Assembly (NCBI GenBank): GCA_002762985.1
Contig: PCXZ01000035.1
Location: 1-64,000 of the forward strand
DNA: 64,000 bases
Origin: Candidatus Woesearchaeota archaeon CG10_big_fil_rev_8_21_14_0_10_44_13
Lineage (GTDB): Archaea > Nanobdellota > Nanobdellia > Woesearchaeales > UBA12501
Direction of reading: 5' to 3'
Shown: positions 1-64,000 of the stretch, piece after piece
Position numbering within the stretch: position 1 is the first letter of the stretch
Layout: every line of letters starts with the position of its first letter
The notes under the pieces: generated by a model
What the model was told of the DNA's origin: nothing
The model's database searches: none
The model's input: only the letters and a program-made list of their open reading frames with translations
Position numbers and translations under genes: made by a program

Positions 1-25
1 TTTTATGCGTTACTTATGTCGTTGA

Positions 26-367
26 CTATATCTCCATCTTTTTATGTTTATCCTTGCTGCCAGCTTTTTTCTTCAATTCCCCTAGAATGAGCATGTCATC
101 TATCTCTATCAGCTTTTTCACTTCCGGCTTTCCCTTGTTCAGTCTGTAAAGTTTTGCCTTCCCTACATCCCTTGTATGAACAATTATCTCGTTCTTGATC
201 AGGTCATCCCACATCCTGTACAAGGTTGCCCTTCCGATGCCTGAATTCTTAGCCATATCTGTTATGGAAAAATCCAGCTCGCGCTCTGTGAGAAGGTAAT
301 CCAGCACCCTGACAGTCGGGGAATCTCCAAGCAGGTTTGCCAACAGAGGTTTTGCTTCCATAGGCAT
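26..367 (-). CDS. Winged helix-turn-helix transcriptional regulator
   Basis: A 113-residue protein whose central part (LLTERELDFSITDMAKNSGI, then GRATLYRMWDDL) reads as a winged HTH of the archaeal MarR/ArsR-like type, followed by a basic Lys-rich tail. The start was set at the Met at 367 (or 361) because a TATA-like TTATATATAA lies at 381-390 on this strand, which would make the transcript nearly leaderless; the longer reading would run through the palindrome at 403-420. It is divergent from the small wHTH protein at 467-727 and shares that palindrome, so autoregulation is likely. The regulator class is inferred from HTH pattern only; target genes are unknown. Confidence 0.7.
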   Translation of the reverse strand: MPMEAKPLLANLLGDSPTVRVLDYLLTERELDFSITDMAKNSGIGRATLYRMWDDLIKNEIIVHTRDVGKAKLYRLNKGKPEVKKLIEIDDMLILGELKKKAGSKDKHKKMEI

Positions 368-402
368 TATAAACATAATCTTATATATAAATGTTACTAT
401 TC

Positions 403-420
403 TGAGACAATGTTGTCTCA
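403..420. promoter_or_regulatory. Perfect palindrome between two divergent regulator genes
   Basis: TGAGACAA and TTGTCTCA are perfect 8-bp arms around a TG spacer. The site lies just upstream of the minus-strand TATA box (381-390) and of the plus-strand TATA-like TTTATTTA near 436-443. This is the expected place for an operator of a dimeric HTH protein. Confidence 0.6.
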
Positions 421-466
421 GAAAAATCACAAAGATTTATTTATCTGGCCTTCAATGATAACCTTT

Positions 467-727
467 ATGATTATGAAGATAAAAGCGAGGATAATCAGAA
501 GGCTTGTCAGATGGAGGAAGTGGGGCGGCTCCCATACAGAGAATATCATTGCAGGCCTGCCCAGCCACCTTATAGGCTCGAAAACAACAAAAGAAGCGAT
601 TGGAGAAATGGTCAGGGACGGATGGATTATTCCTGCGAAGAAGACAGGGGAAATACATTATTCCCTGAATCCGAAAAAGACTGACGAGATACTTAAGTTT
701 TATGAGAAATACTGCGGTGAAGGATAA
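467..727 (+). CDS. Small basic protein with winged-helix-like fold
   Basis: About 86 residues. The strongly basic N-terminus (KIKARIIRRLVRWRKWGG) is followed by KTTKEAIGEMVRDGWIIPAK and a GEIHYSLNP hairpin, which together resemble a wHTH recognition helix and wing. ATGs at 410 and 455 lie at or upstream of the predicted transcription start, so ATG 467 or 473 is preferred. It is followed by a NUDIX gene whose ATG is 2 nt past its stop, so the two probably form one transcript. No function recognised beyond possible DNA or RNA binding. Confidence 0.6.
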   Translation: MIMKIKARIIRRLVRWRKWGGSHTENIIAGLPSHLIGSKTTKEAIGEMVRDGWIIPAKKTGEIHYSLNPKKTDEILKFYEKYCGEG

Positions 728-728
728 G

Positions 729-1232
729 ATGCCTGAAGAATATGCTTACCTCATTGACGAGAACAACAACGTGATAGGCAAAGCCACAAAGAAAGATATC
801 ATCAAGAAAAAACTCATGCATAGGGGAACTACAATCTATGTCTTCAATCAAAAAGGCGAGATCCTCATAACGCAGAGAGCAAAGAAAAAGATGCTGTATC
901 CCGGGCTTTTTGAGATCGGCCAGGGCGGCTCTATGATCTATGGAGAGGAATATGAAGAAGGTGCAAAGAGGGAACTTGAGGAGGAGACAGGGATAAAGAA
1001 TAAAAAACTTGAGTTTCTTTTTGATTTCTTCTATAGCGATGACAAAGTCAGGTTTTTTGCCAAGACATACAAATGCACCCACAGCGGGAAAATAAGGATG
1101 CAGAAAGGGGAAGTTGAGGATTATTTCTTCGTGTCGATTGAGAAGATGAAAAAGATGATTGAGGATAACCCGGAAAAGTTCTCTCCAGACAGCCTTGCGC
1201 AGTTCAAAGAATACATTAGGCTGAATAACTAA
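729..1232 (+). CDS. NUDIX hydrolase (isopentenyl-diphosphate isomerase-like)
   Basis: A 167-residue NUDIX enzyme that would hydrolyse a nucleoside diphosphate derivative or act on an isoprenoid diphosphate. The full Nudix box G-x5-E-x7-REUXEEXGU is present (GSMIYGE, then RELEEETGI), preceded by ILITQRAKKKMLYPG, a pattern shared with IPP isomerase-like NUDIX proteins. The start at 729 is chosen because GGTGA stands just upstream and because it avoids overlap with the previous gene. It ends exactly where the convergent panD ends (stops adjoin at 1232/1233). Substrate cannot be told from sequence. Confidence 0.85.
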   Translation: MPEEYAYLIDENNNVIGKATKKDIIKKKLMHRGTTIYVFNQKGEILITQRAKKKMLYPGLFEIGQGGSMIYGEEYEEGAKRELEEETGIKNKKLEFLFDFFYSDDKVRFFAKTYKCTHSGKIRMQKGEVEDYFFVSIEKMKKMIEDNPEKFSPDSLAQFKEYIRLNN

Positions 1233-1574
1233 TCACATATACTTCACAAACCTATTCTTCCCGTCAACAAGGATCATCTTAGGCTTAACGGGCTTTTCAG
1301 AAAGCTCGAATGCAGCGATTATAACTTTGTCCCCTCTCCTGATCTTCTTTGCCGCTGCGCCATTCATGCATACCTCCCCCAAGCCATTTTCTCCGGCAAC
1401 AGCATAGGTCTCAAGCCTCTCGCCGTTCGTCACATCCCATACTGCGACTTTCTCATATTCAAGGATGCCTGCCTTCTCCATGAGCGCAGAATCTATTGTG
1501 ATGCTGCCTACATAATCTACATTGGCTTCAGTCACAGTGGCCCTGTGGATCTTTGCATGAAGGAACCATTTCAT
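1233..1574 (-). CDS. panD: Aspartate 1-decarboxylase, pyruvoyl-dependent
   Basis: Converts L-aspartate to beta-alanine for pantothenate and CoA synthesis. About 113 residues against about 126 in E. coli PanD. The self-cleavage site YVGSITID is intact (Gly23-Ser24 would give the pyruvoyl group), with [10 protein letters not shown] before it, [15 protein letters not shown] (active-site Arg, Thr, Tyr) and CMNGAAA after it. An upstream extension is dropped because [12 protein letters not shown] matches the family N-terminus and a TTTTTAAATG TATA-like box precedes it. Known archaeal beta-alanine routes often use a PLP enzyme, so this bacterial-type enzyme suggests transfer. No other pantothenate gene is in the window. 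Confidence 0.92.
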
Positions 1575-1672
1575 AGGATAAATGTTGTTTTCACATTTAA
1601 AAAGGTTGTGCAAGGGTTTATGCAAGTTTTAAACCAAAACTTTTATAAATATAGTATATATAATTAGCCTTA

Positions 1673-3652
1673 ATGCGGGAAAAAAGAGGTCAGATAACCC
1701 TATTCATCATAATTGGGATTCTTATAGTAGCTTTGGCAGGCGTATTTATCTACATAAGGAGCGAAAAGATCACTATTGAAGAGCCTGAGGTCATCCCCGC
1801 AGAGCTGTTCCCTGTGAAAGAATACGTCGAGAGCTGCGAGAAGATAACCCTCACAAAAGCAGTTCTCCTGATGGGCCAGCAGGGAGGATATCTCTATGTC
1901 CCTGAGAGCATAAGATACGACCCAACGAGCTTCATAGCCCCGACGGAAAGAAGCGAGATAATAGTTCCTTACTGGTATCATGACGGCAAGACGATAGCTC
2001 CGACGATAAAAGGGATGGAAGAGCAGATCTCAAGATACGTGAACGAGCATATCGGCGACTGCCTGAGGAATTTCACGGCGATGAAAGAGCAGTTTGACAT
2101 AAGGGAGACAGGCAATATCACATCAAAGACGACCATAGGCGTGAACGAAGTCATAATAACGACAAAATACCCCCTGAATGTGGGGGTCAGAGGGACAAAA
2201 GAGCTTACAAGGATCGCGACATTCTCTACATCCATCCCCATTAAACTGAGGAAGATGTACGAGCTTGCAGCAGACATAATGGAAGCAGAGAACAACCAGC
2301 TTTTCCTGGAAGACCTCACGATAAATCTCATGACATTAGGGCCTGAAATACCTTTCTCTGACGTTGTTTTCCAGTGCGGGCAGCTCAGGTGGTTCAAGCC
2401 TGATGTCGAAGAGGCGATAAAGAACATTCTTTACTACAATTTCCCGAAGATCAGGTTCAAAGGCACAAACCATGAGCCCTTCCTCGAATTGGAGGAGAAA
2501 TATGAGAACCTCAGGCAGTACACCCCTGAGGATATAGGGGCAGGCAAGCTTCCAAAGGCCCAGGATGTGCCTGCAGACGCATATGATTATTTCCACTTCT
2601 ACTGGGATGCAGCGACAGAGGATTACAAGGACCTCAGGGCAGCAGTCCTTTTCCAGAAGGAATGGAATTTCGACATGGAAGTGAAGCCTAGCCAGGGGGA
2701 CATAATGAGCGCAAGCTATGGCAAAGGATTCGAGAAATATCTCAGCTTCCTGTGCATAAACATGTTCCACTTCACTTACGACCTCGATTATCCTGTGCAG
2801 ATAGTGATAAGCGACGATTCCGCATTTGACGGCCAGGGCTATAGGTTCAAGTTCGCTTTCCCGGTGATCATAAGCAGCAACCAGGGCAACAGGGAGAGCG
2901 TAGGGGTCACAAGGATGGACGTCCCTGAAGGCAGCGACGGAGGCTATTGCGACGAGAAGACAAAGGAGACTTATGACATAAGGGCAAAGGACTCCACCAC
3001 TTTCACGGACATCAGCGGAGCGAATGCGACATTCAACTGCATGAACACATATTATTGCAATGTGGGCCAGACTGATGCTGATGGCGGCATTTACAGGGTG
3101 AGGTCACAATTGCCTTCTTTCTGCAGGCCGGGAGCGATAGACATGAAGCACGAGGATTATCTCGACACGAGCCAGGATATAGAGCCGGGCAAATTCGACG
3201 TATTCGTTTTCATGACCCCATTGAAGACCCTCGATTTCGAGGCTAAGAAATACAGGATCACCGCAGGGATGCTCATGCCCCAGGAGCCGCTTGAGGAAGG
3301 CCAATATGCAGTAATATATTTAAGGTCTGACAATTTCACAGGCTATGATATCTACAGGAGGTATCCTGCAGAGGCAGACTCGCCAGAGGAATTCAATACC
3401 ATAAAGCTGCCGAAAGTTGACGCGACTTATGACCTGGATGTGATATTGATGAGCAGGGAAGATGAGCCGATAGGAGGCTACAGGAGCAAGGTACTGATAA
3501 AAGGATCCGATGTATCATCAGCATCAAGGATAGTGTTCAACTCGATAGAGAAGATACCCCATCCTGAGACAGATGACCAGAAGGCAGGCATGCTCATAGA
3601 CATAGGCAGCTCGAATTACACAAATCTTGTGAAAGTAGAGCTTGGGCCGTGA
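1673..3652 (+). CDS. Large surface protein with class III (pilin-like) leader
   Basis: A 659-residue protein starting MREKRGQITLFIIIGILIV: R-G-Q followed by a long hydrophobic stretch is the class III signal recognised by archaeal prepilin peptidase, with predicted cleavage between G and Q. The rest (about 30-659) is extracellular, rich in Asp/Glu and Tyr, with several Cys, and matches no domain I can name. TTTATAAATATAG near 1640-1655 gives a clear promoter. The next gene (3712) encodes a 1724-residue secreted protein 60 nt downstream and a membrane protein follows at 8981, so the three probably build one surface structure. Not an ordinary pilin: those are far shorter. Confidence 0.75.
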   Translation: MREKRGQITLFIIIGILIVALAGVFIYIRSEKITIEEPEVIPAELFPVKEYVESCEKITLTKAVLLMGQQGGYLYVPESIRYDPTSFIAPTERSEIIVPYWYHDGKTIAPTIKGMEEQISRYVNEHIGDCLRNFTAMKEQFDIRETGNITSKTTIGVNEVIITTKYPLNVGVRGTKELTRIATFSTSIPIKLRKMYELAADIMEAENNQLFLEDLTINLMTLGPEIPFSDVVFQCGQLRWFKPDVEEAIKNILYYNFPKIRFKGTNHEPFLELEEKYENLRQYTPEDIGAGKLPKAQDVPADAYDYFHFYWDAATEDYKDLRAAVLFQKEWNFDMEVKPSQGDIMSASYGKGFEKYLSFLCINMFHFTYDLDYPVQIVISDDSAFDGQGYRFKFAFPVIISSNQGNRESVGVTRMDVPEGSDGGYCDEKTKETYDIRAKDSTTFTDISGANATFNCMNTYYCNVGQTDADGGIYRVRSQLPSFCRPGAIDMKHEDYLDTSQDIEPGKFDVFVFMTPLKTLDFEAKKYRITAGMLMPQEPLEEGQYAVIYLRSDNFTGYDIYRRYPAEADSPEEFNTIKLPKVDATYDLDVILMSREDEPIGGYRSKVLIKGSDVSSASRIVFNSIEKIPHPETDDQKAGMLIDIGSSNYTNLVKVELGP

Positions 3653-3711
3653 ACGATCAATATAAAAAATCGAACTTGATAATACAAACTTAATAATATA
3701 AACACTTCAAA

Positions 3712-6700
3712 ATGAAATCAAAGACAAGATCAGTATTGCAGATCATCGCATTGTTCTGCATATACCTCATCATAGATACAACTATGGTCCATGCTCTCAT
3801 AATAAACTATGATCCAGTCTCTGACATTGATGTCTCAGGCGCGCAGGCGACGATAAGATGGACGACTGATGCCGAAGCAGACAGCAAAATAGAGTACGGC
3901 ACCACGCAATCATTAGGCTCTTCAGGAGATGATCCGACATCATCCACATCCCATTCTATAACACTGACTGGGTTAGGGGCAGCAGCCACTTATTATTACA
4001 AGCTGACCTCTTCTGGCAATGGAGAGATTGCCACTGCAGATAACTTCGGCAGCCTGTATTCGTTCACAACGCCCGCAGCGTCAGCGGATACAGACACTGC
4101 CCCTCCCCAGTTCAATGTCACACTGCCGCAATACTACAACAGGAGGCAGATAACCTTCGGCGGCTATACGAAACCAGACAGCATACTCAGGCTTTACCTT
4201 AATGCGAATCAGGCAGACATAGGCACAGACAAGTACATACAGCTGACGACTTCTGATGCAAGCGGGCATTTCATCTTCAAATACGTGAATCTGATTGATG
4301 ACAACCAGCTGACAATATGGGCTAAGGATCCTTCCGGCAGCACAAATTCTGCCGCATTCCATGTGATAGTGGATGCAGACAGCCCTGTTGTCCAGATGAA
4401 AGAGCCTCCGGCGCTCGCATCATCGACGACAGTGGCGATAAACGGCTCTGTGAACGAGGATGTGACTGTCACTATCGCAGTCAACAATGACACGAAGACC
4501 CAGGAAGTCAAGGCAGGGAATTTCAACCTAATGCTTTCATTGAAAGAAGGGATAAAGAATGATGTGGACCTGCAGTTTTCAGACAAGGCAGGCAATGTCT
4601 TTGAGAAAGAGTACAGGATAAATGTTGATACAGAGGGCCCGAAGATATTATGGAACAACCTGAGGTCATTGGATCCTTCATACATACAGGATGTGTATGT
4701 GGAAGGCAATGTCTCCAAGCCGGGCGCGACAATAGTCATATTCGTCAACAATAAGACCTATTCGTCAGAGGCATGGAGCACAAGCGTGAGGGACATGCTT
4801 TTCCATTACGGCTCCATACTCGGAGACGGCGACCAGAAATATGTTACAAAGGCCGATGAGAGAGGCCATTTCAGGATTAAGGTTTTCCTGACACAGGAGA
4901 TTATCACAGCAAAATCAGAATACCAGCAGGATGTGTACAAGACTTCGCCTGCTCCGAGCAGCACGGGCCCAGGAGGGGCTCCGACAACATACGGCACATC
5001 GAACACTGCAGTAGGCAGGGTCACATCAGGGTCCACAGGCAGGTATTCGAATGCATGGGACAATAATATAGTCATAGTCGCGATGGACGAGCTTGGAAGG
5101 TCTGACAAGCAGTCAGGCATAATAACATTCGCAAGATGCGGCTATGGCGCAGACTGGAACATACTTGTGAAGAATCCGACACCTTCTGTGATAACACCTG
5201 AGCACCTCAGGCAGGGGATTGCGCAGATCGCATTTGCAGTGAATCTTGAGTGGCAGGGCCCGGGCACAAAACAGAAACTGCTCAGGGATCCCGTAGTGCA
5301 GCAGTACAAGCTGAGCGATGAGATGAAGAAGGACTATGTCTTCGATCCCAACCAGCTTGTCTCAGGAGTGCATCCTGTATGGAGCCAGGACAGGAAAAGG
5401 GGATATGTGGTTATAGACCTGAACAAGAAGGATTACCAGCAGAAAAATCTCACTGACCTAAAGAAAGAGGACCTGCTTGTGAAGCTGCCGATGCAGGTCG
5501 AGCTCGAATACCAGTATGATGACGGCTCAGGGAGCATAGTAACCGGTATCCAGAAGCAGTGCTGGGACATAACGACTGTTCTTGACGTGAGGATACCCCC
5601 GAGCGTGATACCCAAGGAATTGTTGAATGCATCTGTCCAGTTCCTGAACAGCACGATAACAGCCATAAACAAGATACTCAAGCCACTTAAGGCGATAACG
5701 ATAGTAGTCTTTGTTACATGCCTTTTGAGCTGGGTCATGTATTTCTTCGCATTGATGAGGAAAGCATATGACTGCATGGATTCAAAAGACGGAAAGACCA
5801 AGAGCGACGCATGCCTCGAGTCAGAGGCCAATGCGAAGAAAGTCGAGAAGTACATGCATTATGTATGCGACAGGATATTCTGCCCGAGCGTACCGACAGC
5901 AGATTATTATCTCCAGGAGATGGCAAGCAAGGACTGCAGAGGAAAACCGCTGTCAGCAGCCATGAGCAAGGATGACAATGCCTGCGGCCAGGAATACATG
6001 GACCAGTGGGATTCAGGATGCCTGCTCATGAACGAGCTTGAAAGGTCGAAGTGCATAAGATACCAGGAAGGGGATTCGCAGTTCCAGGAATCATGCGCAG
6101 AATCAGGCCAGATGCTGAAGAACATCTGGTATGGTGCTTCAGATTTCTGCAGGAAAAAAGAGACGCAGCAGGCAAGGGTGTTCTCAGTGACCAAAGGCAA
6201 GGAGACACAGCAGTATGTGCTCGATGAGAACGGGAAAGCCATGCTTGTCGTGAGCGAGACCTCGCAGGCAGGCCTGAAGAAGACAGAAGGCGGCTATGTG
6301 ACTGTGGGAAGAGGAGGATCTGAGACGAAATATAACACGGGGCCGTTCGAGACATTCTCTGAAGGCAACAAGGACATCAATGTCAATGATTATGATGATC
6401 AGGGCAGGCTTTATTATACTGATTCAACAGGCAAGAAGAACTATGTCTGCAAGGAGCAGGGCGGGATAAGGACGATGAACCTTGATGAGAAAGGAGAGCC
6501 TAACCCCAAAGAACTCGAGAGGGGATGCAAGCCCATGACACTGCCTCCAGAGATAATGGATGCCGCCAATCTTCCGAACACGCAGAAATATGTGGTAAAA
6601 CCAACGGACAATCTGCTTACTGCTATGCAGTGCGTATGCCTCCCTGCGATAAACGGCTTCTTGACATTATGGAGGAACATGCTCGGGGCCATAATGCAGT

Positions 6701-8886
6701 GCTTCCAGTCTATACTGATAACAGGAGACGGCAGCACAGGGCTCTGCAGGTCTGTCCTGACAACATACATCTGCGACATAATATTCGACGCAATAAGATG
6801 CTTCGTCAACAGGTATGGAGGAGGGATGGCTTCAAGGCAGGATGAAAGGGGAGGGATAAGCTCATTCTTCAAGTCAGCAGCCACAGCAGGAGGAGACATA
6901 CAGGAATCGATAACAGGAAGGTACGGCCAATCGGCATTGTACAAGACCATGTTCAGCGAGAGGAAACTTATACATGCTGCATGCCTGTGGGCATTCACAG
7001 GGGACTTTGATTTCGACATCGGTTCTGCATTGACAGGCCCAGGCGCGATCCCGCTGAAATCCAAGGCATTCCTCTACCCCAGGACAAGAAGGTTCATAGC
7101 AAGCAATCCTCTAAATGGATATACAACTCATATCTATCACATAGGCGCAGGCCTTGTCGCAGGCGCGGACATGAGCTACAAGCTGCAGCTTGTCTGCTCT
7201 GCCAGCGACGGCTGCGATCCGAAAGAAGGATTCCCGAACGGGATGTGCGACTGCGCAAAGCAGTCAAAGGAAGTCCTGAAGGACATAACAACATCATTCG
7301 GTCCAGGAAGGCTCAATGCAGGAGAGATGCTGGGCCCCAATGAAGGAGACATCTATGTGAAGGTTTCAGATGATAAATACAGGTATGATACTGTAAGGCT
7401 CACATACTGGTACAAGGACAATGAAGGCACACCTCAGACCGTAGTAGAGGAAGGCAGGATAACCCAGATAGGGGGCAATCCTCCTGCAGAGTGCAGCTTC
7501 GATCTTGCAGGAGGGGTCTTCAGATGCGCTTATGAGGTTGGGGATATTGGATATGCCATATTCACAGAAGTCCCTAAGCCCGAGAAAAAAAGATATGGTC
7601 TTGGGGACACAGTCTATCTGAATTTCAAGATCGACAAGAGGAGCCCGCAGAAGCCGACTGAAGGATTGTCACAGGGCGCCCTGTCGAGTTATGACCAGAT
7701 CCCGTTCTATCTTGTGTATAGTGTAATACCTCCTAAAGGAGGTGCAGCAGCAGGCCCAGACACGATTGTCCCCATAATACCTGAGGGGATCACTGATTAT
7801 TCAGGGAGGATACCTGGCATAGTGATATCAGAGGATACGCTCATGGGAAGGATGACAGGCAAGGATTACGAAGTCCTTTCCAAGAAGCCCGATCATGCCA
7901 CAAACATACTCAACCCAAATGATTATGACTCGGGCAGCATGGGGTCGCTCCATCCTGATTTCGCCGTTTTTGTGAGGCAGACGACAGACGAAAGCAAGCT
8001 GACAGCAGAGCAGAAGAAGGACATAGACTCTTTCAGGACATTTGCGGTCAAGGTATGCGACGGCGAGATGAAAGAGAATGATGTTAAAGGCCAGATCGTC
8101 GAGGAGTTCGTGATGTCCTCATCATGTCAGGAGATCACAGACGAGTCCAAATCGACTTCGGATATGGGTTTTGAGACGCAGCCTTACAAGAAGATATTGC
8201 GGGTCAAATACAAGGGGATGACAATAGACCTAAGGTATGCGAGCGTGCCTGTTGTTTTAAAGCCGGCGAAAGACAGCTGGGGCGTCGGATTCATAATGAG
8301 ATACAAGCCCGCAAGCACGCAGAGCTCAGTGGACTGCAAGACGAGCTTCACTACGGCAAAGCCAGCGATATTGACTGTGAAGATATCGCTGCACCCATGC
8401 AGGCAGAAGGACGATACCCTCCCTAAATCATTATCGAACTGCGAGCTTGACCCGACAGTAGTCGATTATTTCGGCACAGTGCAGGAGTACGAGATAGGCA
8501 TTGAAGCCATATGCTCAAAGACAGGCGAAGAGGAGCAGAAAAAGTGCCCCATAGGCCTGCTCCTTGACAAGGGATGCGAATGCAGGAATGAGATTGTCGG
8601 AAGGAACAATTGCGGCCAGGACAAGAATAATGGCTATTGCTATTATGCTGTCAGCGACCTGAAATGCGTCGAATACAAGACGTGCCCTAAGAGCACAGCA
8701 GCTGATCCCAAGATAATCAATAATGAGATCACAGGCGTCTTGATAGAGGCAGGAGCAAAGGGGATAAACCGCTATTATTGCGACTGCGACAATTATCCTG
8801 ATATGGAAGATTGCACTGGGAAATACTGCTATGACAACGGCAAGAGCGGATATGGTTGCTATCCTGATGCTCCGCAGAGCAGTTAG
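3712..8886 (+). CDS. Giant multidomain secreted/membrane protein
   Basis: 1724 residues. Residues 1-28 are a signal peptide (hydrophobic LQIIALFCIYLII, then VHA). Residues 30-125 form a fibronectin III/purple-acid-phosphatase-N-like beta sandwich (ATIRWTTDAEADSKIEYG, then TYYYKLTSS). About 130-460 contain Ig-like repeats (SPVVQMKEPP, NGSVNEDVTVTIAV, NVDTEGPKILWN). A hydrophobic segment lies near 656-683 (ITIVVFVTCLLSWVMYFFAL), with two more near 972-1033. The rest is rich in paired Cys (CDCAKQ, CECRNE, CDCDNY), suggesting disulphide-stabilised outside domains. Probable operon with its neighbours. Likely an envelope or adhesion protein; no enzyme motif seen. Confidence 0.75.
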   Translation: MKSKTRSVLQIIALFCIYLIIDTTMVHALIINYDPVSDIDVSGAQATIRWTTDAEADSKIEYGTTQSLGSSGDDPTSSTSHSITLTGLGAAATYYYKLTSSGNGEIATADNFGSLYSFTTPAASADTDTAPPQFNVTLPQYYNRRQITFGGYTKPDSILRLYLNANQADIGTDKYIQLTTSDASGHFIFKYVNLIDDNQLTIWAKDPSGSTNSAAFHVIVDADSPVVQMKEPPALASSTTVAINGSVNEDVTVTIAVNNDTKTQEVKAGNFNLMLSLKEGIKNDVDLQFSDKAGNVFEKEYRINVDTEGPKILWNNLRSLDPSYIQDVYVEGNVSKPGATIVIFVNNKTYSSEAWSTSVRDMLFHYGSILGDGDQKYVTKADERGHFRIKVFLTQEIITAKSEYQQDVYKTSPAPSSTGPGGAPTTYGTSNTAVGRVTSGSTGRYSNAWDNNIVIVAMDELGRSDKQSGIITFARCGYGADWNILVKNPTPSVITPEHLRQGIAQIAFAVNLEWQGPGTKQKLLRDPVVQQYKLSDEMKKDYVFDPNQLVSGVHPVWSQDRKRGYVVIDLNKKDYQQKNLTDLKKEDLLVKLPMQVELEYQYDDGSGSIVTGIQKQCWDITTVLDVRIPPSVIPKELLNASVQFLNSTITAINKILKPLKAITIVVFVTCLLSWVMYFFALMRKAYDCMDSKDGKTKSDACLESEANAKKVEKYMHYVCDRIFCPSVPTADYYLQEMASKDCRGKPLSAAMSKDDNACGQEYMDQWDSGCLLMNELERSKCIRYQEGDSQFQESCAESGQMLKNIWYGASDFCRKKETQQARVFSVTKGKETQQYVLDENGKAMLVVSETSQAGLKKTEGGYVTVGRGGSETKYNTGPFETFSEGNKDINVNDYDDQGRLYYTDSTGKKNYVCKEQGGIRTMNLDEKGEPNPKELERGCKPMTLPPEIMDAANLPNTQKYVVKPTDNLLTAMQCVCLPAINGFLTLWRNMLGAIMQCFQSILITGDGSTGLCRSVLTTYICDIIFDAIRCFVNRYGGGMASRQDERGGISSFFKSAATAGGDIQESITGRYGQSALYKTMFSERKLIHAACLWAFTGDFDFDIGSALTGPGAIPLKSKAFLYPRTRRFIASNPLNGYTTHIYHIGAGLVAGADMSYKLQLVCSASDGCDPKEGFPNGMCDCAKQSKEVLKDITTSFGPGRLNAGEMLGPNEGDIYVKVSDDKYRYDTVRLTYWYKDNEGTPQTVVEEGRITQIGGNPPAECSFDLAGGVFRCAYEVGDIGYAIFTEVPKPEKKRYGLGDTVYLNFKIDKRSPQKPTEGLSQGALSSYDQIPFYLVYSVIPPKGGAAAGPDTIVPIIPEGITDYSGRIPGIVISEDTLMGRMTGKDYEVLSKKPDHATNILNPNDYDSGSMGSLHPDFAVFVRQTTDESKLTAEQKKDIDSFRTFAVKVCDGEMKENDVKGQIVEEFVMSSSCQEITDESKSTSDMGFETQPYKKILRVKYKGMTIDLRYASVPVVLKPAKDSWGVGFIMRYKPASTQSSVDCKTSFTTAKPAILTVKISLHPCRQKDDTLPKSLSNCELDPTVVDYFGTVQEYEIGIEAICSKTGEEEQKKCPIGLLLDKGCECRNEIVGRNNCGQDKNNGYCYYAVSDLKCVEYKTCPKSTAADPKIINNEITGVLIEAGAKGINRYYCDCDNYPDMEDCTGKYCYDNGKSGYGCYPDAPQSS

Positions 8887-8912
8887 ATATATCAATTATG
8901 AGATTATTAACG

Positions 8913-8958
8913 CCGCCATCATGGCGGAGTTCAGTTATTGAAACCGGTTATTGAAACT
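8913..8958. repeat. Palindrome plus 11-bp direct repeat in leader of membrane gene
   Basis: CCGCCAT (8913-8919) and ATGGCGG (8921-8927) are perfect arms around one base; as RNA this gives a 5-bp GC stem with a 5-nt loop. It is followed by GTTATTGAAAC at 8934-8944, repeated at 8948-8958. The block lies between the giant protein's stop and the GGTGA site of the next gene. It could be a terminator/attenuator hairpin or a protein site. Confidence 0.4.
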
Positions 8959-8980
8959 TATCTTACTAAGGTGATTACAA

Positions 8981-9883
8981 ATGAAATATCTCAAAGAGAT
9001 GCAAAGCCATATAGCAGACAGCTTCAGGATATTCATAAGAAACCCCATTTTCATACTCTCATCCTTCTTCGTAGACCTGCTTTTTTTCCTGCTGTTCGGC
9101 ATAGTCTATTCCTTCTTCAGCTCAGGCATGATAGAGCATCTTATTGAAGTAAATAATCTGATCGGGGAACTGAACAGCCAGCTCTCGGCCATAACAGCAG
9201 GGTCAGAGGACAATGCTGTGCTTTCTGCCATCATGCAGCAGCAATCCGTCGTTATGGAGCACCTTAAGTGGATAGGGATATATGTCGGCCTGATCGTCGT
9301 CTCAACTTATATATTATGGTGCATCTTCCAGGGCATAAACTGGCATCTTGCATCCTGGGTGACGCACAAAAAGAAGACGCATTTCTACGTTTACCTGGGA
9401 AGGTTCAGCCTCCTTAATCTAATATGGCTCATCGCTCTCGGCCTTATAGGCTACATCACCTACAAGCTTTCAGTCTATAATGCGATGGCGACCATCACCG
9501 TCATAAGCCAGAATTCGATAAATTACCTCATGCTTTTCCTTGCTGCTGTCCTGCTGTACCTTGCAGTGGTTTCATACAGCTTCTCGGCCAAAGAGGGGTT
9601 TTTGGGGTCTTTGAAGAATGCTTTTGTTCTCGGCGTCAGGAAGGCAAGGTTCTATGCCGCTTCTTACCTTCTTGTCGCGCTTGCAGTTTTCCTGGTGTAT
9701 CTCTTGATCTCACTGCTTAATCTTGGGTTAGTTGCAGCTGTCCTTGTCGACTTAGTCATCATGCTGCCGATGTTCGCATACGGAAGGGTCCTGTTCCTGA
9801 GCATAAGCTCAGGAGAATCAGGGGGAGAATCAGGAAAAGAAAAAGTAGGAAAAGGAAAAATAAATCCGAAGAGAAAAAGATAA
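8981..9883 (+). CDS. Multi-pass membrane protein
   Basis: 300 residues with about six hydrophobic segments (for example LSSFFVDLLFFLLFGIVYSF, WIGIYVGLIVVSTYILWCIF, LNLIWLIALGLIGYITY, YLMLFLAAVLLYLAVVSYSF) and a Lys/Gly-rich tail (GKEKVGKGKINPKRKR). GGTGA is spaced correctly before ATG 8981. It follows the two giant surface proteins on the same strand. It resembles small archaeal DUF-type membrane proteins; a role in export or anchoring of those proteins is only a guess. Confidence 0.75.
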   Translation: MKYLKEMQSHIADSFRIFIRNPIFILSSFFVDLLFFLLFGIVYSFFSSGMIEHLIEVNNLIGELNSQLSAITAGSEDNAVLSAIMQQQSVVMEHLKWIGIYVGLIVVSTYILWCIFQGINWHLASWVTHKKKTHFYVYLGRFSLLNLIWLIALGLIGYITYKLSVYNAMATITVISQNSINYLMLFLAAVLLYLAVVSYSFSAKEGFLGSLKNAFVLGVRKARFYAASYLLVALAVFLVYLLISLLNLGLVAAVLVDLVIMLPMFAYGRVLFLSISSGESGGESGKEKVGKGKINPKRKR

Positions 9884-9938
9884 GAAGAAAAGGATAAGGA
9901 ACAATATCGGGCAGGACATAAGCTATAAGCTGAACAGA

Positions 9939-10547
9939 TCAAGCTGCTTTCTTCTTAGCGTAATGTTTTCCTTCAACATGCTCATATGTCACTGAGCCTT
10001 TCCCTTTGTTGAAATGATCCAGGAAAGGCAGCGCATCATCTATCCTCATCCTGTTAGCATGGACAAGACTATCGGCTTTCGTATATTTCACGATATCCGA
10101 CACATCACTATCTTCAAAATGGCTCGAGAGCGCAGGTATTAATTTGTTAATCTGTTTTTTCTTCAGATCTTTAGAAACTTCATTATGCACATCTTTGGTG
10201 TATTGGTGCTTCTTTTCATTGACTGCCTGCTCGATCTCTGCTTTTGTTACCTGGGCATATCCGCTCAATAGCATGTCAACGCCGAATTCATCCTCTGTTT
10301 TGACCTCGCTCTTGAGCCTTTTTTTGGCAGCACTTATATAATGATCTGTGATCTTATCGATGAACTGCTTCCTCATATCATCTTCTTTGAGCTTGTCAAG
10401 ATCAATCTCGCCATCTTCATCCTTCAGGAGGTCAGTCGCATTATCATACGCTTTGCTGCCCTCTACCTGTGTTGAAGTCAATAGCTTGTTTAACTTCTTC
10501 CTTCTTTCATAATAAGTCTTTATTTTCTCGGGTATGTCTTCTGTCAT
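9939..10547 (-). CDS. Hypothetical charged helical protein
   Basis: 202 residues, no signal peptide or membrane segment, very rich in Lys, Asp and Glu (LLKDEDGEIDLDKLKEDDMR; SKDLKKKQINKLIPAL). Predicted mostly helical; ends in a basic KHYAKKKAA tail. It is convergent with the preceding membrane protein. No family recognised. Codon use agrees with neighbouring genes, so it is probably real. Confidence 0.65.
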   Translation of the reverse strand: MTEDIPEKIKTYYERRKKLNKLLTSTQVEGSKAYDNATDLLKDEDGEIDLDKLKEDDMRKQFIDKITDHYISAAKKRLKSEVKTEDEFGVDMLLSGYAQVTKAEIEQAVNEKKHQYTKDVHNEVSKDLKKKQINKLIPALSSHFEDSDVSDIVKYTKADSLVHANRMRIDDALPFLDHFNKGKGSVTYEHVEGKHYAKKKAA

Positions 10548-10926
10548 CTTAATTCCTTCGTTACAAATAAATTAGCATATCCCAAATATAAATCTTTCGC
10601 TTTTTCATAGTAATAAAACGGCAATAAACATGTTTTCAGTCGGATTCCCTGGGTTTTTCCATCTGACTTTTTTGTCACAGTCTTATATACTTGATATCAA
10701 ATGTATTTATAAATAAGATTGACCACAAAGAGGCATTGGCTGGTTTAATGGCCTTTTTAGCCTTTATTGAGGATATTGATAAAAAAGGGACAAATGCAAG
10801 GCCATTAAAAATCAAATTAAAATCAAATTAAAAATCAAGAATCCCGTTAAAAGATGGGAAAACAATAAAACCACAAAAAAACATCAAAGAACAATAAAAA
10901 ATAATAAAAACCTGTAGGTGGCAAAC
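10548..10926. promoter_or_regulatory. Divergent promoter region with long structured leader
   Basis: Two TATA-like boxes point right: CTTATATAC at 10682-10690 and TTTATAAAT at 10706-10714. The second predicts a leader of about 190 nt before ATG 10927, unusual in a genome with mostly leaderless genes. The leader carries a perfect 10-bp inverted repeat, TTTAATGGCC (10744-10753) with GGCCATTAAA (10800-10809), then tandem AAAATCAAATT copies around 10806-10835 and an A-rich stretch. A regulatory RNA structure for the nucleotidyltransferase is possible. Confidence 0.5.
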
Positions 10927-12813
10927 ATGGCAAATGATAAGGAAGAGAAAAAGATTGCAAAGGAACTGAAGGAAAAGAACGACAGGGAAGCAGAGGCAAG
11001 GGAGAAGCAGGAAAAGGCCATGCAGGAAGATATGGAGAAGAAGCTCCCCAAGGAAGTGAGAGAGAAGCTCGCCAAGATAAAAGAGAAGCTGGACAAGTTC
11101 CAGAAGCAGGTCGTAAAGAAATTTGACAAGTACATAATGGGCATAGCGCTGTTGCCGCCACCGAAGCCGCAGGAAGGGTCCTCAGAGCCTGTCGATAAGG
11201 ACAAGATCCATGTTCTAGTGCTTGTCGATGATACTGACAGCCAGAAGATGTCGAAGCTTGAGCTAAAGGACAAGCTTACGGCCATAATCGCGAAGACAGC
11301 AGAGGAGATCGACAAGAACATCACTCCCCAGACGCTTATACTCTCAGAAGTATGGCAGAGCTGCTATGATGCTAAATATGACATCCTCCAGCTTGTCGCA
11401 CTTGGCGCCCCGATATATGACGGAGGCATGCTTGCTGCGATAAAGATAGCGGAAGTCCACAAGACAATGGTGCTGAAGAAATTCGAGAAGTATATCGTCA
11501 GCTATGTGCTTGCAGGCAGCCTTGTGCAGGGCAGGGCCACGAAAGATTCAGACATAGATGTCTTCGTCGTGATAGACGATACTGATGTTAAGAAGATGAC
11601 AAGGGCCGAGCTGAAAGACAAGCTCAGGGCGATAATAATAGGCATGGGGATCGAGGCAGGAGAGCTCACAGGCGTGAGGAACAAGATCAACATCCAGGTA
11701 TACATACTGACTGATTTCTGGGACTCGATCAAGGAGGCAAACCCCATAATCTTCACGTTCTTGAGGGACGGAGTGCCGTTCTATGACAGGGGCATATTCA
11801 TGCCATGGAAACAGCTTCTTAAGATGGGGAAAGTGAAGCCGTCCATGGAAGCGATAGACATGTACATGAGCTCAGGCGAGCAGATGCTCCAGAGGGTGAA
11901 GTTCAAGATAAAGGAGATGGGCATGGAAGATATCTTTTATGCCCTGCTCACGCCGTCGCAGGCAGCGCTCATGCTGTATGGCATCCCGCCTCCGACCCCG
12001 AAAGAGACTCCGGAGCTCATGAGGGAGATATTGGTCAAGAAGGAGAAGCTGCTCGAGGAGAAATATGTGGCGATCCTTGAAAAAGTCATAAAGGTCAGGA
12101 AAGATATAGAGCATGGCACGAAAAAGGACCTCACTGGCAGGGAATTGGACGAGCTGCTGACAAGCTCAGAGGATTTCCTGAAGAGGATAAAAGACCTTTT
12201 CACGCAGATAGAGAAGATGAAAGAGGAGGAGTCCATGCTCCACATCTACGAGACTGCTGTGACCATCATAAGGGACGTTCTCAAGCTCGAGGGCATAGAG
12301 AGGGTCAAGGCAGAAGAAGTGATAAAGCTTTTCGAGACCGAGATGGTGCATCTAGGCAAGATCCCTGAGAAATTCCTCAGGATACTGAACCTCATCGTCA
12401 AGGCTAAGCACGACTATGACTCAGGGAAACTGACAAAATCAGAGGTGGAGAATGTCAAGAAACAGAGCAGCCAGTTCATCAAGTTCATGGTCGAGTACAT
12501 GCAGAGGAAGAGGGGAAGGGAGCTTGAGAGGGCCAGGATAAGGATCAAGCACGGCAACAGGTATGGTGAAGTGATACTCCTGGACAAAGTGGCTTTCATA
12601 ATACATGACCTTGAGAAAGAGGAGAAGGAGATCACAAAGTCTAAGATAAACGACGACGGGAGCCTCGGAAGGGTCGAGGAGAGCTCGATGGAGGAGCTTG
12701 AGAAGGCGCTTGCAAAGGTCGAGATCCCTCCGAAAGTGTTCATCAAGGAGCCGGTGTTCGAGAAGCTGAAGGAAGTCTTCGGGAAGGATGTTGAGATATT
12801 GATGAGTTATTGA
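10927..12813 (+). CDS. Nucleotidyltransferase-fold protein with duplicated domain
   Basis: About 628 residues. An N-terminal Lys/Glu coiled coil (about 1-60) is followed by two homologous Pol-beta-type nucleotidyltransferase domains. The second (about 185-305) has the intact AGSLVQGRATKDSDIDVFVV signature with catalytic Asp-x-Asp. The first (about 65-180) aligns through KFDKYIMG, VLVDDTD and LKDKLTAII but its GS..DxD loop is replaced by a Pro-rich LLPPPKPQEGSSEP stretch, so it cannot be catalytic. A long helical C-terminal half follows. ATG 10927 is preferred over GTG 10918 because GGTGG lies 6-8 nt before it. Substrate unknown. Both repeats also share an L.DGVPFYDRG/L.GAPIYDGG segment. Confidence 0.8.
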   Translation: MANDKEEKKIAKELKEKNDREAEAREKQEKAMQEDMEKKLPKEVREKLAKIKEKLDKFQKQVVKKFDKYIMGIALLPPPKPQEGSSEPVDKDKIHVLVLVDDTDSQKMSKLELKDKLTAIIAKTAEEIDKNITPQTLILSEVWQSCYDAKYDILQLVALGAPIYDGGMLAAIKIAEVHKTMVLKKFEKYIVSYVLAGSLVQGRATKDSDIDVFVVIDDTDVKKMTRAELKDKLRAIIIGMGIEAGELTGVRNKINIQVYILTDFWDSIKEANPIIFTFLRDGVPFYDRGIFMPWKQLLKMGKVKPSMEAIDMYMSSGEQMLQRVKFKIKEMGMEDIFYALLTPSQAALMLYGIPPPTPKETPELMREILVKKEKLLEEKYVAILEKVIKVRKDIEHGTKKDLTGRELDELLTSSEDFLKRIKDLFTQIEKMKEEESMLHIYETAVTIIRDVLKLEGIERVKAEEVIKLFETEMVHLGKIPEKFLRILNLIVKAKHDYDSGKLTKSEVENVKKQSSQFIKFMVEYMQRKRGRELERARIRIKHGNRYGEVILLDKVAFIIHDLEKEEKEITKSKINDDGSLGRVEESSMEELEKALAKVEIPPKVFIKEPVFEKLKEVFGKDVEILMSY

Positions 12814-12840
12814 TTTTTTATTCTTATTTTTTTATTTATT
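12812..12840 (+). terminator. T-rich transcription terminator
   Basis: Directly after the stop at 12813 come three T tracts (TGATTTTTTA, TTATTTTTTTA, TTTATTA), the usual archaeal factor-independent termination signal. Confidence 0.6.
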
Positions 12841-12868
12841 ATCCCCTAAAACCACAAAATTTATATAC

Positions 12869-12890
12869 TTGGTTATACCAATATAACCAA
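12869..12890. promoter_or_regulatory. Operator of the vapBC pair
   Basis: TTGGTTATA (12869-12877) and TATAACCAA (12882-12890) are perfect 9-bp arms around CCAA. The site sits directly between the TATA box TTTATATAC (12860-12868) and the ATG at 12892, so a bound antitoxin would block transcription start. Autoregulation by AbrB/MazE-type antitoxins is well established. Confidence 0.75.
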
Positions 12891-12891
12891 A

Positions 12892-13131
12892 ATGATAGCT
12901 GTTGAATCGACACTGAGGGAATGGGGAAGGTCAATCGGGGTAGTTGTACCTAAAGAAGCCATCGAGAAGGAGCATCTCAAGGCAGGCGATACTGTCAAGT
13001 TCCTGCTTGTGAGGAAGACCAATGCCCTTAGAGAGACATTCGGCACCCTTAAGCTGAAGAAAACATCAGACCAGATGCTTAAAGAGATCGATGAGGAGGG
13101 ATGGGATGAGCGAGAACATATTCTTCTTTGA
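12892..13131 (+). CDS. vapB: AbrB/MazE-type antitoxin
   Basis: 79 residues; the N-terminal half (STLREWGRSIGVVVPKEAIE, then GDTVKFLLV) is the swapped-hairpin AbrB/SpoVT DNA-binding fold, the C-terminal half a charged toxin-binding tail (SDQMLKEIDEEGWDE). It overlaps the PIN toxin gene by 26 nt. A 9-bp-arm palindrome just before its ATG is the probable operator. Its role is to neutralise the PIN-domain RNase and repress the operon. Confidence 0.85.
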   Translation: MIAVESTLREWGRSIGVVVPKEAIEKEHLKAGDTVKFLLVRKTNALRETFGTLKLKKTSDQMLKEIDEEGWDEREHILL

Positions 13132-13471
13132 TACTTATGCCTTCTTCGAGATATTGGACGGCAACCCTGATTATGATAAATATAAGGATGCTATTCCATT
13201 GACATCAATATTCAATCTCGCAGAATTCAATTATTGCCTAAAAAGGACAGAAGGAAAGAAGATAGCAGACAGATACACTGACAGATATCTGCAATATCTT
13301 ATTGAAGTTGATATTATAGACATAAAAGACGCCATGGATTTTAGGATGAATAATAAAAAGCTTTCAATGCCGGATGCTATAGGATATATTCTTGCAAGAA
13401 AACATGGTGTTAAATTTTTGACAGGTGATAATGATTTCAAGGACATGCCTGATGTGGAGTTTGTGAAATAG
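13106..13471 (+). CDS. vapC: PIN-domain RNase toxin
   Basis: About 121 residues from MSENIFFFDTYAFFEILDG; a Met 5 codons upstream is less likely. PIN acidic residues are visible: Asp in FFDTYAFFE, Glu in FNLAEFNYCL, Asp in MPDAIGYILARKHG and Asp pair in LTGDNDFKDMP. These coordinate the metal for RNA cleavage in VapC toxins. It directly follows the AbrB-type antitoxin with overlapping frames and abuts the convergent MopE-like gene (stop at 13473). RNA target unknown. Confidence 0.87.
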   Translation: MSENIFFFDTYAFFEILDGNPDYDKYKDAIPLTSIFNLAEFNYCLKRTEGKKIADRYTDRYLQYLIEVDIIDIKDAMDFRMNNKKLSMPDAIGYILARKHGVKFLTGDNDFKDMPDVEFVK

Positions 13472-13472
13472 G

Positions 13473-16400
13473 TCACTTCATCTCCCTCTTGAACTCCTTC
13501 TCGGCCTCATCGATCTCTTTCTGGAGGAATTTCCCCTCGTCTTCGTCTTTTGCTTCCATCCTGGGCTTCTGCTCCTCTTTCTTCTCTGCCACTTTTGCCC
13601 TGGGTTTCTCTGCAGGCTTCCCCTTCTCATCCTCTTCCTTCTTCTTCATGATATCAGAGAACCTATGCAGCCTTACAACTATCACGCCCAGCAGGGGTAT
13701 TATCAATAGAGGGAGGATGATTTTGAAATAATCCCTCGATTCGATGTCTATGCCGAGCTGATCTGCGATCCCCATGCTCCTTATCTGCTTCCTGCAGTCT
13801 TCTGAGAGGACGCCTTTCACATCATATTCGAAGTATTTCTCCGAGGTTATCTCCTCGAACTGCCACATGATCAGCGGGTCAGCGTTGAGCACCTTAAGGT
13901 TGGCCTTGTATCTCTCATCTATGTTAAGGTAATCTATCTGCTTTGCGAGGCATTTCGGGATCTTTTCTATGACTGACATGCCCTTGAGGCCTTTCTTTGG
14001 GTTTATCTTCGTCTTTATCTTAGTGTAGGTCTCGCCGTCTTTCTGGTATTCCTCGAATTCCTTCGAGATCCTGACTGCATTTGCAGTGTCCTGCTGTTTT
14101 TTCAGCAGGGAATTGAGGTTCTCGCTCGGCTTGACCCCTATCTCCTTCAGGAGAGCCTCGTCTACCACCTTATTGACCTCGAAAAGCAGCACATAATCCT
14201 TTGTGATGTTCTGGATATTGAAGCTTATCACGGGGTCATCCTGCAATATGGTGAACTTGTTCGGGCTCTGGATTTCTGACGCCGAATTCGCTACTGATTT
14301 GGGTATTGTGATCTCAAGATCCGCATTTTCAATTGTTATCGGGAGGAGATTTCTTATGCTGAGCATTATCAGTGATTTCAATCCTGAGACCTGCCTTGAT
14401 TTCGTTATCTCGAATACGCCGAGATCCGTGACCTCTGAGATGAGCTCTCTTGCCTGGTCTGCTGTTGTCTTCATTTCCACCCCTTTATCCTTAAGGTCGG
14501 ACAATATCCCTGTAGATTCCTTCTGCTTGAGGTCATTGCTCACATCGTCGATTATCGATGTGGGCTGCGTCTGGAGCTTCACAGTGAACTGCGATGAAGC
14601 GATTGTTTCAGCACATTTCACCTTCAGTGTGTTTATGCCTTCTTTCCCTTCGATCGTCCTTGTATTTTCGGATATCGCGACAAAATCCTTGTCATTCAAC
14701 GAGTATGAGCATGCTGACGGCTTGCTTGCGGCTATTGTCAAAGGGACGATCTTCTGGCTGTAGACCTGGTTGGTCGGGGAGTTTATGGAGATTGTGAGGG
14801 TTTGTTCTGCGGTAAGCACGTCTGCTTTTGTGCAGACCCCGCTCTTGCAGGCCTCTCCATTGAGGCAGTCTTCATTCTTCTGGCATTGCAGGACGTGTAT
14901 GTTCATAGTCAGCACCTTGTCGCATACCCTCTCATTATATCTGCTCGATCTTGCATAATATGTCAGCTTGACCTGATAATCGCCCTTGTTCCTGTATAGA
15001 TGGTTGAATTGCTGGAACTCATTCTTTTCTCCGTCCCCCAATTCCCAATTGTATCCTTCTATCGTAGATCCTTCATCCTCTCTCGCATAGAAAGTGATAA
15101 TATCCCCCATGTAATAATTTCCACCATCAGTAGGATGGATTATCTCAACAGTGCCCGTGGATTTGAGGACATCAGCCACATTGCAGTTGCATGCGTTGTT
15201 CTCGTTCACATTCCCGTCGCAGTTGTTGTCGTATGCGTCGCAAGTCTCCGTCTTGCCCGGGTTTATGTCCTTGTTGTTGTCATCGCAGTCAAGGCATCTC
15301 CCATTCGAGCATTTGAAATATGTTCCTGCGCATTTCATGGAAGAATCGCAGTATGTGTCTAAGTCCTTGTCGCAGCCTTCATCGACTGTCCCGTCGCAGT
15401 CATTGTCGAGATTGTCGCAGGTCTTCTCGTCTGTTTCATAAGAAGGGGTGAAGGTGTAGCCGCATCCGGGCCACTGGTTGTTTGTGCATGTCTCCTTGCT
15501 GTTCTTGCATACGCCGTTCTGGTTAGGGCAGAGCCTTTGCGCTGTTCCGGTGCATATGCACGAAGAAGCCGCTGAGCAGTCTGTGTCTGCGCAGTCTATA
15601 TTGTTGTCGCAGTCATTGTCTATGCCATCGTTGCAGGTTGTTTCCGCAGATTGTGTTTGTTGGCACTCACAACCGTCCGAGATTAGGCTATTTAGGTTAA
15701 CATATCCTGCATTACAGCTCGCCATTGCGCATGTCCCTGCTGAGCATGCCGCTGCTGCGTGCGAAAATGAGCAGACCCTGTTGCAAGATCCGCAGTTGTT
15801 GGGATCTGTCTGTAGGTTAAAACCGTCATCAGCAGCCCCATCACAGTCATCATCTAACCCATTGCATGCCTCTGTCGTTGATGGCCCAGGCACGCATGAG
15901 GGCAGCCATGATCCCACAGAGCACATTTGTGATATTATGTTGTAGCAAATGCCAACGCCGCAGGTTTGCTGCCTTGAAAGGCCGTCGTCAGCAATGCCAT
16001 CACAGTCATCATCGATGTTGTTGCATGTTTCAGTTGCCGGGCTGCCTGGAACGCATGCAGGAGCCCATATCCCTCCTGAACATGTCTGTTGGACAGACCT
16101 GGAGCAGGGGCCAAGCCCGCACGTCCCTGTCCTTGTATCGCCGTTTGCGCAGGAGCATCCTTCATCAACCTGTCCGTCGCAGTCATTGTCCAATGTATCG
16201 CATGTTTCTGTGGTTGCGCCTTGATAAGGATTGCATGTGTTCGGGAATCCGCCAATACAGTTCTGCACAGTATGCAGGCATATGCCTACACCGCATGTTG
16301 TTGTGCCGAGGTTTTCGTCTGTCTGTCCGTCGCAGTCGTCGTCAATGTTGTTGCAGGTTTCTGATGCTGGACTGCAGCTTCCTGCAGAGCAGCTTGTTCC

Positions 16401-17303
16401 TGCAGAGCAGGTTAAAGGAGAGCATGTTGTTGTGTAGCCTTGGCAGCTTCCTGCACCATTGCAGTGATAATCTGTTAAAGTTCCGGTTCTCCCGCATATT
16501 CCTGAGCAGCCAGTGTATGAGCATAATGTGTCTGTGCCGCATTGGGTTATTGAAGGCGCAGTTTGGTACTGGCAGGAGCCTCCAGCACATGTTGCAGGCA
16601 GTTGATAGCATGTTGGAGGGCTTGTACAATCTGAAGCCGTGCCGCATTGTGTACATGTGCCTGGTGCAGGCGGAATACAGTTTCCTGTACCGCATGTATT
16701 TATATGAGTGCATCCTGCAGTGCATGAATCGGTTGTGCAGCTTAATCCATCATTGCAGCTATCTCCGCAGCTCAGGCAGTTGGATGTTGTGCCTAAAGTG
16801 ATTTCGCAGCCATTGGCTGTGTTGCCGTCGCAGTTGGCATAGCCGCTATCGCAAACGCATTGGGAGCCGCTCCAAGAATCATGCGCTCCCGGGCAGGTAT
16901 CTGAGTGTATGCATTGGCCGCCTGAGCAGGAGTCGGTTGTTGAGGGGTTGCTGTCGTCGCAGGAGGTTATTTGCCAATCTAAACAAGGGTCGATATCATA
17001 ATTGCCACATGTCCTAAGGTTGCTGTCGTCGCAGGAGGTTTGGCCTGAATAACAATCATCAGTGCAAGGAGGCGGACAGTCTCCAGGGCACGTGGTGTAG
17101 TCTTCGCCTTTGCCTGGATCGCAGGTTGTATCACCACACGCCGCAGTAGTACAATCATCGCACCAATTTAAATCTTCTCCACTTTCACATACCCCATTAC
17201 AAACTCCTACATTACAAAATGCACAATCTGCAATTACAAATCCAGCATAGTTTAAAAATATAAAGAAAAACGCACCAATTAATATAAACTTTTTTAAGTT
17301 CAT
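13473..17303 (-). CDS. MopE-like Cys-rich surface protein with PKD domain
   Basis: About 1276 residues. Signal peptide MNLKKFILIGAFFFIFLNYA at the N-terminus (start at 17303 chosen for this; TTTTATAAAAG upstream fits). Residues about 30-310 are Cys-rich repeats. About 310-705 carry seven MopE-type units (ETCNNIDDDCDGQTDE, ETCDTLDNDCDGQVDE, EACNGLDDDCDGAADD and others), whose D-x-D-x-D loops suit Ca2+ binding. A PKD-like domain (TIEGYNWELGDGEKNEFQQF) follows near 720-800. A membrane helix (YFKIILPLLIIPLLGVIVV) lies near 1190-1208, then a Lys/Glu-rich cytoplasmic tail. Probably anchored by its C-terminus with the repeats outside; adhesion or metal binding is inferred. Confidence 0.85.
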   Translation of the reverse strand: MNLKKFILIGAFFFIFLNYAGFVIADCAFCNVGVCNGVCESGEDLNWCDDCTTAACGDTTCDPGKGEDYTTCPGDCPPPCTDDCYSGQTSCDDSNLRTCGNYDIDPCLDWQITSCDDSNPSTTDSCSGGQCIHSDTCPGAHDSWSGSQCVCDSGYANCDGNTANGCEITLGTTSNCLSCGDSCNDGLSCTTDSCTAGCTHINTCGTGNCIPPAPGTCTQCGTASDCTSPPTCYQLPATCAGGSCQYQTAPSITQCGTDTLCSYTGCSGICGRTGTLTDYHCNGAGSCQGYTTTCSPLTCSAGTSCSAGSCSPASETCNNIDDDCDGQTDENLGTTTCGVGICLHTVQNCIGGFPNTCNPYQGATTETCDTLDNDCDGQVDEGCSCANGDTRTGTCGLGPCSRSVQQTCSGGIWAPACVPGSPATETCNNIDDDCDGIADDGLSRQQTCGVGICYNIISQMCSVGSWLPSCVPGPSTTEACNGLDDDCDGAADDGFNLQTDPNNCGSCNRVCSFSHAAAACSAGTCAMASCNAGYVNLNSLISDGCECQQTQSAETTCNDGIDNDCDNNIDCADTDCSAASSCICTGTAQRLCPNQNGVCKNSKETCTNNQWPGCGYTFTPSYETDEKTCDNLDNDCDGTVDEGCDKDLDTYCDSSMKCAGTYFKCSNGRCLDCDDNNKDINPGKTETCDAYDNNCDGNVNENNACNCNVADVLKSTGTVEIIHPTDGGNYYMGDIITFYAREDEGSTIEGYNWELGDGEKNEFQQFNHLYRNKGDYQVKLTYYARSSRYNERVCDKVLTMNIHVLQCQKNEDCLNGEACKSGVCTKADVLTAEQTLTISINSPTNQVYSQKIVPLTIAASKPSACSYSLNDKDFVAISENTRTIEGKEGINTLKVKCAETIASSQFTVKLQTQPTSIIDDVSNDLKQKESTGILSDLKDKGVEMKTTADQARELISEVTDLGVFEITKSRQVSGLKSLIMLSIRNLLPITIENADLEITIPKSVANSASEIQSPNKFTILQDDPVISFNIQNITKDYVLLFEVNKVVDEALLKEIGVKPSENLNSLLKKQQDTANAVRISKEFEEYQKDGETYTKIKTKINPKKGLKGMSVIEKIPKCLAKQIDYLNIDERYKANLKVLNADPLIMWQFEEITSEKYFEYDVKGVLSEDCRKQIRSMGIADQLGIDIESRDYFKIILPLLIIPLLGVIVVRLHRFSDIMKKKEEDEKGKPAEKPRAKVAEKKEEQKPRMEAKDEDEGKFLQKEIDEAEKEFKREMK

Positions 17304-17385
17304 CCAAAAACCCCTTTTAGGGCAACCAAACAAATATCTTTTATAAAATTTGCTATAAAAACCAGGAAATCCAGCTAAAACATTG

Positions 17386-17420
17386 CCGCAAATCCTCCGG
17401 AATTCCCGGAAATCCTTCGG
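17386..17420. promoter_or_regulatory. Paired CCGGAAATCC-type palindromes (copy 1)
   Basis: CCGCAAATCCTCCGG at 17386 and CCGGAAATCCTTCGG at 17406 are two imperfect palindromes whose starts are exactly 20 bp apart, two helical turns. They lie in the divergent region between the MopE-like gene and the phosphatase-family gene, about 45 bp upstream of the TATA box near 17455-17465. The same arrangement occurs at 25600-25634 and 58596-58630. Probably a binding site for one shared dimeric regulator. Confidence 0.55.
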
Positions 17421-17488
17421 ACTTTTGTCACTACTAAGTAGATAAATTTAGAAAGATTTATATATCAAATATATATTACCTTGCTGCC

Positions 17489-18754
17489 ATGGCTACCGCA
17501 AACAATCTTTTTTTGATTATCATAGACCAGTTAAGGGCTGATTATAAAGAGCATCTTCAAAAATGCTCTAAATTGCTGCCTAACCACGCAGTTTGCTATG
17601 TTGATTCATTGCCTTCTTCTACAGAGTCTGCTCATGAGACTATTTCCTCAGGAGAACAGCCAAGAATCCATGGTTTTATATCAAAGACTGCTAAAGGAAG
17701 GGCAAAAGGCCTTGATCAGCTGATAATGAAATTAAGAAGAAAAGAGCTTCCTTCTTTGGCTTCTTTAGGTCATAAAAACGGATTTGGCGTCTATGTAATC
17801 GGCGGCAAGGAAGAGACAGTGCGCGTTATGGGTGATGAACCTAATTGCCGGGCTATGGTATATTATTTAAAAGATAACCCTCTCTTTAATGATAAATTTG
17901 TGCACGTATCAAACAACCAGATTTTGGACTATTCTCTCACGCAGTTGCTGAACGAAATAGATTTTAAGGGTATACCTCAGCCACAATGGGACAAGAAGGT
18001 ATTAAACATATTCAGGCACATTTACATGATGGAATCGCTGCAAAAAAAATTCTTTATCATGACTTTAAGCTCATTAGACAAGCTGGGTCACGATTATGGC
18101 CCCAATTCAAAGGAAGTTTGTGAACATCTAAAATTCCTTGATAATTCATTAGTTGACTTGATTAATAACAAAGATGCTTCAGTTATAATAACTGGTGACC
18201 ATGGCTGCAGATTAGTTTCAAGATATGTCATAGAACCTGCCGAAGCAGGAAGTGATATATTAAGAGTCTATAACTTTGATGGCAATTCTATAAGATTTCA
18301 TGAAGATCATTCTCTTGATAATTTTGGTAGTATTTCAGACATCCAGTATGACGGAGGGTTATTGCGAATATGGTTTAAAGGTGAAGGAAGCCTATCAGAA
18401 AAAGACTTATCTTTTTTCTTTAAATATGGCCATGTATTTCCTCATTATACTCTGCAGAAAGATGCTGATGAGGAGATAGTCAGATTATATGAAAACTCCA
18501 AACATGAAAATTTAGGGGATGTGCTGGTCGTTGCCAGGGGCGACTCTATGTTCTGCAAATTAAGCTGGATTGAGGACCCGATAAGGAAAAAGATTGCTGG
18601 GAGAGCCATCTTAAAGAAAGGGGAACTACCAATCGGAGAACATGGGACACAGTACTCTGAAGATAGAGAAGTCTGTTTTCTGTCTAATAACCCTGTAAAA
18701 GAGAGACTAAACAACACAGAAATATACGAATATATCAATTCAATTATGAGATAG
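17489..18754 (+). CDS. Alkaline phosphatase superfamily hydrolase
   Basis: 421 residues. Metal-ligand and nucleophile motifs of the superfamily are in the usual order: LIIIDQLRADY (Asp13), STESAHETISSG (probable nucleophile Thr51), SLDKLGHDYGP (Asp and His), ITGDHG (Asp-His) and IGEHGT (His). This arrangement is shared by type I phosphodiesterases, nucleotide pyrophosphatases and cofactor-independent phosphoglycerate mutases. There is no signal peptide, so a cytoplasmic role is likely. TTTATATATC near 17456 gives the promoter. More A+T-rich than nearby genes. Whether it is a phosphodiesterase, a sulfatase relative or a mutase cannot be told. Confidence 0.75.
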   Translation: MATANNLFLIIIDQLRADYKEHLQKCSKLLPNHAVCYVDSLPSSTESAHETISSGEQPRIHGFISKTAKGRAKGLDQLIMKLRRKELPSLASLGHKNGFGVYVIGGKEETVRVMGDEPNCRAMVYYLKDNPLFNDKFVHVSNNQILDYSLTQLLNEIDFKGIPQPQWDKKVLNIFRHIYMMESLQKKFFIMTLSSLDKLGHDYGPNSKEVCEHLKFLDNSLVDLINNKDASVIITGDHGCRLVSRYVIEPAEAGSDILRVYNFDGNSIRFHEDHSLDNFGSISDIQYDGGLLRIWFKGEGSLSEKDLSFFFKYGHVFPHYTLQKDADEEIVRLYENSKHENLGDVLVVARGDSMFCKLSWIEDPIRKKIAGRAILKKGELPIGEHGTQYSEDREVCFLSNNPVKERLNNTEIYEYINSIMR

Positions 18755-18763
18755 ATCACTCCA

Positions 18764-19180
18764 TTAAGGAGGCGGTCCATGAAAATGTGTTGGGTCAAGG
18801 GTATAGCATATCTCATCTCTTCTTCTGCTCATCCTTTTCTCTTCGTCTCTGCCCAGAGTTCCGTTTGCTCTTCCCTCATCCAATCTAACCTCCAAATCCC
18901 TACGTTCATCATCTATCTCTTTCTCCCATTTAAATCTCTTCCTTAGGTCATCAACAGAGAGCGTGCTATTAATACTACCTACAATATTGTATTGGTCCAA
19001 ACTGTCTTGTGTGAATCTCTTCCAAAGCTCCATTCTCATATCTTTAAGACATTGGGCATCCTGCTCAGAAAGCATGCCTCCTTCATCTATTATCCTGTCA
19101 TAAGGGGCCATTTTAGCCCTGTAAGTATCAAATTCAGGCTGAGTGAATTCTTTTAATCCTGCTGGTTCATTGGTTTGCAT
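18764..19180 (-). CDS. Hypothetical protein
   Basis: 138 residues, soluble, strongly charged, mostly helical (FKWEKEIDDERRDLEVRLDE; RANGTLGRDEEKRMSRRRDE) and ending THFHGPPP. A TATA-like ATTATATATATC stands about 25 nt upstream of ATG 19180, predicting a nearly leaderless transcript. It is convergent with the phosphatase-family gene (9 nt apart). No family recognised. Confidence 0.6.
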   Translation of the reverse strand: MQTNEPAGLKEFTQPEFDTYRAKMAPYDRIIDEGGMLSEQDAQCLKDMRMELWKRFTQDSLDQYNIVGSINSTLSVDDLRKRFKWEKEIDDERRDLEVRLDEGRANGTLGRDEEKRMSRRRDEICYTLDPTHFHGPPP

Positions 19181-19250
19181 AGATATATATAATGTTTTCT
19201 GAGTATTTAAATATATTGTTTAAGAATTCGCAAAACAAGAGATTTTCAAC

Positions 19251-20240
19251 TTACTCCCAAGTTGCCCAAGTCGGGTTGAATATTATGTCCAGATTGCCGT
19301 AATCTGCTTTATGCGCATCAACATGCTGTATCAGGAATTGCTTCATTATGTTCCTTAGGTTAGTAACTGCATCAGATGGTAGATTATTGAAGTCATTAAC
19401 TGAACTCCCGTCCGGTTCAAAATACAACCTAATCTTAGGATTTCCAATTCCATCATTATCAAAATACCACGGATCATGCGCAATATGCAATTCTCCATCT
19501 CCTGCTCCCGGATCATAATTTCCATTTGTGTATCTTGAAAGGAAATCTTCCAATTGAGTGATTGTCCCAGGCCATGCCGGGCTTGAGCATTTTATCAGTT
19601 CTGCTGCTATAGGGCTTACATAAGATGGATTAACTCCGGTCTCCCCCTGCACCATAGCTACTGCTTCATTATAGTTTAAAAAGATACTTCCAACAGGGAA
19701 CCAGTAATTTACATAAAACTCCGGCTTGCTTTTTATCGTCGCTGTAGGTGAATTTGAAACGGGGCTTTCGTTATTCGCCTCGTCAACTGCCTTTATCGAG
19801 AAGTACCATGCTCCTGTAGGCACAGGGAAAAACTGGTCATATTGCGTTCCTGATGGGCCTACTGCAGTTACTGTCCCTATGCTTGATGCATTTTCCCAGT
19901 CAGTCTCATTGTTAATTGGATTTGCGGAATATCTTATCTCAAAATAGGAAGGTGTTCCGATCCAGTCATCATCGCCGGAGCTTACCCACCTTAATCTGGC
20001 CTCCTCGCCATTATTCACAGAGGCATAAGATTCAAGATTATCCATCCTCCCAGGCGCAATCGTATCCACTATAGGCGGAGGCGGTGTGGGATTATTCCCC
20101 CCGTGGCCTCCGTCGCTGCCGCAGGCTGTAAGAAAGACTGTTGTGCCGAACCCCGCAATCCATGATCTCCTAGTGAACCGATTATTAGAAAGTTCTGAGA
20201 ATGTACCGAGCATGTTTTCGAGTGATTTTAGTATTCCCAT
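19251..20240 (-). CDS. Tat-exported lipoprotein with fibronectin III domain
   Basis: About 329 residues from the ATG at 20240, preceded by GGTGG; an upstream in-frame Met is not needed. The leader has a twin-arginine motif directly before the hydrophobic stretch (FTRRSWIAGFGTTVFLTACG) ending in a lipobox LTAC, so it should be exported folded by Tat and lipid-anchored at Cys. A Gly/Pro linker precedes a fibronectin III-like domain (about 60-150: RLRWVSSGDDDWIGTPSYFE, then GAWYFSIKAVDEANNESP). The remainder (DPWYFDNDGIGNPKIRLYFE) is unrecognised. Promoter CGAAAGATTTATAAAT. Tat-dependent lipoproteins are best known in haloarchaea. Confidence 0.75.
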   Translation of the reverse strand: MGILKSLENMLGTFSELSNNRFTRRSWIAGFGTTVFLTACGSDGGHGGNNPTPPPPIVDTIAPGRMDNLESYASVNNGEEARLRWVSSGDDDWIGTPSYFEIRYSANPINNETDWENASSIGTVTAVGPSGTQYDQFFPVPTGAWYFSIKAVDEANNESPVSNSPTATIKSKPEFYVNYWFPVGSIFLNYNEAVAMVQGETGVNPSYVSPIAAELIKCSSPAWPGTITQLEDFLSRYTNGNYDPGAGDGELHIAHDPWYFDNDGIGNPKIRLYFEPDGSSVNDFNNLPSDAVTNLRNIMKQFLIQHVDAHKADYGNLDIIFNPTWATWE

Positions 20241-20386
20241 CTTAATTCCACCAAACCCACTCTTATTAAGCATTTCCCATTTATAAATCTTTCGTTTTAT
20301 TCGTCATTGGAGGGTGGTGGTGAAACAGCGAAAGGTTTATATATGTGTTATCACTTACTTATGTAAAAACACGAAAAGGTGAGAAC

Positions 20387-20611
20387 ATGACCAACATAAC
20401 ACTATCGGTACCAGATGACCTGCACGGCAGGATGAAGCACTTCAGCGAGATAAGATGGAGCGAGGTGGCCAGGAAGGCAATAGAACAGAAGGTTGAGGGT
20501 CTCGAACTGATGGATAAATTAGCAGCCAAGAGCAGATTGACTCAAAAAGACGCAGATGAGATAGGGGAAAAAATCAAGGAAAGCGCGGCAAAAAGGCTCA
20601 AGATAAAATGA
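20387..20611 (+). CDS. Ribbon-helix-helix-type antitoxin
   Basis: 74 residues from MTNITLSVPDDLHGRMKHFS; the start follows a GGTGA site and matches RHH/CopG proteins (strand ITLSVP, then helices EIRWSEVARKAIEQK). The C-terminal half is a charged toxin-binding helix. CGAAAGGTTTATATATG near 20329-20345 is a textbook BRE/TATA. Its stop overlaps the start of the PIN gene by 4 nt (ATGA), so the two are translationally coupled. VapB-type role inferred from pairing. Confidence 0.85.
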   Translation: MTNITLSVPDDLHGRMKHFSEIRWSEVARKAIEQKVEGLELMDKLAAKSRLTQKDADEIGEKIKESAAKRLKIK

Positions 20612-21027
20612 TCCTTGTTGTCGATTCAAATATCCTCATCTCTGCCTTGATAAAAGATTCAAAAACAAGGGAGATCATAGTAAAAGCAGACCAGCGATTT
20701 CTGATTCCTGAGATAGTTATTGAAGAAACAAGAAAATATAAAAGGATCATTATTGAAAAATCAGGCATGAGTGAAGAAGATTATAATCAGCTTCTTGAAA
20801 AACTTCTGAGCTATATCGAGCTGGTTCCTATAGAAATAATAGAGAATAATATTAAAGAGGCAGTAAAAATAATGGAAAATATCGACAAGAAAGATGCAGT
20901 ATTCATCGCAGCCGCATTAGCATATCTTGATTCAAAGATATGGAGCGATGACAGGCATTTTGAGAGACAGAATAGGATTCCGGTCTTCAAAACAAAAGAT
21001 ATTCTTTACATGTTTGGGAATATGTGA
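20608..21027 (+). CDS. PIN-domain toxin
   Basis: 139 residues. PIN acidic residues: Asp in LVVDSNILISALI, Glu in IPEIVIEETRKY, Asp in NIDKKDAVFIAAALAY and Asp-Asp in KIWSDDRHFE. This is the VapC-like ribonuclease fold of the PIN family that also includes longer COG-type nucleases. Coupled by ATGA overlap to the RHH antitoxin upstream. The second PIN toxin in the window, and more distant from the first than a recent duplicate would be. Confidence 0.85.
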   Translation: MILVVDSNILISALIKDSKTREIIVKADQRFLIPEIVIEETRKYKRIIIEKSGMSEEDYNQLLEKLLSYIELVPIEIIENNIKEAVKIMENIDKKDAVFIAAALAYLDSKIWSDDRHFERQNRIPVFKTKDILYMFGNM

Positions 21028-21197
21028 TTATTTTTCTGCAGCAATTATTATGGGAGGTTTTGCAGCTTATTTGGGCGGGCGGTGGTGGATTGTTTAAGAG
21101 TACTGGAATCAGGCCTCAACTAAAACCGCAAAGACAGCCGCAATATGGCCAAAACCACCCCAAAACATTTATAAACATCAACCCCTAAAATGAGCTT

Positions 21198-21728
21198 ATG
21201 TCAGTGATGTGGCCAAAGAAAGATGTAGAAGTCTCAGTAATAAAATATAAGGGTATCTTTGATTATGCAGGATTGTATACCATGATGAGAGGATGGTTCA
21301 AAGACCGCGAATACGATTTCTGGGAGAGGAGATACAAGCATAAGGTCAAGGAGGGCGGGACAGAGATTGAGATAAACTGGGAGGCCTGGAGAGACATAAA
21401 CGAGCTCATGAGGAACTGGATATATGTCTATTTCCACATCTGGGATTACCAGGAAGTCGAGGTCATAAAGGACGGCCAGAAGAAGAAGATGGCGAAAGCG
21501 AGGATGCTCATCCGCTTCAGCTGGACCATAGAGATAGACTATGAGGACAGATGGCAGGACTCGAAGCTCAAGAGGGCCATGCTTAAATTCATGATAAATT
21601 TCCCGCTGAGAAAAGAACTTAGCGAGCCTTATGGGGACAAGCTATGGTATGAATGCAACAGGCTGCAGCAGGAAGCCAAGAAGTTTTTAGGCATGGCGCA
21701 TTCAGACGTTTACGACGATATGTGGTGA
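21198..21728 (+). CDS. Tandem-paralogue protein 1
   Basis: 176 residues, soluble, rich in Trp, Tyr and charged residues, with a YKGIFDYAGLYTMMRGWFKD opening, a central block with alternating strand pattern (YQEVEVIKDGQKKKMAKARM) and IEIDYEDRWQDSKLK. The two genes that follow are related along their length. TATA (CATTTATAAAC near 21168-21178) suggests a leaderless start at 21198. Function unknown; no catalytic motif seen. The pattern predicts an N-terminal helix, a curved beta sheet and C-terminal helices. Confidence 0.75.
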   Translation: MSVMWPKKDVEVSVIKYKGIFDYAGLYTMMRGWFKDREYDFWERRYKHKVKEGGTEIEINWEAWRDINELMRNWIYVYFHIWDYQEVEVIKDGQKKKMAKARMLIRFSWTIEIDYEDRWQDSKLKRAMLKFMINFPLRKELSEPYGDKLWYECNRLQQEAKKFLGMAHSDVYDDMW

Positions 21729-21735
21729 ATTGCAT

Positions 21736-22257
21736 ATGGGCGAGAAGCAGAAATATATCGGAAAATCATTCAAGTTCGAAGGCCTGTTCAACTACAGGGA
21801 TTTCTTCAGGATAATGGATGTGTGGCTCAGGGACAAATTCTTCGACAAGTATGAGAAGAGGAATGAGGAGTATGTGAAGCCTGACGGCACAAAGACAGTC
21901 GATATAGAATTCACGCCATGGAAGAAGTATACTGATTATTACAAGGCAGTCTTCAAGATAGAGATCATGATCTCAGACATGAAGGAGGTCGAGATCGAGC
22001 AGAACGGGCAGAAGGTCAGGCTGAACAAAGGCAAGATAAACTTCAAGGTGACAGGCTACCTCATCGTCGATTATGAGGACAGGTGGAACAAGGCGCTGCA
22101 ATATTTCATAAGGGACATATTCGACAAGTTCGTCAACAGGGCCATAACAAAGAAGTACCATGACCTGCTCATAACTGACTGCAATGATTTTGTCAACACG
22201 CTGACTTCTTACCTGAACATGAATGCCTACAAGCTTTCCGGAGGCATGACGACATGA
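21736..22257 (+). CDS. Tandem-paralogue protein 2
   Basis: 173 residues from ATG 21736. It repeats the layout of the preceding protein: FEGLFNYRDFFRIMDVWLRD for YKGIFDYAGLYTMMRGWFKD, MKEVEIEQNGQKVRLNKGKI for YQEVEVIKDGQKKKMAKARM, and LIVDYEDRWNKALQYF for IEIDYEDRWQDSKLK. The gap to gene 1 is 7 nt and the stop overlaps the ATG of gene 3 (ATGA, 22254-22257), so the three must be co-expressed. Function unknown. Confidence 0.75.
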   Translation: MGEKQKYIGKSFKFEGLFNYRDFFRIMDVWLRDKFFDKYEKRNEEYVKPDGTKTVDIEFTPWKKYTDYYKAVFKIEIMISDMKEVEIEQNGQKVRLNKGKINFKVTGYLIVDYEDRWNKALQYFIRDIFDKFVNRAITKKYHDLLITDCNDFVNTLTSYLNMNAYKLSGGMTT

Positions 22258-22814
22258 CTGTAGATGAGCTCGAGTATGGCCACATAAGGCAGCATCTCGA
22301 GGATATGGAGAAGGAGATCTATGTGGACAAGCTCACTGTCTCATACTCAGGCTATTTCAGCTACAGGGAATTCATGGACATGGTCAACAGGTGGTGCGAG
22401 GAAAAAGGATATTACAGGGAGGTCCAGTCAAGCAGCGAGAAAGTCACAGAGAAAGGCGTGAACAAGGGGTTTTCGCTCCAGCTTCAGAGGAAGATATCGC
22501 CCGTCCATCTCTCTGTGCTTAATATCGACATAAGCTTCGAGAATATGACTGATGAGACGAAGGAAGTGGACGGCAGGATGAAAAACCTCAACAAAGGAGA
22601 TGTTGAAGCTGTCTTTTACGGCTATCTCATGTCAAGCAGGAAATCAAGGTGGGAGACTAAGGCATATACCTATTTTTTCAGGACGCTCATAGACAAATTC
22701 ATATACAAGTTCGACAAGCCGAAATACAGGGGCACAGTCATCCAGGACGGCAAGGATTTTGCGAGGAAGATGAGAGGCTTCCTTGAACTTTACGAGAAGA
22801 AGATAAAAGACTGA
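22254..22814 (+). CDS. Tandem-paralogue protein 3
   Basis: 186 residues, the most diverged of the three. The opening YSGYFSYREFMDMVNRWCEE matches the openings of the other two, and a KEVDGRMKNLNKGDVEAVFY block matches their central strand. It lacks the YEDRW signature (SSRKSRWETKAYTYFF instead). Translationally coupled to gene 2 through ATGA. It is followed 18 nt later by a membrane acyltransferase-like gene, perhaps in the same transcript. Function unknown. Confidence 0.72.
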   Translation: MTVDELEYGHIRQHLEDMEKEIYVDKLTVSYSGYFSYREFMDMVNRWCEEKGYYREVQSSSEKVTEKGVNKGFSLQLQRKISPVHLSVLNIDISFENMTDETKEVDGRMKNLNKGDVEAVFYGYLMSSRKSRWETKAYTYFFRTLIDKFIYKFDKPKYRGTVIQDGKDFARKMRGFLELYEKKIKD

Positions 22815-22832
22815 TCCTATCCCCTGATTAAT

Positions 22833-23573
22833 ATGCCAAAATCAACTCATTGGGACAATAAAAGGCTTCCAGAGATAGACTTCTTGAGGGGCATTGCGAT
22901 AATCATGATGGCTGTTTTCCACTTCATGTGGGACTTGAGTTATTTCAATGGTATCCACATCAATCTTTACAGCGGTTTCTGGGGTATTTTCCAGAAGCTG
23001 ACAGGCGGATTGTTCATACTCCTTGTCGGAGTGAGCCTCACTTTGAGCTATTCGAAGTCCAGGGATAGATCCCTTCGGAAATTCATCCTGAGGGGCCTGA
23101 CAGTGTTCTGCTACGGCCTTATCATAACAATATTCTCATATCTCTTCGCCAGGCAGAGCATCGTCTTCTTCGGGATACTGCATTTCATAGGCATCTCGAT
23201 CATGATAGCGACGCCTTTCATAAGGAAAAGATACCTCAATATGCTGCTGGGGATAGCCGCACTCGCATCAGCATTCTGGATAGGGAAGATAAGGCTCGGT
23301 TTCCCGTGGCTCGTCTGGGTATGGGACAATCATCCTGTGAACACGCTGGACCTTTATCCACTGCTTCCATGGATAGGCGTTGTTTTCCTCGGGCTTTTCT
23401 TTGGGAATGTCCTGTATCCTGAAGGGAGAAGAAGGCTGAAACTCGCTGTCCCGGGATCCTTTTCAGCGATCTCAAGGCCGATACGATTCTTAGGCAGGAA
23501 TTCGCTTCTTTTATATTTCCTTCATCTGCCTGTGATGTTCGGATTGGCATATATCATTTCTTTGATTGTATGA
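22833..23573 (+). CDS. Membrane protein, HGSNAT-like acyltransferase family (DUF1624)
   Basis: 246 residues with about seven membrane segments. The N-terminus LPEIDFLRGIAIIMMAVFHF is the family signature of heparan-alpha-glucosaminide N-acetyltransferase catalytic-like and DUF1624 proteins, with the conserved His in VFHFMWDL. GLFILLVGVSLTLSYSKS and RFLGRNSLLLYFLHLPVMFG also fit. In related proteins the His transfers an acetyl group across the membrane to a sugar. Substrate unknown. Confidence 0.8.
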   Translation: MPKSTHWDNKRLPEIDFLRGIAIIMMAVFHFMWDLSYFNGIHINLYSGFWGIFQKLTGGLFILLVGVSLTLSYSKSRDRSLRKFILRGLTVFCYGLIITIFSYLFARQSIVFFGILHFIGISIMIATPFIRKRYLNMLLGIAALASAFWIGKIRLGFPWLVWVWDNHPVNTLDLYPLLPWIGVVFLGLFFGNVLYPEGRRRLKLAVPGSFSAISRPIRFLGRNSLLLYFLHLPVMFGLAYIISLIV

Positions 23574-23722
23574 TTATCCATAATATTCTTTAGATTATTG
23601 TGCTTTTGATTTGCACAAACACGCACAACTGTTTGAAAGGGTGGGAAAGCGAGTTTGCATGGATTTTGGGTGGGGTCTTTTTTGATAAAATAAAAACCTA
23701 TTTAGGAATTTAAAAGATCCAT
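23574..23722. other. Intergenic tail region
   Basis: 149 bp without a gene. It holds a run of GCAC-type words (TTTGCACAAACACGCACAAC at 23612-23631) and a T tract. GCACAAC is also found at 45.8 kb and 58.5 kb; I see no further structure. Confidence 0.3.
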
Positions 23723-25453
23723 TCACAATCTCTTCACCATATACGGCCCTTCGAGCTTATAACCCAATCTCCTGTAATACCCCCTCGCTCCGACGCCGGA
23801 AATCACGACCATCTTCCTCATCTTATTCTGCTTTGCGATCTGCTCTGCCTTTTTCAGCAGTTTCTTGCCTATCCCCTTATGCTGGATCTTGCCGTATCTG
23901 CCCTCTTCATCCTTGCCTTTTCCTGCAGCCATATCTTCGCCGATAGCAGCAGTCTCGCCATAAACATGCAATTCCCTGAGCAATGCAGAATCCCATGTTA
24001 TCTCCTTTCTCAATTGCCTGTGGGGGATCCTGAGCCTGCAGAACCCCAGTAATGCATCACCCCTATTCTCTGAGATGAAAAACTCAACGCCTTTCGAGGC
24101 ATTATAAGCAAGGATATCTGTCTTCAATACTTTTTTGTTTTTTCCGGCTGTCTTTTCAGACCTTCCCGCTTCCCTGCATCTTATGCAATTGCACTTCAAT
24201 TCCCTCTTCTTCATCTCCTCATGTATCATCTGCCTGAGATTCGTCCTGTCGACACCTGCCTCAGTCATATATGTCGGGATGTCCCTCTGCACCCTCATTA
24301 TCCTCACATACTTTGGGATATTCTTCTTGAAATCGATTATTATCTCAGCAGCATCTGAAGTTTTCAATGGGACGAATCTCTTCTCCTTCCATTCATCATA
24401 CAGCTTCGTCCCTTTTACGACCATGCACGGATATATCTTGAGCATGTCTGGCTTGAAATCAGGATCGACAAAAAGCCTGCTCAATCCGACAAGGTCTTTT
24501 GTGGGATTAGATCCAGGCAATCCGATCATGTAATGGTAGTTTATCTTGAAGCCCAGATCCTTCAGGACTTCAGTGGCTTTCACGGAATCCTCTGCCTTAT
24601 GCCCCCTCCCTATCTTTTCAAGCACATCATCATATACGGACTGCACCCCGAGCTCGACTCTTGTGCATCCGAGCCTGAGCATCTCATTGGCATGCTCCAA
24701 TGTAGCGTAATCGGGCCTTGTCTCTATGGTCATCCCTATGCACCTTATCTTCGCATCCTCATTCTTTTTCTGCTCTTTTTCGAGGATTGTCCTTCCCTTC
24801 ATTCTTCTAAGTTTAGCCTGCACGCTCTCTGTCCTTTCCTTGCTTCCTACCTCCCCCGGCAGCTCGAAGAATCCCCTGAAATTCAGGATATCCAGCGTTT
24901 CTTTCCTTCCCGTGAAGAACATCCTCGAGAAATCATTCATGGCCTTGAAGCAGTACTTTACGAATTCTTCGCGGTATTCCTTAGGGAAGCTCGGGAATGT
25001 CCCGCCCATTATTATCAATTCGACCTTGTCAGGGACATGCCCTGATACTATGTACTGCTCAAGCCTGTTGAACACCTGGAGATAAGGGTCGAATCCTGCG
25101 CGCATGGCCCTCATAGTGGCCGGCTCTTTCCCTGTATAGCTCTGCGGGACTTCCCCGAAAACAGAGCTCGGCCCTCCCGGGCATATTGCGCATTTCCCAT
25201 GCGGGCATTTCATCGGCTTCGTCATGACAGCGATCACAGCAACACCGCTCAGGCTTCTTGTTGGTTTTGTCTGGAGCTGCCTCAGGTATCTTATATCAGA
25301 CGGGCCTGCATTCAGGAATATCTCTATGTCTGTCGGGAAATCAGGCATGCTATATTTCTTTGCCAGCTTCCTCTTGAGCTTTGCGATGCCTTCCTTCGGG
25401 TATCTCTTCTTCCTGAGCTCAGCTATGAGCTCTGTGTAAAATGACTTTTTCAT
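23723..25453 (-). CDS. elp3: Archaeal Elp3: radical SAM/acetyltransferase for tRNA U34
   Basis: 576 residues. Uses SAM and acetyl-CoA to start carboxymethyl modification of wobble uridine in tRNA. Residues about 80-95 hold the Fe-S cluster Cys motif (CPHGKCAICPGG), followed by GEVPQSYTGKEPATMRAMRA and LIIMGGTFPSFPKEYREEF, all typical of Elp3. LGCTRVELGVQSVYDDVLE and GLPGSNPTKDL follow in the TIM barrel. The C-terminal 120 residues are the GNAT domain (HKGIGKKLLKKAEQIAKQNK; ISGVGARGYYRRLGYKLEGP). Full length. Archaea have Elp3 alone without other Elongator subunits, as here. Confidence 0.95.
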   Translation of the reverse strand: MKKSFYTELIAELRKKRYPKEGIAKLKRKLAKKYSMPDFPTDIEIFLNAGPSDIRYLRQLQTKPTRSLSGVAVIAVMTKPMKCPHGKCAICPGGPSSVFGEVPQSYTGKEPATMRAMRAGFDPYLQVFNRLEQYIVSGHVPDKVELIIMGGTFPSFPKEYREEFVKYCFKAMNDFSRMFFTGRKETLDILNFRGFFELPGEVGSKERTESVQAKLRRMKGRTILEKEQKKNEDAKIRCIGMTIETRPDYATLEHANEMLRLGCTRVELGVQSVYDDVLEKIGRGHKAEDSVKATEVLKDLGFKINYHYMIGLPGSNPTKDLVGLSRLFVDPDFKPDMLKIYPCMVVKGTKLYDEWKEKRFVPLKTSDAAEIIIDFKKNIPKYVRIMRVQRDIPTYMTEAGVDRTNLRQMIHEEMKKRELKCNCIRCREAGRSEKTAGKNKKVLKTDILAYNASKGVEFFISENRGDALLGFCRLRIPHRQLRKEITWDSALLRELHVYGETAAIGEDMAAGKGKDEEGRYGKIQHKGIGKKLLKKAEQIAKQNKMRKMVVISGVGARGYYRRLGYKLEGPYMVKRL

Positions 25454-25599
25454 ATCCTAAAAAAGAGGAATGCCATTTATAAATTATTAGGTTTCGAAAC
25501 AGCTTGCTTGATTTTGAGCACAAAAGGTCAAATCTTCTTAGAGAGTAGATTGATTTTTTCCGCCAGATCCGAAAATCCTTCTTTTTATATTTATGCTTT

Positions 25600-25634
25600 C
25601 CGCAGATCTTTCGGTTCTTCCCGGAAATCCTCCG
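25600..25634. promoter_or_regulatory. Paired CCGGAAATCC-type palindromes (copy 2)
   Basis: CCGCAGATCTTTCGG at 25600 and CCGGAAATCCTCCG at 25621, spaced 21 bp, match copy 1 at 17386-17420 half by half, including a TTC just before the second half-element. A weaker TCCGAAAATCCTTC lies at 25568. The site is about 45 bp upstream of the TATA box CATATAAAA (25672-25680) of the following gene. Confidence 0.55.
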
Positions 25635-25731
25635 TTTTTTCTGAAAAAATGCGCCTTTTTTTCCAGAAACCCATATAAAAAACAGAAACCATTATTCCAA
25701 TATCAAAAGCATGGATAGGAAAGGTGATAAA

Positions 25732-26694
25732 ATGGGAATAGGAAAAATAATCAAGGCAGGTATTGTCGTGGGCGGGCTTTGGTACATGTTTTCACAGATG
25801 CCCTCTTGCAGCACGCAGAAGAGCATCCTTCAGCCGATGCAGAGTGCGGCTGCGCTCGAGCAGAAGGTATCAGCTGAAGACGGCAGTCCAAAAGGCCATC
25901 CAACAGACCCTTCATCAGGTCCCGTTGTTCCGGAAAACAGAAGGAACAATGCAGATGGCGGCATGCCCCGATATTGCGAAGGCATTGATGCGGATTACAC
26001 AACGATGACTCCTGTGAGATTCTCAAAGAGCCTCGAGACGATTTCCGGGAACATCGGCAGCAGCATGAAAGCGAATATGGGGCAGCTGAAGAAAGTTAAA
26101 GAGGCATATTCAGAAGAGAGGATCGCAGACAGCAGGATAGTGAAATCATCTTATGCGAGGATGAGGTTTGCAGATGAGAACCTGCCTTCATTCGTTTCAG
26201 ACAGGTATAAGAGATATGAGCTGAAGAAGATGGGCGCAGGGGACCAGGGTAACACCGGGCTCGAATACAGGAGATTGGAGGCTATGGCAAGATTGTACGC
26301 TGCTTCAGAAAAAGCTCTTGATAAGCTTGCAATAGCATCAAAGATATTCGCAGAGAACACTGATACAAAAGGATTCAGGCTGTCTGAAACAGCGCTTGAC
26401 ATGCTTAATCAGGGAGGGAATGATGAGGCGGCATACCAGATAATAGATTATATGTGCGGAGGGCCGTCTCCTGAGGGGATGGGCTGGCAGAACATGGGCA
26501 GCCTTAACAGGATAAGGGATGATTACATAAAAGCCCAGAGAAGGGCAGGAAATATAACTGACATTAGCAATATTATCCTCGAGGCAGAAGGGCTCGCAGA
26601 GAAGATGAGGAAGGGTGATTTCAGTGAAGATTACCTGAAAAAGGCAGCTGAGATAGAATCCAAGGTTGAGAAGTACAGAATCAGTCCGCGATGA
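25732..26694 (+). CDS. Secreted or anchored helical protein
   Basis: About 320 residues from ATG 25732, preferred to ATG 25711 because GGTGA lies between them. N-terminal hydrophobic IIKAGIVVGGLWYMF followed by MPSC could be an uncleaved anchor or a lipoprotein leader. A low-complexity Ser/Pro linker (about 30-75) precedes a helical domain (about 80-315: RFSKSLETISGNIGSSMKAN; LARLYAA-like helices) without recognised motifs. The last 14 nt overlap the convergent ATPase gene. It has one of three palindrome-pair promoters in this window. Confidence 0.6.
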   Translation: MGIGKIIKAGIVVGGLWYMFSQMPSCSTQKSILQPMQSAAALEQKVSAEDGSPKGHPTDPSSGPVVPENRRNNADGGMPRYCEGIDADYTTMTPVRFSKSLETISGNIGSSMKANMGQLKKVKEAYSEERIADSRIVKSSYARMRFADENLPSFVSDRYKRYELKKMGAGDQGNTGLEYRRLEAMARLYAASEKALDKLAIASKIFAENTDTKGFRLSETALDMLNQGGNDEAAYQIIDYMCGGPSPEGMGWQNMGSLNRIRDDYIKAQRRAGNITDISNIILEAEGLAEKMRKGDFSEDYLKKAAEIESKVEKYRISPR

Positions 26695-29323
26695 TACTAT
26701 TTCGATGCCTTTTTATGGCCTTTGCGATCTCGCTGACAACAAGCACAGAGCAGCCGACTGCAGTGATGTACACCCAATCGATCATTGCAAGAGGCGCTGT
26801 CCTGAAATACACGCTAAATGGAGTGTATATCACAAGAAGCTGCATGCCTACTGATATGACTATCGCCCCAAAAAGGTAAAGGTTTGAGAATATCCCTACC
26901 CTGAAGAGGCTGTTGTCCATGCTCCTTGAGTTCAGGACATTGAACATCTGGAAAACCATCAGCGTGCTGAATGCGACGGTCTGCGCAACAGCAAGATTTC
27001 CATTAGGATCATACCTCTCGAACAGGAACAGGACGCCGGCCATCATCACAATCCCTATCAGCAGCATGTAAGATCCGTCCATCAGGTCCACAATCCTCTC
27101 GTTAGTCTTTCTCGGCTTCCTTTCCATCATACCTATATCAGCAGGATCAAGGCCCAATGCAAGAGCAGGCAGCCCGTCTGTGACAAGATTCACCCATAAT
27201 ATCATTATTGCGATCAATGGCAGAGGAAGTCCGATCATGATGGCGAAGAACAATGTCAGTATCTCGCCTATGTTGCTGGAAAGGAGATAGAAGATGCACT
27301 TCCTTATATTATCATAAATCGCCCTTCCTTCTTCAACAGCGCTCACTATGGAAGCGAAATTATCATCAGTCAGCACCATCTCAGAGGCTTCCCTTGCCAC
27401 ATCAGTGCCTGATACCCCCATCGCTATGCCTATGTCGGCTCTCTTGAGCGCAGGAGCATCATTCACCCCATCGCCTGTCATCGCCACAATATGCCCTTTT
27501 TTCTTCAATGCAGATATTATCTTCAGCTTGTGTTCAGGATTCACTCTTGCATATACCCCTATCTCATCAACATGGTTGTCAAGGTCCATCCTGTCCAGCT
27601 CTTCGCCAGTTATCGCTTTCCCACTGATGCCGAGCTCCTTTGCTATCGCCACTGCAGTGCCCTTATGATCACCGGTTATCATGATAACTTTTATGCCTGC
27701 CCTCATGCATTTTGCTATGGCCTCCTTTGTCTCTGCTCTCGGCGGGTCTATCATCCCCTGCAGGCCCACGAACACAAGATGCTTCTCATAATCCTCCCTC
27801 TTCCCGCTCTTGATCTCCTTGTATGCAAAACCTATGACCCTCATGGCATTGTTTGCGAAGTACTCGTTCATCTTGAGCACCTTCGTCACATCATGCTCTG
27901 CGATATTCCTTATCTTCCCGTCTATCTCTATCTGGCTGCATAGCTTTATGACCACATCAGGGGCACCTTTAACATAGCAGAATCTCTTCCCGTGGATCTC
28001 ATGCACTGTCGTCATTATCTTCCTTGCAGAATCGAACTCTATCTCATCCACCCTCCTGTTCTTGTTCTCAAGCATGCTCTTGTCAAGGCCCAGCTTTGCT
28101 GCGCTGACTATCAGCGCGCCTTCAGTGGGATCGCCTATAACACCCCATCTTCCTTCTTTTTCCTCCAGGACAGCATCATTGTTCAGTGCGCCCATCTTCA
28201 GGAGAAGCTGGAGCGTCCTCGTATGCCTTGAGAAATCCCCTTTCGGGGAATATCCCTGGCCCGTGATATCGATGACAGTCTCATCGACATATATCTTCCT
28301 CACAGTCATCTCATTGTGGGTCAATGTGCCTGTCTTGTCTGTGCAGATCACTGTCGTGCATCCGAGAGTCTCGACAGACGGCATCTTCCTTATAAGAGCA
28401 TTCCTTTTCACCATCCTCTTCACGCCCAATGCCAGCGAGATGGTGACGACAGCAGGAAGCCCTTCAGGTATCGCAGCAACTGCAAGGCTTAATGCAACTA
28501 TGAAAAAATCGATGAGGCTTTTCCTGTCAAAGAGCCCATTCCTGAATATCTCTGCTGTGAAAACAATCGTGCATACTATGATTGTTATCCATGTGAGCCA
28601 TCTCCCCATGCTCTTCAGCTGCTTCTGCAGGGGGGTCATGTAAGCGGTCGTAGCCTCTATCATATAAGCTATCCTGCCTATCTCTGTCTGCATGCCTGTA
28701 GAGGTGACTACTGCCATGCCTCTGCCGCGGGTTATTATGGTATCAGAATATACCATATTCCTCCTGTCAGCCACCCCTCTGCTGTTTTCATAATCGGCCA
28801 ATTCTTTTTTCACAGGCATCGATTCCCCTGTGAGTATGCCTTCCTGGGAATAGAGATTCACGACCTCGATAAGCCTTGCATCTGCAGGCACTTTGTCGCC
28901 TGTTTTCAGGACTATGATATCTCCCGGGACGATCCTTCCTGCATCAATCTCCCTCTCCTTGCCGTCCCTGACGACAATGGCTTTCAGGGATGCCATCCTT
29001 TTCAGGGCTTTTATCGCCTCTTCAGCCTTGTACTCCTGGACAAAGCCGACTGCCGCATTGAAGATAAGAATAACAAGTATCACGACTGAATCGACTTTCT
29101 CCCCGACAACGAACGAGATTATGGCTGCAAGTATGAGTATCCACATCAAAGGGCTCGAGAACTGGCTCAGGAATATCCTAAAGGCGCTTGTCTTGTCTTT
29201 TTCCTTAATCTCATTATAGCCGTATCCCTGAAGCCTTGAATCCGCCTCTTGGTCAGAAAGCCCCCATCCGCTTGTCTTAAGCTCCGAAAAGACATCTTTG
29301 ACAGGAGCTTTATAGTATTCCAT
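26681..29323 (-). CDS. P-type cation-transporting ATPase (P2A, Ca2+-type)
   Basis: 880 residues. Pumps a cation, by family most likely Ca2+ or Mn2+, at the cost of ATP across the cytoplasmic membrane. N-terminal cation-ATPase domain (SGWGLSDQEADSRLQGYGYN), actuator loop ILTGESMPV near residue 165, phosphorylation site CTDKTGTLTHNEMT near 329, hinge TGDGVNDAPALKRADIGIAM near 616, and paired helices FVGEKVDSVVILVI, VALSLAVAAIPEGLPAVVTI and MILWVNLVTDGLPALALGLD in membrane segments 4 and 6. PEGLP and NLVTDGLPALALG fit Ca2+ pumps rather than heavy-metal pumps. Full length; no fused N-terminal metal domain. Confidence 0.93.
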   Translation of the reverse strand: MEYYKAPVKDVFSELKTSGWGLSDQEADSRLQGYGYNEIKEKDKTSAFRIFLSQFSSPLMWILILAAIISFVVGEKVDSVVILVILIFNAAVGFVQEYKAEEAIKALKRMASLKAIVVRDGKEREIDAGRIVPGDIIVLKTGDKVPADARLIEVVNLYSQEGILTGESMPVKKELADYENSRGVADRRNMVYSDTIITRGRGMAVVTSTGMQTEIGRIAYMIEATTAYMTPLQKQLKSMGRWLTWITIIVCTIVFTAEIFRNGLFDRKSLIDFFIVALSLAVAAIPEGLPAVVTISLALGVKRMVKRNALIRKMPSVETLGCTTVICTDKTGTLTHNEMTVRKIYVDETVIDITGQGYSPKGDFSRHTRTLQLLLKMGALNNDAVLEEKEGRWGVIGDPTEGALIVSAAKLGLDKSMLENKNRRVDEIEFDSARKIMTTVHEIHGKRFCYVKGAPDVVIKLCSQIEIDGKIRNIAEHDVTKVLKMNEYFANNAMRVIGFAYKEIKSGKREDYEKHLVFVGLQGMIDPPRAETKEAIAKCMRAGIKVIMITGDHKGTAVAIAKELGISGKAITGEELDRMDLDNHVDEIGVYARVNPEHKLKIISALKKKGHIVAMTGDGVNDAPALKRADIGIAMGVSGTDVAREASEMVLTDDNFASIVSAVEEGRAIYDNIRKCIFYLLSSNIGEILTLFFAIMIGLPLPLIAIMILWVNLVTDGLPALALGLDPADIGMMERKPRKTNERIVDLMDGSYMLLIGIVMMAGVLFLFERYDPNGNLAVAQTVAFSTLMVFQMFNVLNSRSMDNSLFRVGIFSNLYLFGAIVISVGMQLLVIYTPFSVYFRTAPLAMIDWVYITAVGCSVLVVSEIAKAIKRHRNSIIAD

Positions 29324-29437
29324 CTAAGGCACCTCTTTTTTACCCGGGTTTTTAATGATCATTAATTTTATGGGGGTTTGTATTCTAATTATAAATAACT
29401 TATTATCCTATGTTGTTCTTATTCTTATTTAGGTTTT

Positions 29438-29749
29438 TCAGTCGCCATGGTCAAGGGTATATTCTGCCCTCTTCTTGAGGAGGGCATCATCGATCTTCTT
29501 CTCGAGCTTCTCTTTCTCCCTTTTCCTCCTGTATCCTTCTGCAAGCATGAGGACGATGATCAGCCCGAATATGATATATAAAAATCTCTGCCTGAATATG
29601 GCTCCGAGGGCTGCAGCGAGGAACATTATGAAGAGCAGAAGCTCTATCGCGTCAGCAACAGGCATCTTCAGGACCCTTGTCTCGGGATTGAAATGCCTGA
29701 GGTCCGGTAATCTGTAATTCTTAATCCTCTCTAAGCTGTCTAATCTCAT
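29438..29749 (-). CDS. Small membrane protein
   Basis: 103 residues with two hydrophobic stretches (AIELLLFIMFLAAALGAIF and FLYIIFGLIIVLMLAEGY) and a Lys/Arg-rich helical tail (RRKREKEKLEKKIDDALLKK). The N-terminus is cytoplasmic by the positive-inside rule. Same strand as the upstream lipoprotein. No family recognised. Confidence 0.65.
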   Translation of the reverse strand: MRLDSLERIKNYRLPDLRHFNPETRVLKMPVADAIELLLFIMFLAAALGAIFRQRFLYIIFGLIIVLMLAEGYRRKREKEKLEKKIDDALLKKRAEYTLDHGD

Positions 29750-29811
29750 CGGGGCTCATCTCATTATGTTTTCGGGATTAAGCGGGATAACATATCATCT
29801 ATGCATCATCC

Positions 29812-30405
29812 TTATCCGCAGTCATTTATGTCATTCTCCTCTATGCCTTTTTCAGAGCACATAGCCTCTTCTCCGTCATCGGACAGCACAGGTACGACCC
29901 TTATTCCCTCAAGTTCCCCGTATCTCTGGCTGTCATACCTTATGATCTGCCTTGACATAGAGCCTATGCCTATCGCGCTTCTCATATTCACGACGACCTC
30001 GTCACTGTCCTTGCCTTTCACATAAAGGTCGAATCCGCTGAGTTCGATCTCGCCGTCATTGATGAGCACAATGCTCACTGAGTTCCTGTAGATGCAGACA
30101 TCCTTCCTGCCGTCCGTCTCAAAGAAGCTCAGGCTCGCTTTGCTGCATTCGGGGCTCATCACGGCTTTTCCGACAATCTTTGAGATCACATTTGTCGTGT
30201 CTTCGCTTCCTGCAGTATCTCCTGCAGGGGCATCAGCAGCTTCCTTGCTGCCCACAACATCTGCGGAAATGCTGTCAGGTCCGCTTTTTGCAGTATTCTC
30301 CCCTACTTCCACCTTCTTGCAGCTAGTCAATATCGTCGCTGTCAAAATCAGGCTCATGCATGCCAGAAGCAGAGCCAGCCGTCTTGTTCTTTTCCTTTTT
30401 TGCAT
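29812..30405 (-). CDS. Lipoprotein, archaeal surface type
   Basis: 197 residues. Basic N-terminus and hydrophobic core (LALLLACMSLILTATILTSC) end in a lipobox LTSC; a Ser/Ala/Gly/Asp linker follows (about 35-70). The C-terminal domain (VCIYRNSVSIVLINDGEIEL, SGFDLYVKGKDSDEVVV) reads as an Ig-like beta sandwich with an IVLIN.G pattern seen in secreted archaeal proteins and archaellin-like domains. The start overlaps the end of the zinc-binding-type gene upstream by 83 nt; a later Met (30357) would shorten the overlap but remove the basic region. Confidence 0.65.
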   Translation of the reverse strand: MQKRKRTRRLALLLACMSLILTATILTSCKKVEVGENTAKSGPDSISADVVGSKEAADAPAGDTAGSEDTTNVISKIVGKAVMSPECSKASLSFFETDGRKDVCIYRNSVSIVLINDGEIELSGFDLYVKGKDSDEVVVNMRSAIGIGSMSRQIIRYDSQRYGELEGIRVVPVLSDDGEEAMCSEKGIEENDINDCG

Positions 30406-30709
30406 TTTTCCAGTCCCTCCTCAGATCTTTTAAATTCTTCAGGAAATATTCCATGCAGTCCAATGCGCAGAATGTCGCTTTCTTCTTCAGGTCCTCTGGC
30501 CCGAATATCAGCGTGAAATTGCTCGTGCTGTACGGGTCGATCTTCGCATTGCATATCGAGCAGTACACATTGTGCTTCTTCAGCTCCTCCTTTATCTTCT
30601 GGGTAAGGACCTGGTTTATCTCCATACCTCCTTTATCTATATCCCTCTTCATATTGACAAGCTCATTGAAATCTATCATCTCAACGACTTCTGTAAACCT
30701 TTTCTTCAT
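30323..30709 (-). CDS. Small zinc-binding-type protein
   Basis: 128 residues. YCSICNAKID and FCALDCMEYF supply two C-x-x-C/C-x3-C pairs, a probable treble-clef or rubredoxin-like zinc site; the remainder is helical with an acidic tail (DFDSDDID). GGTGA stands before ATG 30709. The gene overlaps the following lipoprotein. No enzyme motif. A transcription- or translation-associated role is possible but unsupported. Confidence 0.65.
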   Translation of the reverse strand: MKKRFTEVVEMIDFNELVNMKRDIDKGGMEINQVLTQKIKEELKKHNVYCSICNAKIDPYSTSNFTLIFGPEDLKKKATFCALDCMEYFLKNLKDLRRDWKNAKKEKNKTAGSASGMHEPDFDSDDID

Positions 30710-30780
30710 TTTTTCACCTCATCTCCCTGTTTTTTAATGTTTTTCTCCGATGATATCTCCTTATCATCCCTTCAAATCGC

Positions 30781-32055
30781 CTAAAAAGTGATCTTATCAC
30801 CGATCTTAGGAGCATAAGACCTTATGTCCACTATGTCTGCCCACTCATGCAATGCATTTATCGCTCCAGGGTCGCCGTGGTTGAAGACCAATTTTCCAGG
30901 ATTGACTCCCTTGATGAGCTTTTTCAGGTCATTCTGGCCTGCATGGGCAGAAAAATCAAACTGCTTGTAGTTTGCGCTGATCTTGGTCTTCCAGCCATCT
31001 ATGAAGACAGAGCCTGTCTCGAGCAGCATCCTTCCGTTAGTGTGCTCGCCCTGGTATCCAGTGAGGAGTATGCTGTTTCTCGGATCAGTCCCCAGCTTAC
31101 TGAGATAATCCATGACCGGGCCGCCTGTGACCATCCCTGATGTCGTTACGAATATGCCCTGCTTGTTTGCGATGTTCTTCCTCTGTATGCTGCCTTTGAC
31201 AAACCTCACCTTCTCGTAAGCATCCCTGAGCTCTGCCGCGTTCTTGATGGATTTCGGGTAGTTGAGCAGCAGCTCTGTGGCTTCTTTCGCCATGCCGTCA
31301 AGATAGACAGGGACGCCGAGGTTCTCCTTGCTCAGGAGAAGCATTATCTCCTGGGCCCTGCCGACTGCGAACACAGGGACGAGCACAGAGCCGCCTTTCT
31401 CTATGGTCTCTTCTGCCTCGTTCAGGAATTCCTTCTCTGTATTCTGCCTCGGGGGATGCTCCCTGTCGCCATAAGTGGCCTCTGTTATGAGCACATCGAC
31501 ATCTTTGGGATAGTCTGTCTCTGCCCCGTTCAGCAACCTTGTCTCATTCGTGTTTATGTCCCCTGTATAAAGGATCCTTTTCCCGTCAACCTGGACATGG
31601 ATGTATGATGAGCCGGGGATATGGCCTGCGTCAAAATATTCGAACTTCGCTTTCCCTATGCTCCCTTCATCATCTATCTTTATCCTCCTTGTGAAGCTGA
31701 GGGCCTTCTCTATATTCTCCTCTTCATAGCCGAGAGGCTGATGCTTCAGCCTGCCTATCTTGAAAGCGTCTGCGAGAAGTATCTTCGTCAATGCTTTTGT
31801 CGGCGAAGTCGCGAATATGGGGCATTTCATCCCGTTATGGTCTAGCAGAGGAAGGTATCCCGTATGGTCCAGGTGCGCATGGCTCACGAACACTGCGCTT
31901 ATTCCCGAGGGATTCTCCACAGTGAGGGGGAATTCTGTCCCTGTCTCGCTCAGTTTTATCCCTGCATCAAGGAGGAATCTCGTGCTGTCGTCTGTGACAA
32001 GCTCTATGCAGCTCCTTCCGACCTCATTTGCTGCGCCATGGACTATGAGTTTCAT
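30781..32055 (-). CDS. Beta-CASP metallo-beta-lactamase ribonuclease
   Basis: 424 residues. Metallo-beta-lactamase motifs: SHAHLDHTGYLP (motif 2, near residue 58), DAGHIPGSSY (motif 3), YTGDIN (motif 4); beta-CASP motifs A-C: ITEATYG, FVTTSGM (with GGPVMDYL) and FSAHAGQ/FNHGD. This is the CPSF73/aCPSF2/RNase J-like RNA processing family. No N-terminal KH domains, so it is not aCPSF1; aCPSF2 or aRNase J is likely. It follows an AbrB-like small protein by 1 nt in the same transcript. Confidence 0.9.
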   Translation of the reverse strand: MKLIVHGAANEVGRSCIELVTDDSTRFLLDAGIKLSETGTEFPLTVENPSGISAVFVSHAHLDHTGYLPLLDHNGMKCPIFATSPTKALTKILLADAFKIGRLKHQPLGYEEENIEKALSFTRRIKIDDEGSIGKAKFEYFDAGHIPGSSYIHVQVDGKRILYTGDINTNETRLLNGAETDYPKDVDVLITEATYGDREHPPRQNTEKEFLNEAEETIEKGGSVLVPVFAVGRAQEIMLLLSKENLGVPVYLDGMAKEATELLLNYPKSIKNAAELRDAYEKVRFVKGSIQRKNIANKQGIFVTTSGMVTGGPVMDYLSKLGTDPRNSILLTGYQGEHTNGRMLLETGSVFIDGWKTKISANYKQFDFSAHAGQNDLKKLIKGVNPGKLVFNHGDPGAINALHEWADIVDIRSYAPKIGDKITF

Positions 32056-32056
32056 T

Positions 32057-32248
32057 TTACCGGCTTTTGCCTCCTTTCTGTTCTTTCTTCATCGCTTCGA
32101 ATTCGACATACCACCTGTTCTGCTTCTGGTCGAACATGAAGACAACATTGTGCCTCTTTGAGATGTCCAAAGCGAATAGAAGGGGCATGGGGATCGTAGT
32201 CTCATAGCTAGAACCCCTTTTGTACAATTTTCTCCTTATCTCAGCCAT
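32057..32248 (-). CDS. AbrB-fold small protein
   Basis: 63 residues. RGSSYETTIPMPLLFALDIS followed by HNVVFMFD and WYVEFE resembles the swapped-hairpin AbrB fold, followed by a basic tail. Stop and RNase start are one base apart, so it is the first gene of a two-gene transcript. It may regulate its own operon. No toxin is adjacent, so it is not an ordinary antitoxin. Confidence 0.65.
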   Translation of the reverse strand: MAEIRRKLYKRGSSYETTIPMPLLFALDISKRHNVVFMFDQKQNRWYVEFEAMKKEQKGGKSR

Positions 32249-32602
32249 TTTATACCTTTTTTCTGTATTGATGTCGGTGCAGTTTGCGGTATTTCGGAGA
32301 TGCCAAACATTAAGCCAAACTTTGTGAGAGTGATCTGATAAAATACTTATTTTTTAACTTATTTATATATTAGTTTATATAATCTTTTTCTTACTTAAAT
32401 ATATACTTATATTTAAAGGTTTCGGTTCTGTCTAATCTTCGGCTGTTGCTTTGAGGGTGACGCAGAACGAGTGGCGCATTGAGGGTGACACATGAGGGGT
32501 GAGGCATTGGTTAATACTCGTCTGTTACATATAGGCTGGTAATGGCTCGGCTGATAGGATTTTTTCGTTAATTTATTAAATATCAGCCTTTTCTATGGTT
32601 TT
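32249..32602. other. A+T-rich intergenic region with short repeats
   Basis: 354 bp without a recognisable gene. The left part is extremely A+T-rich (32340-32415, several TATA-like words). A more G-rich part carries TTGAGGGTGACGCA near 32451 and again TTGAGGGTGACACA near 32479, then GAGGGGTGAGG. The P-loop gene that follows has its own leader. Nothing coding is visible. Confidence 0.4.
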
Positions 32603-32977
32603 ATGAAGACTATAGTTGTTATAAGGGGCAAAAGCAATACTGGAAAGACAACAACCATAAAGAGAGCATTGAAGGAGATATTTGGTATTGAAATCTATAA
32701 TCCAAATAAGGATATTGCATTGTTATTCAAGCATAAAGATAAAATGATTGCTATAATTTCAATGGGGGATGTATTATACAAAATAGAGGAATATTTTGAT
32801 AAGATGGAAGAAAAATTTGATATGATGATTTGTGCTTGCAGGACTAAAGGAGATACTATTACCTTCTTCGAAGAAAAGAAAAATATGTATAATATGGAGT
32901 TTATAGATAAGGTAGAAAACAATGAAGAAGAAGCTATCTCTAAAATAAAAAAAGTTTTAGAGACTTTTTTTAAGTAG
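32603..32977 (+). CDS. Small P-loop NTPase-like protein
   Basis: 124 residues, starting MKTIVVIRGKSNTGKTTTIK: a clean Walker A (GKSNTGKTT). The rest (MIAIISMGDVLYKIEEYFDK; MMICACRTKGDT) has a possible Walker B-like strand at FDMMICA. Very A+T-rich compared with nearby genes, and isolated in its strand context, both signs of acquisition. Small ATP-binding proteins of this type have no assigned function. Confidence 0.7.
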   Translation: MKTIVVIRGKSNTGKTTTIKRALKEIFGIEIYNPNKDIALLFKHKDKMIAIISMGDVLYKIEEYFDKMEEKFDMMICACRTKGDTITFFEEKKNMYNMEFIDKVENNEEEAISKIKKVLETFFK

Positions 32978-33072
32978 TTCTTCCCATCTGTTACTTTCTT
33001 GTATCCCTGCCAAACAAGAAACCTTTTTATACCCCTAAGAATAAACCCTTTCAGGGGTGCTGGAGTCATGTC

Positions 33073-33720
33073 ATGTCAGGAAAGAGCCTTTTTTGGAAAG
33101 CAGTGTTCGCAGCAGGGATCACTGCGGGCATATTGACCTTGAATTCATGCAAGCAGAGCAGCGGCAAATCCCTTGAGGAGATGACAGATGCCCCCTCTTC
33201 TATGCCCGCTGTGCATCATCAATCTTCTTCTTCAGGATACAACTCAGGAGAGGTTGTCGAAGGGGAATATCAGATTGTTGTAAGCTTAACCCGCCTTAAG
33301 ATGTATGTTCTCATGAATGATTCCATCGTGAAGGAGTTTCCAGTCACAGTCGGGGCATTTGAGACGCCTACCCCCAAAGGAGAGTATTTCATCGAAGGCA
33401 AGGTGAAGGATCCTGAATGGCACATCCCCAAGAAAGTGCGCAAGCACTGGAAGGATTATCCTTCCAGGAAAGTGCCTGGATCGGATCCGAGAAATCCAAT
33501 ACAGCATTACTGGATTGAATTGAGGGGAATGGATAATCCCGGAAAAAAGGTATCTTTCGGGATCCATGGCACAAACAAGCCGGAATCAATCCCTGACTGG
33601 GCATCCATGGGCTGCATAAGGATGACAGATGAAGGAATATCCTACATTGTTGATAAAGTGCCTGTCGGGTCAAGGGTGAGCATAAGGCAGAATTTCCTGC
33701 AAGAGACAGATTACAGGTAA
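33073..33720 (+). CDS. L,D-transpeptidase (YkuD) lipoprotein-like
   Basis: 215 residues. N-terminal hydrophobic FAAGITAGILTLNSC may be a lipoprotein leader (LNSC). YkuD domain about 60-205: YQIVVSLTRLKMYVLMNDSI, PVTVGAFETPTPKGEYFI, HYWIELRG and the catalytic IHGTNKPESIPDWASMGCIR (nucleophilic Cys, motif H-G-T...S-x-G-C-I-R). In bacteria this fold makes 3-3 crosslinks in peptidoglycan. TATA (CTTTTTATACC) gives an archaeal promoter. Its substrate in a probably peptidoglycan-free archaeon is unknown. Confidence 0.88.
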   Translation: MSGKSLFWKAVFAAGITAGILTLNSCKQSSGKSLEEMTDAPSSMPAVHHQSSSSGYNSGEVVEGEYQIVVSLTRLKMYVLMNDSIVKEFPVTVGAFETPTPKGEYFIEGKVKDPEWHIPKKVRKHWKDYPSRKVPGSDPRNPIQHYWIELRGMDNPGKKVSFGIHGTNKPESIPDWASMGCIRMTDEGISYIVDKVPVGSRVSIRQNFLQETDYR

Positions 33721-33735
33721 TCCGATCACACTAAA

Positions 33736-34419
33736 ATGTCAAACGGACAGAAAAAGTTCATAACACGCGGGGAATTCATCTTTCTGTCATTTTCTTCTGC
33801 AGTTGGATTCTTCACCGGAGTAGGGATTGCAGTCCTGAAAGACAGGAGAGAGGATCAAGAAGAGTCTATTGCAGAAAGCCTCGAATCCGCAGTTTCAGAC
33901 GCAGCTTCAACACCGGAGACAAGCGCAGGCACAATACCACGGGATGAAAGAATTACTGATGATTACATAATTGTTGTTGGCTTGCAGCAGCTTACAATGT
34001 ATGTCTTTAAAGGCGGCGCAAACATACGGCAGTTTCCTGTCTCTGTAGGCGCTTCACGGACCCCAACCCCCCCAGGTGAGTATTTTATCAAAGGAAAAGT
34101 AAGGAATCCGTCATGGCATTTCCCTAAACGAAGATTGGATCTTCTCGAGGATTATCCAAAAGGACATGTCCCTTCAAGGGATCCGCGCAATCCAATCAGG
34201 CATTATTGGATAGAGCTAAGAAGAGTTGAAAAGCCGGATAAGAACATCCCCATAGGGATACATGGGACAAATATGTCCAAAAGCATCCCTGGCAGGAATT
34301 CACAGGGCTGCATAAGGATGAACAAAGAGGGCATATATTATGTCGCAAAAAATATCCCCCTCTACACAAGACTGGATATAATCGAGGATGTGAGCATTGA
34401 CAAATACCTTAAGGATTAG
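33736..34419 (+). CDS. Second L,D-transpeptidase (YkuD), membrane anchored
   Basis: 227 residues. N-terminal hydrophobic FIFLSFSSAVGFFTGVGIAV anchor, then a linker and YkuD domain: YIIVVGLQQLTMYVFKGGAN, PVSVGASRTPTPPGEYFIKG, HYWIELRR, IPIGIHGTNMSKSIPG and catalytic SQGCIRMNKEGIYYV. Closely related to the upstream protein, including DPRNPI.HYWIEL in both; the pair is a tandem duplication 15 nt apart. Retention of catalytic His and Cys in both suggests two active enzymes. Confidence 0.88.
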   Translation: MSNGQKKFITRGEFIFLSFSSAVGFFTGVGIAVLKDRREDQEESIAESLESAVSDAASTPETSAGTIPRDERITDDYIIVVGLQQLTMYVFKGGANIRQFPVSVGASRTPTPPGEYFIKGKVRNPSWHFPKRRLDLLEDYPKGHVPSRDPRNPIRHYWIELRRVEKPDKNIPIGIHGTNMSKSIPGRNSQGCIRMNKEGIYYVAKNIPLYTRLDIIEDVSIDKYLKD

Positions 34420-34457
34420 CCCATACATTAATAAATAATATCTGATTTTTCATGCAT

Positions 34458-35297
34458 ATGAAGATTGCAGTCATAACTTCAACAAAAGACCCAGCAGGCA
34501 TGAACATAAGGCAGAATCTCATTGAGCAGGGATTCAAGGAGGGGAAAGAGGGGTTTGACAGCCATAAGGTCTGCATGTTGCAGGGTACAGAAGCAAGGAT
34601 TTACACGACAGATACCGATTCCATCCACTGCGAGAACATCGACAAAAAAATCGCAGAGCATGGATTTGACGCAGACCTTTTCATCTTCGCGACAAAGCAT
34701 TCCTCTGAAGCAGGAGTCAGGTCATTGTCTGTGCATGCTCCGGGCAACTGGGGGAATGCAGAGCTGGGCGGCAAAGACAGGCAGCTATGCATCGCACCAG
34801 CATCTTGTCTCAAGGCAGCTTTATTGAAGCTGGATGAGATTGGCAAATCCCTCAATGGCTTTGAGATGATCCAGGAATGCACGCATCACGGGCCTTTCAT
34901 CGAGAAACCCTGCATGTTCATAGAGATCGGAAGCTCAGCAGCAGAGTGGAGCAATAAGGAAGCAGGAAAAATAATCGCAGAGACCATAATTCATCTGATA
35001 AGAAACAAGCCAAAGCCATGCAAGACCATCTTCGGCATCGGAGGACTGCACCATACCCCTGAATTCTCAAAGATAGCAAGGAGGACAGGATATTCAGTAG
35101 GCCATGTGTGCCCGAAGTACAACCTGGAGAATCTTGACGAAGGGATGATAAGGCAGGCCTTGGAGAGGAATTCTGGGAATGAAGGGGAAATAGAAGTAGT
35201 TCTTGATTGGAAAGGATTGAAGGCAGGCAAGGAAAGGGTTGTGAAATTGCTTGACGAAGCAGGAGTTAAATTTAAGAAGACAAAGGACTTCATCTGA
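34458..35297 (+). CDS. dtd2: D-aminoacyl-tRNA deacylase, archaeal type
   Basis: 279 residues. Removes D-amino acids from mischarged tRNA. Family signatures: AVITSTKDPAGMNIRQNL at the N-terminus, LFIFATKHSSEAGVRSLSVH, ALLKLDEIG, ECTHHGPF, FIEIGSSAAEW, GIGGLHHTPEFSKIAR and GHVCPKYNLENLD. Full length compared with archaeal DTD2/GEK1. Start at 34458 (MKIAVITS) follows the family; ATG 34452 is 2 codons upstream. No SD, TATA (TTAATAAATAATA) about 25 nt earlier, so it has its own leaderless promoter. Its neighbours are L,D-transpeptidases. Confidence 0.93.
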   Translation: MKIAVITSTKDPAGMNIRQNLIEQGFKEGKEGFDSHKVCMLQGTEARIYTTDTDSIHCENIDKKIAEHGFDADLFIFATKHSSEAGVRSLSVHAPGNWGNAELGGKDRQLCIAPASCLKAALLKLDEIGKSLNGFEMIQECTHHGPFIEKPCMFIEIGSSAAEWSNKEAGKIIAETIIHLIRNKPKPCKTIFGIGGLHHTPEFSKIARRTGYSVGHVCPKYNLENLDEGMIRQALERNSGNEGEIEVVLDWKGLKAGKERVVKLLDEAGVKFKKTKDFI

Positions 35298-35544
35298 TCA
35301 TAGAGGTGGATATATCGCGATCGAAAAGGATTACAAGAAGGATATTGAAAGGCCCTTCCTTACAGGCCTGTTCGAGAACAGGATGCTGATCATCTTCCTG
35401 ATAATGGTCGCGATAACCCTTGCTATGTTCATCATAAGCATATCTACTGATACTTTTGACTATATGGGGGAGAATGGGATCAGGGGGTTATTTAATTTTG
35501 CCCTGGATTACATGCTGAAGCTCATGGGGATGAGGGGCAATTAG
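35251..35544 (+). CDS. Small single-pass membrane protein, start unclear
   Basis: At most 97 residues; one hydrophobic helix MLIIFLIMVAITLAMFIISI, then a short outside tail. The only in-frame ATG (35251) overlaps dtd2 by 47 nt and has no SD, while GAGGTG at 35303-35308 is followed by no ATG/GTG/TTG in frame, only an ATC at 35314. Either the long overlap is real or translation begins at a non-canonical codon. The stop overlaps that of the convergent PIG-L gene by 4 nt. Function unknown. Confidence 0.55.
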   Translation: MTKQELNLRRQRTSSDHRGGYIAIEKDYKKDIERPFLTGLFENRMLIIFLIMVAITLAMFIISISTDTFDYMGENGIRGLFNFALDYMLKLMGMRGN

Positions 35545-36245
35545 AAAGAATGCTTTTTCCCGGACAATATCCCTATAAGATTTTGCGGCGCCTTTATCAC
35601 ATCAAAACATTCGCAGTACTTGCCTTTTCCTGTCATGGCTCCCCTGTACATGTTCAGGCCCTCTACCGCACCCATATAATTGATGTCTTTCAGCTGTGTC
35701 CTGTGCATTTCCAATGCACCCCTCTTCATCTGCATGAAATCAGTTATGTCTTCAGTATATGTTGGGTTGCTTAGGGGCGTCCATACTTCATAGCCTAGGA
35801 CAGTGCCAGTCTCCCATGGGCGAGGTACGCATTCCTGGTGCCATGGCCCTGATGCGCGTCTTATCGCCTCAATGGCAAGCATGTTTGTGTTCTTATGGTC
35901 TCTGTGCGCGTCTTCTGCATGAGGGACATAGACAATATGCGGCTTCCTGCCCCTTATAAGATTCACCGCGCTTACAAGAGTCTGCTTACTGCTCTCGATA
36001 TAACCATCAGGTATCCTCAGGAAAACAAGGTCAGATACATCAAGAGCCTCTGCTGCGCCCCTTGCTTCCCCCTCCCTTATCCTTGCGAGATCTTTTTTTG
36101 CATAATCAAGGCGGCCTGCATCCCCTGATGTCATGTAGACTATCGTGACTTTGCTCTTACTTGCGCCATTCCTGAGCTTCGCAATCGTGCCTCCGCAGCC
36201 GATGATATCATCGTCAGGGTGCGGCGAAAAAATAAGTACCCTCAT
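35541..36245 (-). CDS. PIG-L/LmbE family deacetylase
   Basis: About 234 residues from MRVLIFSPHPDDDIIGCGGT; a Met at 36284 would add 13 residues and overlap the EndoIII gene. Zinc motifs HPDDD and HAEDAHRDHKNTN are intact. The family removes acetyl groups from N-acetylglucosaminyl lipids, mycothiol precursors or chitobiose. Last gene of a four-gene run with a glycosidase-like lipoprotein, which suggests a sugar substrate, although the gene between is for DNA repair. Confidence 0.87.
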   Translation of the reverse strand: MRVLIFSPHPDDDIIGCGGTIAKLRNGASKSKVTIVYMTSGDAGRLDYAKKDLARIREGEARGAAEALDVSDLVFLRIPDGYIESSKQTLVSAVNLIRGRKPHIVYVPHAEDAHRDHKNTNMLAIEAIRRASGPWHQECVPRPWETGTVLGYEVWTPLSNPTYTEDITDFMQMKRGALEMHRTQLKDINYMGAVEGLNMYRGAMTGKGKYCECFDVIKAPQNLIGILSGKKHSF

Positions 36246-36270
36246 GCGGATGATGAGCAGGAAATAATAT

Positions 36271-37140
36271 TTAATCTTTTCCAATCATCCTGTTCTTTTT
36301 GCAGATTTTAGTGACAATACAGTTATTACAGGCTGCCTTCTTCCTGCAGTTCCTCTTCGCCAGCTCAACAATCAATGCATGATATTCCTTAAAAATCTCG
36401 ATCTTCTTTTTTCCCTTCACATCCTTGAACGCGCCCATGAACAGCTTCTGCACTTTCTCATACTTCTCATCCTCCTTGAAGAACCCAAGCCTTGAGAATA
36501 TCCTTTTTGTGTAGGCGTCAATCACAAAGTAAGGCTGTTCAAAAGCGTAAAGGAATATTGAATCAGCGGTCTCTGGGCCTATGCCCTTCACATTGAGAAG
36601 CTCATCGCGGGAAGGGATTGTTTTGTTCTTGAAATGCTTTGAGAAATAATCTGCCACAATCTTCAATCTATCAGCTTTCTGGTTATAATATCCCGCAGGC
36701 CTTATCAGCTTGGCAATCTTCTTTACAGGGGTTTTCATTATCTTATCTATATCCAGAAGTTTCGCCTTGTTCAGGTTCCCGATGGCTTTTTCTACGTTTT
36801 TCCAGGATGTGTTCTGGGTCAATATATTAGGTTTAGTTATTTTTTGGGGTTTTCCAGATATTTTCGCTTTTAATATTTCGGCCTTCTTTATTACCTCCAG
36901 TTCTTTTTTAGTGAATGGCCTTCCCAGCTTTAACTGCTGGATAGCCCTGACGACATTAGGATACCATTGGGTGTTCTGGGTAAGGATGCAATCGGCTATG
37001 ATTTCCCACCTTTCAGCCTCATCTCTGGGCGCTTTAAGGCCATATTCGCATAATAAGGTCTTATTGCTGATGATCGGCCACCAGCCCTGGCTGCTATATT
37101 CTTTAAGCAGAGTATGATATATATTTTCTATCATTTTCAT
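36271..37140 (-). CDS. EndoIII-domain DNA glycosylase (HhH-GPD) with Fe-S cluster
   Basis: 289 residues. Helix-hairpin-helix LLNVKGIGPETADSIFLYAF near 181-200, catalytic Asp208 in VIDAYTKRIFS and a C-terminal C-x5-C-x2-C-x5-C cluster motif. The EndoIII lysine of the HhH is absent, so a monofunctional glycosylase of the MagIII/3-methyladenine type is more likely. Odd: the hallmark ILTQNT segment is present twice (52-57 and 106-111), separated by a charged insert. Its start overlaps the propeller gene's stop by 4 nt. Confidence 0.85.
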   Translation of the reverse strand: MKMIENIYHTLLKEYSSQGWWPIISNKTLLCEYGLKAPRDEAERWEIIADCILTQNTQWYPNVVRAIQQLKLGRPFTKKELEVIKKAEILKAKISGKPQKITKPNILTQNTSWKNVEKAIGNLNKAKLLDIDKIMKTPVKKIAKLIRPAGYYNQKADRLKIVADYFSKHFKNKTIPSRDELLNVKGIGPETADSIFLYAFEQPYFVIDAYTKRIFSRLGFFKEDEKYEKVQKLFMGAFKDVKGKKKIEIFKEYHALIVELAKRNCRKKAACNNCIVTKICKKNRMIGKD

Positions 37141-39131
37141 CCAAACAGGCCTTTGAACCAGCCGATTATCCTTCCAAAAATAGTTTTTTCTTCAGGCTTT
37201 GCTGTGCCTTCGGGCAGATCTTCCTTTTCAGCAATCTCTTTGACATCCGGATCATCGCAGATCTCCTCCATCTGGATCCAGTTGCATCCATTAGGATGAG
37301 CATAACATGCCTCCCTATCGCCGTCGAACCGGGCGCAAAAGCTGCCCCCCATGTCTCTTTCACCCGTGCCTGCCTCATCACCGCGCAATGCATCATCATC
37401 TTCGCATCCTGTCGGCGGACAGCAGTCCTGGGGGCAGTTGTCGTGGCTTTCCAGTGGGTTTTCGCAGAGATTATTGCCGCAGGAAGAATTGACATTCAGT
37501 TCACCAGGCCCTGAATCTATGATGCCCAGATTCTTGCCAAGATATCTCATCAAAGGCTCTGGCTGGATGATCTCCCTGCAAGTGATCTCATCTGGCGGGA
37601 CGCTGTTACCTTCGAAGAAATATTCCCTCGGCCCTGTCCCTGCAACAATATAATCTCCGTTGAAATCAATCTTGGTCACCCACGTGTTCGCCTCATATTC
37701 CCACAAAGGTTTGTTATTATCTCTGGAAAATAAATAAATCTTCTTTGTAGTCCCGCCTGCCGCCAATAAGCTGCCGTCCTGGTTCAATTTTATATCGCCG
37801 AATTGGGAGAAAAAGGCAGTTGCAGTATATTCCCATTTGGGGTCATTGCTGTTTTTTGAAAAGAGATAGATGTGTCCGGCAGACGTGCCTGCAGCGATGT
37901 AATTGCTATCTCCGGAGATGGAAACAGCCCTGGCCGTACCATCTTCTGATGAGGAGAAACTCCATAATTTTTTTCCTTTATTATCAAATAAAAAGACAAT
38001 CTCTTTTCCCTGTATGTGGTCGGCAGAATACACTATCAGGCTGCCATCATCAGATATGGCCGATTTATGCACCGGAGAATCATAAGTCAGCTGCTCGCTT
38101 CTAAAGATTAAATTTCCAGTCCCAGAAAATAAATAAGCTCTTCGGTCCGGGCAGCCGGTAGAAACCGCAACATATTTGCCGTCAGGAGTGACATCAGGTT
38201 GATAAAAATTCCCGGTCTGCTCATATCCGGGATGAGACGCTTTATATTCGCCTAAGTTATTTCCATCTTTATCAAATAAGAAAATTTTATCCCCTTTTTT
38301 GCCTGCATTAGCAACGCCGACCGCAATGACATCAGCATCGTCTGACATATCTACGCCGATACTGCCGGATTCGATTTCTACAGTCCATAATGGCTTATTG
38401 CTTCCGCTTTCAAAAAAATAAAGCTTGCCTTGCATAGTCGCTGCTATATGGCTGCCACCCTGCGAGATCGCAATGCCTTCCATATTCCCAGACATAGCGG
38501 ATGACGGCTCACAATTGACGCAAAAGTTCCATAATGGTTTATTGTTATCCTTGGAGAATAAGTAGATATGGAAGCCGGTTACAGCCGCAATATGGCCGCC
38601 ATCTTTAGATATGGCTACTCCCTCTATCCCTTCTTTTCCTGTCTGGAATTCCCAGATCTTTTTCCCTTCCCTATCAAGCAGGATGATCTCATTATTGTCT
38701 AATCTCTCTGAGAACAGGACGGGCCCGTTATCCGGGCTGTCGATGATGCTTGCCCTGGCTTTTCCCGCTCCATTGCTCGCTTCATAATAGTAAAAATTGC
38801 CTTTCCCGGAAGTGGGCACATAATTATATATGTAAGTCGCGCCGCTTTTCGGATTCCCTTCAAGAAAAGCCATATCATGCCAGCCGCCGTTATGCCAGAT
38901 CCTGACATATGCAGGCTCTCTGCCTTTATTATCCACATACTGCGCATAATAAGTGAAGTTTGTGCAGGGAACACCTGTTTGGGGGTAGACCCCTCCTCCC
39001 AAAATGGGCGCGTCTTTCATCTCTTCTGCGCTAAGTTTTGGCACGATGCCAACTGCAGATTTCTCTTCAGCGAAAGCGAAGCTGGACAGGCAGATCATTA
39101 TTAATGCCCATCTTAAGATCATCTTTTTCAT
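37137..39131 (-). CDS. Secreted WD40/PQQ-like beta-propeller protein
   Basis: 664 residues. Signal peptide MKKMILRWALIMICLSSFAF. About 140-540 hold repeated blades of one pattern (KIWEFQTGKEGIEGVAISKD, PLWNFCVNCEPSSAMSGNME, KKLWSFSSSEDGTARAVSIS, PKWEYTATAFFSQFGDIKLN), with I.LFSKDNNKPLW between them, a PQQ/WD-like propeller. The C-terminus (about 560-640) has Cys-rich CGNNLCENPLESHDNCPQDC, like other secreted archaeal tails. Overlaps the glycosidase gene by 4 nt (ATGA). Probably binds a ligand outside the cell. Confidence 0.85.
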   Translation of the reverse strand: MKKMILRWALIMICLSSFAFAEEKSAVGIVPKLSAEEMKDAPILGGGVYPQTGVPCTNFTYYAQYVDNKGREPAYVRIWHNGGWHDMAFLEGNPKSGATYIYNYVPTSGKGNFYYYEASNGAGKARASIIDSPDNGPVLFSERLDNNEIILLDREGKKIWEFQTGKEGIEGVAISKDGGHIAAVTGFHIYLFSKDNNKPLWNFCVNCEPSSAMSGNMEGIAISQGGSHIAATMQGKLYFFESGSNKPLWTVEIESGSIGVDMSDDADVIAVGVANAGKKGDKIFLFDKDGNNLGEYKASHPGYEQTGNFYQPDVTPDGKYVAVSTGCPDRRAYLFSGTGNLIFRSEQLTYDSPVHKSAISDDGSLIVYSADHIQGKEIVFLFDNKGKKLWSFSSSEDGTARAVSISGDSNYIAAGTSAGHIYLFSKNSNDPKWEYTATAFFSQFGDIKLNQDGSLLAAGGTTKKIYLFSRDNNKPLWEYEANTWVTKIDFNGDYIVAGTGPREYFFEGNSVPPDEITCREIIQPEPLMRYLGKNLGIIDSGPGELNVNSSCGNNLCENPLESHDNCPQDCCPPTGCEDDDALRGDEAGTGERDMGGSFCARFDGDREACYAHPNGCNWIQMEEICDDPDVKEIAEKEDLPEGTAKPEEKTIFGRIIGWFKGLFG

Positions 39132-40357
39132 CCGATCCCTCCAAAAAACTTTTTTATTGCCAGCCTGGTAGATTCCCCATTAGGCTCAAGGGAAAAAGTG
39201 CCAAAATCATTCCAGGTATAGCCGGCTCCTTTTGGCTCGACTGCCAGATAAGCATCAAAAGAGACCTGCGCATATCTCACCTGGTTCTGCTTGATGAAAT
39301 CATCGGGAACAGCAAAAAAGTCTTGCTGCCAGTATTCTGCATTCATCCACGGCTTCCCTGCTTTTTCAGCAAGGGCAGCATAAAATCTGTAGTCATCAAA
39401 TTCTCTGGTATAATCTTCATAGGACATCCCTCCTGCTATCGGCGGTCCGACATCCACTCCCGCGATATCGACATTCCTGAAAGAAGCTGCTATGACTTCC
39501 GCCGATCTTTTTTTGGGCTGGGTGACCTTGTTGATGACTTTTCCAGTGAATTTTTCTTTGACTGCTGCATTGGCTGAGGGCATCAATTCAACGATGTACT
39601 TGTCAATCTGTTCTGCTGAACCCCACTGAGTCTGCTCTTGCAGGAACAAATCCGGCTCATTGTTTGCAGTGACATATTCAACTTTGTACTCTTCCATCAA
39701 TTCCCCTGTTTCGCGGCAGTATTGCAGATATGATGTCTTGAATTTGGAGTAAGCAGGCAGCTTGATATCGCTTCCCGGAGGAGCGTTGACAAGCTCAAAC
39801 GCAACCCAGACAGCCAGGCCTTTTTTCTTGGCTTTCACTATATCATTCAGCAGCACTGCCTTTGAAGCCTCATCCATGACGCATTTTTCTCCAGTACAGT
39901 CATTAATGGTCAATAATTGGATAGTATTGAAACCGGTCTCCTTAATATCATCTAAAGTATCGTCCGAAATGACCTTGAATTCTCCTTGTCCATAGATTGC
40001 CGGGCCTTGATTGATAACCTTGATGACAGAAGGATAATTCCTGGTCAAAGAAAGTATCTCATCGGCTTCTGGCATGACAAGGTTATTCCTGCTGCCAGGA
40101 GGCCCGCCTTCCTGCCCCTTTTTGCAGCAATCCGGATGCTTTTCACAGAATTCGTTGCATTTCTGCCTTGATTCAGATGTTGTTCCGGGGCATTCCCCTT
40201 GCTGAGGTTGCCATTCTCCCGGAGCGATAGGGCAGGGCATCCCTTCAGATGGCCTTCCTTGCCCGGATCCTTCTTTTTCTTCAGGTGAAGTTTCTGCCTG
40301 TCCAGCGCAGCCGATAATGAGAATTGATAACATTAGAAGGATGATTATTTTTTTCAT
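39128..40357 (-). CDS. Glycoside-hydrolase-like TIM-barrel lipoprotein
   Basis: 409 residues. Leader MKKIIILLMLSILIIGCAGQ with a clean lipobox IIGC; Cys-rich linker to about residue 90. A TIM-barrel follows: GFNTIQLLTINDC, GLAVWVAFELVN, YVTANNEPDLF (acid/base Glu in N-E-P) and GKPWMNAEYWQQDFF (possible nucleophile Glu). N-E-P then E in the last barrel strands is the clan GH-A layout. First gene of the four-gene overlapping run. Substrate cannot be named. Confidence 0.78.
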   Translation of the reverse strand: MKKIIILLMLSILIIGCAGQAETSPEEKEGSGQGRPSEGMPCPIAPGEWQPQQGECPGTTSESRQKCNEFCEKHPDCCKKGQEGGPPGSRNNLVMPEADEILSLTRNYPSVIKVINQGPAIYGQGEFKVISDDTLDDIKETGFNTIQLLTINDCTGEKCVMDEASKAVLLNDIVKAKKKGLAVWVAFELVNAPPGSDIKLPAYSKFKTSYLQYCRETGELMEEYKVEYVTANNEPDLFLQEQTQWGSAEQIDKYIVELMPSANAAVKEKFTGKVINKVTQPKKRSAEVIAASFRNVDIAGVDVGPPIAGGMSYEDYTREFDDYRFYAALAEKAGKPWMNAEYWQQDFFAVPDDFIKQNQVRYAQVSFDAYLAVEPKGAGYTWNDFGTFSLEPNGESTRLAIKKFFGGIG

Positions 40358-40631
40358 GCATACACCTTTTTTATATAGAAATGATAAAACGACTATTTAA
40401 ATGCTTCTCAAAATGTCGGATAATCCATTGGCTTGTGGATTACAGGTATTTTTGATATTCCCTCTGACGTGATAGGGGGGTTACGAATGAAATGAATAAC
40501 TTCCGGTCAGATGAATCTTCATAAATATCACATCAGATTTCATCACCATTCGATTGCTAAACGAGAGATAAGCCCGAAAAAATTTATAAATCCGCTGCCC
40601 ATTTCATAATTAAATTTTCTTGAGGGATGTG

Positions 40632-42713
40632 ATGGAGAGACAAAAAGCCGGCAGCGAAAGAAAGAACAGGATTCTCGTCATCGATAATGGGACGCAGTAC
40701 GGGCAGCTCTATGCAAAACGGTTCAGGGATCTTGGGATGGACGTCGAGAGCATTGATGCAGGGGTCTATTGCGATGAAGACGGGAACCTTGTAAGGCCGA
40801 AAGTTACGCTTGATGATGTTGCCGGGTTTGCGTGCGTCGTCATCGCAGGCGGAAGGAGCAGCGTCACAGACGCCCCGGACAGGAGAGTCGATATCGACCC
40901 GAGGATCTACAGCGATTATGAAGGGCCTCTTCTTGGCACATGTTTCGGGCATCAGGACATGGCTGACAGGCTGGGCGGGAAGGTCGTCAATGGACTGAAG
41001 CAGTGCGGGCCGGTCTACACCACTGTCAATCTGAAAAACCCTTTCTTTGAAGGATTAGGCAATCCCAGGCAAAGGGTCAACTCAACGCATAATGACGGTG
41101 TGATGCTGCTTCCTCCCGGTTTCAATATTATCGCGCACAGCTACAGCGTGCTTGATGACACGCTGCACATAGATGCGATGTTCAGGGATGCAGACAACGG
41201 AAAGAGAAATTACCGCATAGGGACTCAATTCCATCCTGAGACATTCCTCTCTGAGAACGGTTCAGCGATGCTGCTTAATTTCATCAGGCTCTCCGGTCTT
41301 GAGCCGAAAGAGATAAAGGGGGGCGTGAAGACAACACCGAATATCGACGGGATAGTCAATGAGCAATACCCTAGGATAAAAGACACAATAAAGGATCTGC
41401 CTGTGTTCCTTCCTCTGAGCGGAGGAGTGGATTCAACAGTCTCGACAGAGATGCTTCTCAGGGCAGGGATAGCCAGAGAAAAGATCCACGCATTCCATAT
41501 TGACACAGGCTTCAACAGGTACGGAGAAAGCGAAGAGGTCGTCAGGGAGTATCATGCGATGGGATGGAATTTTGTCGGACTGCTTGACAAGAAGGAATTC
41601 TTTGCGAACTTCTCCCTGTCTGAAGATGAGCTGAAGGAGTACAGGCCTGATCTGGCAGGGAAAGGTTTAGGGGATGTAAAGCTCAAAGACGCAGTATACT
41701 CAGAGCACAAAAGGGTGCTGTTCCAGGTGGCATACGACTTTGTCATAACTGGATACCAGAGAGAGCTGGGCCTTGATGAGACCAACTCTGTGCTTGTGCA
41801 GGGCACAAACCATGCAGACAAGGTCGAGAGCGGCAAAGGGGGCAAGAAGCGCAGCGGCAGTGCGCGAATCAAAACACACCACAATGTTGGCAAGTTCAGC
41901 GATAGATACAAGGAAGCCGGCCATCTTCTTGAGCCTATGGACAGGTTCTTCAAGTCAGACATCTACGAGCTTGCAAGGAGGTATGAGCTGCCCGTATTTT
42001 TCTCGACAAGAAAGCCTTTCCCGGGGCCAGGCGAGCTGATAAGGATCGGCAGCCACAACATGGTCGATACAGGGATGTACACCCGGCAGCAGATCAACAG
42101 ACTGGAGACCACTGCCAACGAATATTCCAGGCCAAGAGGCATATCAACATATGTGACTCCCCTGGAAGCCGTCGGGACATGCGGCGACGAAAGGGCAGAA
42201 GGAGCGATGGCTTTGCTCCAATTTGAAGGATCACATGAAGAGAGAGTGACGGAAGGGATAATGCAGCTGATGGATGCTGCAGGGCAGATACCCCACTACA
42301 CCACTTTTGGAAGTAGGGACTGCATAACAAGGCTTATGACCCCGCTGTTCGCATTCGACACAGGAAAAAAACCATCATTCAGCAGGATGAAGAATGAGGG
42401 GAAGTATGTTGAGATGCTGCAGCTATTTGACAAGGAAGTCAACAATCTTGTAGATAGGTTGGGGATAAAGATGACGCAGACCGTCAATTATATCATGACA
42501 GACAGCCTAGGGGAGGAAGGCAAGTATACTTTTGTCTTCAGGCCATGGATCGCTCCGGACCTGATGAGCGGAATGCCTTTGATACCCTCTGATAAAGAGG
42601 TCAGAGAACAGCTTTTTGGCGGGCTGAAGGCGCTGAAAGAGAAATATGATTTCATAGGCAATATATGCATAGATCTCACATACAAGCCTATAGGCGGGAC
42701 AGAGATAAATTAG
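40632..42713 (+). CDS. guaA: GMP synthase, glutamine-hydrolysing, fused and long
   Basis: About 693 residues: makes GMP from XMP, glutamine and ATP. Class I glutamine amidotransferase first (GPLLGTCFGHQDMADRLGG with catalytic Cys near 104, and GTQFHPETFLSE), then the ATP pyrophosphatase (VFLPLSGGVDSTVSTEMLLR; SGGVDS P-loop) and RKPFPGPGELIRI, QGTNHADKVESG and RIKTHHNVG. Most archaea have two separate subunits, and bacterial fused enzymes have about 525 residues, so length and fusion are unusual; human GMPS is also about 693. ATG 40632 lies after GAGG; a TTG at 40620 is less likely. TATA at 40580-40589. Confidence 0.92.
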   Translation: MERQKAGSERKNRILVIDNGTQYGQLYAKRFRDLGMDVESIDAGVYCDEDGNLVRPKVTLDDVAGFACVVIAGGRSSVTDAPDRRVDIDPRIYSDYEGPLLGTCFGHQDMADRLGGKVVNGLKQCGPVYTTVNLKNPFFEGLGNPRQRVNSTHNDGVMLLPPGFNIIAHSYSVLDDTLHIDAMFRDADNGKRNYRIGTQFHPETFLSENGSAMLLNFIRLSGLEPKEIKGGVKTTPNIDGIVNEQYPRIKDTIKDLPVFLPLSGGVDSTVSTEMLLRAGIAREKIHAFHIDTGFNRYGESEEVVREYHAMGWNFVGLLDKKEFFANFSLSEDELKEYRPDLAGKGLGDVKLKDAVYSEHKRVLFQVAYDFVITGYQRELGLDETNSVLVQGTNHADKVESGKGGKKRSGSARIKTHHNVGKFSDRYKEAGHLLEPMDRFFKSDIYELARRYELPVFFSTRKPFPGPGELIRIGSHNMVDTGMYTRQQINRLETTANEYSRPRGISTYVTPLEAVGTCGDERAEGAMALLQFEGSHEERVTEGIMQLMDAAGQIPHYTTFGSRDCITRLMTPLFAFDTGKKPSFSRMKNEGKYVEMLQLFDKEVNNLVDRLGIKMTQTVNYIMTDSLGEEGKYTFVFRPWIAPDLMSGMPLIPSDKEVREQLFGGLKALKEKYDFIGNICIDLTYKPIGGTEIN

Positions 42714-42744
42714 CATTGTATCAGAATCATACCAGGAATGTCTA

Positions 42745-43392
42745 TTATCCATCATTCTCAGAAAAAAGATTCAGCTGCACATTCCCTTTACCAGCTTCTT
42801 TCGGCTTTGCATCCTTTTTCTGCGCAGCCTCTCTTGTTTTTCTTCCATCTTTCGCATGGGGATCTTCTCCTTTCCTGAAATAAGCATCAACAGCATCTTG
42901 CGTCCTCTTGTGGTGTTCATCTATAGGCGTTTTTTCCCTTAATAGGCCCGTCTTGTCATCAAAGACCATCTCTTTTTCAGATACGACTGCATAGACTGCA
43001 TCAGGTTTCCTGATTGTCTCAATCCCTTTGGGCACATACTCAAATCTTTTTCCAGGGACAACTGCTGACCCATGATCGACAGCATATCCGAAGACATAAT
43101 CATTCCCTGAGCGCTGGACATCTTCCTGCGGCCCCATCTTTCTCACGTGCAACTGCACGAATACGACCCCTTCAAGATCACCGCTAAAGTGATACATCAT
43201 GCCTGCATCAATAGTATTGTCAGAAATCTCCCTTGTCTCTCTTATCGCTGAACCCTTATCATCCCATTTCACCTGTTTTCCGTCCTTGAGGATCCTTATG
43301 AGGTCTGTTTCAGCAGGAAGCGAAGCCCTCGTCCTAAGAGCGTACCCTATATCTTTTTCAGCGTATCTTTCCAGGATATCGATTACCTTCAT
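42745..43392 (-). CDS. Hypothetical protein with basic tail
   Basis: 215 residues. N-terminal domain (MKVIDILERYAEKDIGYALR; RILKDGKQVKWDDKGSAIRE) and a His-containing middle (GMMYHFSGDLEGVVFVQLHV), then a low-complexity Lys/Ala linker and a terminal NVQLNLFSENDG. No family recognised. The C-terminal hydrophobic motif after a flexible linker looks like a partner-binding tail. Promoter CCGAAAGATTTATAAAG on this strand is a strong BRE/TATA. Confidence 0.65.
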   Translation of the reverse strand: MKVIDILERYAEKDIGYALRTRASLPAETDLIRILKDGKQVKWDDKGSAIRETREISDNTIDAGMMYHFSGDLEGVVFVQLHVRKMGPQEDVQRSGNDYVFGYAVDHGSAVVPGKRFEYVPKGIETIRKPDAVYAVVSEKEMVFDDKTGLLREKTPIDEHHKRTQDAVDAYFRKGEDPHAKDGRKTREAAQKKDAKPKEAGKGNVQLNLFSENDG

Positions 43393-43504
43393 TTTAACAA
43401 TTAAAGTATTACTCCTTTATAAATCTTTCGGTTTTGTAGTCACTATATAGGGGTAACTATGTAAAGATTTAAATATAAGTATGCGCTATATGAACGGGCA
43501 TAAG

Positions 43505-44755
43505 ATGGAAAAGATAAATACGACAATAATGGGCGGCGGCATCGTGGGTTGTGCAATAGCCTACAGGCTTTCCCAAAAATACAATGATATAACGCTTTTT
43601 GAGAAGTCGCCTCTTCTTACAGTCAAACCTGGCGCAATAATGGGGGATAACCAGACCTCCAGGAATGCAGGGGTCATCCATGCGGGAATCTATTATGAAA
43701 AACAGAAAAGCCCCCTTAAATCAAGATTATGCGTGAAAGGCAACAGGATGATGTATGATTTCTGCAAGGAGTTTGGCGTTCCGCATAAGAAAGTCGGGAA
43801 ACTCCTTGTTGCCACAGACGGTTATGGGGAGATGATGCTGGAAAAACAGCATCAGATTGCAAAAGAAAATGGCGTTCCTGAAATGGATATTCTTGATGAA
43901 GAAAAAGTAAAACAGCTTGAGCCGAATGTGAGATGCACAAAAGCATTGTATTCAGGAACAACAGGAATTGTTGATCCGGTCAAGATGGCACATAAAATGG
44001 CTTATCTATCACAGCAAGCCGGAGTTGCAATAGTAGAAGGGAATGAAATCATTGATATAACCCCTTCCGGAAAAGATTATATCGTGGTGAGTCGAGATAA
44101 TCACCATAATCTTTTTAGATTTGAGACTGATATCATAATCAATGCAGCGGGGCTATATTCTGATAAAGTGGCGAGGATGGTCAATCCAGAATACCCCCAC
44201 AGAATCTCGCCGTTAAAACTGGAATTCGCTTCCTTTTACAGGACCAAGAGACAGGACATAAACCTTGGCATGAATATTTATCCAGCACCCAACTATTTCA
44301 TAAAGGAGACAGGAGAGATCATAAGGCCGACAGAAGAGCAAATAAAGGCGGAGCTGGGGAAGACTATCGCCACGACTGTCGGTTCGCACTTGACTCCGAC
44401 GCTGGATGAGAATTGGGAACTTGGCGCGGAAGTCACGATAAGCCCGGTTCAATCAGGAAAATGCAGCATAGATGATTATACAAACACACAGCCGCTCAGA
44501 AAGTTCCATGAAAGGGTGAGCAGATTCTTCCCGAACCTGAAGTTAGACGACCTGGTCAATAATGGGGACCCAGAAACTGATCTTGGGAACAGGGCGGGCA
44601 TACTTGCAGGGATAGATGATGGCACCGATTTTGTGATAGAATCGGATGAAAAATATCCGACCATGATAAATCTCATTGGAATAGAATCCCCTGGAATGAC
44701 TTCATGCCTTGCAATCGCCGAATATGTAAAAGAGATCTTTTCTCAGATAAGATAG
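43505..44755 (+). CDS. LhgO-like FAD-dependent oxidoreductase
   Basis: About 416 residues from MEKINTTIMGGGIVGCAIAY. FAD-binding GGGIVG near the N-terminus, then NQTSRNAGVIHAGIYYEKQK, KLLVATDGYG, YSGTTGIVDPVKMAHKM and NAAGLYSDKVARM: the L-2-hydroxyglutarate oxidase/dehydrogenase branch of the DAO superfamily. The C-terminus SPGMTSCLAIAEYVKEIF also fits. The start at 43505 is placed about 30 nt after a TATA (GATTTAAATATAAG); two Mets upstream are less likely. Acts in removal of 2-hydroxyglutarate or a related 2-hydroxyacid. Confidence 0.87.
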   Translation: MEKINTTIMGGGIVGCAIAYRLSQKYNDITLFEKSPLLTVKPGAIMGDNQTSRNAGVIHAGIYYEKQKSPLKSRLCVKGNRMMYDFCKEFGVPHKKVGKLLVATDGYGEMMLEKQHQIAKENGVPEMDILDEEKVKQLEPNVRCTKALYSGTTGIVDPVKMAHKMAYLSQQAGVAIVEGNEIIDITPSGKDYIVVSRDNHHNLFRFETDIIINAAGLYSDKVARMVNPEYPHRISPLKLEFASFYRTKRQDINLGMNIYPAPNYFIKETGEIIRPTEEQIKAELGKTIATTVGSHLTPTLDENWELGAEVTISPVQSGKCSIDDYTNTQPLRKFHERVSRFFPNLKLDDLVNNGDPETDLGNRAGILAGIDDGTDFVIESDEKYPTMINLIGIESPGMTSCLAIAEYVKEIFSQIR

Positions 44756-44759
44756 ATGT

Positions 44760-45140
44760 TCAGTCTATCAGAACAGCATTCACAGCGCCTTCCTGGCCGG
44801 GCCTGTTCGTTATCCTTGCCTTGCCCTTGTCTGTGTTTATGACTGTGCCGCATGTCATTATGTTTCTCCTGACGAAGTTCCTGTTCGCAGGGCAATCTGT
44901 GATCGTGAGTATCTTTGCCTTCGACCATTTCCTGGTCTTATTGTCAAGAACATTAGCGACATCAACCTTGAGGAGCTTTACCTTCCTTGAACCGCCCTTT
45001 TCCCTTACATTCTTCAGTTTCCTCTCTCCGAGTCCTGTAAGCATGGGTTTGCTGCCTCTTTCAAAAAGCCTCTTGCCCCTGAGGGACTTCTTCTTCTTTC
45101 CTGAAGCTTTCCTGCCGGATTTTCCTTGTATTACGACCAT
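44760..45140 (-). CDS. rps8e: Ribosomal protein S8e
   Basis: 126 residues, the archaeal S8e length. GERKLKNVREKGGSRKVKLL, DVANVLD, PANRNFVRRNIMTCGTVI and KARITNRPGQEGAVNAVLID are diagnostic of the family. Component of the small ribosomal subunit. Convergent with the oxidoreductase (stop 4 nt away). Confidence 0.96.
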   Translation of the reverse strand: MVVIQGKSGRKASGKKKKSLRGKRLFERGSKPMLTGLGERKLKNVREKGGSRKVKLLKVDVANVLDNKTRKWSKAKILTITDCPANRNFVRRNIMTCGTVINTDKGKARITNRPGQEGAVNAVLID

Positions 45141-45290
45141 ATTATCACTTCATATATGCAGATTTAGCACCTATTTAAATGTTTTTTGGTGGTCTTATAG
45201 GCCCTAAAAGCCCCTAAAACCACAGAAAACTTTATAAATAGACCCCCTCATTTTATAGTTATTTTAAAATTTTTTTATGGGGTGTAAAAC

Positions 45291-45515
45291 ATGGAAGCAT
45301 CAAGACCATTGGACGCCTTGAACGAGGCGAGAGGAAAAAGAGTTGTAGTAGATCTGAAGAACAGCAAGCAGTATGTCGGCAAGCTCAAGGCTTTCGATAT
45401 ACACATCAATGTCGTGCTTGACGACGCAGAGGAGAGAGCTGACGGGGAGATCAAGAGGAAGATAGGCACAGTGTTCGTCAGAGGCGACACGATAACCGTG
45501 ATTTCTCCAGAGTAA
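45291..45515 (+). CDS. Sm-like archaeal protein (LSm)
   Basis: 74 residues. Sm1 motif (GKRVVVDLKNSKQYVGKLKA, FDIHINVVLDDAEE) and Sm2 (IGTVFVRGDTITVISPE) are both complete, with the RNA-contacting H-I-N and R-G-D. Forms a ring that binds U-rich RNA and takes part in RNA processing. CTTTATAAATAG near 45230 is the TATA. The L37e gene starts 38 nt after its stop, an arrangement conserved in archaea. Confidence 0.95.
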   Translation: MEASRPLDALNEARGKRVVVDLKNSKQYVGKLKAFDIHINVVLDDAEERADGEIKRKIGTVFVRGDTITVISPE

Positions 45516-45552
45516 AGGCCGATAATACCAGGGAAGATAAGAAGGTGCATGT

Positions 45553-45717
45553 ATGTCAAAAGGAACAGCATCGATGGGTAAGAAGACAGGGAAGAAGACG
45601 CACATATATTGCAGAAGGTGCGGAAAGCATACTTATCACATCCATAAGAAGAGATGCAGCTCATGCGGATTCGGCAAGTCGAAGAAGACAAGGTCTTATG
45701 CCTGGCAGAAGAAGTGA
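45553..45717 (+). CDS. rpl37e: Ribosomal protein L37e
   Basis: 54 residues, short but recognised by eye: [20 protein letters not shown], then [20 protein letters not shown] and [14 protein letters not shown]. Four Cys (C-x2-C and C-x2-C) hold zinc. GGTG lies upstream of ATG 45553. Cotranscribed with the Sm-like gene. Confidence 0.95.
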
Positions 45718-45718
45718 G

Positions 45719-46126
45719 ATTGATTTTTTGTTTTCTATGTATTTTTTTTATAATTTGTGCACCATAGCCATCAACAGAAAATCTGCGGATTTTCTTAGTT
45801 TCAAAAACTTTCAGTTTTTTCAACAATCCATTCGCCTCCACAGCACAACTATGGGCTATGGCTCATGGCCGCACAACTTTGCTCCACATGACAAATATGC
45901 TGCGCACAACTCAATTCCCATGCCCCCCGTTGTGAATCAGGCACCTTGAGGTTATAGGGCGGGATGGCGATGGGTTCATAGATTTTGGGCGTGGTTATTT
46001 TTAGAGGAAATAAAACAATGCCCCAACTAAAAAAATAAGCACAAACCACAAAAAATACAACTAAACCCCCAAAATACCATCTCAACCGCAAACCTTATTA
46101 ACCTCCGCAACACTAAATATCCTATT
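45719..46126. other. Structured intergenic region after L37e
   Basis: 408 bp, no gene seen. T tracts (45725-45751) terminate the L37e transcript. Hairpins: GAAAATC (45777-45783) with GATTTTC (45788-45794), and AAAAACT (45803-45809) with AGTTTTT (45813-45819). GCACAAC occurs three times near 45841-45910. The words CCATTCGCC and TATGGCTCATG also occur after the next gene, near 47298 and 47374. The right end holds the TPR glycosyltransferase promoter (A-rich, CCTTATTAAC). Confidence 0.45.
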
Positions 46127-47242
46127 ATGGCATCGATATCAATGTGCATGATAGTGAAGAACGAGGAGAAATTCCTAGGCAAATGCCTCGAGAGCGTCAA
46201 AGGCCTGGCAGATGAGATAATAGTCGTGGACACAGGCTCGACAGACAGGACCATCGAGATAGCAAAAAAGGCAGGAGCCAAAGTCATAAGCTACGAATGG
46301 AACGACGATACTGCGGCTGCAAGGAATGCAGGGCTGAAGGAGGCGAAAGGCGACTGGATACTTATACTTGATGCAGACGAGATCATAGGGAAAGAGAGCT
46401 TTGAGCCGATAAGAAAGCTCACGGGGATGGATTTTGACGCATTCTATCTTGTGCAGATGAATTATACCAACAACACAAAGGATATAAACTTTGTTCCTGC
46501 CAGAAAGACCCCCTATAGCATGGATTTCTCAGGATTTTTCCCAGTGGAGATAATAAGGCTGTTCAGGAACAGCAAAGGCATAGAGTTCACAAGCATAGTC
46601 CATGAAAGATTGAATGAATCCATAAAAAGGCTTGGCCTGAAGACAGCAAGGACAGATATCCCTATCCACCATTACCAATCCCTCAAGGGAGAAGCAGAGA
46701 TGAAGCGCAAGCAACTCGCTTTCCTGAGGCTTTTCGAGAAGAAGATCAAGGAATTCCCTGATGACGAGAAGATGTACCATGACATGGGGATAATATACTA
46801 CAATTACGAGAACGATGAGAAGAAGGCCGTTGAATGCTTCGAGAAGGCCATGAAGCTCAATCCGAAATACCTTGCCCCGATGTTCAGCCTTGCGGCAATC
46901 TACTCTAGGAAAAAGGACAACGCCAAGGCCAAAGGGATGTATGAGAAGATCCTTGCCATAGACCAGAAGCATGCCCAGACCCATTACAATCTGGGGAATA
47001 TCCTCGCTGAGGAGAAGAATTACAGGGATGCGATAATGCATTACACTGAATCTGCGAAGCTCAAGCCCAATCCGCTCGTCTTCAACAACCTTGGGAACAT
47101 ATTCGTCATCCTGGCAAGATGGGATGCGGCGCTGCTCTCTTACAGGACAGCGATACAGCTCAATCATCCCAGGAAAGAGCAGCTGCAGAAGAAAGCGGAC
47201 GAGATAGAGAGGATGATAGAGAAGAAAAAGGAGAAGAATTGA
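46127..47242 (+). CDS. Family 2 glycosyltransferase with TPR repeats
   Basis: 371 residues. GT-A domain at 1-180: ISMCMIVKNEEKFLGKCLES, IIVVDTGSTDRTIEIAKKAG and LILDADE (DxD). The C-terminal half (about 195-355) is TPR: YHDMGIIYYNYENDEKKAVE, APMFSLAAIYSRKKDNAKAK, THYNLGNILAEEKNYRDAIM, FNNLGNIFVILARWDAALLS. This SunS/WaaE-like layout fits transfer of a sugar to a protein or lipid bound by the TPRs. Cytoplasmic. Substrate unknown. Confidence 0.9.
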   Translation: MASISMCMIVKNEEKFLGKCLESVKGLADEIIVVDTGSTDRTIEIAKKAGAKVISYEWNDDTAAARNAGLKEAKGDWILILDADEIIGKESFEPIRKLTGMDFDAFYLVQMNYTNNTKDINFVPARKTPYSMDFSGFFPVEIIRLFRNSKGIEFTSIVHERLNESIKRLGLKTARTDIPIHHYQSLKGEAEMKRKQLAFLRLFEKKIKEFPDDEKMYHDMGIIYYNYENDEKKAVECFEKAMKLNPKYLAPMFSLAAIYSRKKDNAKAKGMYEKILAIDQKHAQTHYNLGNILAEEKNYRDAIMHYTESAKLKPNPLVFNNLGNIFVILARWDAALLSYRTAIQLNHPRKEQLQKKADEIERMIEKKKEKN

Positions 47243-47726
47243 TTTCATGTGGAATATTTGAAGTTTTTTCTGTTATAAATTTACAAATTCCTCATTCCAT
47301 TCGCCCCCGCCTAAGAACTTCTTGATACTGAAAATGCTTTACATTTTCAGGCCTGTCAAACGAAGTTTGACAGTATGGCTCATGCCCTCTTCTTTATTTT
47401 GCTCAACTGACCTGCTACGACTGCTCCCGAGCCTAGCACGAAGTAGGAAGGGGACGAGAGCAGTGGTTTCGTCCATTGACACCGACAGCTAGGACCATTT
47501 CGCTGCGCTCAATGGTCCGAACTGAATGAATTATTCGAACCACTCCGAACGAAGTGAGGATGTGGTCCTTGCTGTTGCGTATCAAATGCGCGTAACCATT
47601 TGGGGCTGGAAACCTTGGTTTCCCCGCAAATATTGTTGATTTAAGTTTACAATAGAAATAATAAGAATAAAAAAACAAAATTCCAAGAAAAAGTTAATAA
47701 AAAAATAAAATGTAAGAATAATAAAA
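47243..47726. other. Hairpin-rich intergenic region
   Basis: 484 bp without a gene. Successive hairpins: CTGAAAATG/CATTTTCAG (47328-47336, 47342-47350), CTGTCAAA/TTTGACAG with loop CGAAG (47353-47360, 47366-47373), GGACCATT/AATGGTCC (47492-47499, 47511-47518), and GGAAACC/GGTTTCC near 47608-47623. The CGAAG loop is the one used by cores B, C and F at 54-58 kb. The last 80 bp read T-rich on the minus strand and would terminate the EF-2 transcript. Confidence 0.5.
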
Positions 47727-49892
47727 TCACTGATTCTCGCTCAGGCCTTTCCTCTCCCTGATCTGCTTTATCGTCTTCTCCTGCAGCTCGAAAGGCATCT
47801 TCTCGAAGTTCTGGTCGACCAATGAATAGTTCCCTCTTCCTTCTGTGGATGATCTCAGGTCAGAAGCCAGGCCGAACATCGCTGCGACAGGCAATTTGCC
47901 TATGACCATAATCCTGCTCTCGTCCTGGTTCATATCGACAAGCTGACCCCTCTTGTTTGCGATCAATTTTGATATCTCACCCATATATTCCGGAGGAGCT
48001 TCGAATTGCAGTGTCTGTACCGGTTCGAAAAGCATAGGTCCTGAAAGCCTCATGGCCTCCCTTATACCTTCCCTTATTGCAGGATACATCTGTGCAGGGC
48101 CCCTGTGGATGGTATCCTCGTGCAGGGTGCAGTCCATCAGCCTTACCTTGACTCCGAAGCACGGTTCACGGGCCAATGGGCCGTTCTCCATCACATCCTC
48201 GAACATGTCAAGCAGCATCTCCATTATCTCGCCGATATGGATGATTCCTTTCGTCTCATCGACAAAAAGGTTGCCTTTGTATATGTCCTTGACTTTGTCT
48301 GCTATCTTCGTCTCCCAGCCAAGGTTCGTGAACTTGTCCCTGAGTTCGACAGTCATCTTCTTGATCCTGCCTTCAGGGATATCGTTCTTCTTCACCAGGG
48401 CTATTATGTCAGCATCCAACGGCTCGACAAGGAAATATAATTTGTTGTGCTTGTTCGGGGATTTTCCCTCGACTTCCTGGGGGCATTTCTTTGTTATGGA
48501 TTCCCTGTAGACAACGATAGGAGGCGAAGTGGTCACTTCTACCCCTTTGTTGGTCCTTATCCTGTTCTCTATGACCTCGAGATGGAGCTCGCCCATTCCG
48601 CTGATGAGGTGCTCTCCTGTCTCCTCATTGATCTTGACCCTGATTCCCGGATCCTCTTTCTGGACCATCCTCAGCACTTCGATAAGCTTGGGCAGGTCGC
48701 TCGGCCTCTTAGCCTCTATGCTCTTTGTGACGACCGGCTCGAACAGATGAGTGATCTCCTCGAACGGCACTGTAGGCTTGTTCGTTATGGTCTCTCCTGG
48801 CGCGGATTTAACTCCTGCTATGCCTATGACGTTTCCGCACGGGACATTATCGACTATCTCCCTCTTCGCCCCGTTATAGATGAAAACCTGCTGTATCCTT
48901 GAAGGCATCTTCCTCCTGTTCAGATAGATATCCATGCCTTTCCTTATCGTGCCTGAGAATAATCTTCCTGCAGAGATCTCTCCTGCCTGAGGATCGATGA
49001 CTATCTTTGTGATCACGAAAAACAGCGGGCCGTTCCCGTCGCACTTCACCAATGCCTGGCCTTCCTCTGACTCAAGATCCCCTTTCCATATCTTTGGGAT
49101 CCTGTAAGGCTGGGCCTGTGCAGGAGAAGGCAGATGCCCTATCACCATGTTCAGGACGACCTTGTGCAACGGCGCCTTCTTTGCAAGCTCTTTCCATGTG
49201 TCATTATTGTACGCATCTATGACATCCTTGAATGTTATGCCTGATTTCTTCATGTAAGGCAATGACAATGCCCATTTGTGGAATGCGGATCCGAAGCATA
49301 CGCTGCCTTCATTGACGCTGACCTGGAACTTGTCCCCATACTCCTTCTCTGCGATCTCCTTGATCAGTTTGTTTACATGCGTGATTATCTTGATGAATCT
49401 CTCCTGCATCTTCTCAGGAGTGAGCTGAAGCTCCTTTATCAGCCTGTCGACCTTGTTGATGAACAGCGTGGGCTTAACCCTCTCCTTGAGCGCCTGCCTG
49501 AGGACAGTCTCTGTCTGCGGCATGACTCCTTCAACTGCGCATGACAGCACGATGCATCCGTCTGATGCCCTCATTGCCCTTGTGACGTCTCCTCCGAAAT
49601 CTACGTGTCCAGGCGTGTCTATGAGATTGATAAGATATTCCCCCTTATCGAATTCGTGGACCATGCTGACGTTTGCAGCGTCTATCGTGATCCCTCTCGC
49701 CTGCTCGTCCTCTGCGAAGTCGAGGAAACGCTGCTTGCCTGCAAGCTCTTCTGATATCATGCCTGCGCCTGCAAGAAGATTATCCGAGAAAGTGGTCTTG
49801 CCGTGGTCTATGTGGGCGCAGATGGCGATATTCCTTATCCTGTCTTTCTGACCTCTTATCCTTTCGATCTTTTCGACCATCTTCTCTGCCAT
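47727..49892 (-). CDS. fusA: Translation elongation factor EF-2
   Basis: 721 residues, full length. G motifs AHIDHGKTTFSDN (about 25), DTPGHVDFGGDV, NKVDRL; EF-2-specific HEDTIHRGPAQMYPAIREGI near residue 590 includes the histidine modified to diphthamide in archaea. Drives ribosome translocation with GTP. It ends LRSSTEGRGNYSLVDQNFEK, typical. Last gene of a cluster L7Ae-S28e-L24e-NDK-EF-2; in many archaea IF-2 takes that place. Confidence 0.97.
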   Translation of the reverse strand: MAEKMVEKIERIRGQKDRIRNIAICAHIDHGKTTFSDNLLAGAGMISEELAGKQRFLDFAEDEQARGITIDAANVSMVHEFDKGEYLINLIDTPGHVDFGGDVTRAMRASDGCIVLSCAVEGVMPQTETVLRQALKERVKPTLFINKVDRLIKELQLTPEKMQERFIKIITHVNKLIKEIAEKEYGDKFQVSVNEGSVCFGSAFHKWALSLPYMKKSGITFKDVIDAYNNDTWKELAKKAPLHKVVLNMVIGHLPSPAQAQPYRIPKIWKGDLESEEGQALVKCDGNGPLFFVITKIVIDPQAGEISAGRLFSGTIRKGMDIYLNRRKMPSRIQQVFIYNGAKREIVDNVPCGNVIGIAGVKSAPGETITNKPTVPFEEITHLFEPVVTKSIEAKRPSDLPKLIEVLRMVQKEDPGIRVKINEETGEHLISGMGELHLEVIENRIRTNKGVEVTTSPPIVVYRESITKKCPQEVEGKSPNKHNKLYFLVEPLDADIIALVKKNDIPEGRIKKMTVELRDKFTNLGWETKIADKVKDIYKGNLFVDETKGIIHIGEIMEMLLDMFEDVMENGPLAREPCFGVKVRLMDCTLHEDTIHRGPAQMYPAIREGIREAMRLSGPMLFEPVQTLQFEAPPEYMGEISKLIANKRGQLVDMNQDESRIMVIGKLPVAAMFGLASDLRSSTEGRGNYSLVDQNFEKMPFELQEKTIKQIRERKGLSENQ

Positions 49893-49963
49893 TGTTCATC
49901 CACCTTGTTTGTTTTTAGCGTTTTGGTTTTTTATGAAAACTGATAAATCAATATGGTGCTGAT

Positions 49964-50428
49964 TCACCTTTCATCCTCAGCATAGATCATCTCAGTGTCG
50001 ATCCTGGAGTAATCGAACAGCTCATTATCCCTGAAGAACCTCTTTATCTCTATTTTTGCCGACTCTATGGAATCAGAAGCATGGAGCGCATTGCACTGGT
50101 TGCTCAGTGAGTAGTCCCCCCTTATCGTGCCAGGGGCTGCCTTTGCGCCGTGCGTCTCTCCTGCGAGCTTCCTCACGACATCGACAGCATGATTGCCTTC
50201 AAGAACAACAAGGAGCGAAGGGCAGTGCATCATAAATTTCACAAGGCCCTTGTAGAAAGGCTTCCCCTTGTGGTGCGAGTAATGCTCGCCGAGGATATCC
50301 TCATCCAGGTGGGTCATCTTCATACCGGTTATCTTCAGGCCTTTAGCCTCGAACCTATGGATTATCTCACCGACTATCGTCCTGTTGACCGCATCCGGCT
50401 TAAGTATGACAAGCGTCCTTTCTTTCAT
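49964..50428 (-). CDS. ndk: Nucleoside diphosphate kinase
   Basis: 154 residues. TLVILKPDAVNRTIVGEIIH at the N-terminus and catalytic His in CNALHASDSIESAKIEIKRF (N-x2-H-A-S-D instead of the usual N-x2-H-G-S-D). Exchanges the terminal phosphate among nucleotides. 7 nt after L24e, in the ribosomal cluster; that linkage is widespread in archaea. Confidence 0.96.
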   Translation of the reverse strand: MKERTLVILKPDAVNRTIVGEIIHRFEAKGLKITGMKMTHLDEDILGEHYSHHKGKPFYKGLVKFMMHCPSLLVVLEGNHAVDVVRKLAGETHGAKAAPGTIRGDYSLSNQCNALHASDSIESAKIEIKRFFRDNELFDYSRIDTEMIYAEDER

Positions 50429-50435
50429 TTTAGCA

Positions 50436-50693
50436 TCACTTGCCCTTAGGTTTTTCCTTCTTTGCTTCCTTCTTCTCAGGCTGAGGCTTCTGTTCCTTCT
50501 TGTCCTGCTTTGAAGAGCCTTTCAATTCAGAAAATCTCTTTGTCCAGACTGTCGTGTTAGGGTTCCTTCGCAGCTTAAGCATGTTCTTCTCGCATTTCAT
50601 CGAGCAGAAATAAGCTATCCTGCCGTCAGTATGCACGAACATCTTACCTGTCCCTCTCCTCAGGTTCTCTCCGCAAAATGAGCATTTTGGCAT
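50436..50693 (-). CDS. rpl24e: Ribosomal protein L24e
   Basis: 85 residues. Zinc finger CSFCGENLRRGTGKMFVHTD...FCSMKCEKNM and RRNPNTTVWTKRF are diagnostic. Longer than the usual 60-65 because of a Lys/Glu/Pro tail of about 25 residues. 7 nt from ndk. Confidence 0.95.
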   Translation of the reverse strand: MPKCSFCGENLRRGTGKMFVHTDGRIAYFCSMKCEKNMLKLRRNPNTTVWTKRFSELKGSSKQDKKEQKPQPEKKEAKKEKPKGK

Positions 50694-50731
50694 TTTTTCA
50701 CCTTTAATTATTTGGTTTTGATAGAGGCCGT

Positions 50732-51061
50732 TTACGTAAGCCCTCTCCCTTTCTTATCGAGAGGCCTTGCCTCGAATTCTGTCTCTCTGAGCATGAGTAT
50801 GTCGCCCAATCTCACAGGGCCTTTGACGTTCCTTCTCAGGACCTTATCCCTATCTCTGCCTGCAAGGATCTTGCATCTTATCTGCATAGCCTCTCCTCTG
50901 GCTCCGGTCCTACCTATCATCTCTTCTACTTTTGCAGGGACTGCAGGCGAGAAATACACTCCGCTTCTCCTCTCTTCCTGAGGTGCAGCCTGAGGGGCCT
51001 GATGGCCCTGGGCAACTGGCTTTTTCTCTCCCTTGATTTCCGGTTTCTTTTCTTCTGCCAT
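50732..51061 (-). CDS. rps28e: Ribosomal protein S28e with N-terminal extension
   Basis: 109 residues. The S28e core occupies about 38-109 ([40 protein letters not shown]). The first 37 residues are an extra Lys/Pro/Gln-rich low-complexity segment ([18 protein letters not shown]). S28e normally has about 70 residues, so the tail is an unusual addition. It lies between L7Ae and L24e as in other archaea. Confidence 0.94.
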
Positions 51062-51082
51062 TTTATCGCCTTCTTGCCAGGA

Positions 51083-51409
51083 TTATTCCTTTCCCTTTCC
51101 GACTTCTGCGATGAGTTTCTTAGCCTCGCCTTCCTGTATGACTGCGACTGCTGCTGTGCCTACGCTGAGGCCTGCTGCCGCCCCGAGCTCTTCCTTTGAA
51201 GGGACTTCGATGCACGGTATGCCTTTCTCTTTTGCAAGCACAGGAAGGTGCATTATCACTTCAGGCGGCGTTACATCTTTTGCATAGATCACTATCTTTG
51301 CCTTGCCCTTCTCCAATGCCTTCGTCACTTCATTGCTCCCTTTCTTTATCTTTCCTGTTGAATTTGCCACTTCAATTATCTCATATGCCTTTTCTGATTT
51401 GTCAGCCAT
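51083..51409 (-). CDS. rpl7ae: Ribosomal protein L7Ae
   Basis: 108 residues. KIKKGSNEVTKALEKGKAKI, VIYAKDVTPPEVIMHLPVLA, KGIPCIEVPSKEELGAAAGL and VGTAAVAVI define L7Ae. Binds kink-turns in rRNA, box C/D and H/ACA RNAs and RNase P. First gene of the cluster running to EF-2; a leader is predicted because the closest TATA-like words are near 51483-51492. Confidence 0.96.
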   Translation of the reverse strand: MADKSEKAYEIIEVANSTGKIKKGSNEVTKALEKGKAKIVIYAKDVTPPEVIMHLPVLAKEKGIPCIEVPSKEELGAAAGLSVGTAAVAVIQEGEAKKLIAEVGKGKE

Positions 51410-51700
51410 TTTAATCCTCCTTGCTATCTTGTTTTATCCTTTTTAGAGGTAAGTAGAAACTAACCTCATTCGGGCCTTAAAAGCCTTTAAAGCCGTCATT
51501 AATCACTGGTATAACGCTGGAAAATGAGGGGGTTTATAAAGGTTTTGGGTTGAAAACGCGCCTCATTTCATTGCCTTCAACAAAGAGATAATTGTCTATG
51601 TTCTGCTGCGCCCAGCTTGCATTGTCTTTGTTTAAATTTTGTAATGTCTCCTGCCCCATAATCCCAAAACATTTAATAACAACTCAAATACTTTCAATAT
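51410..51700. promoter_or_regulatory. Promoter region of the L7Ae cluster and a membrane gene
   Basis: 291 bp with no gene. CTTTAAAG near 51487 is a TATA candidate for the leftward ribosomal transcript. ACATTTAATAAC near 51670 serves the rightward membrane protein. A CCTCATTTT/AAAATGAGG-like pair occurs (51519-51529 with 51563-51572), weak. Confidence 0.4.
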
Positions 51701-52147
51701 ATGAAGAAGAAGATAAAAGAATGGCTGAAAAGATATGTCCCTGCTGAAATCTTCGCTACGATAGGTGTGGTCATAGGTTCGTGGCTGGTTTTTGTCTTGA
51801 CGGGAAACAGGGTATTATCAGCTTATATCGGGACAATCGGAGAGAACATCGGCTTTTATAGTTTTATCTTCATAAGGGAGCATATCAATGATTTCAACCA
51901 TTCTAAAAGAAAAAAAAGGGACCATGGCTTGAAGGGTTTTCTCAAGACAACAAGGAATCTCATCTTTGAGTTCGGAGTATCTGAAACATTAGACAGCTTA
52001 TTCTTCAGGCCATTCTGCATCTATATCTTTCCTATATTGATAGGAAATTATCTCACTGGAATACTTGTCGGAAAGATTGTCGCTGATATCATCTTCTACA
52101 TCCCTACAATAATAGCATATGAACTGAAGAAGAAGCATTTAGTCTGA
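51701..52147 (+). CDS. Integral membrane protein
   Basis: 148 residues, about four hydrophobic segments (IFATIGVVIGSWLVFVLTG, ENIGFYSFIFIREHI, PFCIYIFPILIGNYLTGIL, VGKIVADIIFYIPTIIAYEL) with a basic first loop (HSKRKKRDHG) and basic end. No family named. It is the last gene before core A; whether it belongs to the array is unclear. Confidence 0.65.
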   Translation: MKKKIKEWLKRYVPAEIFATIGVVIGSWLVFVLTGNRVLSAYIGTIGENIGFYSFIFIREHINDFNHSKRKKRDHGLKGFLKTTRNLIFEFGVSETLDSLFFRPFCIYIFPILIGNYLTGILVGKIVADIIFYIPTIIAYELKKKHLV

Positions 52148-52157
52148 TGTTTTTTTG

Positions 52158-52220
52158 GTGAGGGCTGGCTGGATGGTTCAGAGCTGAGCCGACGAGGACG
52201 ACCGAAGGGAGGACGAAGAG
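52158..52220 (+). repeat. Cassette spacer core A (5'-truncated)
   Basis: Shares the second half of the core: GTGAGGGCTGG (identical in core F at 58347-58357), AGAGCTGA and GACGAGGA (as in B and D), then a CGAAG stretch. The first half with TAACG is missing, where it meets the end of the membrane gene. Confidence 0.6.
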
Positions 52221-52398
52221 TCGAATTTTCACTGACATCAATTCGAGGCTAAGCCGAGTGTATAATTAAGAGTTGGGGGCATTATTTCAAGCACGAAGTG
52301 CCATAGAGAACAAGAAAAAATGGGGCGTTCCTAATTATAAGTGTTATACTGTTATAAATTTAGAAAACTTTATATATCTAATAGTTTATTTGTACATT

Positions 52399-52566
52399 AT
52401 GGTGGGTAAAAGTGATTTTACATTGATATCTTTTCGGGGAGACCGGAATATTTGGCAAGATTTTATGCATAAAGTTAAAAAGAATAAAAAACAAGTTTGG
52501 GAAGTGATGGAACCCCTACTTAAAGATTATATCCAAAAAGAGGTTAAGAATGGAAACAAATCATAA
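52399..52566 (+). CDS. Small ribbon-helix-helix-like regulator
   Basis: 55 residues: a strand (SDFTLISFRGD) and two helices (NIWQDFMHKVKKNKKQVWEV, EPLLKDYIQKE) as in RHH proteins. Its ATG is about 30 nt after the TATA, and it overlaps the methyltransferase by 17 nt. Position matches that of controller proteins of restriction-modification systems, which keep methylase and nuclease in balance. Regulator role inferred. Confidence 0.65.
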   Translation: MVGKSDFTLISFRGDRNIWQDFMHKVKKNKKQVWEVMEPLLKDYIQKEVKNGNKS

Positions 52567-53737
52567 AATTTTATTTCAGAATGCGAATAATCTTCATCAA
52601 ATTAAAGATAGTTCTATTGCTCTAATGATTACTTCACCACCCTATCCTATGATTGAAATGTGGGATAATATGTTTTCTGAACAAAACCCCGAGATTAAAG
52701 AAGCCTTAAATAAGAAAGATGGAAGTATTGCATTTGAATTGATGAATCAAGAATTAGATAAAGTTTGGGATGAAGTTTATCGGGTTCTTATCCCCGGTGG
52801 TATTGCTTGTATAAATATCGGAGATGCGACCAGAACAATTGGAGAAAATTTTCAATTATTTTCAAGTAGCACAAGGATAATGAATCATTGTCTGAAAGCA
52901 GGTTTTAGTGCTTTACCTAAAATTCTTTGGAAGAAAACAACAAATGCGCCAAATAAGTTTATGGGGAGTGGTATGCTTCCCCCTGGTGCTTATGTTACAT
53001 TAGAGCACGAATATATATTAATACTACGAAAAGGTGGAAAACGAGAATTTATAAAACCACATGAAAAGATGAATAGACAAGAAAGTGCTTTCTTTTGGGA
53101 AGAAAGAAATATCTGGTTTACTGATATTTGGGAAGGATTGAATGGAGTTATCCAAAAATTAAATGATGAAAAAATAAGATGCAGGAGTGCCGCGTATCCG
53201 TTTGAATTGGCTTATCGTCTAATTAATATGTTTTCTGTTAAAGGAGATACTGTTTTAGACCCATATTTTGGGACGGGAACGACTATGCTATCAGCTATGG
53301 CAAGCGCAAGAAATAGTATAGGGGTAGAAATAGATCAAAACTTTAAAGACATAATCGGCGAACGAACCAAATCAATTGTTGAATACGCCAACGCCATAAA
53401 TAAAAAGAGAATACAACAACATTTAGAATTTGTCAAGAAAAGAGAAAGCGAAAAAGGCCCATTAAAATACACCCATGAGAAATATGGATTTAAAGTCATG
53501 ACTCGACAGGATAATTCTTTAATATTTGACGATGTACTTTCATGTAAGCAGACAAATGAAAATGAATTTAAAGTCAATTATGCTTCCAATAAAGAAATGG
53601 AATTAAAGAGTAGCATAATATCTTCAAATAAAGAGATTGAAGAGAGGTATAACGTCAAAGAATATCCTTTAGAAATCCCTCAAATTGAACAAAAAGTAGA
53701 AAGACTTAATGCTCCATCATTGTATAATTTCTTTTAG
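52550..53737 (+). CDS. DNA methyltransferase, beta class, probably N4-cytosine
   Basis: 395 residues. Motif IV TSPPYPMIEMW (SPPY suits N4-cytosine) comes before motif I DPYFGTGTTMLSAM, the beta-class order. A helical C-terminal extension of about 130 residues follows. It protects the site cut by the convergent MjaI-like enzyme, with overlapping stops (53734-53737). Codon use is more A+T-rich than in core genes. Confidence 0.87.
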   Translation: METNHKILFQNANNLHQIKDSSIALMITSPPYPMIEMWDNMFSEQNPEIKEALNKKDGSIAFELMNQELDKVWDEVYRVLIPGGIACINIGDATRTIGENFQLFSSSTRIMNHCLKAGFSALPKILWKKTTNAPNKFMGSGMLPPGAYVTLEHEYILILRKGGKREFIKPHEKMNRQESAFFWEERNIWFTDIWEGLNGVIQKLNDEKIRCRSAAYPFELAYRLINMFSVKGDTVLDPYFGTGTTMLSAMASARNSIGVEIDQNFKDIIGERTKSIVEYANAINKKRIQQHLEFVKKRESEKGPLKYTHEKYGFKVMTRQDNSLIFDDVLSCKQTNENEFKVNYASNKEMELKSSIISSNKEIEERYNVKEYPLEIPQIEQKVERLNAPSLYNFF

Positions 53738-54348
53738 AGAAGTTTTGTATAAATATAAAGATATTTGTTTGTCTTTTTATAATAAACCATCTGAATATCT
53801 ATTTTATCTCTAATCGTGGGTTTCTTTGATAAATATGTAGCCGGTTTTATTTGAACAGGTGTTTCACCAATATATCCATCTATAAACTTACTTTCTTCTG
53901 CGGGTGTAGATTTCTTCCATTTTTTGTCTAATTTTTCAGCCAAATACTTTAGAATAATCTCTTGAATGACTAATCCCTCAGCAGTCTTCGTAATAACCAA
54001 ATCTTCAACCCATTCATGAATAAGGTCATCGTCAATTTCACTTACTGCTTTTTGCATTTGTTTTATCATATTGCTTACTTTTGCAGTGGCTTTATCAATT
54101 GCATCAGGATAGTTCTCGGTGTACCATCTCTTCCAGCTTTTAAAATTTTTCTCTGGAGATTTATGTATCAATTCAGAAAGCTGTCCTACTACTTTTGGTC
54201 TTGTTCCTTGTGCATTTTGGTTAGCAAGATTGATTATTTGGGTGGTGTATTTTGGGAATTTTGGTAGTTCTCCAATAACCCTCTTAAATTCTTTCTCTAC
54301 ATCCAGCTTGATTTCAGTATAATCTTTCAGATCCTCGTTTTCGCCCAT
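53734..54348 (-). CDS. MjaI-like type II restriction endonuclease
   Basis: 204 residues from MGENEDLKDYTEIKLDVEKE; an open reading frame extending further into the repeat is dismissed because it crosses the promoter and core B. KFPKYTTQIINLANQNAQGT, RPKVVGQLSELI and SWKRWYTENYPDAIDKA match the MjaI family as I know it (MjaI cuts CTAG); QIKPATYLSKKPTIRD could supply metal-binding residues. Pairing with an m4C methylase fits. Recognition sequence inferred, not shown. Confidence 0.75.
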   Translation of the reverse strand: MGENEDLKDYTEIKLDVEKEFKRVIGELPKFPKYTTQIINLANQNAQGTRPKVVGQLSELIHKSPEKNFKSWKRWYTENYPDAIDKATAKVSNMIKQMQKAVSEIDDDLIHEWVEDLVITKTAEGLVIQEIILKYLAEKLDKKWKKSTPAEESKFIDGYIGETPVQIKPATYLSKKPTIRDKIDIQMVYYKKTNKYLYIYTKLL

Positions 54349-54484
54349 AATATTACTTGATTTATAAAGAACATTATAAAGTTTTCTTTTTAGGAACGCC
54401 CCAGTCTTTATAAACTGTGCCCAAAGGGAGTGTATTATATGCGTAGCATCGCCCCCAACTCTTTTTTCTAAAGTGAAAATTCGA

Positions 54485-54600
54485 TTGAGCCTAACGCCCG
54501 TTAGGGTCTCCTTTCCTCGTGAGCGACCCGAAAACTCGGAGAGTTTTCTGGCTGGAGCGATAGAGCTGAAAGGACGAGGATTTCGAAGAAATCCGAAGAG
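54485..54600 (+). repeat. Cassette spacer core B
   Basis: Begins TTGAGCCTAACG and ends CGAAGAG. CCTAACG/CGTTAGG palindrome at 54490-54505; 31 nt identical to core D (54500-54530 with 57864-57894) and 28 nt identical (54553-54580 with 57918-57945). Between them lies a variable 8-bp hairpin GAAAACTC/GAGTTTTC (54530-54548). A second hairpin GGATTT/AAATCC has loop CGAAG (54578-54594). Confidence 0.75.
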
Positions 54601-54681
54601 TTCAAAAAAGACTTTATTACGGGACGAAGTCCAATGAAATAGCGGATAAAGCCCCCGAAAATCGATAGATTTATATATAAG

Positions 54682-54709
54682 TACCACCTTAGGTAGTATT
54701 TAGGTGGTA
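54682..54709. promoter_or_regulatory. Operator of the unit 2 antitoxin
   Basis: TACCACCT (54682-54689) and AGGTGGTA (54702-54709) are perfect arms; ACCTTAGGT overlaps the left arm and gives a third half-site. It covers the space between TATA (TTTATATATAA, 54670-54680) and ATG 54713, as expected for autoregulation by an RHH antitoxin. Confidence 0.7.
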
Positions 54710-54712
54710 TAA

Positions 54713-54997
54713 ATGGAATTTAAGAAAGTCACAATATCTTTACCGAAAATCTTGTATGAAGAAGGAATACAGCTTATCAATAAGGGTTTTTTCTCCAATT
54801 TTAGTGATTTAGTTAGAAGCGGGATTAGAAGCGAATTTAAGGAACTTCAACCAGTAGTCAAGGATTTTGACGAAAAAGTCATTTATGGCGATAAAGAACT
54901 GATTGCCGGAGTAAAACAAAGTATAACTGAATCTCGTGCTGGAAAGGGAAGGATTGTTAAAGCAAAAGATGTTGATAAGTATTTTGAGGCTATTTAA
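54713..54997 (+). CDS. RHH antitoxin
   Basis: 94 residues: strand KKVTISLPKILYEEG, helix INKGFFSNFSDLVRSGIRSE (S-D-L-V-R is the RHH second-helix pattern), then a toxin-binding tail. The toxin begins 2 nt after its stop. Palindrome upstream is its probable operator. Confidence 0.85.
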   Translation: MEFKKVTISLPKILYEEGIQLINKGFFSNFSDLVRSGIRSEFKELQPVVKDFDEKVIYGDKELIAGVKQSITESRAGKGRIVKAKDVDKYFEAI

Positions 54998-54999
54998 TC

Positions 55000-55254
55000 A
55001 TGGAATATCAGTTCCAATTTACGCCTTTCTTCGAAAAACAGCTAAGGAAATTCAAACAGAAAGATGCTGTTTTATTCGAAAGATTGACAAAGAAGTTAAA
55101 AGAAATAGTGCAAGATCCTGAACATTACAAGCCATTAAAAAATGTTTTAGCAGGTTGCAGGGCGGCTCATCTTGATCCTTTTGTTATTGTTTTTGAAGTC
55201 AAAGGTGATACAATAATCATCCATTATGTAAAACACCATGATGATGCTTACTAG
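55000..55254 (+). CDS. RelE/ParE-type toxin
   Basis: 84 residues: FQFTPFFEKQLRKFKQKDAV, LKEIVQDPEHYKPLKNVLAG, RAAHLDPFVIVFEVKGDTII and YVKHHDDAY are the typical RelE strands with basic helices. RelE toxins cut mRNA on the ribosome. Partner of the upstream RHH antitoxin. Confidence 0.87.
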   Translation: MEYQFQFTPFFEKQLRKFKQKDAVLFERLTKKLKEIVQDPEHYKPLKNVLAGCRAAHLDPFVIVFEVKGDTIIIHYVKHHDDAY

Positions 55255-55293
55255 ATTTTCTGGGGCTATTATCAGTTTAAAGTCTTTTTTGAA

Positions 55294-55375
55294 TTGAGCC
55301 TAACGGGCGTTATGCTCGTCTGACTAACGGGAAGACCTAAAATTTAGTGCAACGTTCCGAAGGAAAATTTTAGAG
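55294..55375 (+). repeat. Cassette spacer core C
   Basis: Starts GAGCCTAACG with partner CGTTATGCTC immediately after (about 55296-55317), then CTAACGGG. A 9-bp stem CTAAAATTT/AAATTTTAG (55337-55345, 55365-55373) encloses TTC-CGAAG-GAA (55355-55365). Lacks the 31-nt and 28-nt blocks of B and D, so it is a diverged copy. Confidence 0.6.
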
Positions 55376-55451
55376 TTTTTTCGGGGGCGTTCTATCAAAG
55401 GAGCGAATAGCGACCATCAAGAACAAGAAGCAAAGGGGACAATTTTTATTA

Positions 55452-55466
55452 GTATTTAGTTTGTAT
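55452..55466 (+). promoter_or_regulatory. Shared promoter-upstream box, nuclease side
   Basis: GTATTTAGTTTGTAT lies upstream of the EcoRV-like gene. The same 15 bp is found in the same orientation relative to the wHTH-methyltransferase promoter (57737-57751, minus strand). A shared operator for the wHTH protein is likely. Confidence 0.55.
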
Positions 55467-55510
55467 ATACTTTGTAACTATATTTAAAATAAGTTAGATG
55501 TATCTTATAA

Positions 55511-56365
55511 TTGATGAATGAAAAAACAGCTGAGCAGATAAAACAAGTAATAATAAGCGAATTGAAGTCTTTTAGATGGGATATTCTTGGGATCATTGAT
55601 GAGAAGCAAAATATTTTTCCAATGACTAGCGATACTAAAGTTCTTTCAAAAGTGTTTGAGATGAAAATAACTCCTGATTTTAGGAGAATCGCTTCTAAGC
55701 TATCGGTTAAAGGCAATCCTTGTACTTTGGTTTTAGCGAAAGAACAGAATCAATACCCAGATATAACTTTAAGTGGTGGTATATTGGGAGATGAAAAGAT
55801 AGCTATAGATATTAAATCGGCATATCGAAAAGGGGAAGGTAAATTCTCAGGTTTTACATTAGGAGCATTTAATGGTTATTTCAAAAATAGAAATTCGACC
55901 AAAAATATTGCATTTCCTTATAAGGAATATGCGAGACATTGGGTGTTGTGTTTTATTTATGAAAGAGATAGAGAAACTGACGTTACAGCGATGTTTTCAT
56001 TGAAAGATGCAAAGAAAATTCCCAAGATTATTACTGATGTTGAGATTATATTGCAAGATAAATGGAAAGTAGCAAAAACTACTCCTGGCAGTGGAAACAC
56101 AGCAAATATTGGAGGAATAGACAGCCTTGAAAAATTAAAAAATGGAACAGGTCCTTTTTCCTCTGAGGGCGAGGATGTTTTTAATGATTATTGGATGCAC
56201 TATATCAGAAAAGAAGATTGCAACAAGATGGATTTAAAGGAACAGCCATTTACAAATTTAACCAAATATAAAAAATGGGTTGAAGACGGAAGACAAGGAG
56301 ATAAACTTATTGAAGACTATTATAAAGTACATGATAATGATACTGAATCAGAATCCGATGAATAA
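55511..56365 (+). CDS. EcoRV-family restriction endonuclease
   Basis: 284 residues (Met at 55511 or 55514). YPDITLSGG...KIAIDIKSAY reproduces the EcoRV catalytic Asp74...Asp90-x-Lys92 arrangement; FTLGAFNGYFKNRNSTKNI, FPYKEYARHWVLCFIYERDR, ILQDKWKVAK and GSGNTANIGGIDSLEKLKNG follow EcoRV in order. EcoRV cuts GATATC; the same or a related site is inferred. Longer than EcoRV (245) at both ends. Convergent overlap of 18 nt with the methyltransferase. Very A+T-rich. Confidence 0.88.
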   Translation: MMNEKTAEQIKQVIISELKSFRWDILGIIDEKQNIFPMTSDTKVLSKVFEMKITPDFRRIASKLSVKGNPCTLVLAKEQNQYPDITLSGGILGDEKIAIDIKSAYRKGEGKFSGFTLGAFNGYFKNRNSTKNIAFPYKEYARHWVLCFIYERDRETDVTAMFSLKDAKKIPKIITDVEIILQDKWKVAKTTPGSGNTANIGGIDSLEKLKNGTGPFSSEGEDVFNDYWMHYIRKEDCNKMDLKEQPFTNLTKYKKWVEDGRQGDKLIEDYYKVHDNDTESESDE

Positions 56366-57442
56366 AAGTTCTTGAGTATCTTGTTTACTAAGTACATACT
56401 TAAAATCTTTAGCTTTTACTTCTTTAACATTTGTCTTATATTTTTTTAGGATATCATATATTTCCTTTTCTGAGGGAATACCATCTTTACGATAAGAAAT
56501 AACAATTTTACTATCTTTAAATTTCCTTATTAATTTTTCAAAAGCATTTTTTATCTCTTTCTTATCATTCCAAACACAATATTCTTTTTTTAAAGGCAAA
56601 TGTTTTCTGCTATGATCTATCATGGACGCCCATTTTTTATAATTAACTAAACCCTCAAGAAAGTGGTAAGCATCTCGATAATCTATTATTTCTCCTTTAA
56701 CAGGAATATAAGGCGTATCAATATAAACTAAATCATACTCTCCTGGAATTTCAAATACATCATAATTTATAGATTTCCCGTTATGACCGTTAGAATAAAC
56801 ACATTTATTAGCTTCTTTAACCATTTCTTTAAAATGTGTTGGAAATGGTTTGTCCCAAGTTGCTTTATTTCCAAAACTTCTCTTTACATCGCTAGTTCTA
56901 ACATATAAGTTTTTTCTGTGAAATAAATTATAAGGTCTTTTACTAATACAAGATTGAAATAAGCAATGTAAAGCCAAAGCCTTTTTGAACGAATTATCTA
57001 AATGATTAATATTTTCAATAACAATATCTAACCATTCATTTTCTTCATCGGTGAAATAAATGTCTTTGAAAGTGTCTTTAATAAATGTGGAATAATGGAA
57101 GTTTTTGTGCTTCTTAAGTATAAAATCAACATCATCTTCATCAAGGGTAACATTCCGATTTTCAATAAGTGCTAACCCAATAATATGATTGTATTTGAGA
57201 ACATCATTATAAGTTACTTGTTTTCCTTCTTGTTTAGCTTTATATGCTACGCTTCCTGTTCCACCCATAGCATCCAAGAATGTATCAAAATCCAAATCTT
57301 TTATTTGATCCCAAATCCAATTTACAATCTTTTTTTTACTCCCCCTATATCTAGTAGAAAAGCTATAACCATTAGTAATAATTGGCTTTTCTCCATTCAT
57401 ACATAATTTTAATTGTGCTTCTCCCATTTTATACATTCTCAT
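56348..57442 (-). CDS. DNA adenine methyltransferase, D12/Dam class
   Basis: At most 364 residues. SFSTRYRGSKKKIVNWIWDQ (SAM-binding N-terminus), LDAMGGTGSVAYKAKQEG (motif I), VTYNDVLKYN and VYIDTPYIPVKGE (motif IV D-T-P-Y for D-P-P-Y) define the alpha-class N6-adenine enzymes to which M.EcoRV belongs. Start at 57442 overlaps the wHTH gene by 14 nt; Met at 57427 would avoid that. Protects the EcoRV-like site. Confidence 0.87.
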   Translation of the reverse strand: MRMYKMGEAQLKLCMNGEKPIITNGYSFSTRYRGSKKKIVNWIWDQIKDLDFDTFLDAMGGTGSVAYKAKQEGKQVTYNDVLKYNHIIGLALIENRNVTLDEDDVDFILKKHKNFHYSTFIKDTFKDIYFTDEENEWLDIVIENINHLDNSFKKALALHCLFQSCISKRPYNLFHRKNLYVRTSDVKRSFGNKATWDKPFPTHFKEMVKEANKCVYSNGHNGKSINYDVFEIPGEYDLVYIDTPYIPVKGEIIDYRDAYHFLEGLVNYKKWASMIDHSRKHLPLKKEYCVWNDKKEIKNAFEKLIRKFKDSKIVISYRKDGIPSEKEIYDILKKYKTNVKEVKAKDFKYVLSKQDTQELLFIGF

Positions 57443-57701
57443 TTAGCCAAGCTAAAGTTTTTTCACCTAAAGGTTTTATTTTGTATAACCTTCCCCTTTT
57501 CGAATCGTCATTAACACATTCTACTAAGTCATTTTCTTTCAATTCGCTTAAGGTCATGCTCACATGATTTAATCTTAAATTTACTTGTTTGGATATTTCC
57601 TTAGGCGTTAATAACTTTTTTTCATTCAATGCTCTCAATACTTCTAATCGGTATTTTGAGTTTTTTATGGATGATATACTGTCGATAAGTTCTTTTTGCA
57701 T
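57429..57701 (-). CDS. Winged-helix regulator of the EcoRV-like system
   Basis: 90 residues of ArsR-like wHTH: SKYRLEVLRALNEKKLLTPK, EISKQVNLRLNHVSMTLSEL (recognition helix) and a wing DSKRGRLYKIKPLGEK. Translated before the methyltransferase from a promoter with the 15-bp box also found before the nuclease gene. C-protein-like control of the system is inferred. Confidence 0.8.
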   Translation of the reverse strand: MQKELIDSISSIKNSKYRLEVLRALNEKKLLTPKEISKQVNLRLNHVSMTLSELKENDLVECVNDDSKRGRLYKIKPLGEKTLAWLNENV

Positions 57702-57736
57702 ACATTGTAAATAAGTACAAACATATATAAATATAC

Positions 57737-57751
57737 ATACAAACTAAATAC
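57737..57751 (-). promoter_or_regulatory. Shared promoter-upstream box, methyltransferase side
   Basis: Reverse complement of GTATTTAGTTTGTAT at 55452-55466. TATATAAATATAC lies between it and the wHTH start codon at 57701. Confidence 0.55.
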
Positions 57752-57848
57752 AATCTACATCTATTTAAACTTTTCTATATTCAAGAGGTGGTAAAAGTAG
57801 TCCGTTAAAAATTGTCCCCCTTTCCCCTTTTTTTAGCCCCCGAAAAAA

Positions 57849-57967
57849 TTGAGCATAACGCCTGTTAGGGTCTCCTTTCCTCGTGAGCGACCCGCTCGAC
57901 CGGCAGGGAGAGCTGGATGGAGCGATAGAGCTGAAAGGACGAGGAGGAGCGAAGCGACGACGTAGAG
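57849..57967 (+). repeat. Cassette spacer core D
   Basis: TTGAGCATAACG start, GTTAGGG with 31 nt identical to B (57864-57894), a variable part (57895-57917), the 28-nt block (57918-57945), then AGCGAAGC. CCTTTC (57874-57879) can pair with GAAAGG (57933-57938). On the minus strand it translates as a Pro/Ala/Gly/Arg run that is not a gene. Confidence 0.75.
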
Positions 57968-58038
57968 TTTTTTTGCATTAAAAGGCAAGAATCCCTTCTG
58001 TTTTTTTACCCTAAAAAGCCCTTTCCGTTGCAAAAAAA
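57968..58038. repeat. Empty inverted-repeat unit 4
   Basis: TTTTTTTGCA (57968-57977) is exactly complementary to 58029-58038, with a further weak pairing of AAAAGGC to GCCCTTT inside. About 50 bp between arms, no coding potential. Flanked by cores D and E. Confidence 0.6.
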
Positions 58039-58162
58039 TTGAGCCTAACGATGTTAGTTACTCCTTTCCCCGAAAGTCCCCTCCACGAGCGGCAGAGAGT
58101 GAGAGCTGGGACTTTCAGGGCTGAAAGGGTCGAGCATTTGCCCATAAGGCAAAGCGCAGAAG
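58039..58162 (+). repeat. Cassette spacer core E
   Basis: TTGAGCCTAACGATGTTAG start. A long stem: CCTTTC (58063-58068) with GAAAGG (58123-58128), and GAAAGTCCC (58072-58080) with GGGACTTTC (58108-58116), enclosing GAGCGGCAGAGAG. Then TTTGCC/GGCAAA (58137-58142, 58148-58153). Stem sequences differ from B, D and F while pairing is kept. Confidence 0.7.
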
Positions 58163-58290
58163 TTTGTTTTATGCCAATACTTACCAGTGCTTGAAGCTAC
58201 TGTGACGACATGAGATTTTTGTGCGGTGGAGGAACATATTTTGGAATTGCTGAAATCTCGGGATAATGCACCAAAAAGGCATAAAACAAA
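58163..58290. repeat. Empty inverted-repeat unit 5
   Basis: TTTGTTTTATGCC (58163-58175) is exactly complementary to 58278-58290. The 102 bp in between have no gene. Confidence 0.6.
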
Positions 58291-58407
58291 TTGTAACTAA
58301 CGATGTTGTGCGACCGAGTCCTCCAAACCGACCCGCCCGAACAGCAGTGAGGGCTGGATGGAGGTTTGAGAGTGACGAGGCGTAGGTTTCCGAAGGAAAC
58401 CGGAGAG
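58291..58407 (+). repeat. Cassette spacer core F
   Basis: Starts TTGTAACTAACGATGTTG. CAAACC (58324-58329) pairs with GGTTTG (58363-58368); GTGAGGGCTGG is shared with A; GACGAGG follows; GGTTTC-CGAAG-GAAACC (58385-58401) is the CGAAG-loop hairpin; ends GGAGAG. Confidence 0.7.
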
Positions 58408-58482
58408 TCAAATTTTCTCAATCAAGCGTAACAAAAACAACTCTTTGTTTTTAAAAAAACGCGCCATAGAGAGAAAATTTGA
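58408..58482. repeat. Empty inverted-repeat unit 6
   Basis: TCAAATTTTCTC (58408-58419) is exactly complementary to 58471-58482. Inside, AAAAACAA and TTTGTTTTT form a second hairpin (about 58433-58452). It ends the array on the recombinase side. Confidence 0.6.
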
Positions 58483-58550
58483 TTTTGCACAACTCTTTAT
58501 ATGCGATTTAGGCGCTATAAAGCGTTTATATTGTATATAAAGGCCGTATC

Positions 58551-58557
58551 GTTAGGT
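58551..58557 (+). other. GTTAGGT near recombinase (possible core site)
   Basis: Fits the integron core-site consensus GTTRRRY and lies about 120 bp before the recombinase gene. Seven bases are weak evidence and the orientation does not match a standard attI. Confidence 0.2.
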
Positions 58558-58595
58558 TCATTCGCAGCTTTTGGTGATTATGTGGAAGTTCTTGG

Positions 58596-58630
58596 CCGGA
58601 AGATTTCCGAATATGCCGGAAAAATGGGTC
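58596..58630. promoter_or_regulatory. Paired CCGGAAATCC-type palindromes (copy 3)
   Basis: CCGGAAGATTTCCG at 58596 (CGGAAATCTTCCGG on the other strand) and CCGGAAAAATGG at 58616, starts exactly 20 bp apart as in copy 1. About 30 bp before the recombinase TATA (CTTATAAAAACC, 58648-58659). Confidence 0.5.
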
Positions 58631-58676
58631 TTTTTTTAGAGGAAGGCTTATAAAAACCGAAAACTCTGTTTTTCTC

Positions 58677-59504
58677 ATGGATGTCTTGTATCTGATAGAG
58701 CAGGAGACAAAAAGAAGAGGATACAGCCCGAGGACGGCTGAGACTTACTGCGGCTGCGTGCGAAAGTTCATGAGGTGGGTGAGAAAAGAGCCCCGCAAGG
58801 TGACTCGAAGGGATATTCAGGGTTACATCGACAGGCTTGTTTCAAGAAATGCTGCTGGTTCGACGGTGAATGTCTATGTCAATGCGCTGAGGTTCCTCAT
58901 GGAAGAGATATTGGGCAAGAGGATCCTGCTTAGGATAAGATATTCAAAAGTACCGAAAAGGCTGCCTGCTGTGCTTTCTAAAGATGAAGTAAAAAGGTTG
59001 ATTGCTGCCGTCGAGAATCCAAGGCACAGACTGATGATTGAGCTCATGTATTCTGCAGGATTGAGGCTTAATGAGCTGACGCATCTGAGGGCAAAAGATA
59101 TCCTGATTGATGACAAGGTTGGCTGGGTCCGCCGTGGCAAGGGTGGGAAGGACAGGATGTTCATAATCGCAGACAAGATAAAGGAAAGGCTTAAAGAGCA
59201 TATTTCTGCAGGCCGCCTTTGCGGGGATTCATGGGTCTTCCCTGGCAGGAAAGGCAGGCCGCTCAGCATAAGGGTGCCCCAGGAGATTGTCAAGTCCGCT
59301 GCAAAGAGGGCAGGCCTCGGCAGGGAAGTGCACTGCCACACATTGAGGCATTCGTTTGCGACGCACCTCATAGAGGACGGCAACAATATAATGTCTGTGC
59401 AGCATCTGCTGGGTCATAGCGATATAGACACGACGATGGTGTATATACATGTGGCGAGGCCGAGGATGATTGATGCGAAAAGCCCTTATGATAGTTTTTC
59501 ATGA
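58677..59504 (+). CDS. Tyrosine recombinase (XerA/integrase type)
   Basis: 275 residues. N-terminal SAM-like core-binding domain (RGYSPRTAETYCGCVRKFMR), then the catalytic domain with Arg130 (SAGLRLNEL), Lys155/158 (GKGGKD), His221 and Arg224 (HTLRHSFATHL), His247 (LLGHSDIDTT) and nucleophile Tyr256 (MVYIHV). Complete and apparently active. The integron-integrase insertion before HTLRH is not visible, so it is not a typical IntI. It adjoins the cassette array. Could instead be a chromosome-dimer resolvase (XerA). Confidence 0.9.
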   Translation: MDVLYLIEQETKRRGYSPRTAETYCGCVRKFMRWVRKEPRKVTRRDIQGYIDRLVSRNAAGSTVNVYVNALRFLMEEILGKRILLRIRYSKVPKRLPAVLSKDEVKRLIAAVENPRHRLMIELMYSAGLRLNELTHLRAKDILIDDKVGWVRRGKGGKDRMFIIADKIKERLKEHISAGRLCGDSWVFPGRKGRPLSIRVPQEIVKSAAKRAGLGREVHCHTLRHSFATHLIEDGNNIMSVQHLLGHSDIDTTMVYIHVARPRMIDAKSPYDSFS

Positions 59505-59533
59505 AGGTATCCACCGAAACTATCAAAAACTGC

Positions 59534-59571
59534 GGTTTTTGGAGTTCCAAAAACCTTCGGTTTCCGAAACC
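59534..59571. terminator. Hairpin after recombinase plus palindrome at next promoter
   Basis: GGTTTTTGG (59534-59542) with CCAAAAACC (59547-59555) is a perfect 9-bp stem with AGTT loop, 30 bp after the recombinase stop. GGTTTC-C-GAAACC (59559-59571) runs directly into the TATA CTTTATATA of the following toxin-antitoxin genes. Confidence 0.5.
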
Positions 59572-59657
59572 TTTATATAACAAATCATTATAAAACATTA
59601 TATTTTATTATAAAACATAATAAAAGACGATAAACCAACCTATAAGCAGGTGATGAT

Positions 59658-59897
59658 ATGGTACAGGCGATAATAAATCTCGGCGAGCATGAAGACAGGA
59701 TATTGAACATCATAAAAGGCAAGTTCGGCCTGAAGAACAAGTCCGATGCAGTGAATCTTGCGATTCTCAAATTCGAAGAGTCCATAGATCCTGAATTGAG
59801 GCCTGAATATATGGCAAAACTCCAGGGGATCAAGAAACAGAAAGGGACCCGTTTCAAAAGCGTCGAGGAATTGAGGAAGAAGATAGAAAATGCGTGA
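59658..59897 (+). CDS. Antitoxin, DUF2683-like
   Basis: 79 residues: VQAIINLGEHEDRILNIIKG, KSDAVNLAILKFEESI, then a helical tail. Small archaeal DUF2683 proteins of this type precede RelE toxins. GGTGATG before ATG 59658. It overlaps the toxin by 8 nt. Confidence 0.8.
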   Translation: MVQAIINLGEHEDRILNIIKGKFGLKNKSDAVNLAILKFEESIDPELRPEYMAKLQGIKKQKGTRFKSVEELRKKIENA

Positions 59898-60159
59898 ATT
59901 CGAGATCAAGCCGAAGCTGGGAAAGGAATTGGTTAAGCTGTTCAAGAAAGATAAGGCAAGATACGAAGCAGCGATGAGCAAGATTCAAGAGATCATCGAT
60001 TCAGGGGATATAGAACACTACAAAAACCTGAGGTATGATATGAAAGATTCCAAACGTGTCCAAATAGGTCATTTTGTCCTGGTTTTCAGCTACGATAAAG
60101 CCAAGGATTTTGTGTCATTCGAAGATTATGATCATCACGATAACATCTATCAAAAATAA
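59890..60159 (+). CDS. RelE-type toxin
   Basis: 89 residues: FEIKPKLGKELVKLFKKDKA, MSKIQEIIDSGDIEHYKNLR, KRVQIGHFVLVFSYDK and VSFEDYDHHDNIYQK, the RelE/HigB-like fold with terminal His/Asp-rich strand. Overlaps its antitoxin. Confidence 0.83.
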   Translation: MREFEIKPKLGKELVKLFKKDKARYEAAMSKIQEIIDSGDIEHYKNLRYDMKDSKRVQIGHFVLVFSYDKAKDFVSFEDYDHHDNIYQK

Positions 60160-60216
60160 ACACCCTCACAACACCCACACAAACCTCTAAAAACAAACCC
60201 CCATCCCCCCAATTAT

Positions 60217-60300
60217 ATGGCACAGCCTAAGAAGACAGCTAAAAAGCACGAAAAGGCAGATATCTCTTACAATCTCAAAGAAGCAGAAAGACCTAAATAA
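60217..60300 (+). CDS. Very short ORF, doubtful
   Basis: 27 codons, MAQPKKTAKKHEKADISYNL then KEAERPK. The basic start resembles the N-terminal tail of the synthetase downstream. It overlaps the end of the convergent membrane gene. May be a remnant of a longer gene. Confidence 0.25.
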   Translation: MAQPKKTAKKHEKADISYNLKEAERPK

Positions 60301-60814
60301 AATCAGAAATCTTGTGCTTTATCTCCTCATGCCACAGCCACAGCAAAAGTATTGCTGCATCAAGCCACATCAGCAGATTCGGTCCTTCAATGATCTTGAG
60401 CAGATGTACCTTGTATGTTGCAGTCGAGAGCGGCCACAGCCACATCACACCTTCATAATATCCCCCGCCAAGCAGGTAATCAAGGAAGATATGGAATAAT
60501 ATGCCGAATGCTATCACAAAAAAGTATGCTGCAGCCTTCTTGTTGCCTTTTTTCAGGAAAATAAGGGCAGGGATCAAGAACACCAGTCCGAAAACAGCAG
60601 TATGCGTTATTATGCCATGCTCCAGGATTCCAGGTTGAAATCCCATCCATTCAATCAGCCAATTCAATGGGACGTCTATGTCCGGCAGAAGCCCGGCAAT
60701 GCCCGCAACAAACAGGGTATGCATTGAGAAATATCTCTTGTGTCTTGTCACATAATCCCTGTAAAGATCAACAAGGATTATTGTGAGTATCACATGGGTT
60801 ACTGCGAATGGCAT
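60293..60814 (-). CDS. YdjM/DUF457-type membrane-bound hydrolase
   Basis: 173 residues, four or five membrane segments. MPFAVTHVILTIILVDLYRD, AGLLPDIDVPLNWL, EHGIITHTAVFGLVFLIPAL and FHIFLDYLLGG carry the conserved His/Asp set of the LexA-binding/YdjM family (putative membrane metal-dependent hydrolases). Biochemical role undefined. Confidence 0.83.
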   Translation of the reverse strand: MPFAVTHVILTIILVDLYRDYVTRHKRYFSMHTLFVAGIAGLLPDIDVPLNWLIEWMGFQPGILEHGIITHTAVFGLVFLIPALIFLKKGNKKAAAYFFVIAFGILFHIFLDYLLGGGYYEGVMWLWPLSTATYKVHLLKIIEGPNLLMWLDAAILLLWLWHEEIKHKISDFI

Positions 60815-60895
60815 AAAATCATTTAAACGCCTGTAAATATAAATTTTGCGTAGGTCACAACAACCTTTAAAAACAACCTATATATTACACGCCGG

Positions 60896-63800
60896 ATGCC
60901 AAAATCCAAGAAATCCTCAGAAAAGGCTAAAACAGCCGAAATGAATGCAAAAGGCCCTATCGGCCCTTACATCTTCAAAGAGGTAGAGGAATCTGTGATG
61001 GATTTCTGGGCTAAGAAGAAGATCTATCCAAAGGCAAAGAAACTTGCTGCAAAAAGGGCCAAGAAATCAAGATCAAAGCCGTTCTATTTCCTTGACGGGC
61101 CGCCTTACACATCAGGAAAGGTCCACATAGGCACAGCATGGAACAAATCCCTCAAGGATTCCATCCTCAGGTACAAGCGCATGCAGGGCATCGATGTATG
61201 GGACCGCGCAGGATACGACATGCACGGGCTCCCCACAGAGCATGCCACTGAGAAGAAGCTTGGCATAAAGAACAAGGACGAGATCATGAAGTTCGGCGTC
61301 GAGAATTTCGTGAATGAATGCAGGAAGCTCAGCATAGAGAACATGCTTGTTATGAACAGGGATTTCAAGAGGCTGGGAGTATGGATGGATCTTGATGACG
61401 CTTATCAGTCAGTGAAGGATGAGTTCATCGAAGGGGAATGGTGGCTGATAAAGAAGGCCCATGAGAACAAGAGGCTTTATCAGGGGAAGAAGACAATGCA
61501 CTGGTGCAGCCATTGCGAGACGGCATTGGCAAAGCATGAGCTGGAGTATAAAGAGATAACAGACAAATCCATATTCTTCAAATTCAAGGTTTTGGGATCA
61601 AACAAGAAATTCGCGAATGAATATCTCATAGTATGGACGACAACGCCATGGACGCTGGCATTCAACCTTGCAGTTATGGTGAATCCTGAGCTTGAGTATG
61701 TGAGATGCGAGGTCGACAGCGGCGGGAAGGGCGGAAAAGAAGGCAAGGAGATATGGATACTTGCAAAAGCGCTTGCAGGCCCTGTTGTCCAGGCAGTGGC
61801 TGACAGGAAGCTGAAGATCATAGACGAGATGATGGGCGAAGAGCTGAAAGGCCTGAAATACATCCACCCATGGCTGGATGACATCCCTTCATTGAAGAGA
61901 CTGAAGCAGGAGAACGACAAGGTGCATACTGTCGTGCTGTCATCAGAATATGTCGATACGACTGCAGGATCAGGCCTTGTGCATTGCGCTCCAGGCTGCG
62001 GACCCGAGGATTATGAAGTAGGCCATAGGGAAGGGCTGCCGGCTTACAATGAGATAAGCGAAGAAGGAGTTTTCCCAGCAAGCATGGGCATATTCAAAGG
62101 CCTTGTCGCCAAAAAAGATGACAAGGAATTCATAAAGGCATTGGAAGAGAAAGGCGCATTGATCGCAACAACCCCTGTCGAGCACGATTACGCGCATTGC
62201 TGGAGATGCCATAATCCTGTCGTGTTCAGGACGACAAAGCAGTGGTTCTTCAAGATTGAGGACCTGAAGGAGAACATGAAAGAGCTGAACAAGAATATAA
62301 ACTGGGTCCCTGACTGGGCCGGCAGCAGGCAGTTCCATTCATGGCTCGACAACCTCAGGGATAATTCCATCACGAAACAGAGATTCTGGGGCACCCCTTT
62401 GCCGATATGGGTATGCGGGGCTTACTGGGAAGGGGAGGAGAGCAAGGGCTGCGGGAATTACACGGTCATAGGAAGCAAGGCAGAGCTGAGGAAGCTTGCA
62501 GGAAAACTTCCCAAGGACCTCCACAAGCCATGGATCGATGATGTCAGGATAAAATGCCAGAAATGCAGGAAGATGATGAGAAGGGTGCCGGACATACTTG
62601 ACGTCTGGGTCGATGCAGGCTGCGTCTCATGGATCTGCCTCGGGTATCCCCAGAAAAAAGAGCTCTTTGAGAAGATGTTCCCTGCAGATTTCATACTTGA
62701 GGGCAAGGACCAGATAAGGGGATGGTTCAACCTCCTGTTCGTAGCCTCAATGGTGAGCATGCAGAAGCCGAGTTTCAAGGCAGCCTATATGCATGGATAT
62801 GTGAATGACAGCCAGGGAAGGAAGATGTCGAAATCAGAGGGCAACTATATCCTGCCTGAGGAAGTGATAAGCAAATACGGCGCAGACTCTTTCAGGTATT
62901 ATTCCATAGGCGGCGCTAATGCAGGCACAGACCTAAATTACAATTTCGAGGATGTGGCATTGAAGCACAAGAACCTCAATGTGCTCTGGAACATGCATAA
63001 GTTCCTGCTCGAGATGAAGGATCAGGGCCTGAAGATGCCCAAGAAGCCTGAGCTCGGCCTTGAGGAGAAATACATCCTGTCGAAGATGAATTCTGCGATA
63101 AAGAATGCCACAGAGAAGTTTGACAGTTACAATCTTGATGAGATACCTGCGATCGTCGAGGACCTTTACCTTGAATTGAGCAGGACATACATACAGCTTG
63201 TCAGGGACAAGTCATCTGTAGGGGGAGAGGAAGAGAAGCAGGCAGTCTTCTATACTATATATGATGTCATGATGTCTGCAGTGAAGATGCTTGCGCCATT
63301 GGCCCCTTTCATATCAGAGAGGATCTATCAGGATTTCAGGGAAGGCTTCGGCCTTGAAGAAGAGAGTGTCCATCTGACTGAATGGCCTAAGGCGGATGCC
63401 AAGGCCATAGACGGGAGATTGGAGCAGGATTTCGATGTCGCCAAATCAGCAATACAATCCATACTTGCAGCGCGCGAGAGGGCGCAGCTCGGCATCAGAT
63501 GGCCTCTGAAAGAAGCCGTAGTGGTGGGCGTGAAAGAGGAAGTGATGCTGTCAATAAGAAGGCTTGAGGAGCTGATAAGGACGCAGACGAATGTCAAGAA
63601 GATAATAATCGCGAAAGAAGAGCCGAGGATAAAAGTGAAGGTGAGGGCGGATTTCAAGAAGATAGGCCCTGAGTTCGGCGAGGATTCAGCCAAGCTGATC
63701 GCGCAGTTCTCGATGATGCCTGCAGATGCTGTGCTGAAGAAGATAAACGAGGTCGGCTATCAGATATTCAGGGTTGATGACAAGGAATTCCGGATCACAA

Positions 63801-64000
63801 GGGAGCATCTCATGGTCGAGAAGGAGGCCCCTAAGAATCTTGTCGCGGGGGAGTTCAGGCACGGAGACCTCTATATAGACACGACAAGGACAGAGGAATT
63901 AGAGGCAGAGGGCTATGCAAGGGAGATAATGAGAAGGGTGCAGCAGATGAGGAAAGAGGCAGGCCTGAAGAAGCCTGACAGGATAAGATTGTGCATAAGG
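60896..64000 (+). CDS. ileS: Isoleucyl-tRNA synthetase, 3' end beyond window
   Basis: 1035 codons are present, open to the window edge. Lys-rich tail 1-18, then GPIGPYIFKEVEESVMDFWA, HIGH-type GPPYTSGKVHIGT (77-80), GYDMHGLPTEH, editing domain WTTTPWTLAFNLAVMVNPEL and class I KMSKS (643-647) in KMSKSEGNYILPEE. EFRHGDLYIDT and MRRVQQMRKEAGLKKPDRIR are the archaeal IleRS C-terminal domain. Most of the protein is here; only a short end is missing. Promoter CTATATATTA, nearly leaderless. Confidence 0.95.
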   Translation, partial: MPKSKKSSEKAKTAEMNAKGPIGPYIFKEVEESVMDFWAKKKIYPKAKKLAAKRAKKSRSKPFYFLDGPPYTSGKVHIGTAWNKSLKDSILRYKRMQGIDVWDRAGYDMHGLPTEHATEKKLGIKNKDEIMKFGVENFVNECRKLSIENMLVMNRDFKRLGVWMDLDDAYQSVKDEFIEGEWWLIKKAHENKRLYQGKKTMHWCSHCETALAKHELEYKEITDKSIFFKFKVLGSNKKFANEYLIVWTTTPWTLAFNLAVMVNPELEYVRCEVDSGGKGGKEGKEIWILAKALAGPVVQAVADRKLKIIDEMMGEELKGLKYIHPWLDDIPSLKRLKQENDKVHTVVLSSEYVDTTAGSGLVHCAPGCGPEDYEVGHREGLPAYNEISEEGVFPASMGIFKGLVAKKDDKEFIKALEEKGALIATTPVEHDYAHCWRCHNPVVFRTTKQWFFKIEDLKENMKELNKNINWVPDWAGSRQFHSWLDNLRDNSITKQRFWGTPLPIWVCGAYWEGEESKGCGNYTVIGSKAELRKLAGKLPKDLHKPWIDDVRIKCQKCRKMMRRVPDILDVWVDAGCVSWICLGYPQKKELFEKMFPADFILEGKDQIRGWFNLLFVASMVSMQKPSFKAAYMHGYVNDSQGRKMSKSEGNYILPEEVISKYGADSFRYYSIGGANAGTDLNYNFEDVALKHKNLNVLWNMHKFLLEMKDQGLKMPKKPELGLEEKYILSKMNSAIKNATEKFDSYNLDEIPAIVEDLYLELSRTYIQLVRDKSSVGGEEEKQAVFYTIYDVMMSAVKMLAPLAPFISERIYQDFREGFGLEEESVHLTEWPKADAKAIDGRLEQDFDVAKSAIQSILAARERAQLGIRWPLKEAVVVGVKEEVMLSIRRLEELIRTQTNVKKIIIAKEEPRIKVKVRADFKKIGPEFGEDSAKLIAQFSMMPADAVLKKINEVGYQIFRVDDKEFRITREHLMVEKEAPKNLVAGEFRHGDLYIDTTRTEELEAEGYAREIMRRVQQMRKEAGLKKPDRIRLCIR

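Follow-up and report, generated by a model that had tools for sequence, protein, structure and literature searches.

A tandem pair of YkuD (L,D-transpeptidase-type) genes inserted in an archaeal locus, candidates for action on bacterial peptidoglycan

In this work, we focused on a locus of a small, symbiont-type archaeon of the Woesearchaeota, whose genome (G000) of 1.5 Mb is 98.5 % complete and assembled in 36 contigs. The window, i.e. the whole stretch of 64,000 nucleotides that was analysed, lies on contig C25. The ORF listing of the window revealed two YkuD genes, hereafter P1 and P2, arranged head to tail with a gap of 15 nt and followed by the gene of a D-aminoacyl-tRNA deacylase, DTD2 (Table 1). 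The bacterial enzymes of the YkuD type cleave peptides of the cell wall and join them anew.

Table 1 Features of the YkuD locus and their positions in the window
Feature	Position	Strand	Evidence
AbrB-like small regulator, left edge of the insertion	32060..32248	-	Orthologues 59-65 % identical beside DTD2 in G067 and G042
Insertion of 2.2 kb relative to G067 and G042, from the AbrB-like gene to DTD2	32249..34451	.	Flank synteny in relatives without YkuD
P-loop ATPase-like ORF, 124 aa, within the insertion	32603..32977	+	Weak AAA_24 match; GC 0.283 vs 0.446 for the window
BRE/TATA-like box GAAACCTTTTTATA upstream of P1	33018..33031	+	Score 11/13, p ~0.045 vs shuffled upstream sequence; weak
P1, YkuD / L,D-transpeptidase, 215 aa	33073..33720	+	PF03734, catalytic columns, fold match
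P2, YkuD / L,D-transpeptidase, 227 aa, tandem paralogue of P1	33736..34419	+	PF03734, 52 % identity, clade with P1
DTD2, D-aminoacyl-tRNA deacylase	34452..35297	+	PF04414 207.7 bits (curated cut-off 33.6 bits); orthologues 35-44 % identical in five family members

Both proteins were recognised as YkuD members in a Pfam profile search (80.8 bits for P1 and 74.2 bits for P2, the curated cut-off of PF03734 being 23.4 bits), and the HGT...S-x-G-C-I-R-M motif was present in the alignment of both, which bears out the identity and the intact His/Cys motif given by a previous reading of this DNA made from its letters (hereafter the sequence-only reading). The residues concerned are His165, Cys181 and Arg183 in P1, with the same His and Cys columns in P2. 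When 28 relatives were aligned, all eight invariant columns, including those of His165 and Cys181, were retained in P1 and P2, and the column of Arg183 was nearly invariant; the catalytic columns are thus unchanged despite the two copies differing at half of their sites. An Arg at Cys+2 marks transpeptidases, DpaA-like amidases having mostly Ala or Asn at this position (PMC8263019). Both P1 and P2 carry this Arg (GCIRM) and the DpaA-type Ala/Asn is absent from them, their sequences matching true transpeptidases by His, Cys and Cys+2 Arg. Among the 36 DPANN YkuD domains inspected, the Arg was found in 21 and another residue in 15.

No domain beyond YkuD was detected by Pfam in P1 or P2, neither LysM nor any recognised peptidoglycan-binding domain. 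The predicted model of P1 was moderate overall (mean pLDDT 73) with a good core, and its closest solved structure, by profile and by fold, was B. subtilis YkuD, whose catalytic domain is similar in size and 28 % identical over the fold match. Unlike P1 and P2, the B. subtilis protein also has a LysM domain. The N-terminus of P1 reads as a hydrophobic segment closed by LNSC, which is lipobox-like, and that of P2 as a hydrophobic anchor without lipobox; as the sequence-only reading had suggested, P1 and P2 are likely exported or anchored proteins.

Archaeal promoters had also been claimed for these genes, a claim that was retained for P1 only and at a weak level of significance (p ~0.045). The box GAAACCTTTTTATA sits at -55 relative to P1, no BRE/TATA-like box was found before P2, and the box upstream of DTD2 scored no better than shuffled AT-rich sequence. 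P1 and P2 are probably co-transcribed, since P2 starts 15 nt after P1 and has no box of its own.

Insight into the history of the locus was gained from G067 and G042, which represent two further genera of the family and both lack YkuD. In these two relatives, DTD2 directly adjoins the AbrB-like gene, transcription pointing away from the latter, and the genes of the same block beyond DTD2 encode a small ORF and a P-type ATPase (G067) or a beta-CASP protein and an ATPase (G042). The window shows the same flanks, both syntenic with these relatives, but 2.2 kb apart, with P1, P2 and the AT-rich P-loop ORF between them. As DTD2 adjoins the AbrB-like gene in relatives without YkuD, it predates the insertion; it is the ancestral neighbour of the AbrB-like gene and lies outside the YkuD unit. 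The fold class of the AbrB-like product was judged by eye, no Pfam match being obtained, and only short, chance-like repeats were found bounding the insertion. The P-loop ORF (28 % GC) gave weak matches only, of AAA_24 and mad8 type, and looks recently acquired. Beside the AbrB-like gene, TACTTA repeats were observed in three copies in the window (32249-32470), seven at L071:6025-6290 and four at L072:2860-3110, and the element ACTTATATTTAA(A/G)GGTT was common to all three intergenic regions. This repeat- and element-bearing region is likely an operator conserved across genera, now parted from DTD2 in the window.

Over the YkuD domain, P1 and P2 share 52 % identity, and they form one supported clade (support 97 in one tree and 100/97 in another), so that tandem duplication is the simplest origin of the pair. 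A search of 353 genomes of the order yielded no orthologue of the pair, the best other match (68 bits) being no better than the best one of the bacterial sample (71 bits). The nearest named bacterial matches were mostly Methylococcales (27-36 % identity), the top one being an unclassified gammaproteobacterium (35 %). YkuD was present in 48 of the 279 phylum genomes sampled, i.e. about one in six, and in five of the ten family genomes. It has several independent origins in the phylum, a single origin for all DPANN YkuD being rejected (AU p 2.5e-58). One clade uniting the pair with the multi-domain YkuD of the sister genus g4 was weakly rejected (p 0.026), by a test picked after the tree had been seen. 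No donor phylum was assigned, as one tree placed the pair next to Actinomycetota (support 83/83) whereas BLAST favoured G136, another DPANN genome, and Methylococcales as nearest. A viral origin was discarded, since viral contigs contained no relative and a single weak PHROG match, to a family of unknown function, was obtained; a defence system was discarded too, PADLOC having matched neither P1 nor P2. The best reading of these sequences is that P1 and P2 are horizontally acquired, of bacterial type and tandemly duplicated.

Judged by domain and motif, P1 and P2 are ordinary YkuD members and not LdtE equivalogs. They share with the ErfK/YbiS/YcfS/YnhG-type proteins of Gram-negative bacteria (LdtA-C, LdtE) both the YkuD motif and the insert KVKDPSWH...VVPPGPxNPLG. 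LdtE (NF047955) was their best NCBIfam match (49.2 bits for P1 and 46.3 bits for P2), the equivalog cut-off of 480 bits not being reached, and they are 23-26 % identical overall to LdtB and LdtE of E. coli. They differ from this type by the lack of a LysM or wall-binding domain, by their probably anchored N-terminus and by their archaeal host, in which no peptidoglycan synthesis was detected.

Family searches of G000, for which bacterial controls were positive, gave no match to Mur ligase (PF08245), D-Ala-D-Ala ligase (Ddl, PF07478) or penicillin-binding transpeptidase (PBP, PF00905). Likewise, Mur-ligase-type genes numbered at most one in each of 47 phylum genomes tested, whereas both bacterial controls had six apiece. 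The absence of a peptidoglycan pathway, put forward by the sequence-only reading, was therefore supported for these families, and no full peptidoglycan gene set was found in the genome; P1 and P2 thus serve no known wall of the archaeon's own. An SLT lytic transglycosylase is nevertheless encoded by G000 (323 aa, hydrophobic segment at the N-terminus), an archaeal Nre gene adjoining it on its contig, and a second SLT match was retrieved by family search. Within the phylum, SLT was found in 31 of the 48 YkuD-positive genomes vs 101 of the 231 others (p 0.011, uncorrected for kinship), an association that may reflect kinship. In G095, a DPANN genome without Mur ligase match, three D-Ala-D-Ala-ligase-type genes were observed in a row (contig C22:3718-6564).

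YkuD occurs in various architectures in other genomes. In the sister genus g4 of the same family, an 831-aa protein (L058:3-2495, genome G284) fuses NlpC/P60, YkuD and polysaccharide deacetylase, which together are a wall-editing domain set. An archaeal YkuD is fused to a PGA_cap (capsule synthesis) domain at L003:1303-3042 (G015), and three tandem long YkuD ORFs of 1005, 603 and 588 aa, with N-terminal regions of unknown nature, are found at L032 (G128, contig C4).

Our preferred interpretation, the chances of which we consider evenly balanced, is that P1 and P2 are horizontally gained L,D-transpeptidases acting outside the cell on bacterial peptidoglycan, that of a partner or of prey. We infer their export, enzymatic activity, substrate and partner as follows. 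A bacterial-type YkuD gene would have been transferred horizontally into the archaeal locus and then tandemly duplicated. After export, both products would stay attached to the outside of the archaeal membrane, through its hydrophobic anchor in the case of P2 and perhaps through a lipid in that of P1. The Cys would attack the L-D bond of a tetrapeptide stem on the peptidoglycan of the partner or prey, releasing D-Ala, after which the acyl group would be accepted by a second stem peptide, by a D-amino acid, by an amine of a protein or by water. As an outcome, the partner wall may be resealed, stiffened or edited, or an archaeal surface protein may be fixed to it, P1 and P2 working alongside the archaeon's own lytic transglycosylase. 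Of the functions listed by the sequence-only reading, the one with most support is action on the wall of a bacterium or host, because of this lytic transglycosylase in G000 and of the NlpC/P60-YkuD-deacetylase fusion of g4. Against it count the lack of a recognised peptidoglycan-binding domain in either protein, the need of L,D-transpeptidases for tetrapeptide stems, the close wall contact that an anchored enzyme needs, and the fact that known hosts of cultured DPANN are mostly archaea.

Comparable modes of action are documented in bacteria. L,D-transpeptidases of the predator Bdellovibrio (Bd0886 and Bd1176) stabilise the wall of the invaded prey cell (PMC10482364), a likeness to the proposed mode that is an analogy only; unlike this archaeon, Bdellovibrio has its own wall. 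In Tlde1a, an antibacterial type VI secretion effector, the L,D-transpeptidase fold is likewise turned on the peptidoglycan of another cell (PMC9638812), but this effector is injected and has an altered fold and a capping subdomain, whereas in P1 and P2 the YkuD domain is plain and preceded by a probable anchor. Bacterial wall enzymes in wall-less DPANN (lytic transglycosylases) are an already known kind, as are bacteria-killing peptidoglycan hydrolases in archaea more widely (PMC12352652). The murein lytic transglycosylases and peptidoglycan hydrolases of DPANN and other archaea are, like P1 and P2, bacterial-type enzymes in organisms without peptidoglycan of their own (PMC8204110, PMC9723730, PMC12352652); they cleave glycan or peptide bonds, whereas P1 and P2 belong to a joining family that these three papers do not mention. 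We regard as rather unlikely the further proposal that an archaeon lacking peptidoglycan remodels, or covalently bonds itself to, the wall of a living bacterial host via membrane-held L,D-transpeptidases. The same standing is given to the analogy that would make such enzymes the counterpart, across domains and without hydrolysis, of what Bdellovibrio does to the wall of its prey.

In a literature search of incomplete coverage, no report was found joining YkuD with Woesearchaeota, nor any mention of YkuD or ErfK in the 15 best-ranked DPANN papers. The DPANN literature found discusses hydrolases only, yet about one in six of the phylum genomes sampled carries YkuD. Hosts have been established for a minority of DPANN archaea. 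Enzymes of a wall-joining type, encoded by genomes that make no wall, point to bacterial partners, of which YkuD would be a marker testable by activity on sacculi, by carbapenem block and by fluorescent D-amino-acid label at contacts.

Alternatively, P1 and P2 could serve to crosslink or anchor surface proteins of the archaeon itself, the YkuD thioester chemistry being retargeted from peptidoglycan to protein in a sortase-like envelope-building step. This unlikely scheme would suit a cell without peptidoglycan of its own; in addition, the YkuD gene of G136 lies near those of PKD/dockerin and papain-type surface proteins, a large PKD protein is also found on the window contig, and bacterial members of the family attach proteins to peptidoglycan (PMC8263019). 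However, the transpeptidase motif and the active-site columns are unchanged, which suggests that the donor substrate with its L-D bond is unchanged too; moreover, archaeal surface proteins are not known to contain a D-amino-acid donor, and the sporadic distribution of YkuD is unlike that of a core envelope function. A nutritional role, to which we grant slightly less credit still, would make P1 and P2 L,D-carboxypeptidases or amidases trimming environmental or partner peptidoglycan peptides to yield D-Ala or muropeptides for uptake. YkuD-fold L,D-carboxypeptidases exist, e.g. Bd1075 (PMC8938487), amino acids of peptidoglycan have been proposed as a food source for a DPANN group (PMC11537232), and the lytic transglycosylase of G000 fits such a use. 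Nevertheless, the cited carboxypeptidases have Val or Ala in place of the Arg of P1 and P2 (PMC8938487), and Arg at Cys+2 favours transpeptidation (PMC8263019). Own-surface crosslinking and scavenging both rank below action on bacterial peptidoglycan.

The sequence-only reading had also attached a functional sense to the DTD2 neighbourhood, with coping with D-amino acids among its options. Although the genes are adjacent and on the same strand, it is most improbable that YkuD and DTD2 form one module handling or detoxifying D-amino acids, as this is contradicted by synteny, DTD2 being older than the insertion and its place being kept in relatives without YkuD. Furthermore, DTD2 was absent from all other YkuD loci collected, so that the survey of DPANN that had been suggested yielded no second YkuD-DTD2 neighbourhood, and no DTD2 match was obtained in three g4 genomes with several YkuD genes (genomes 76-91 % complete). 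The neighbourhood is incidental, since the pair fills an insertion between the AbrB-like regulator and DTD2, and the D-amino-acid option has the adjacency as its sole support.

Bacterial contamination or a chimeric contig, which the bacterial-type genes and the assembly in 36 contigs might evoke, is scarcely credible, in agreement with the sequence-only reading: the two flanks of the insertion are parts of a single ancestral archaeal locus, which argues against an assembly join, notably between 33.0 and 34.5 kb; an archaeal EF-2 is encoded 12 kb away on the same contig (47727-49892, 1058 bits vs a cut-off of 738); the GC content of P1 (47 %) and P2 (45 %) is like that of the window (44.6 %); and YkuD lies on long contigs of other DPANN, e.g. 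of 576 kb (G136) and 268 kb (G057).

Elsewhere in the window (40620-42713), a 697-aa protein was observed that comprises both the amidotransferase and the synthase part of GMP synthase and scores far under the equivalog cut-off; it would represent a divergent or re-purposed GuaA.
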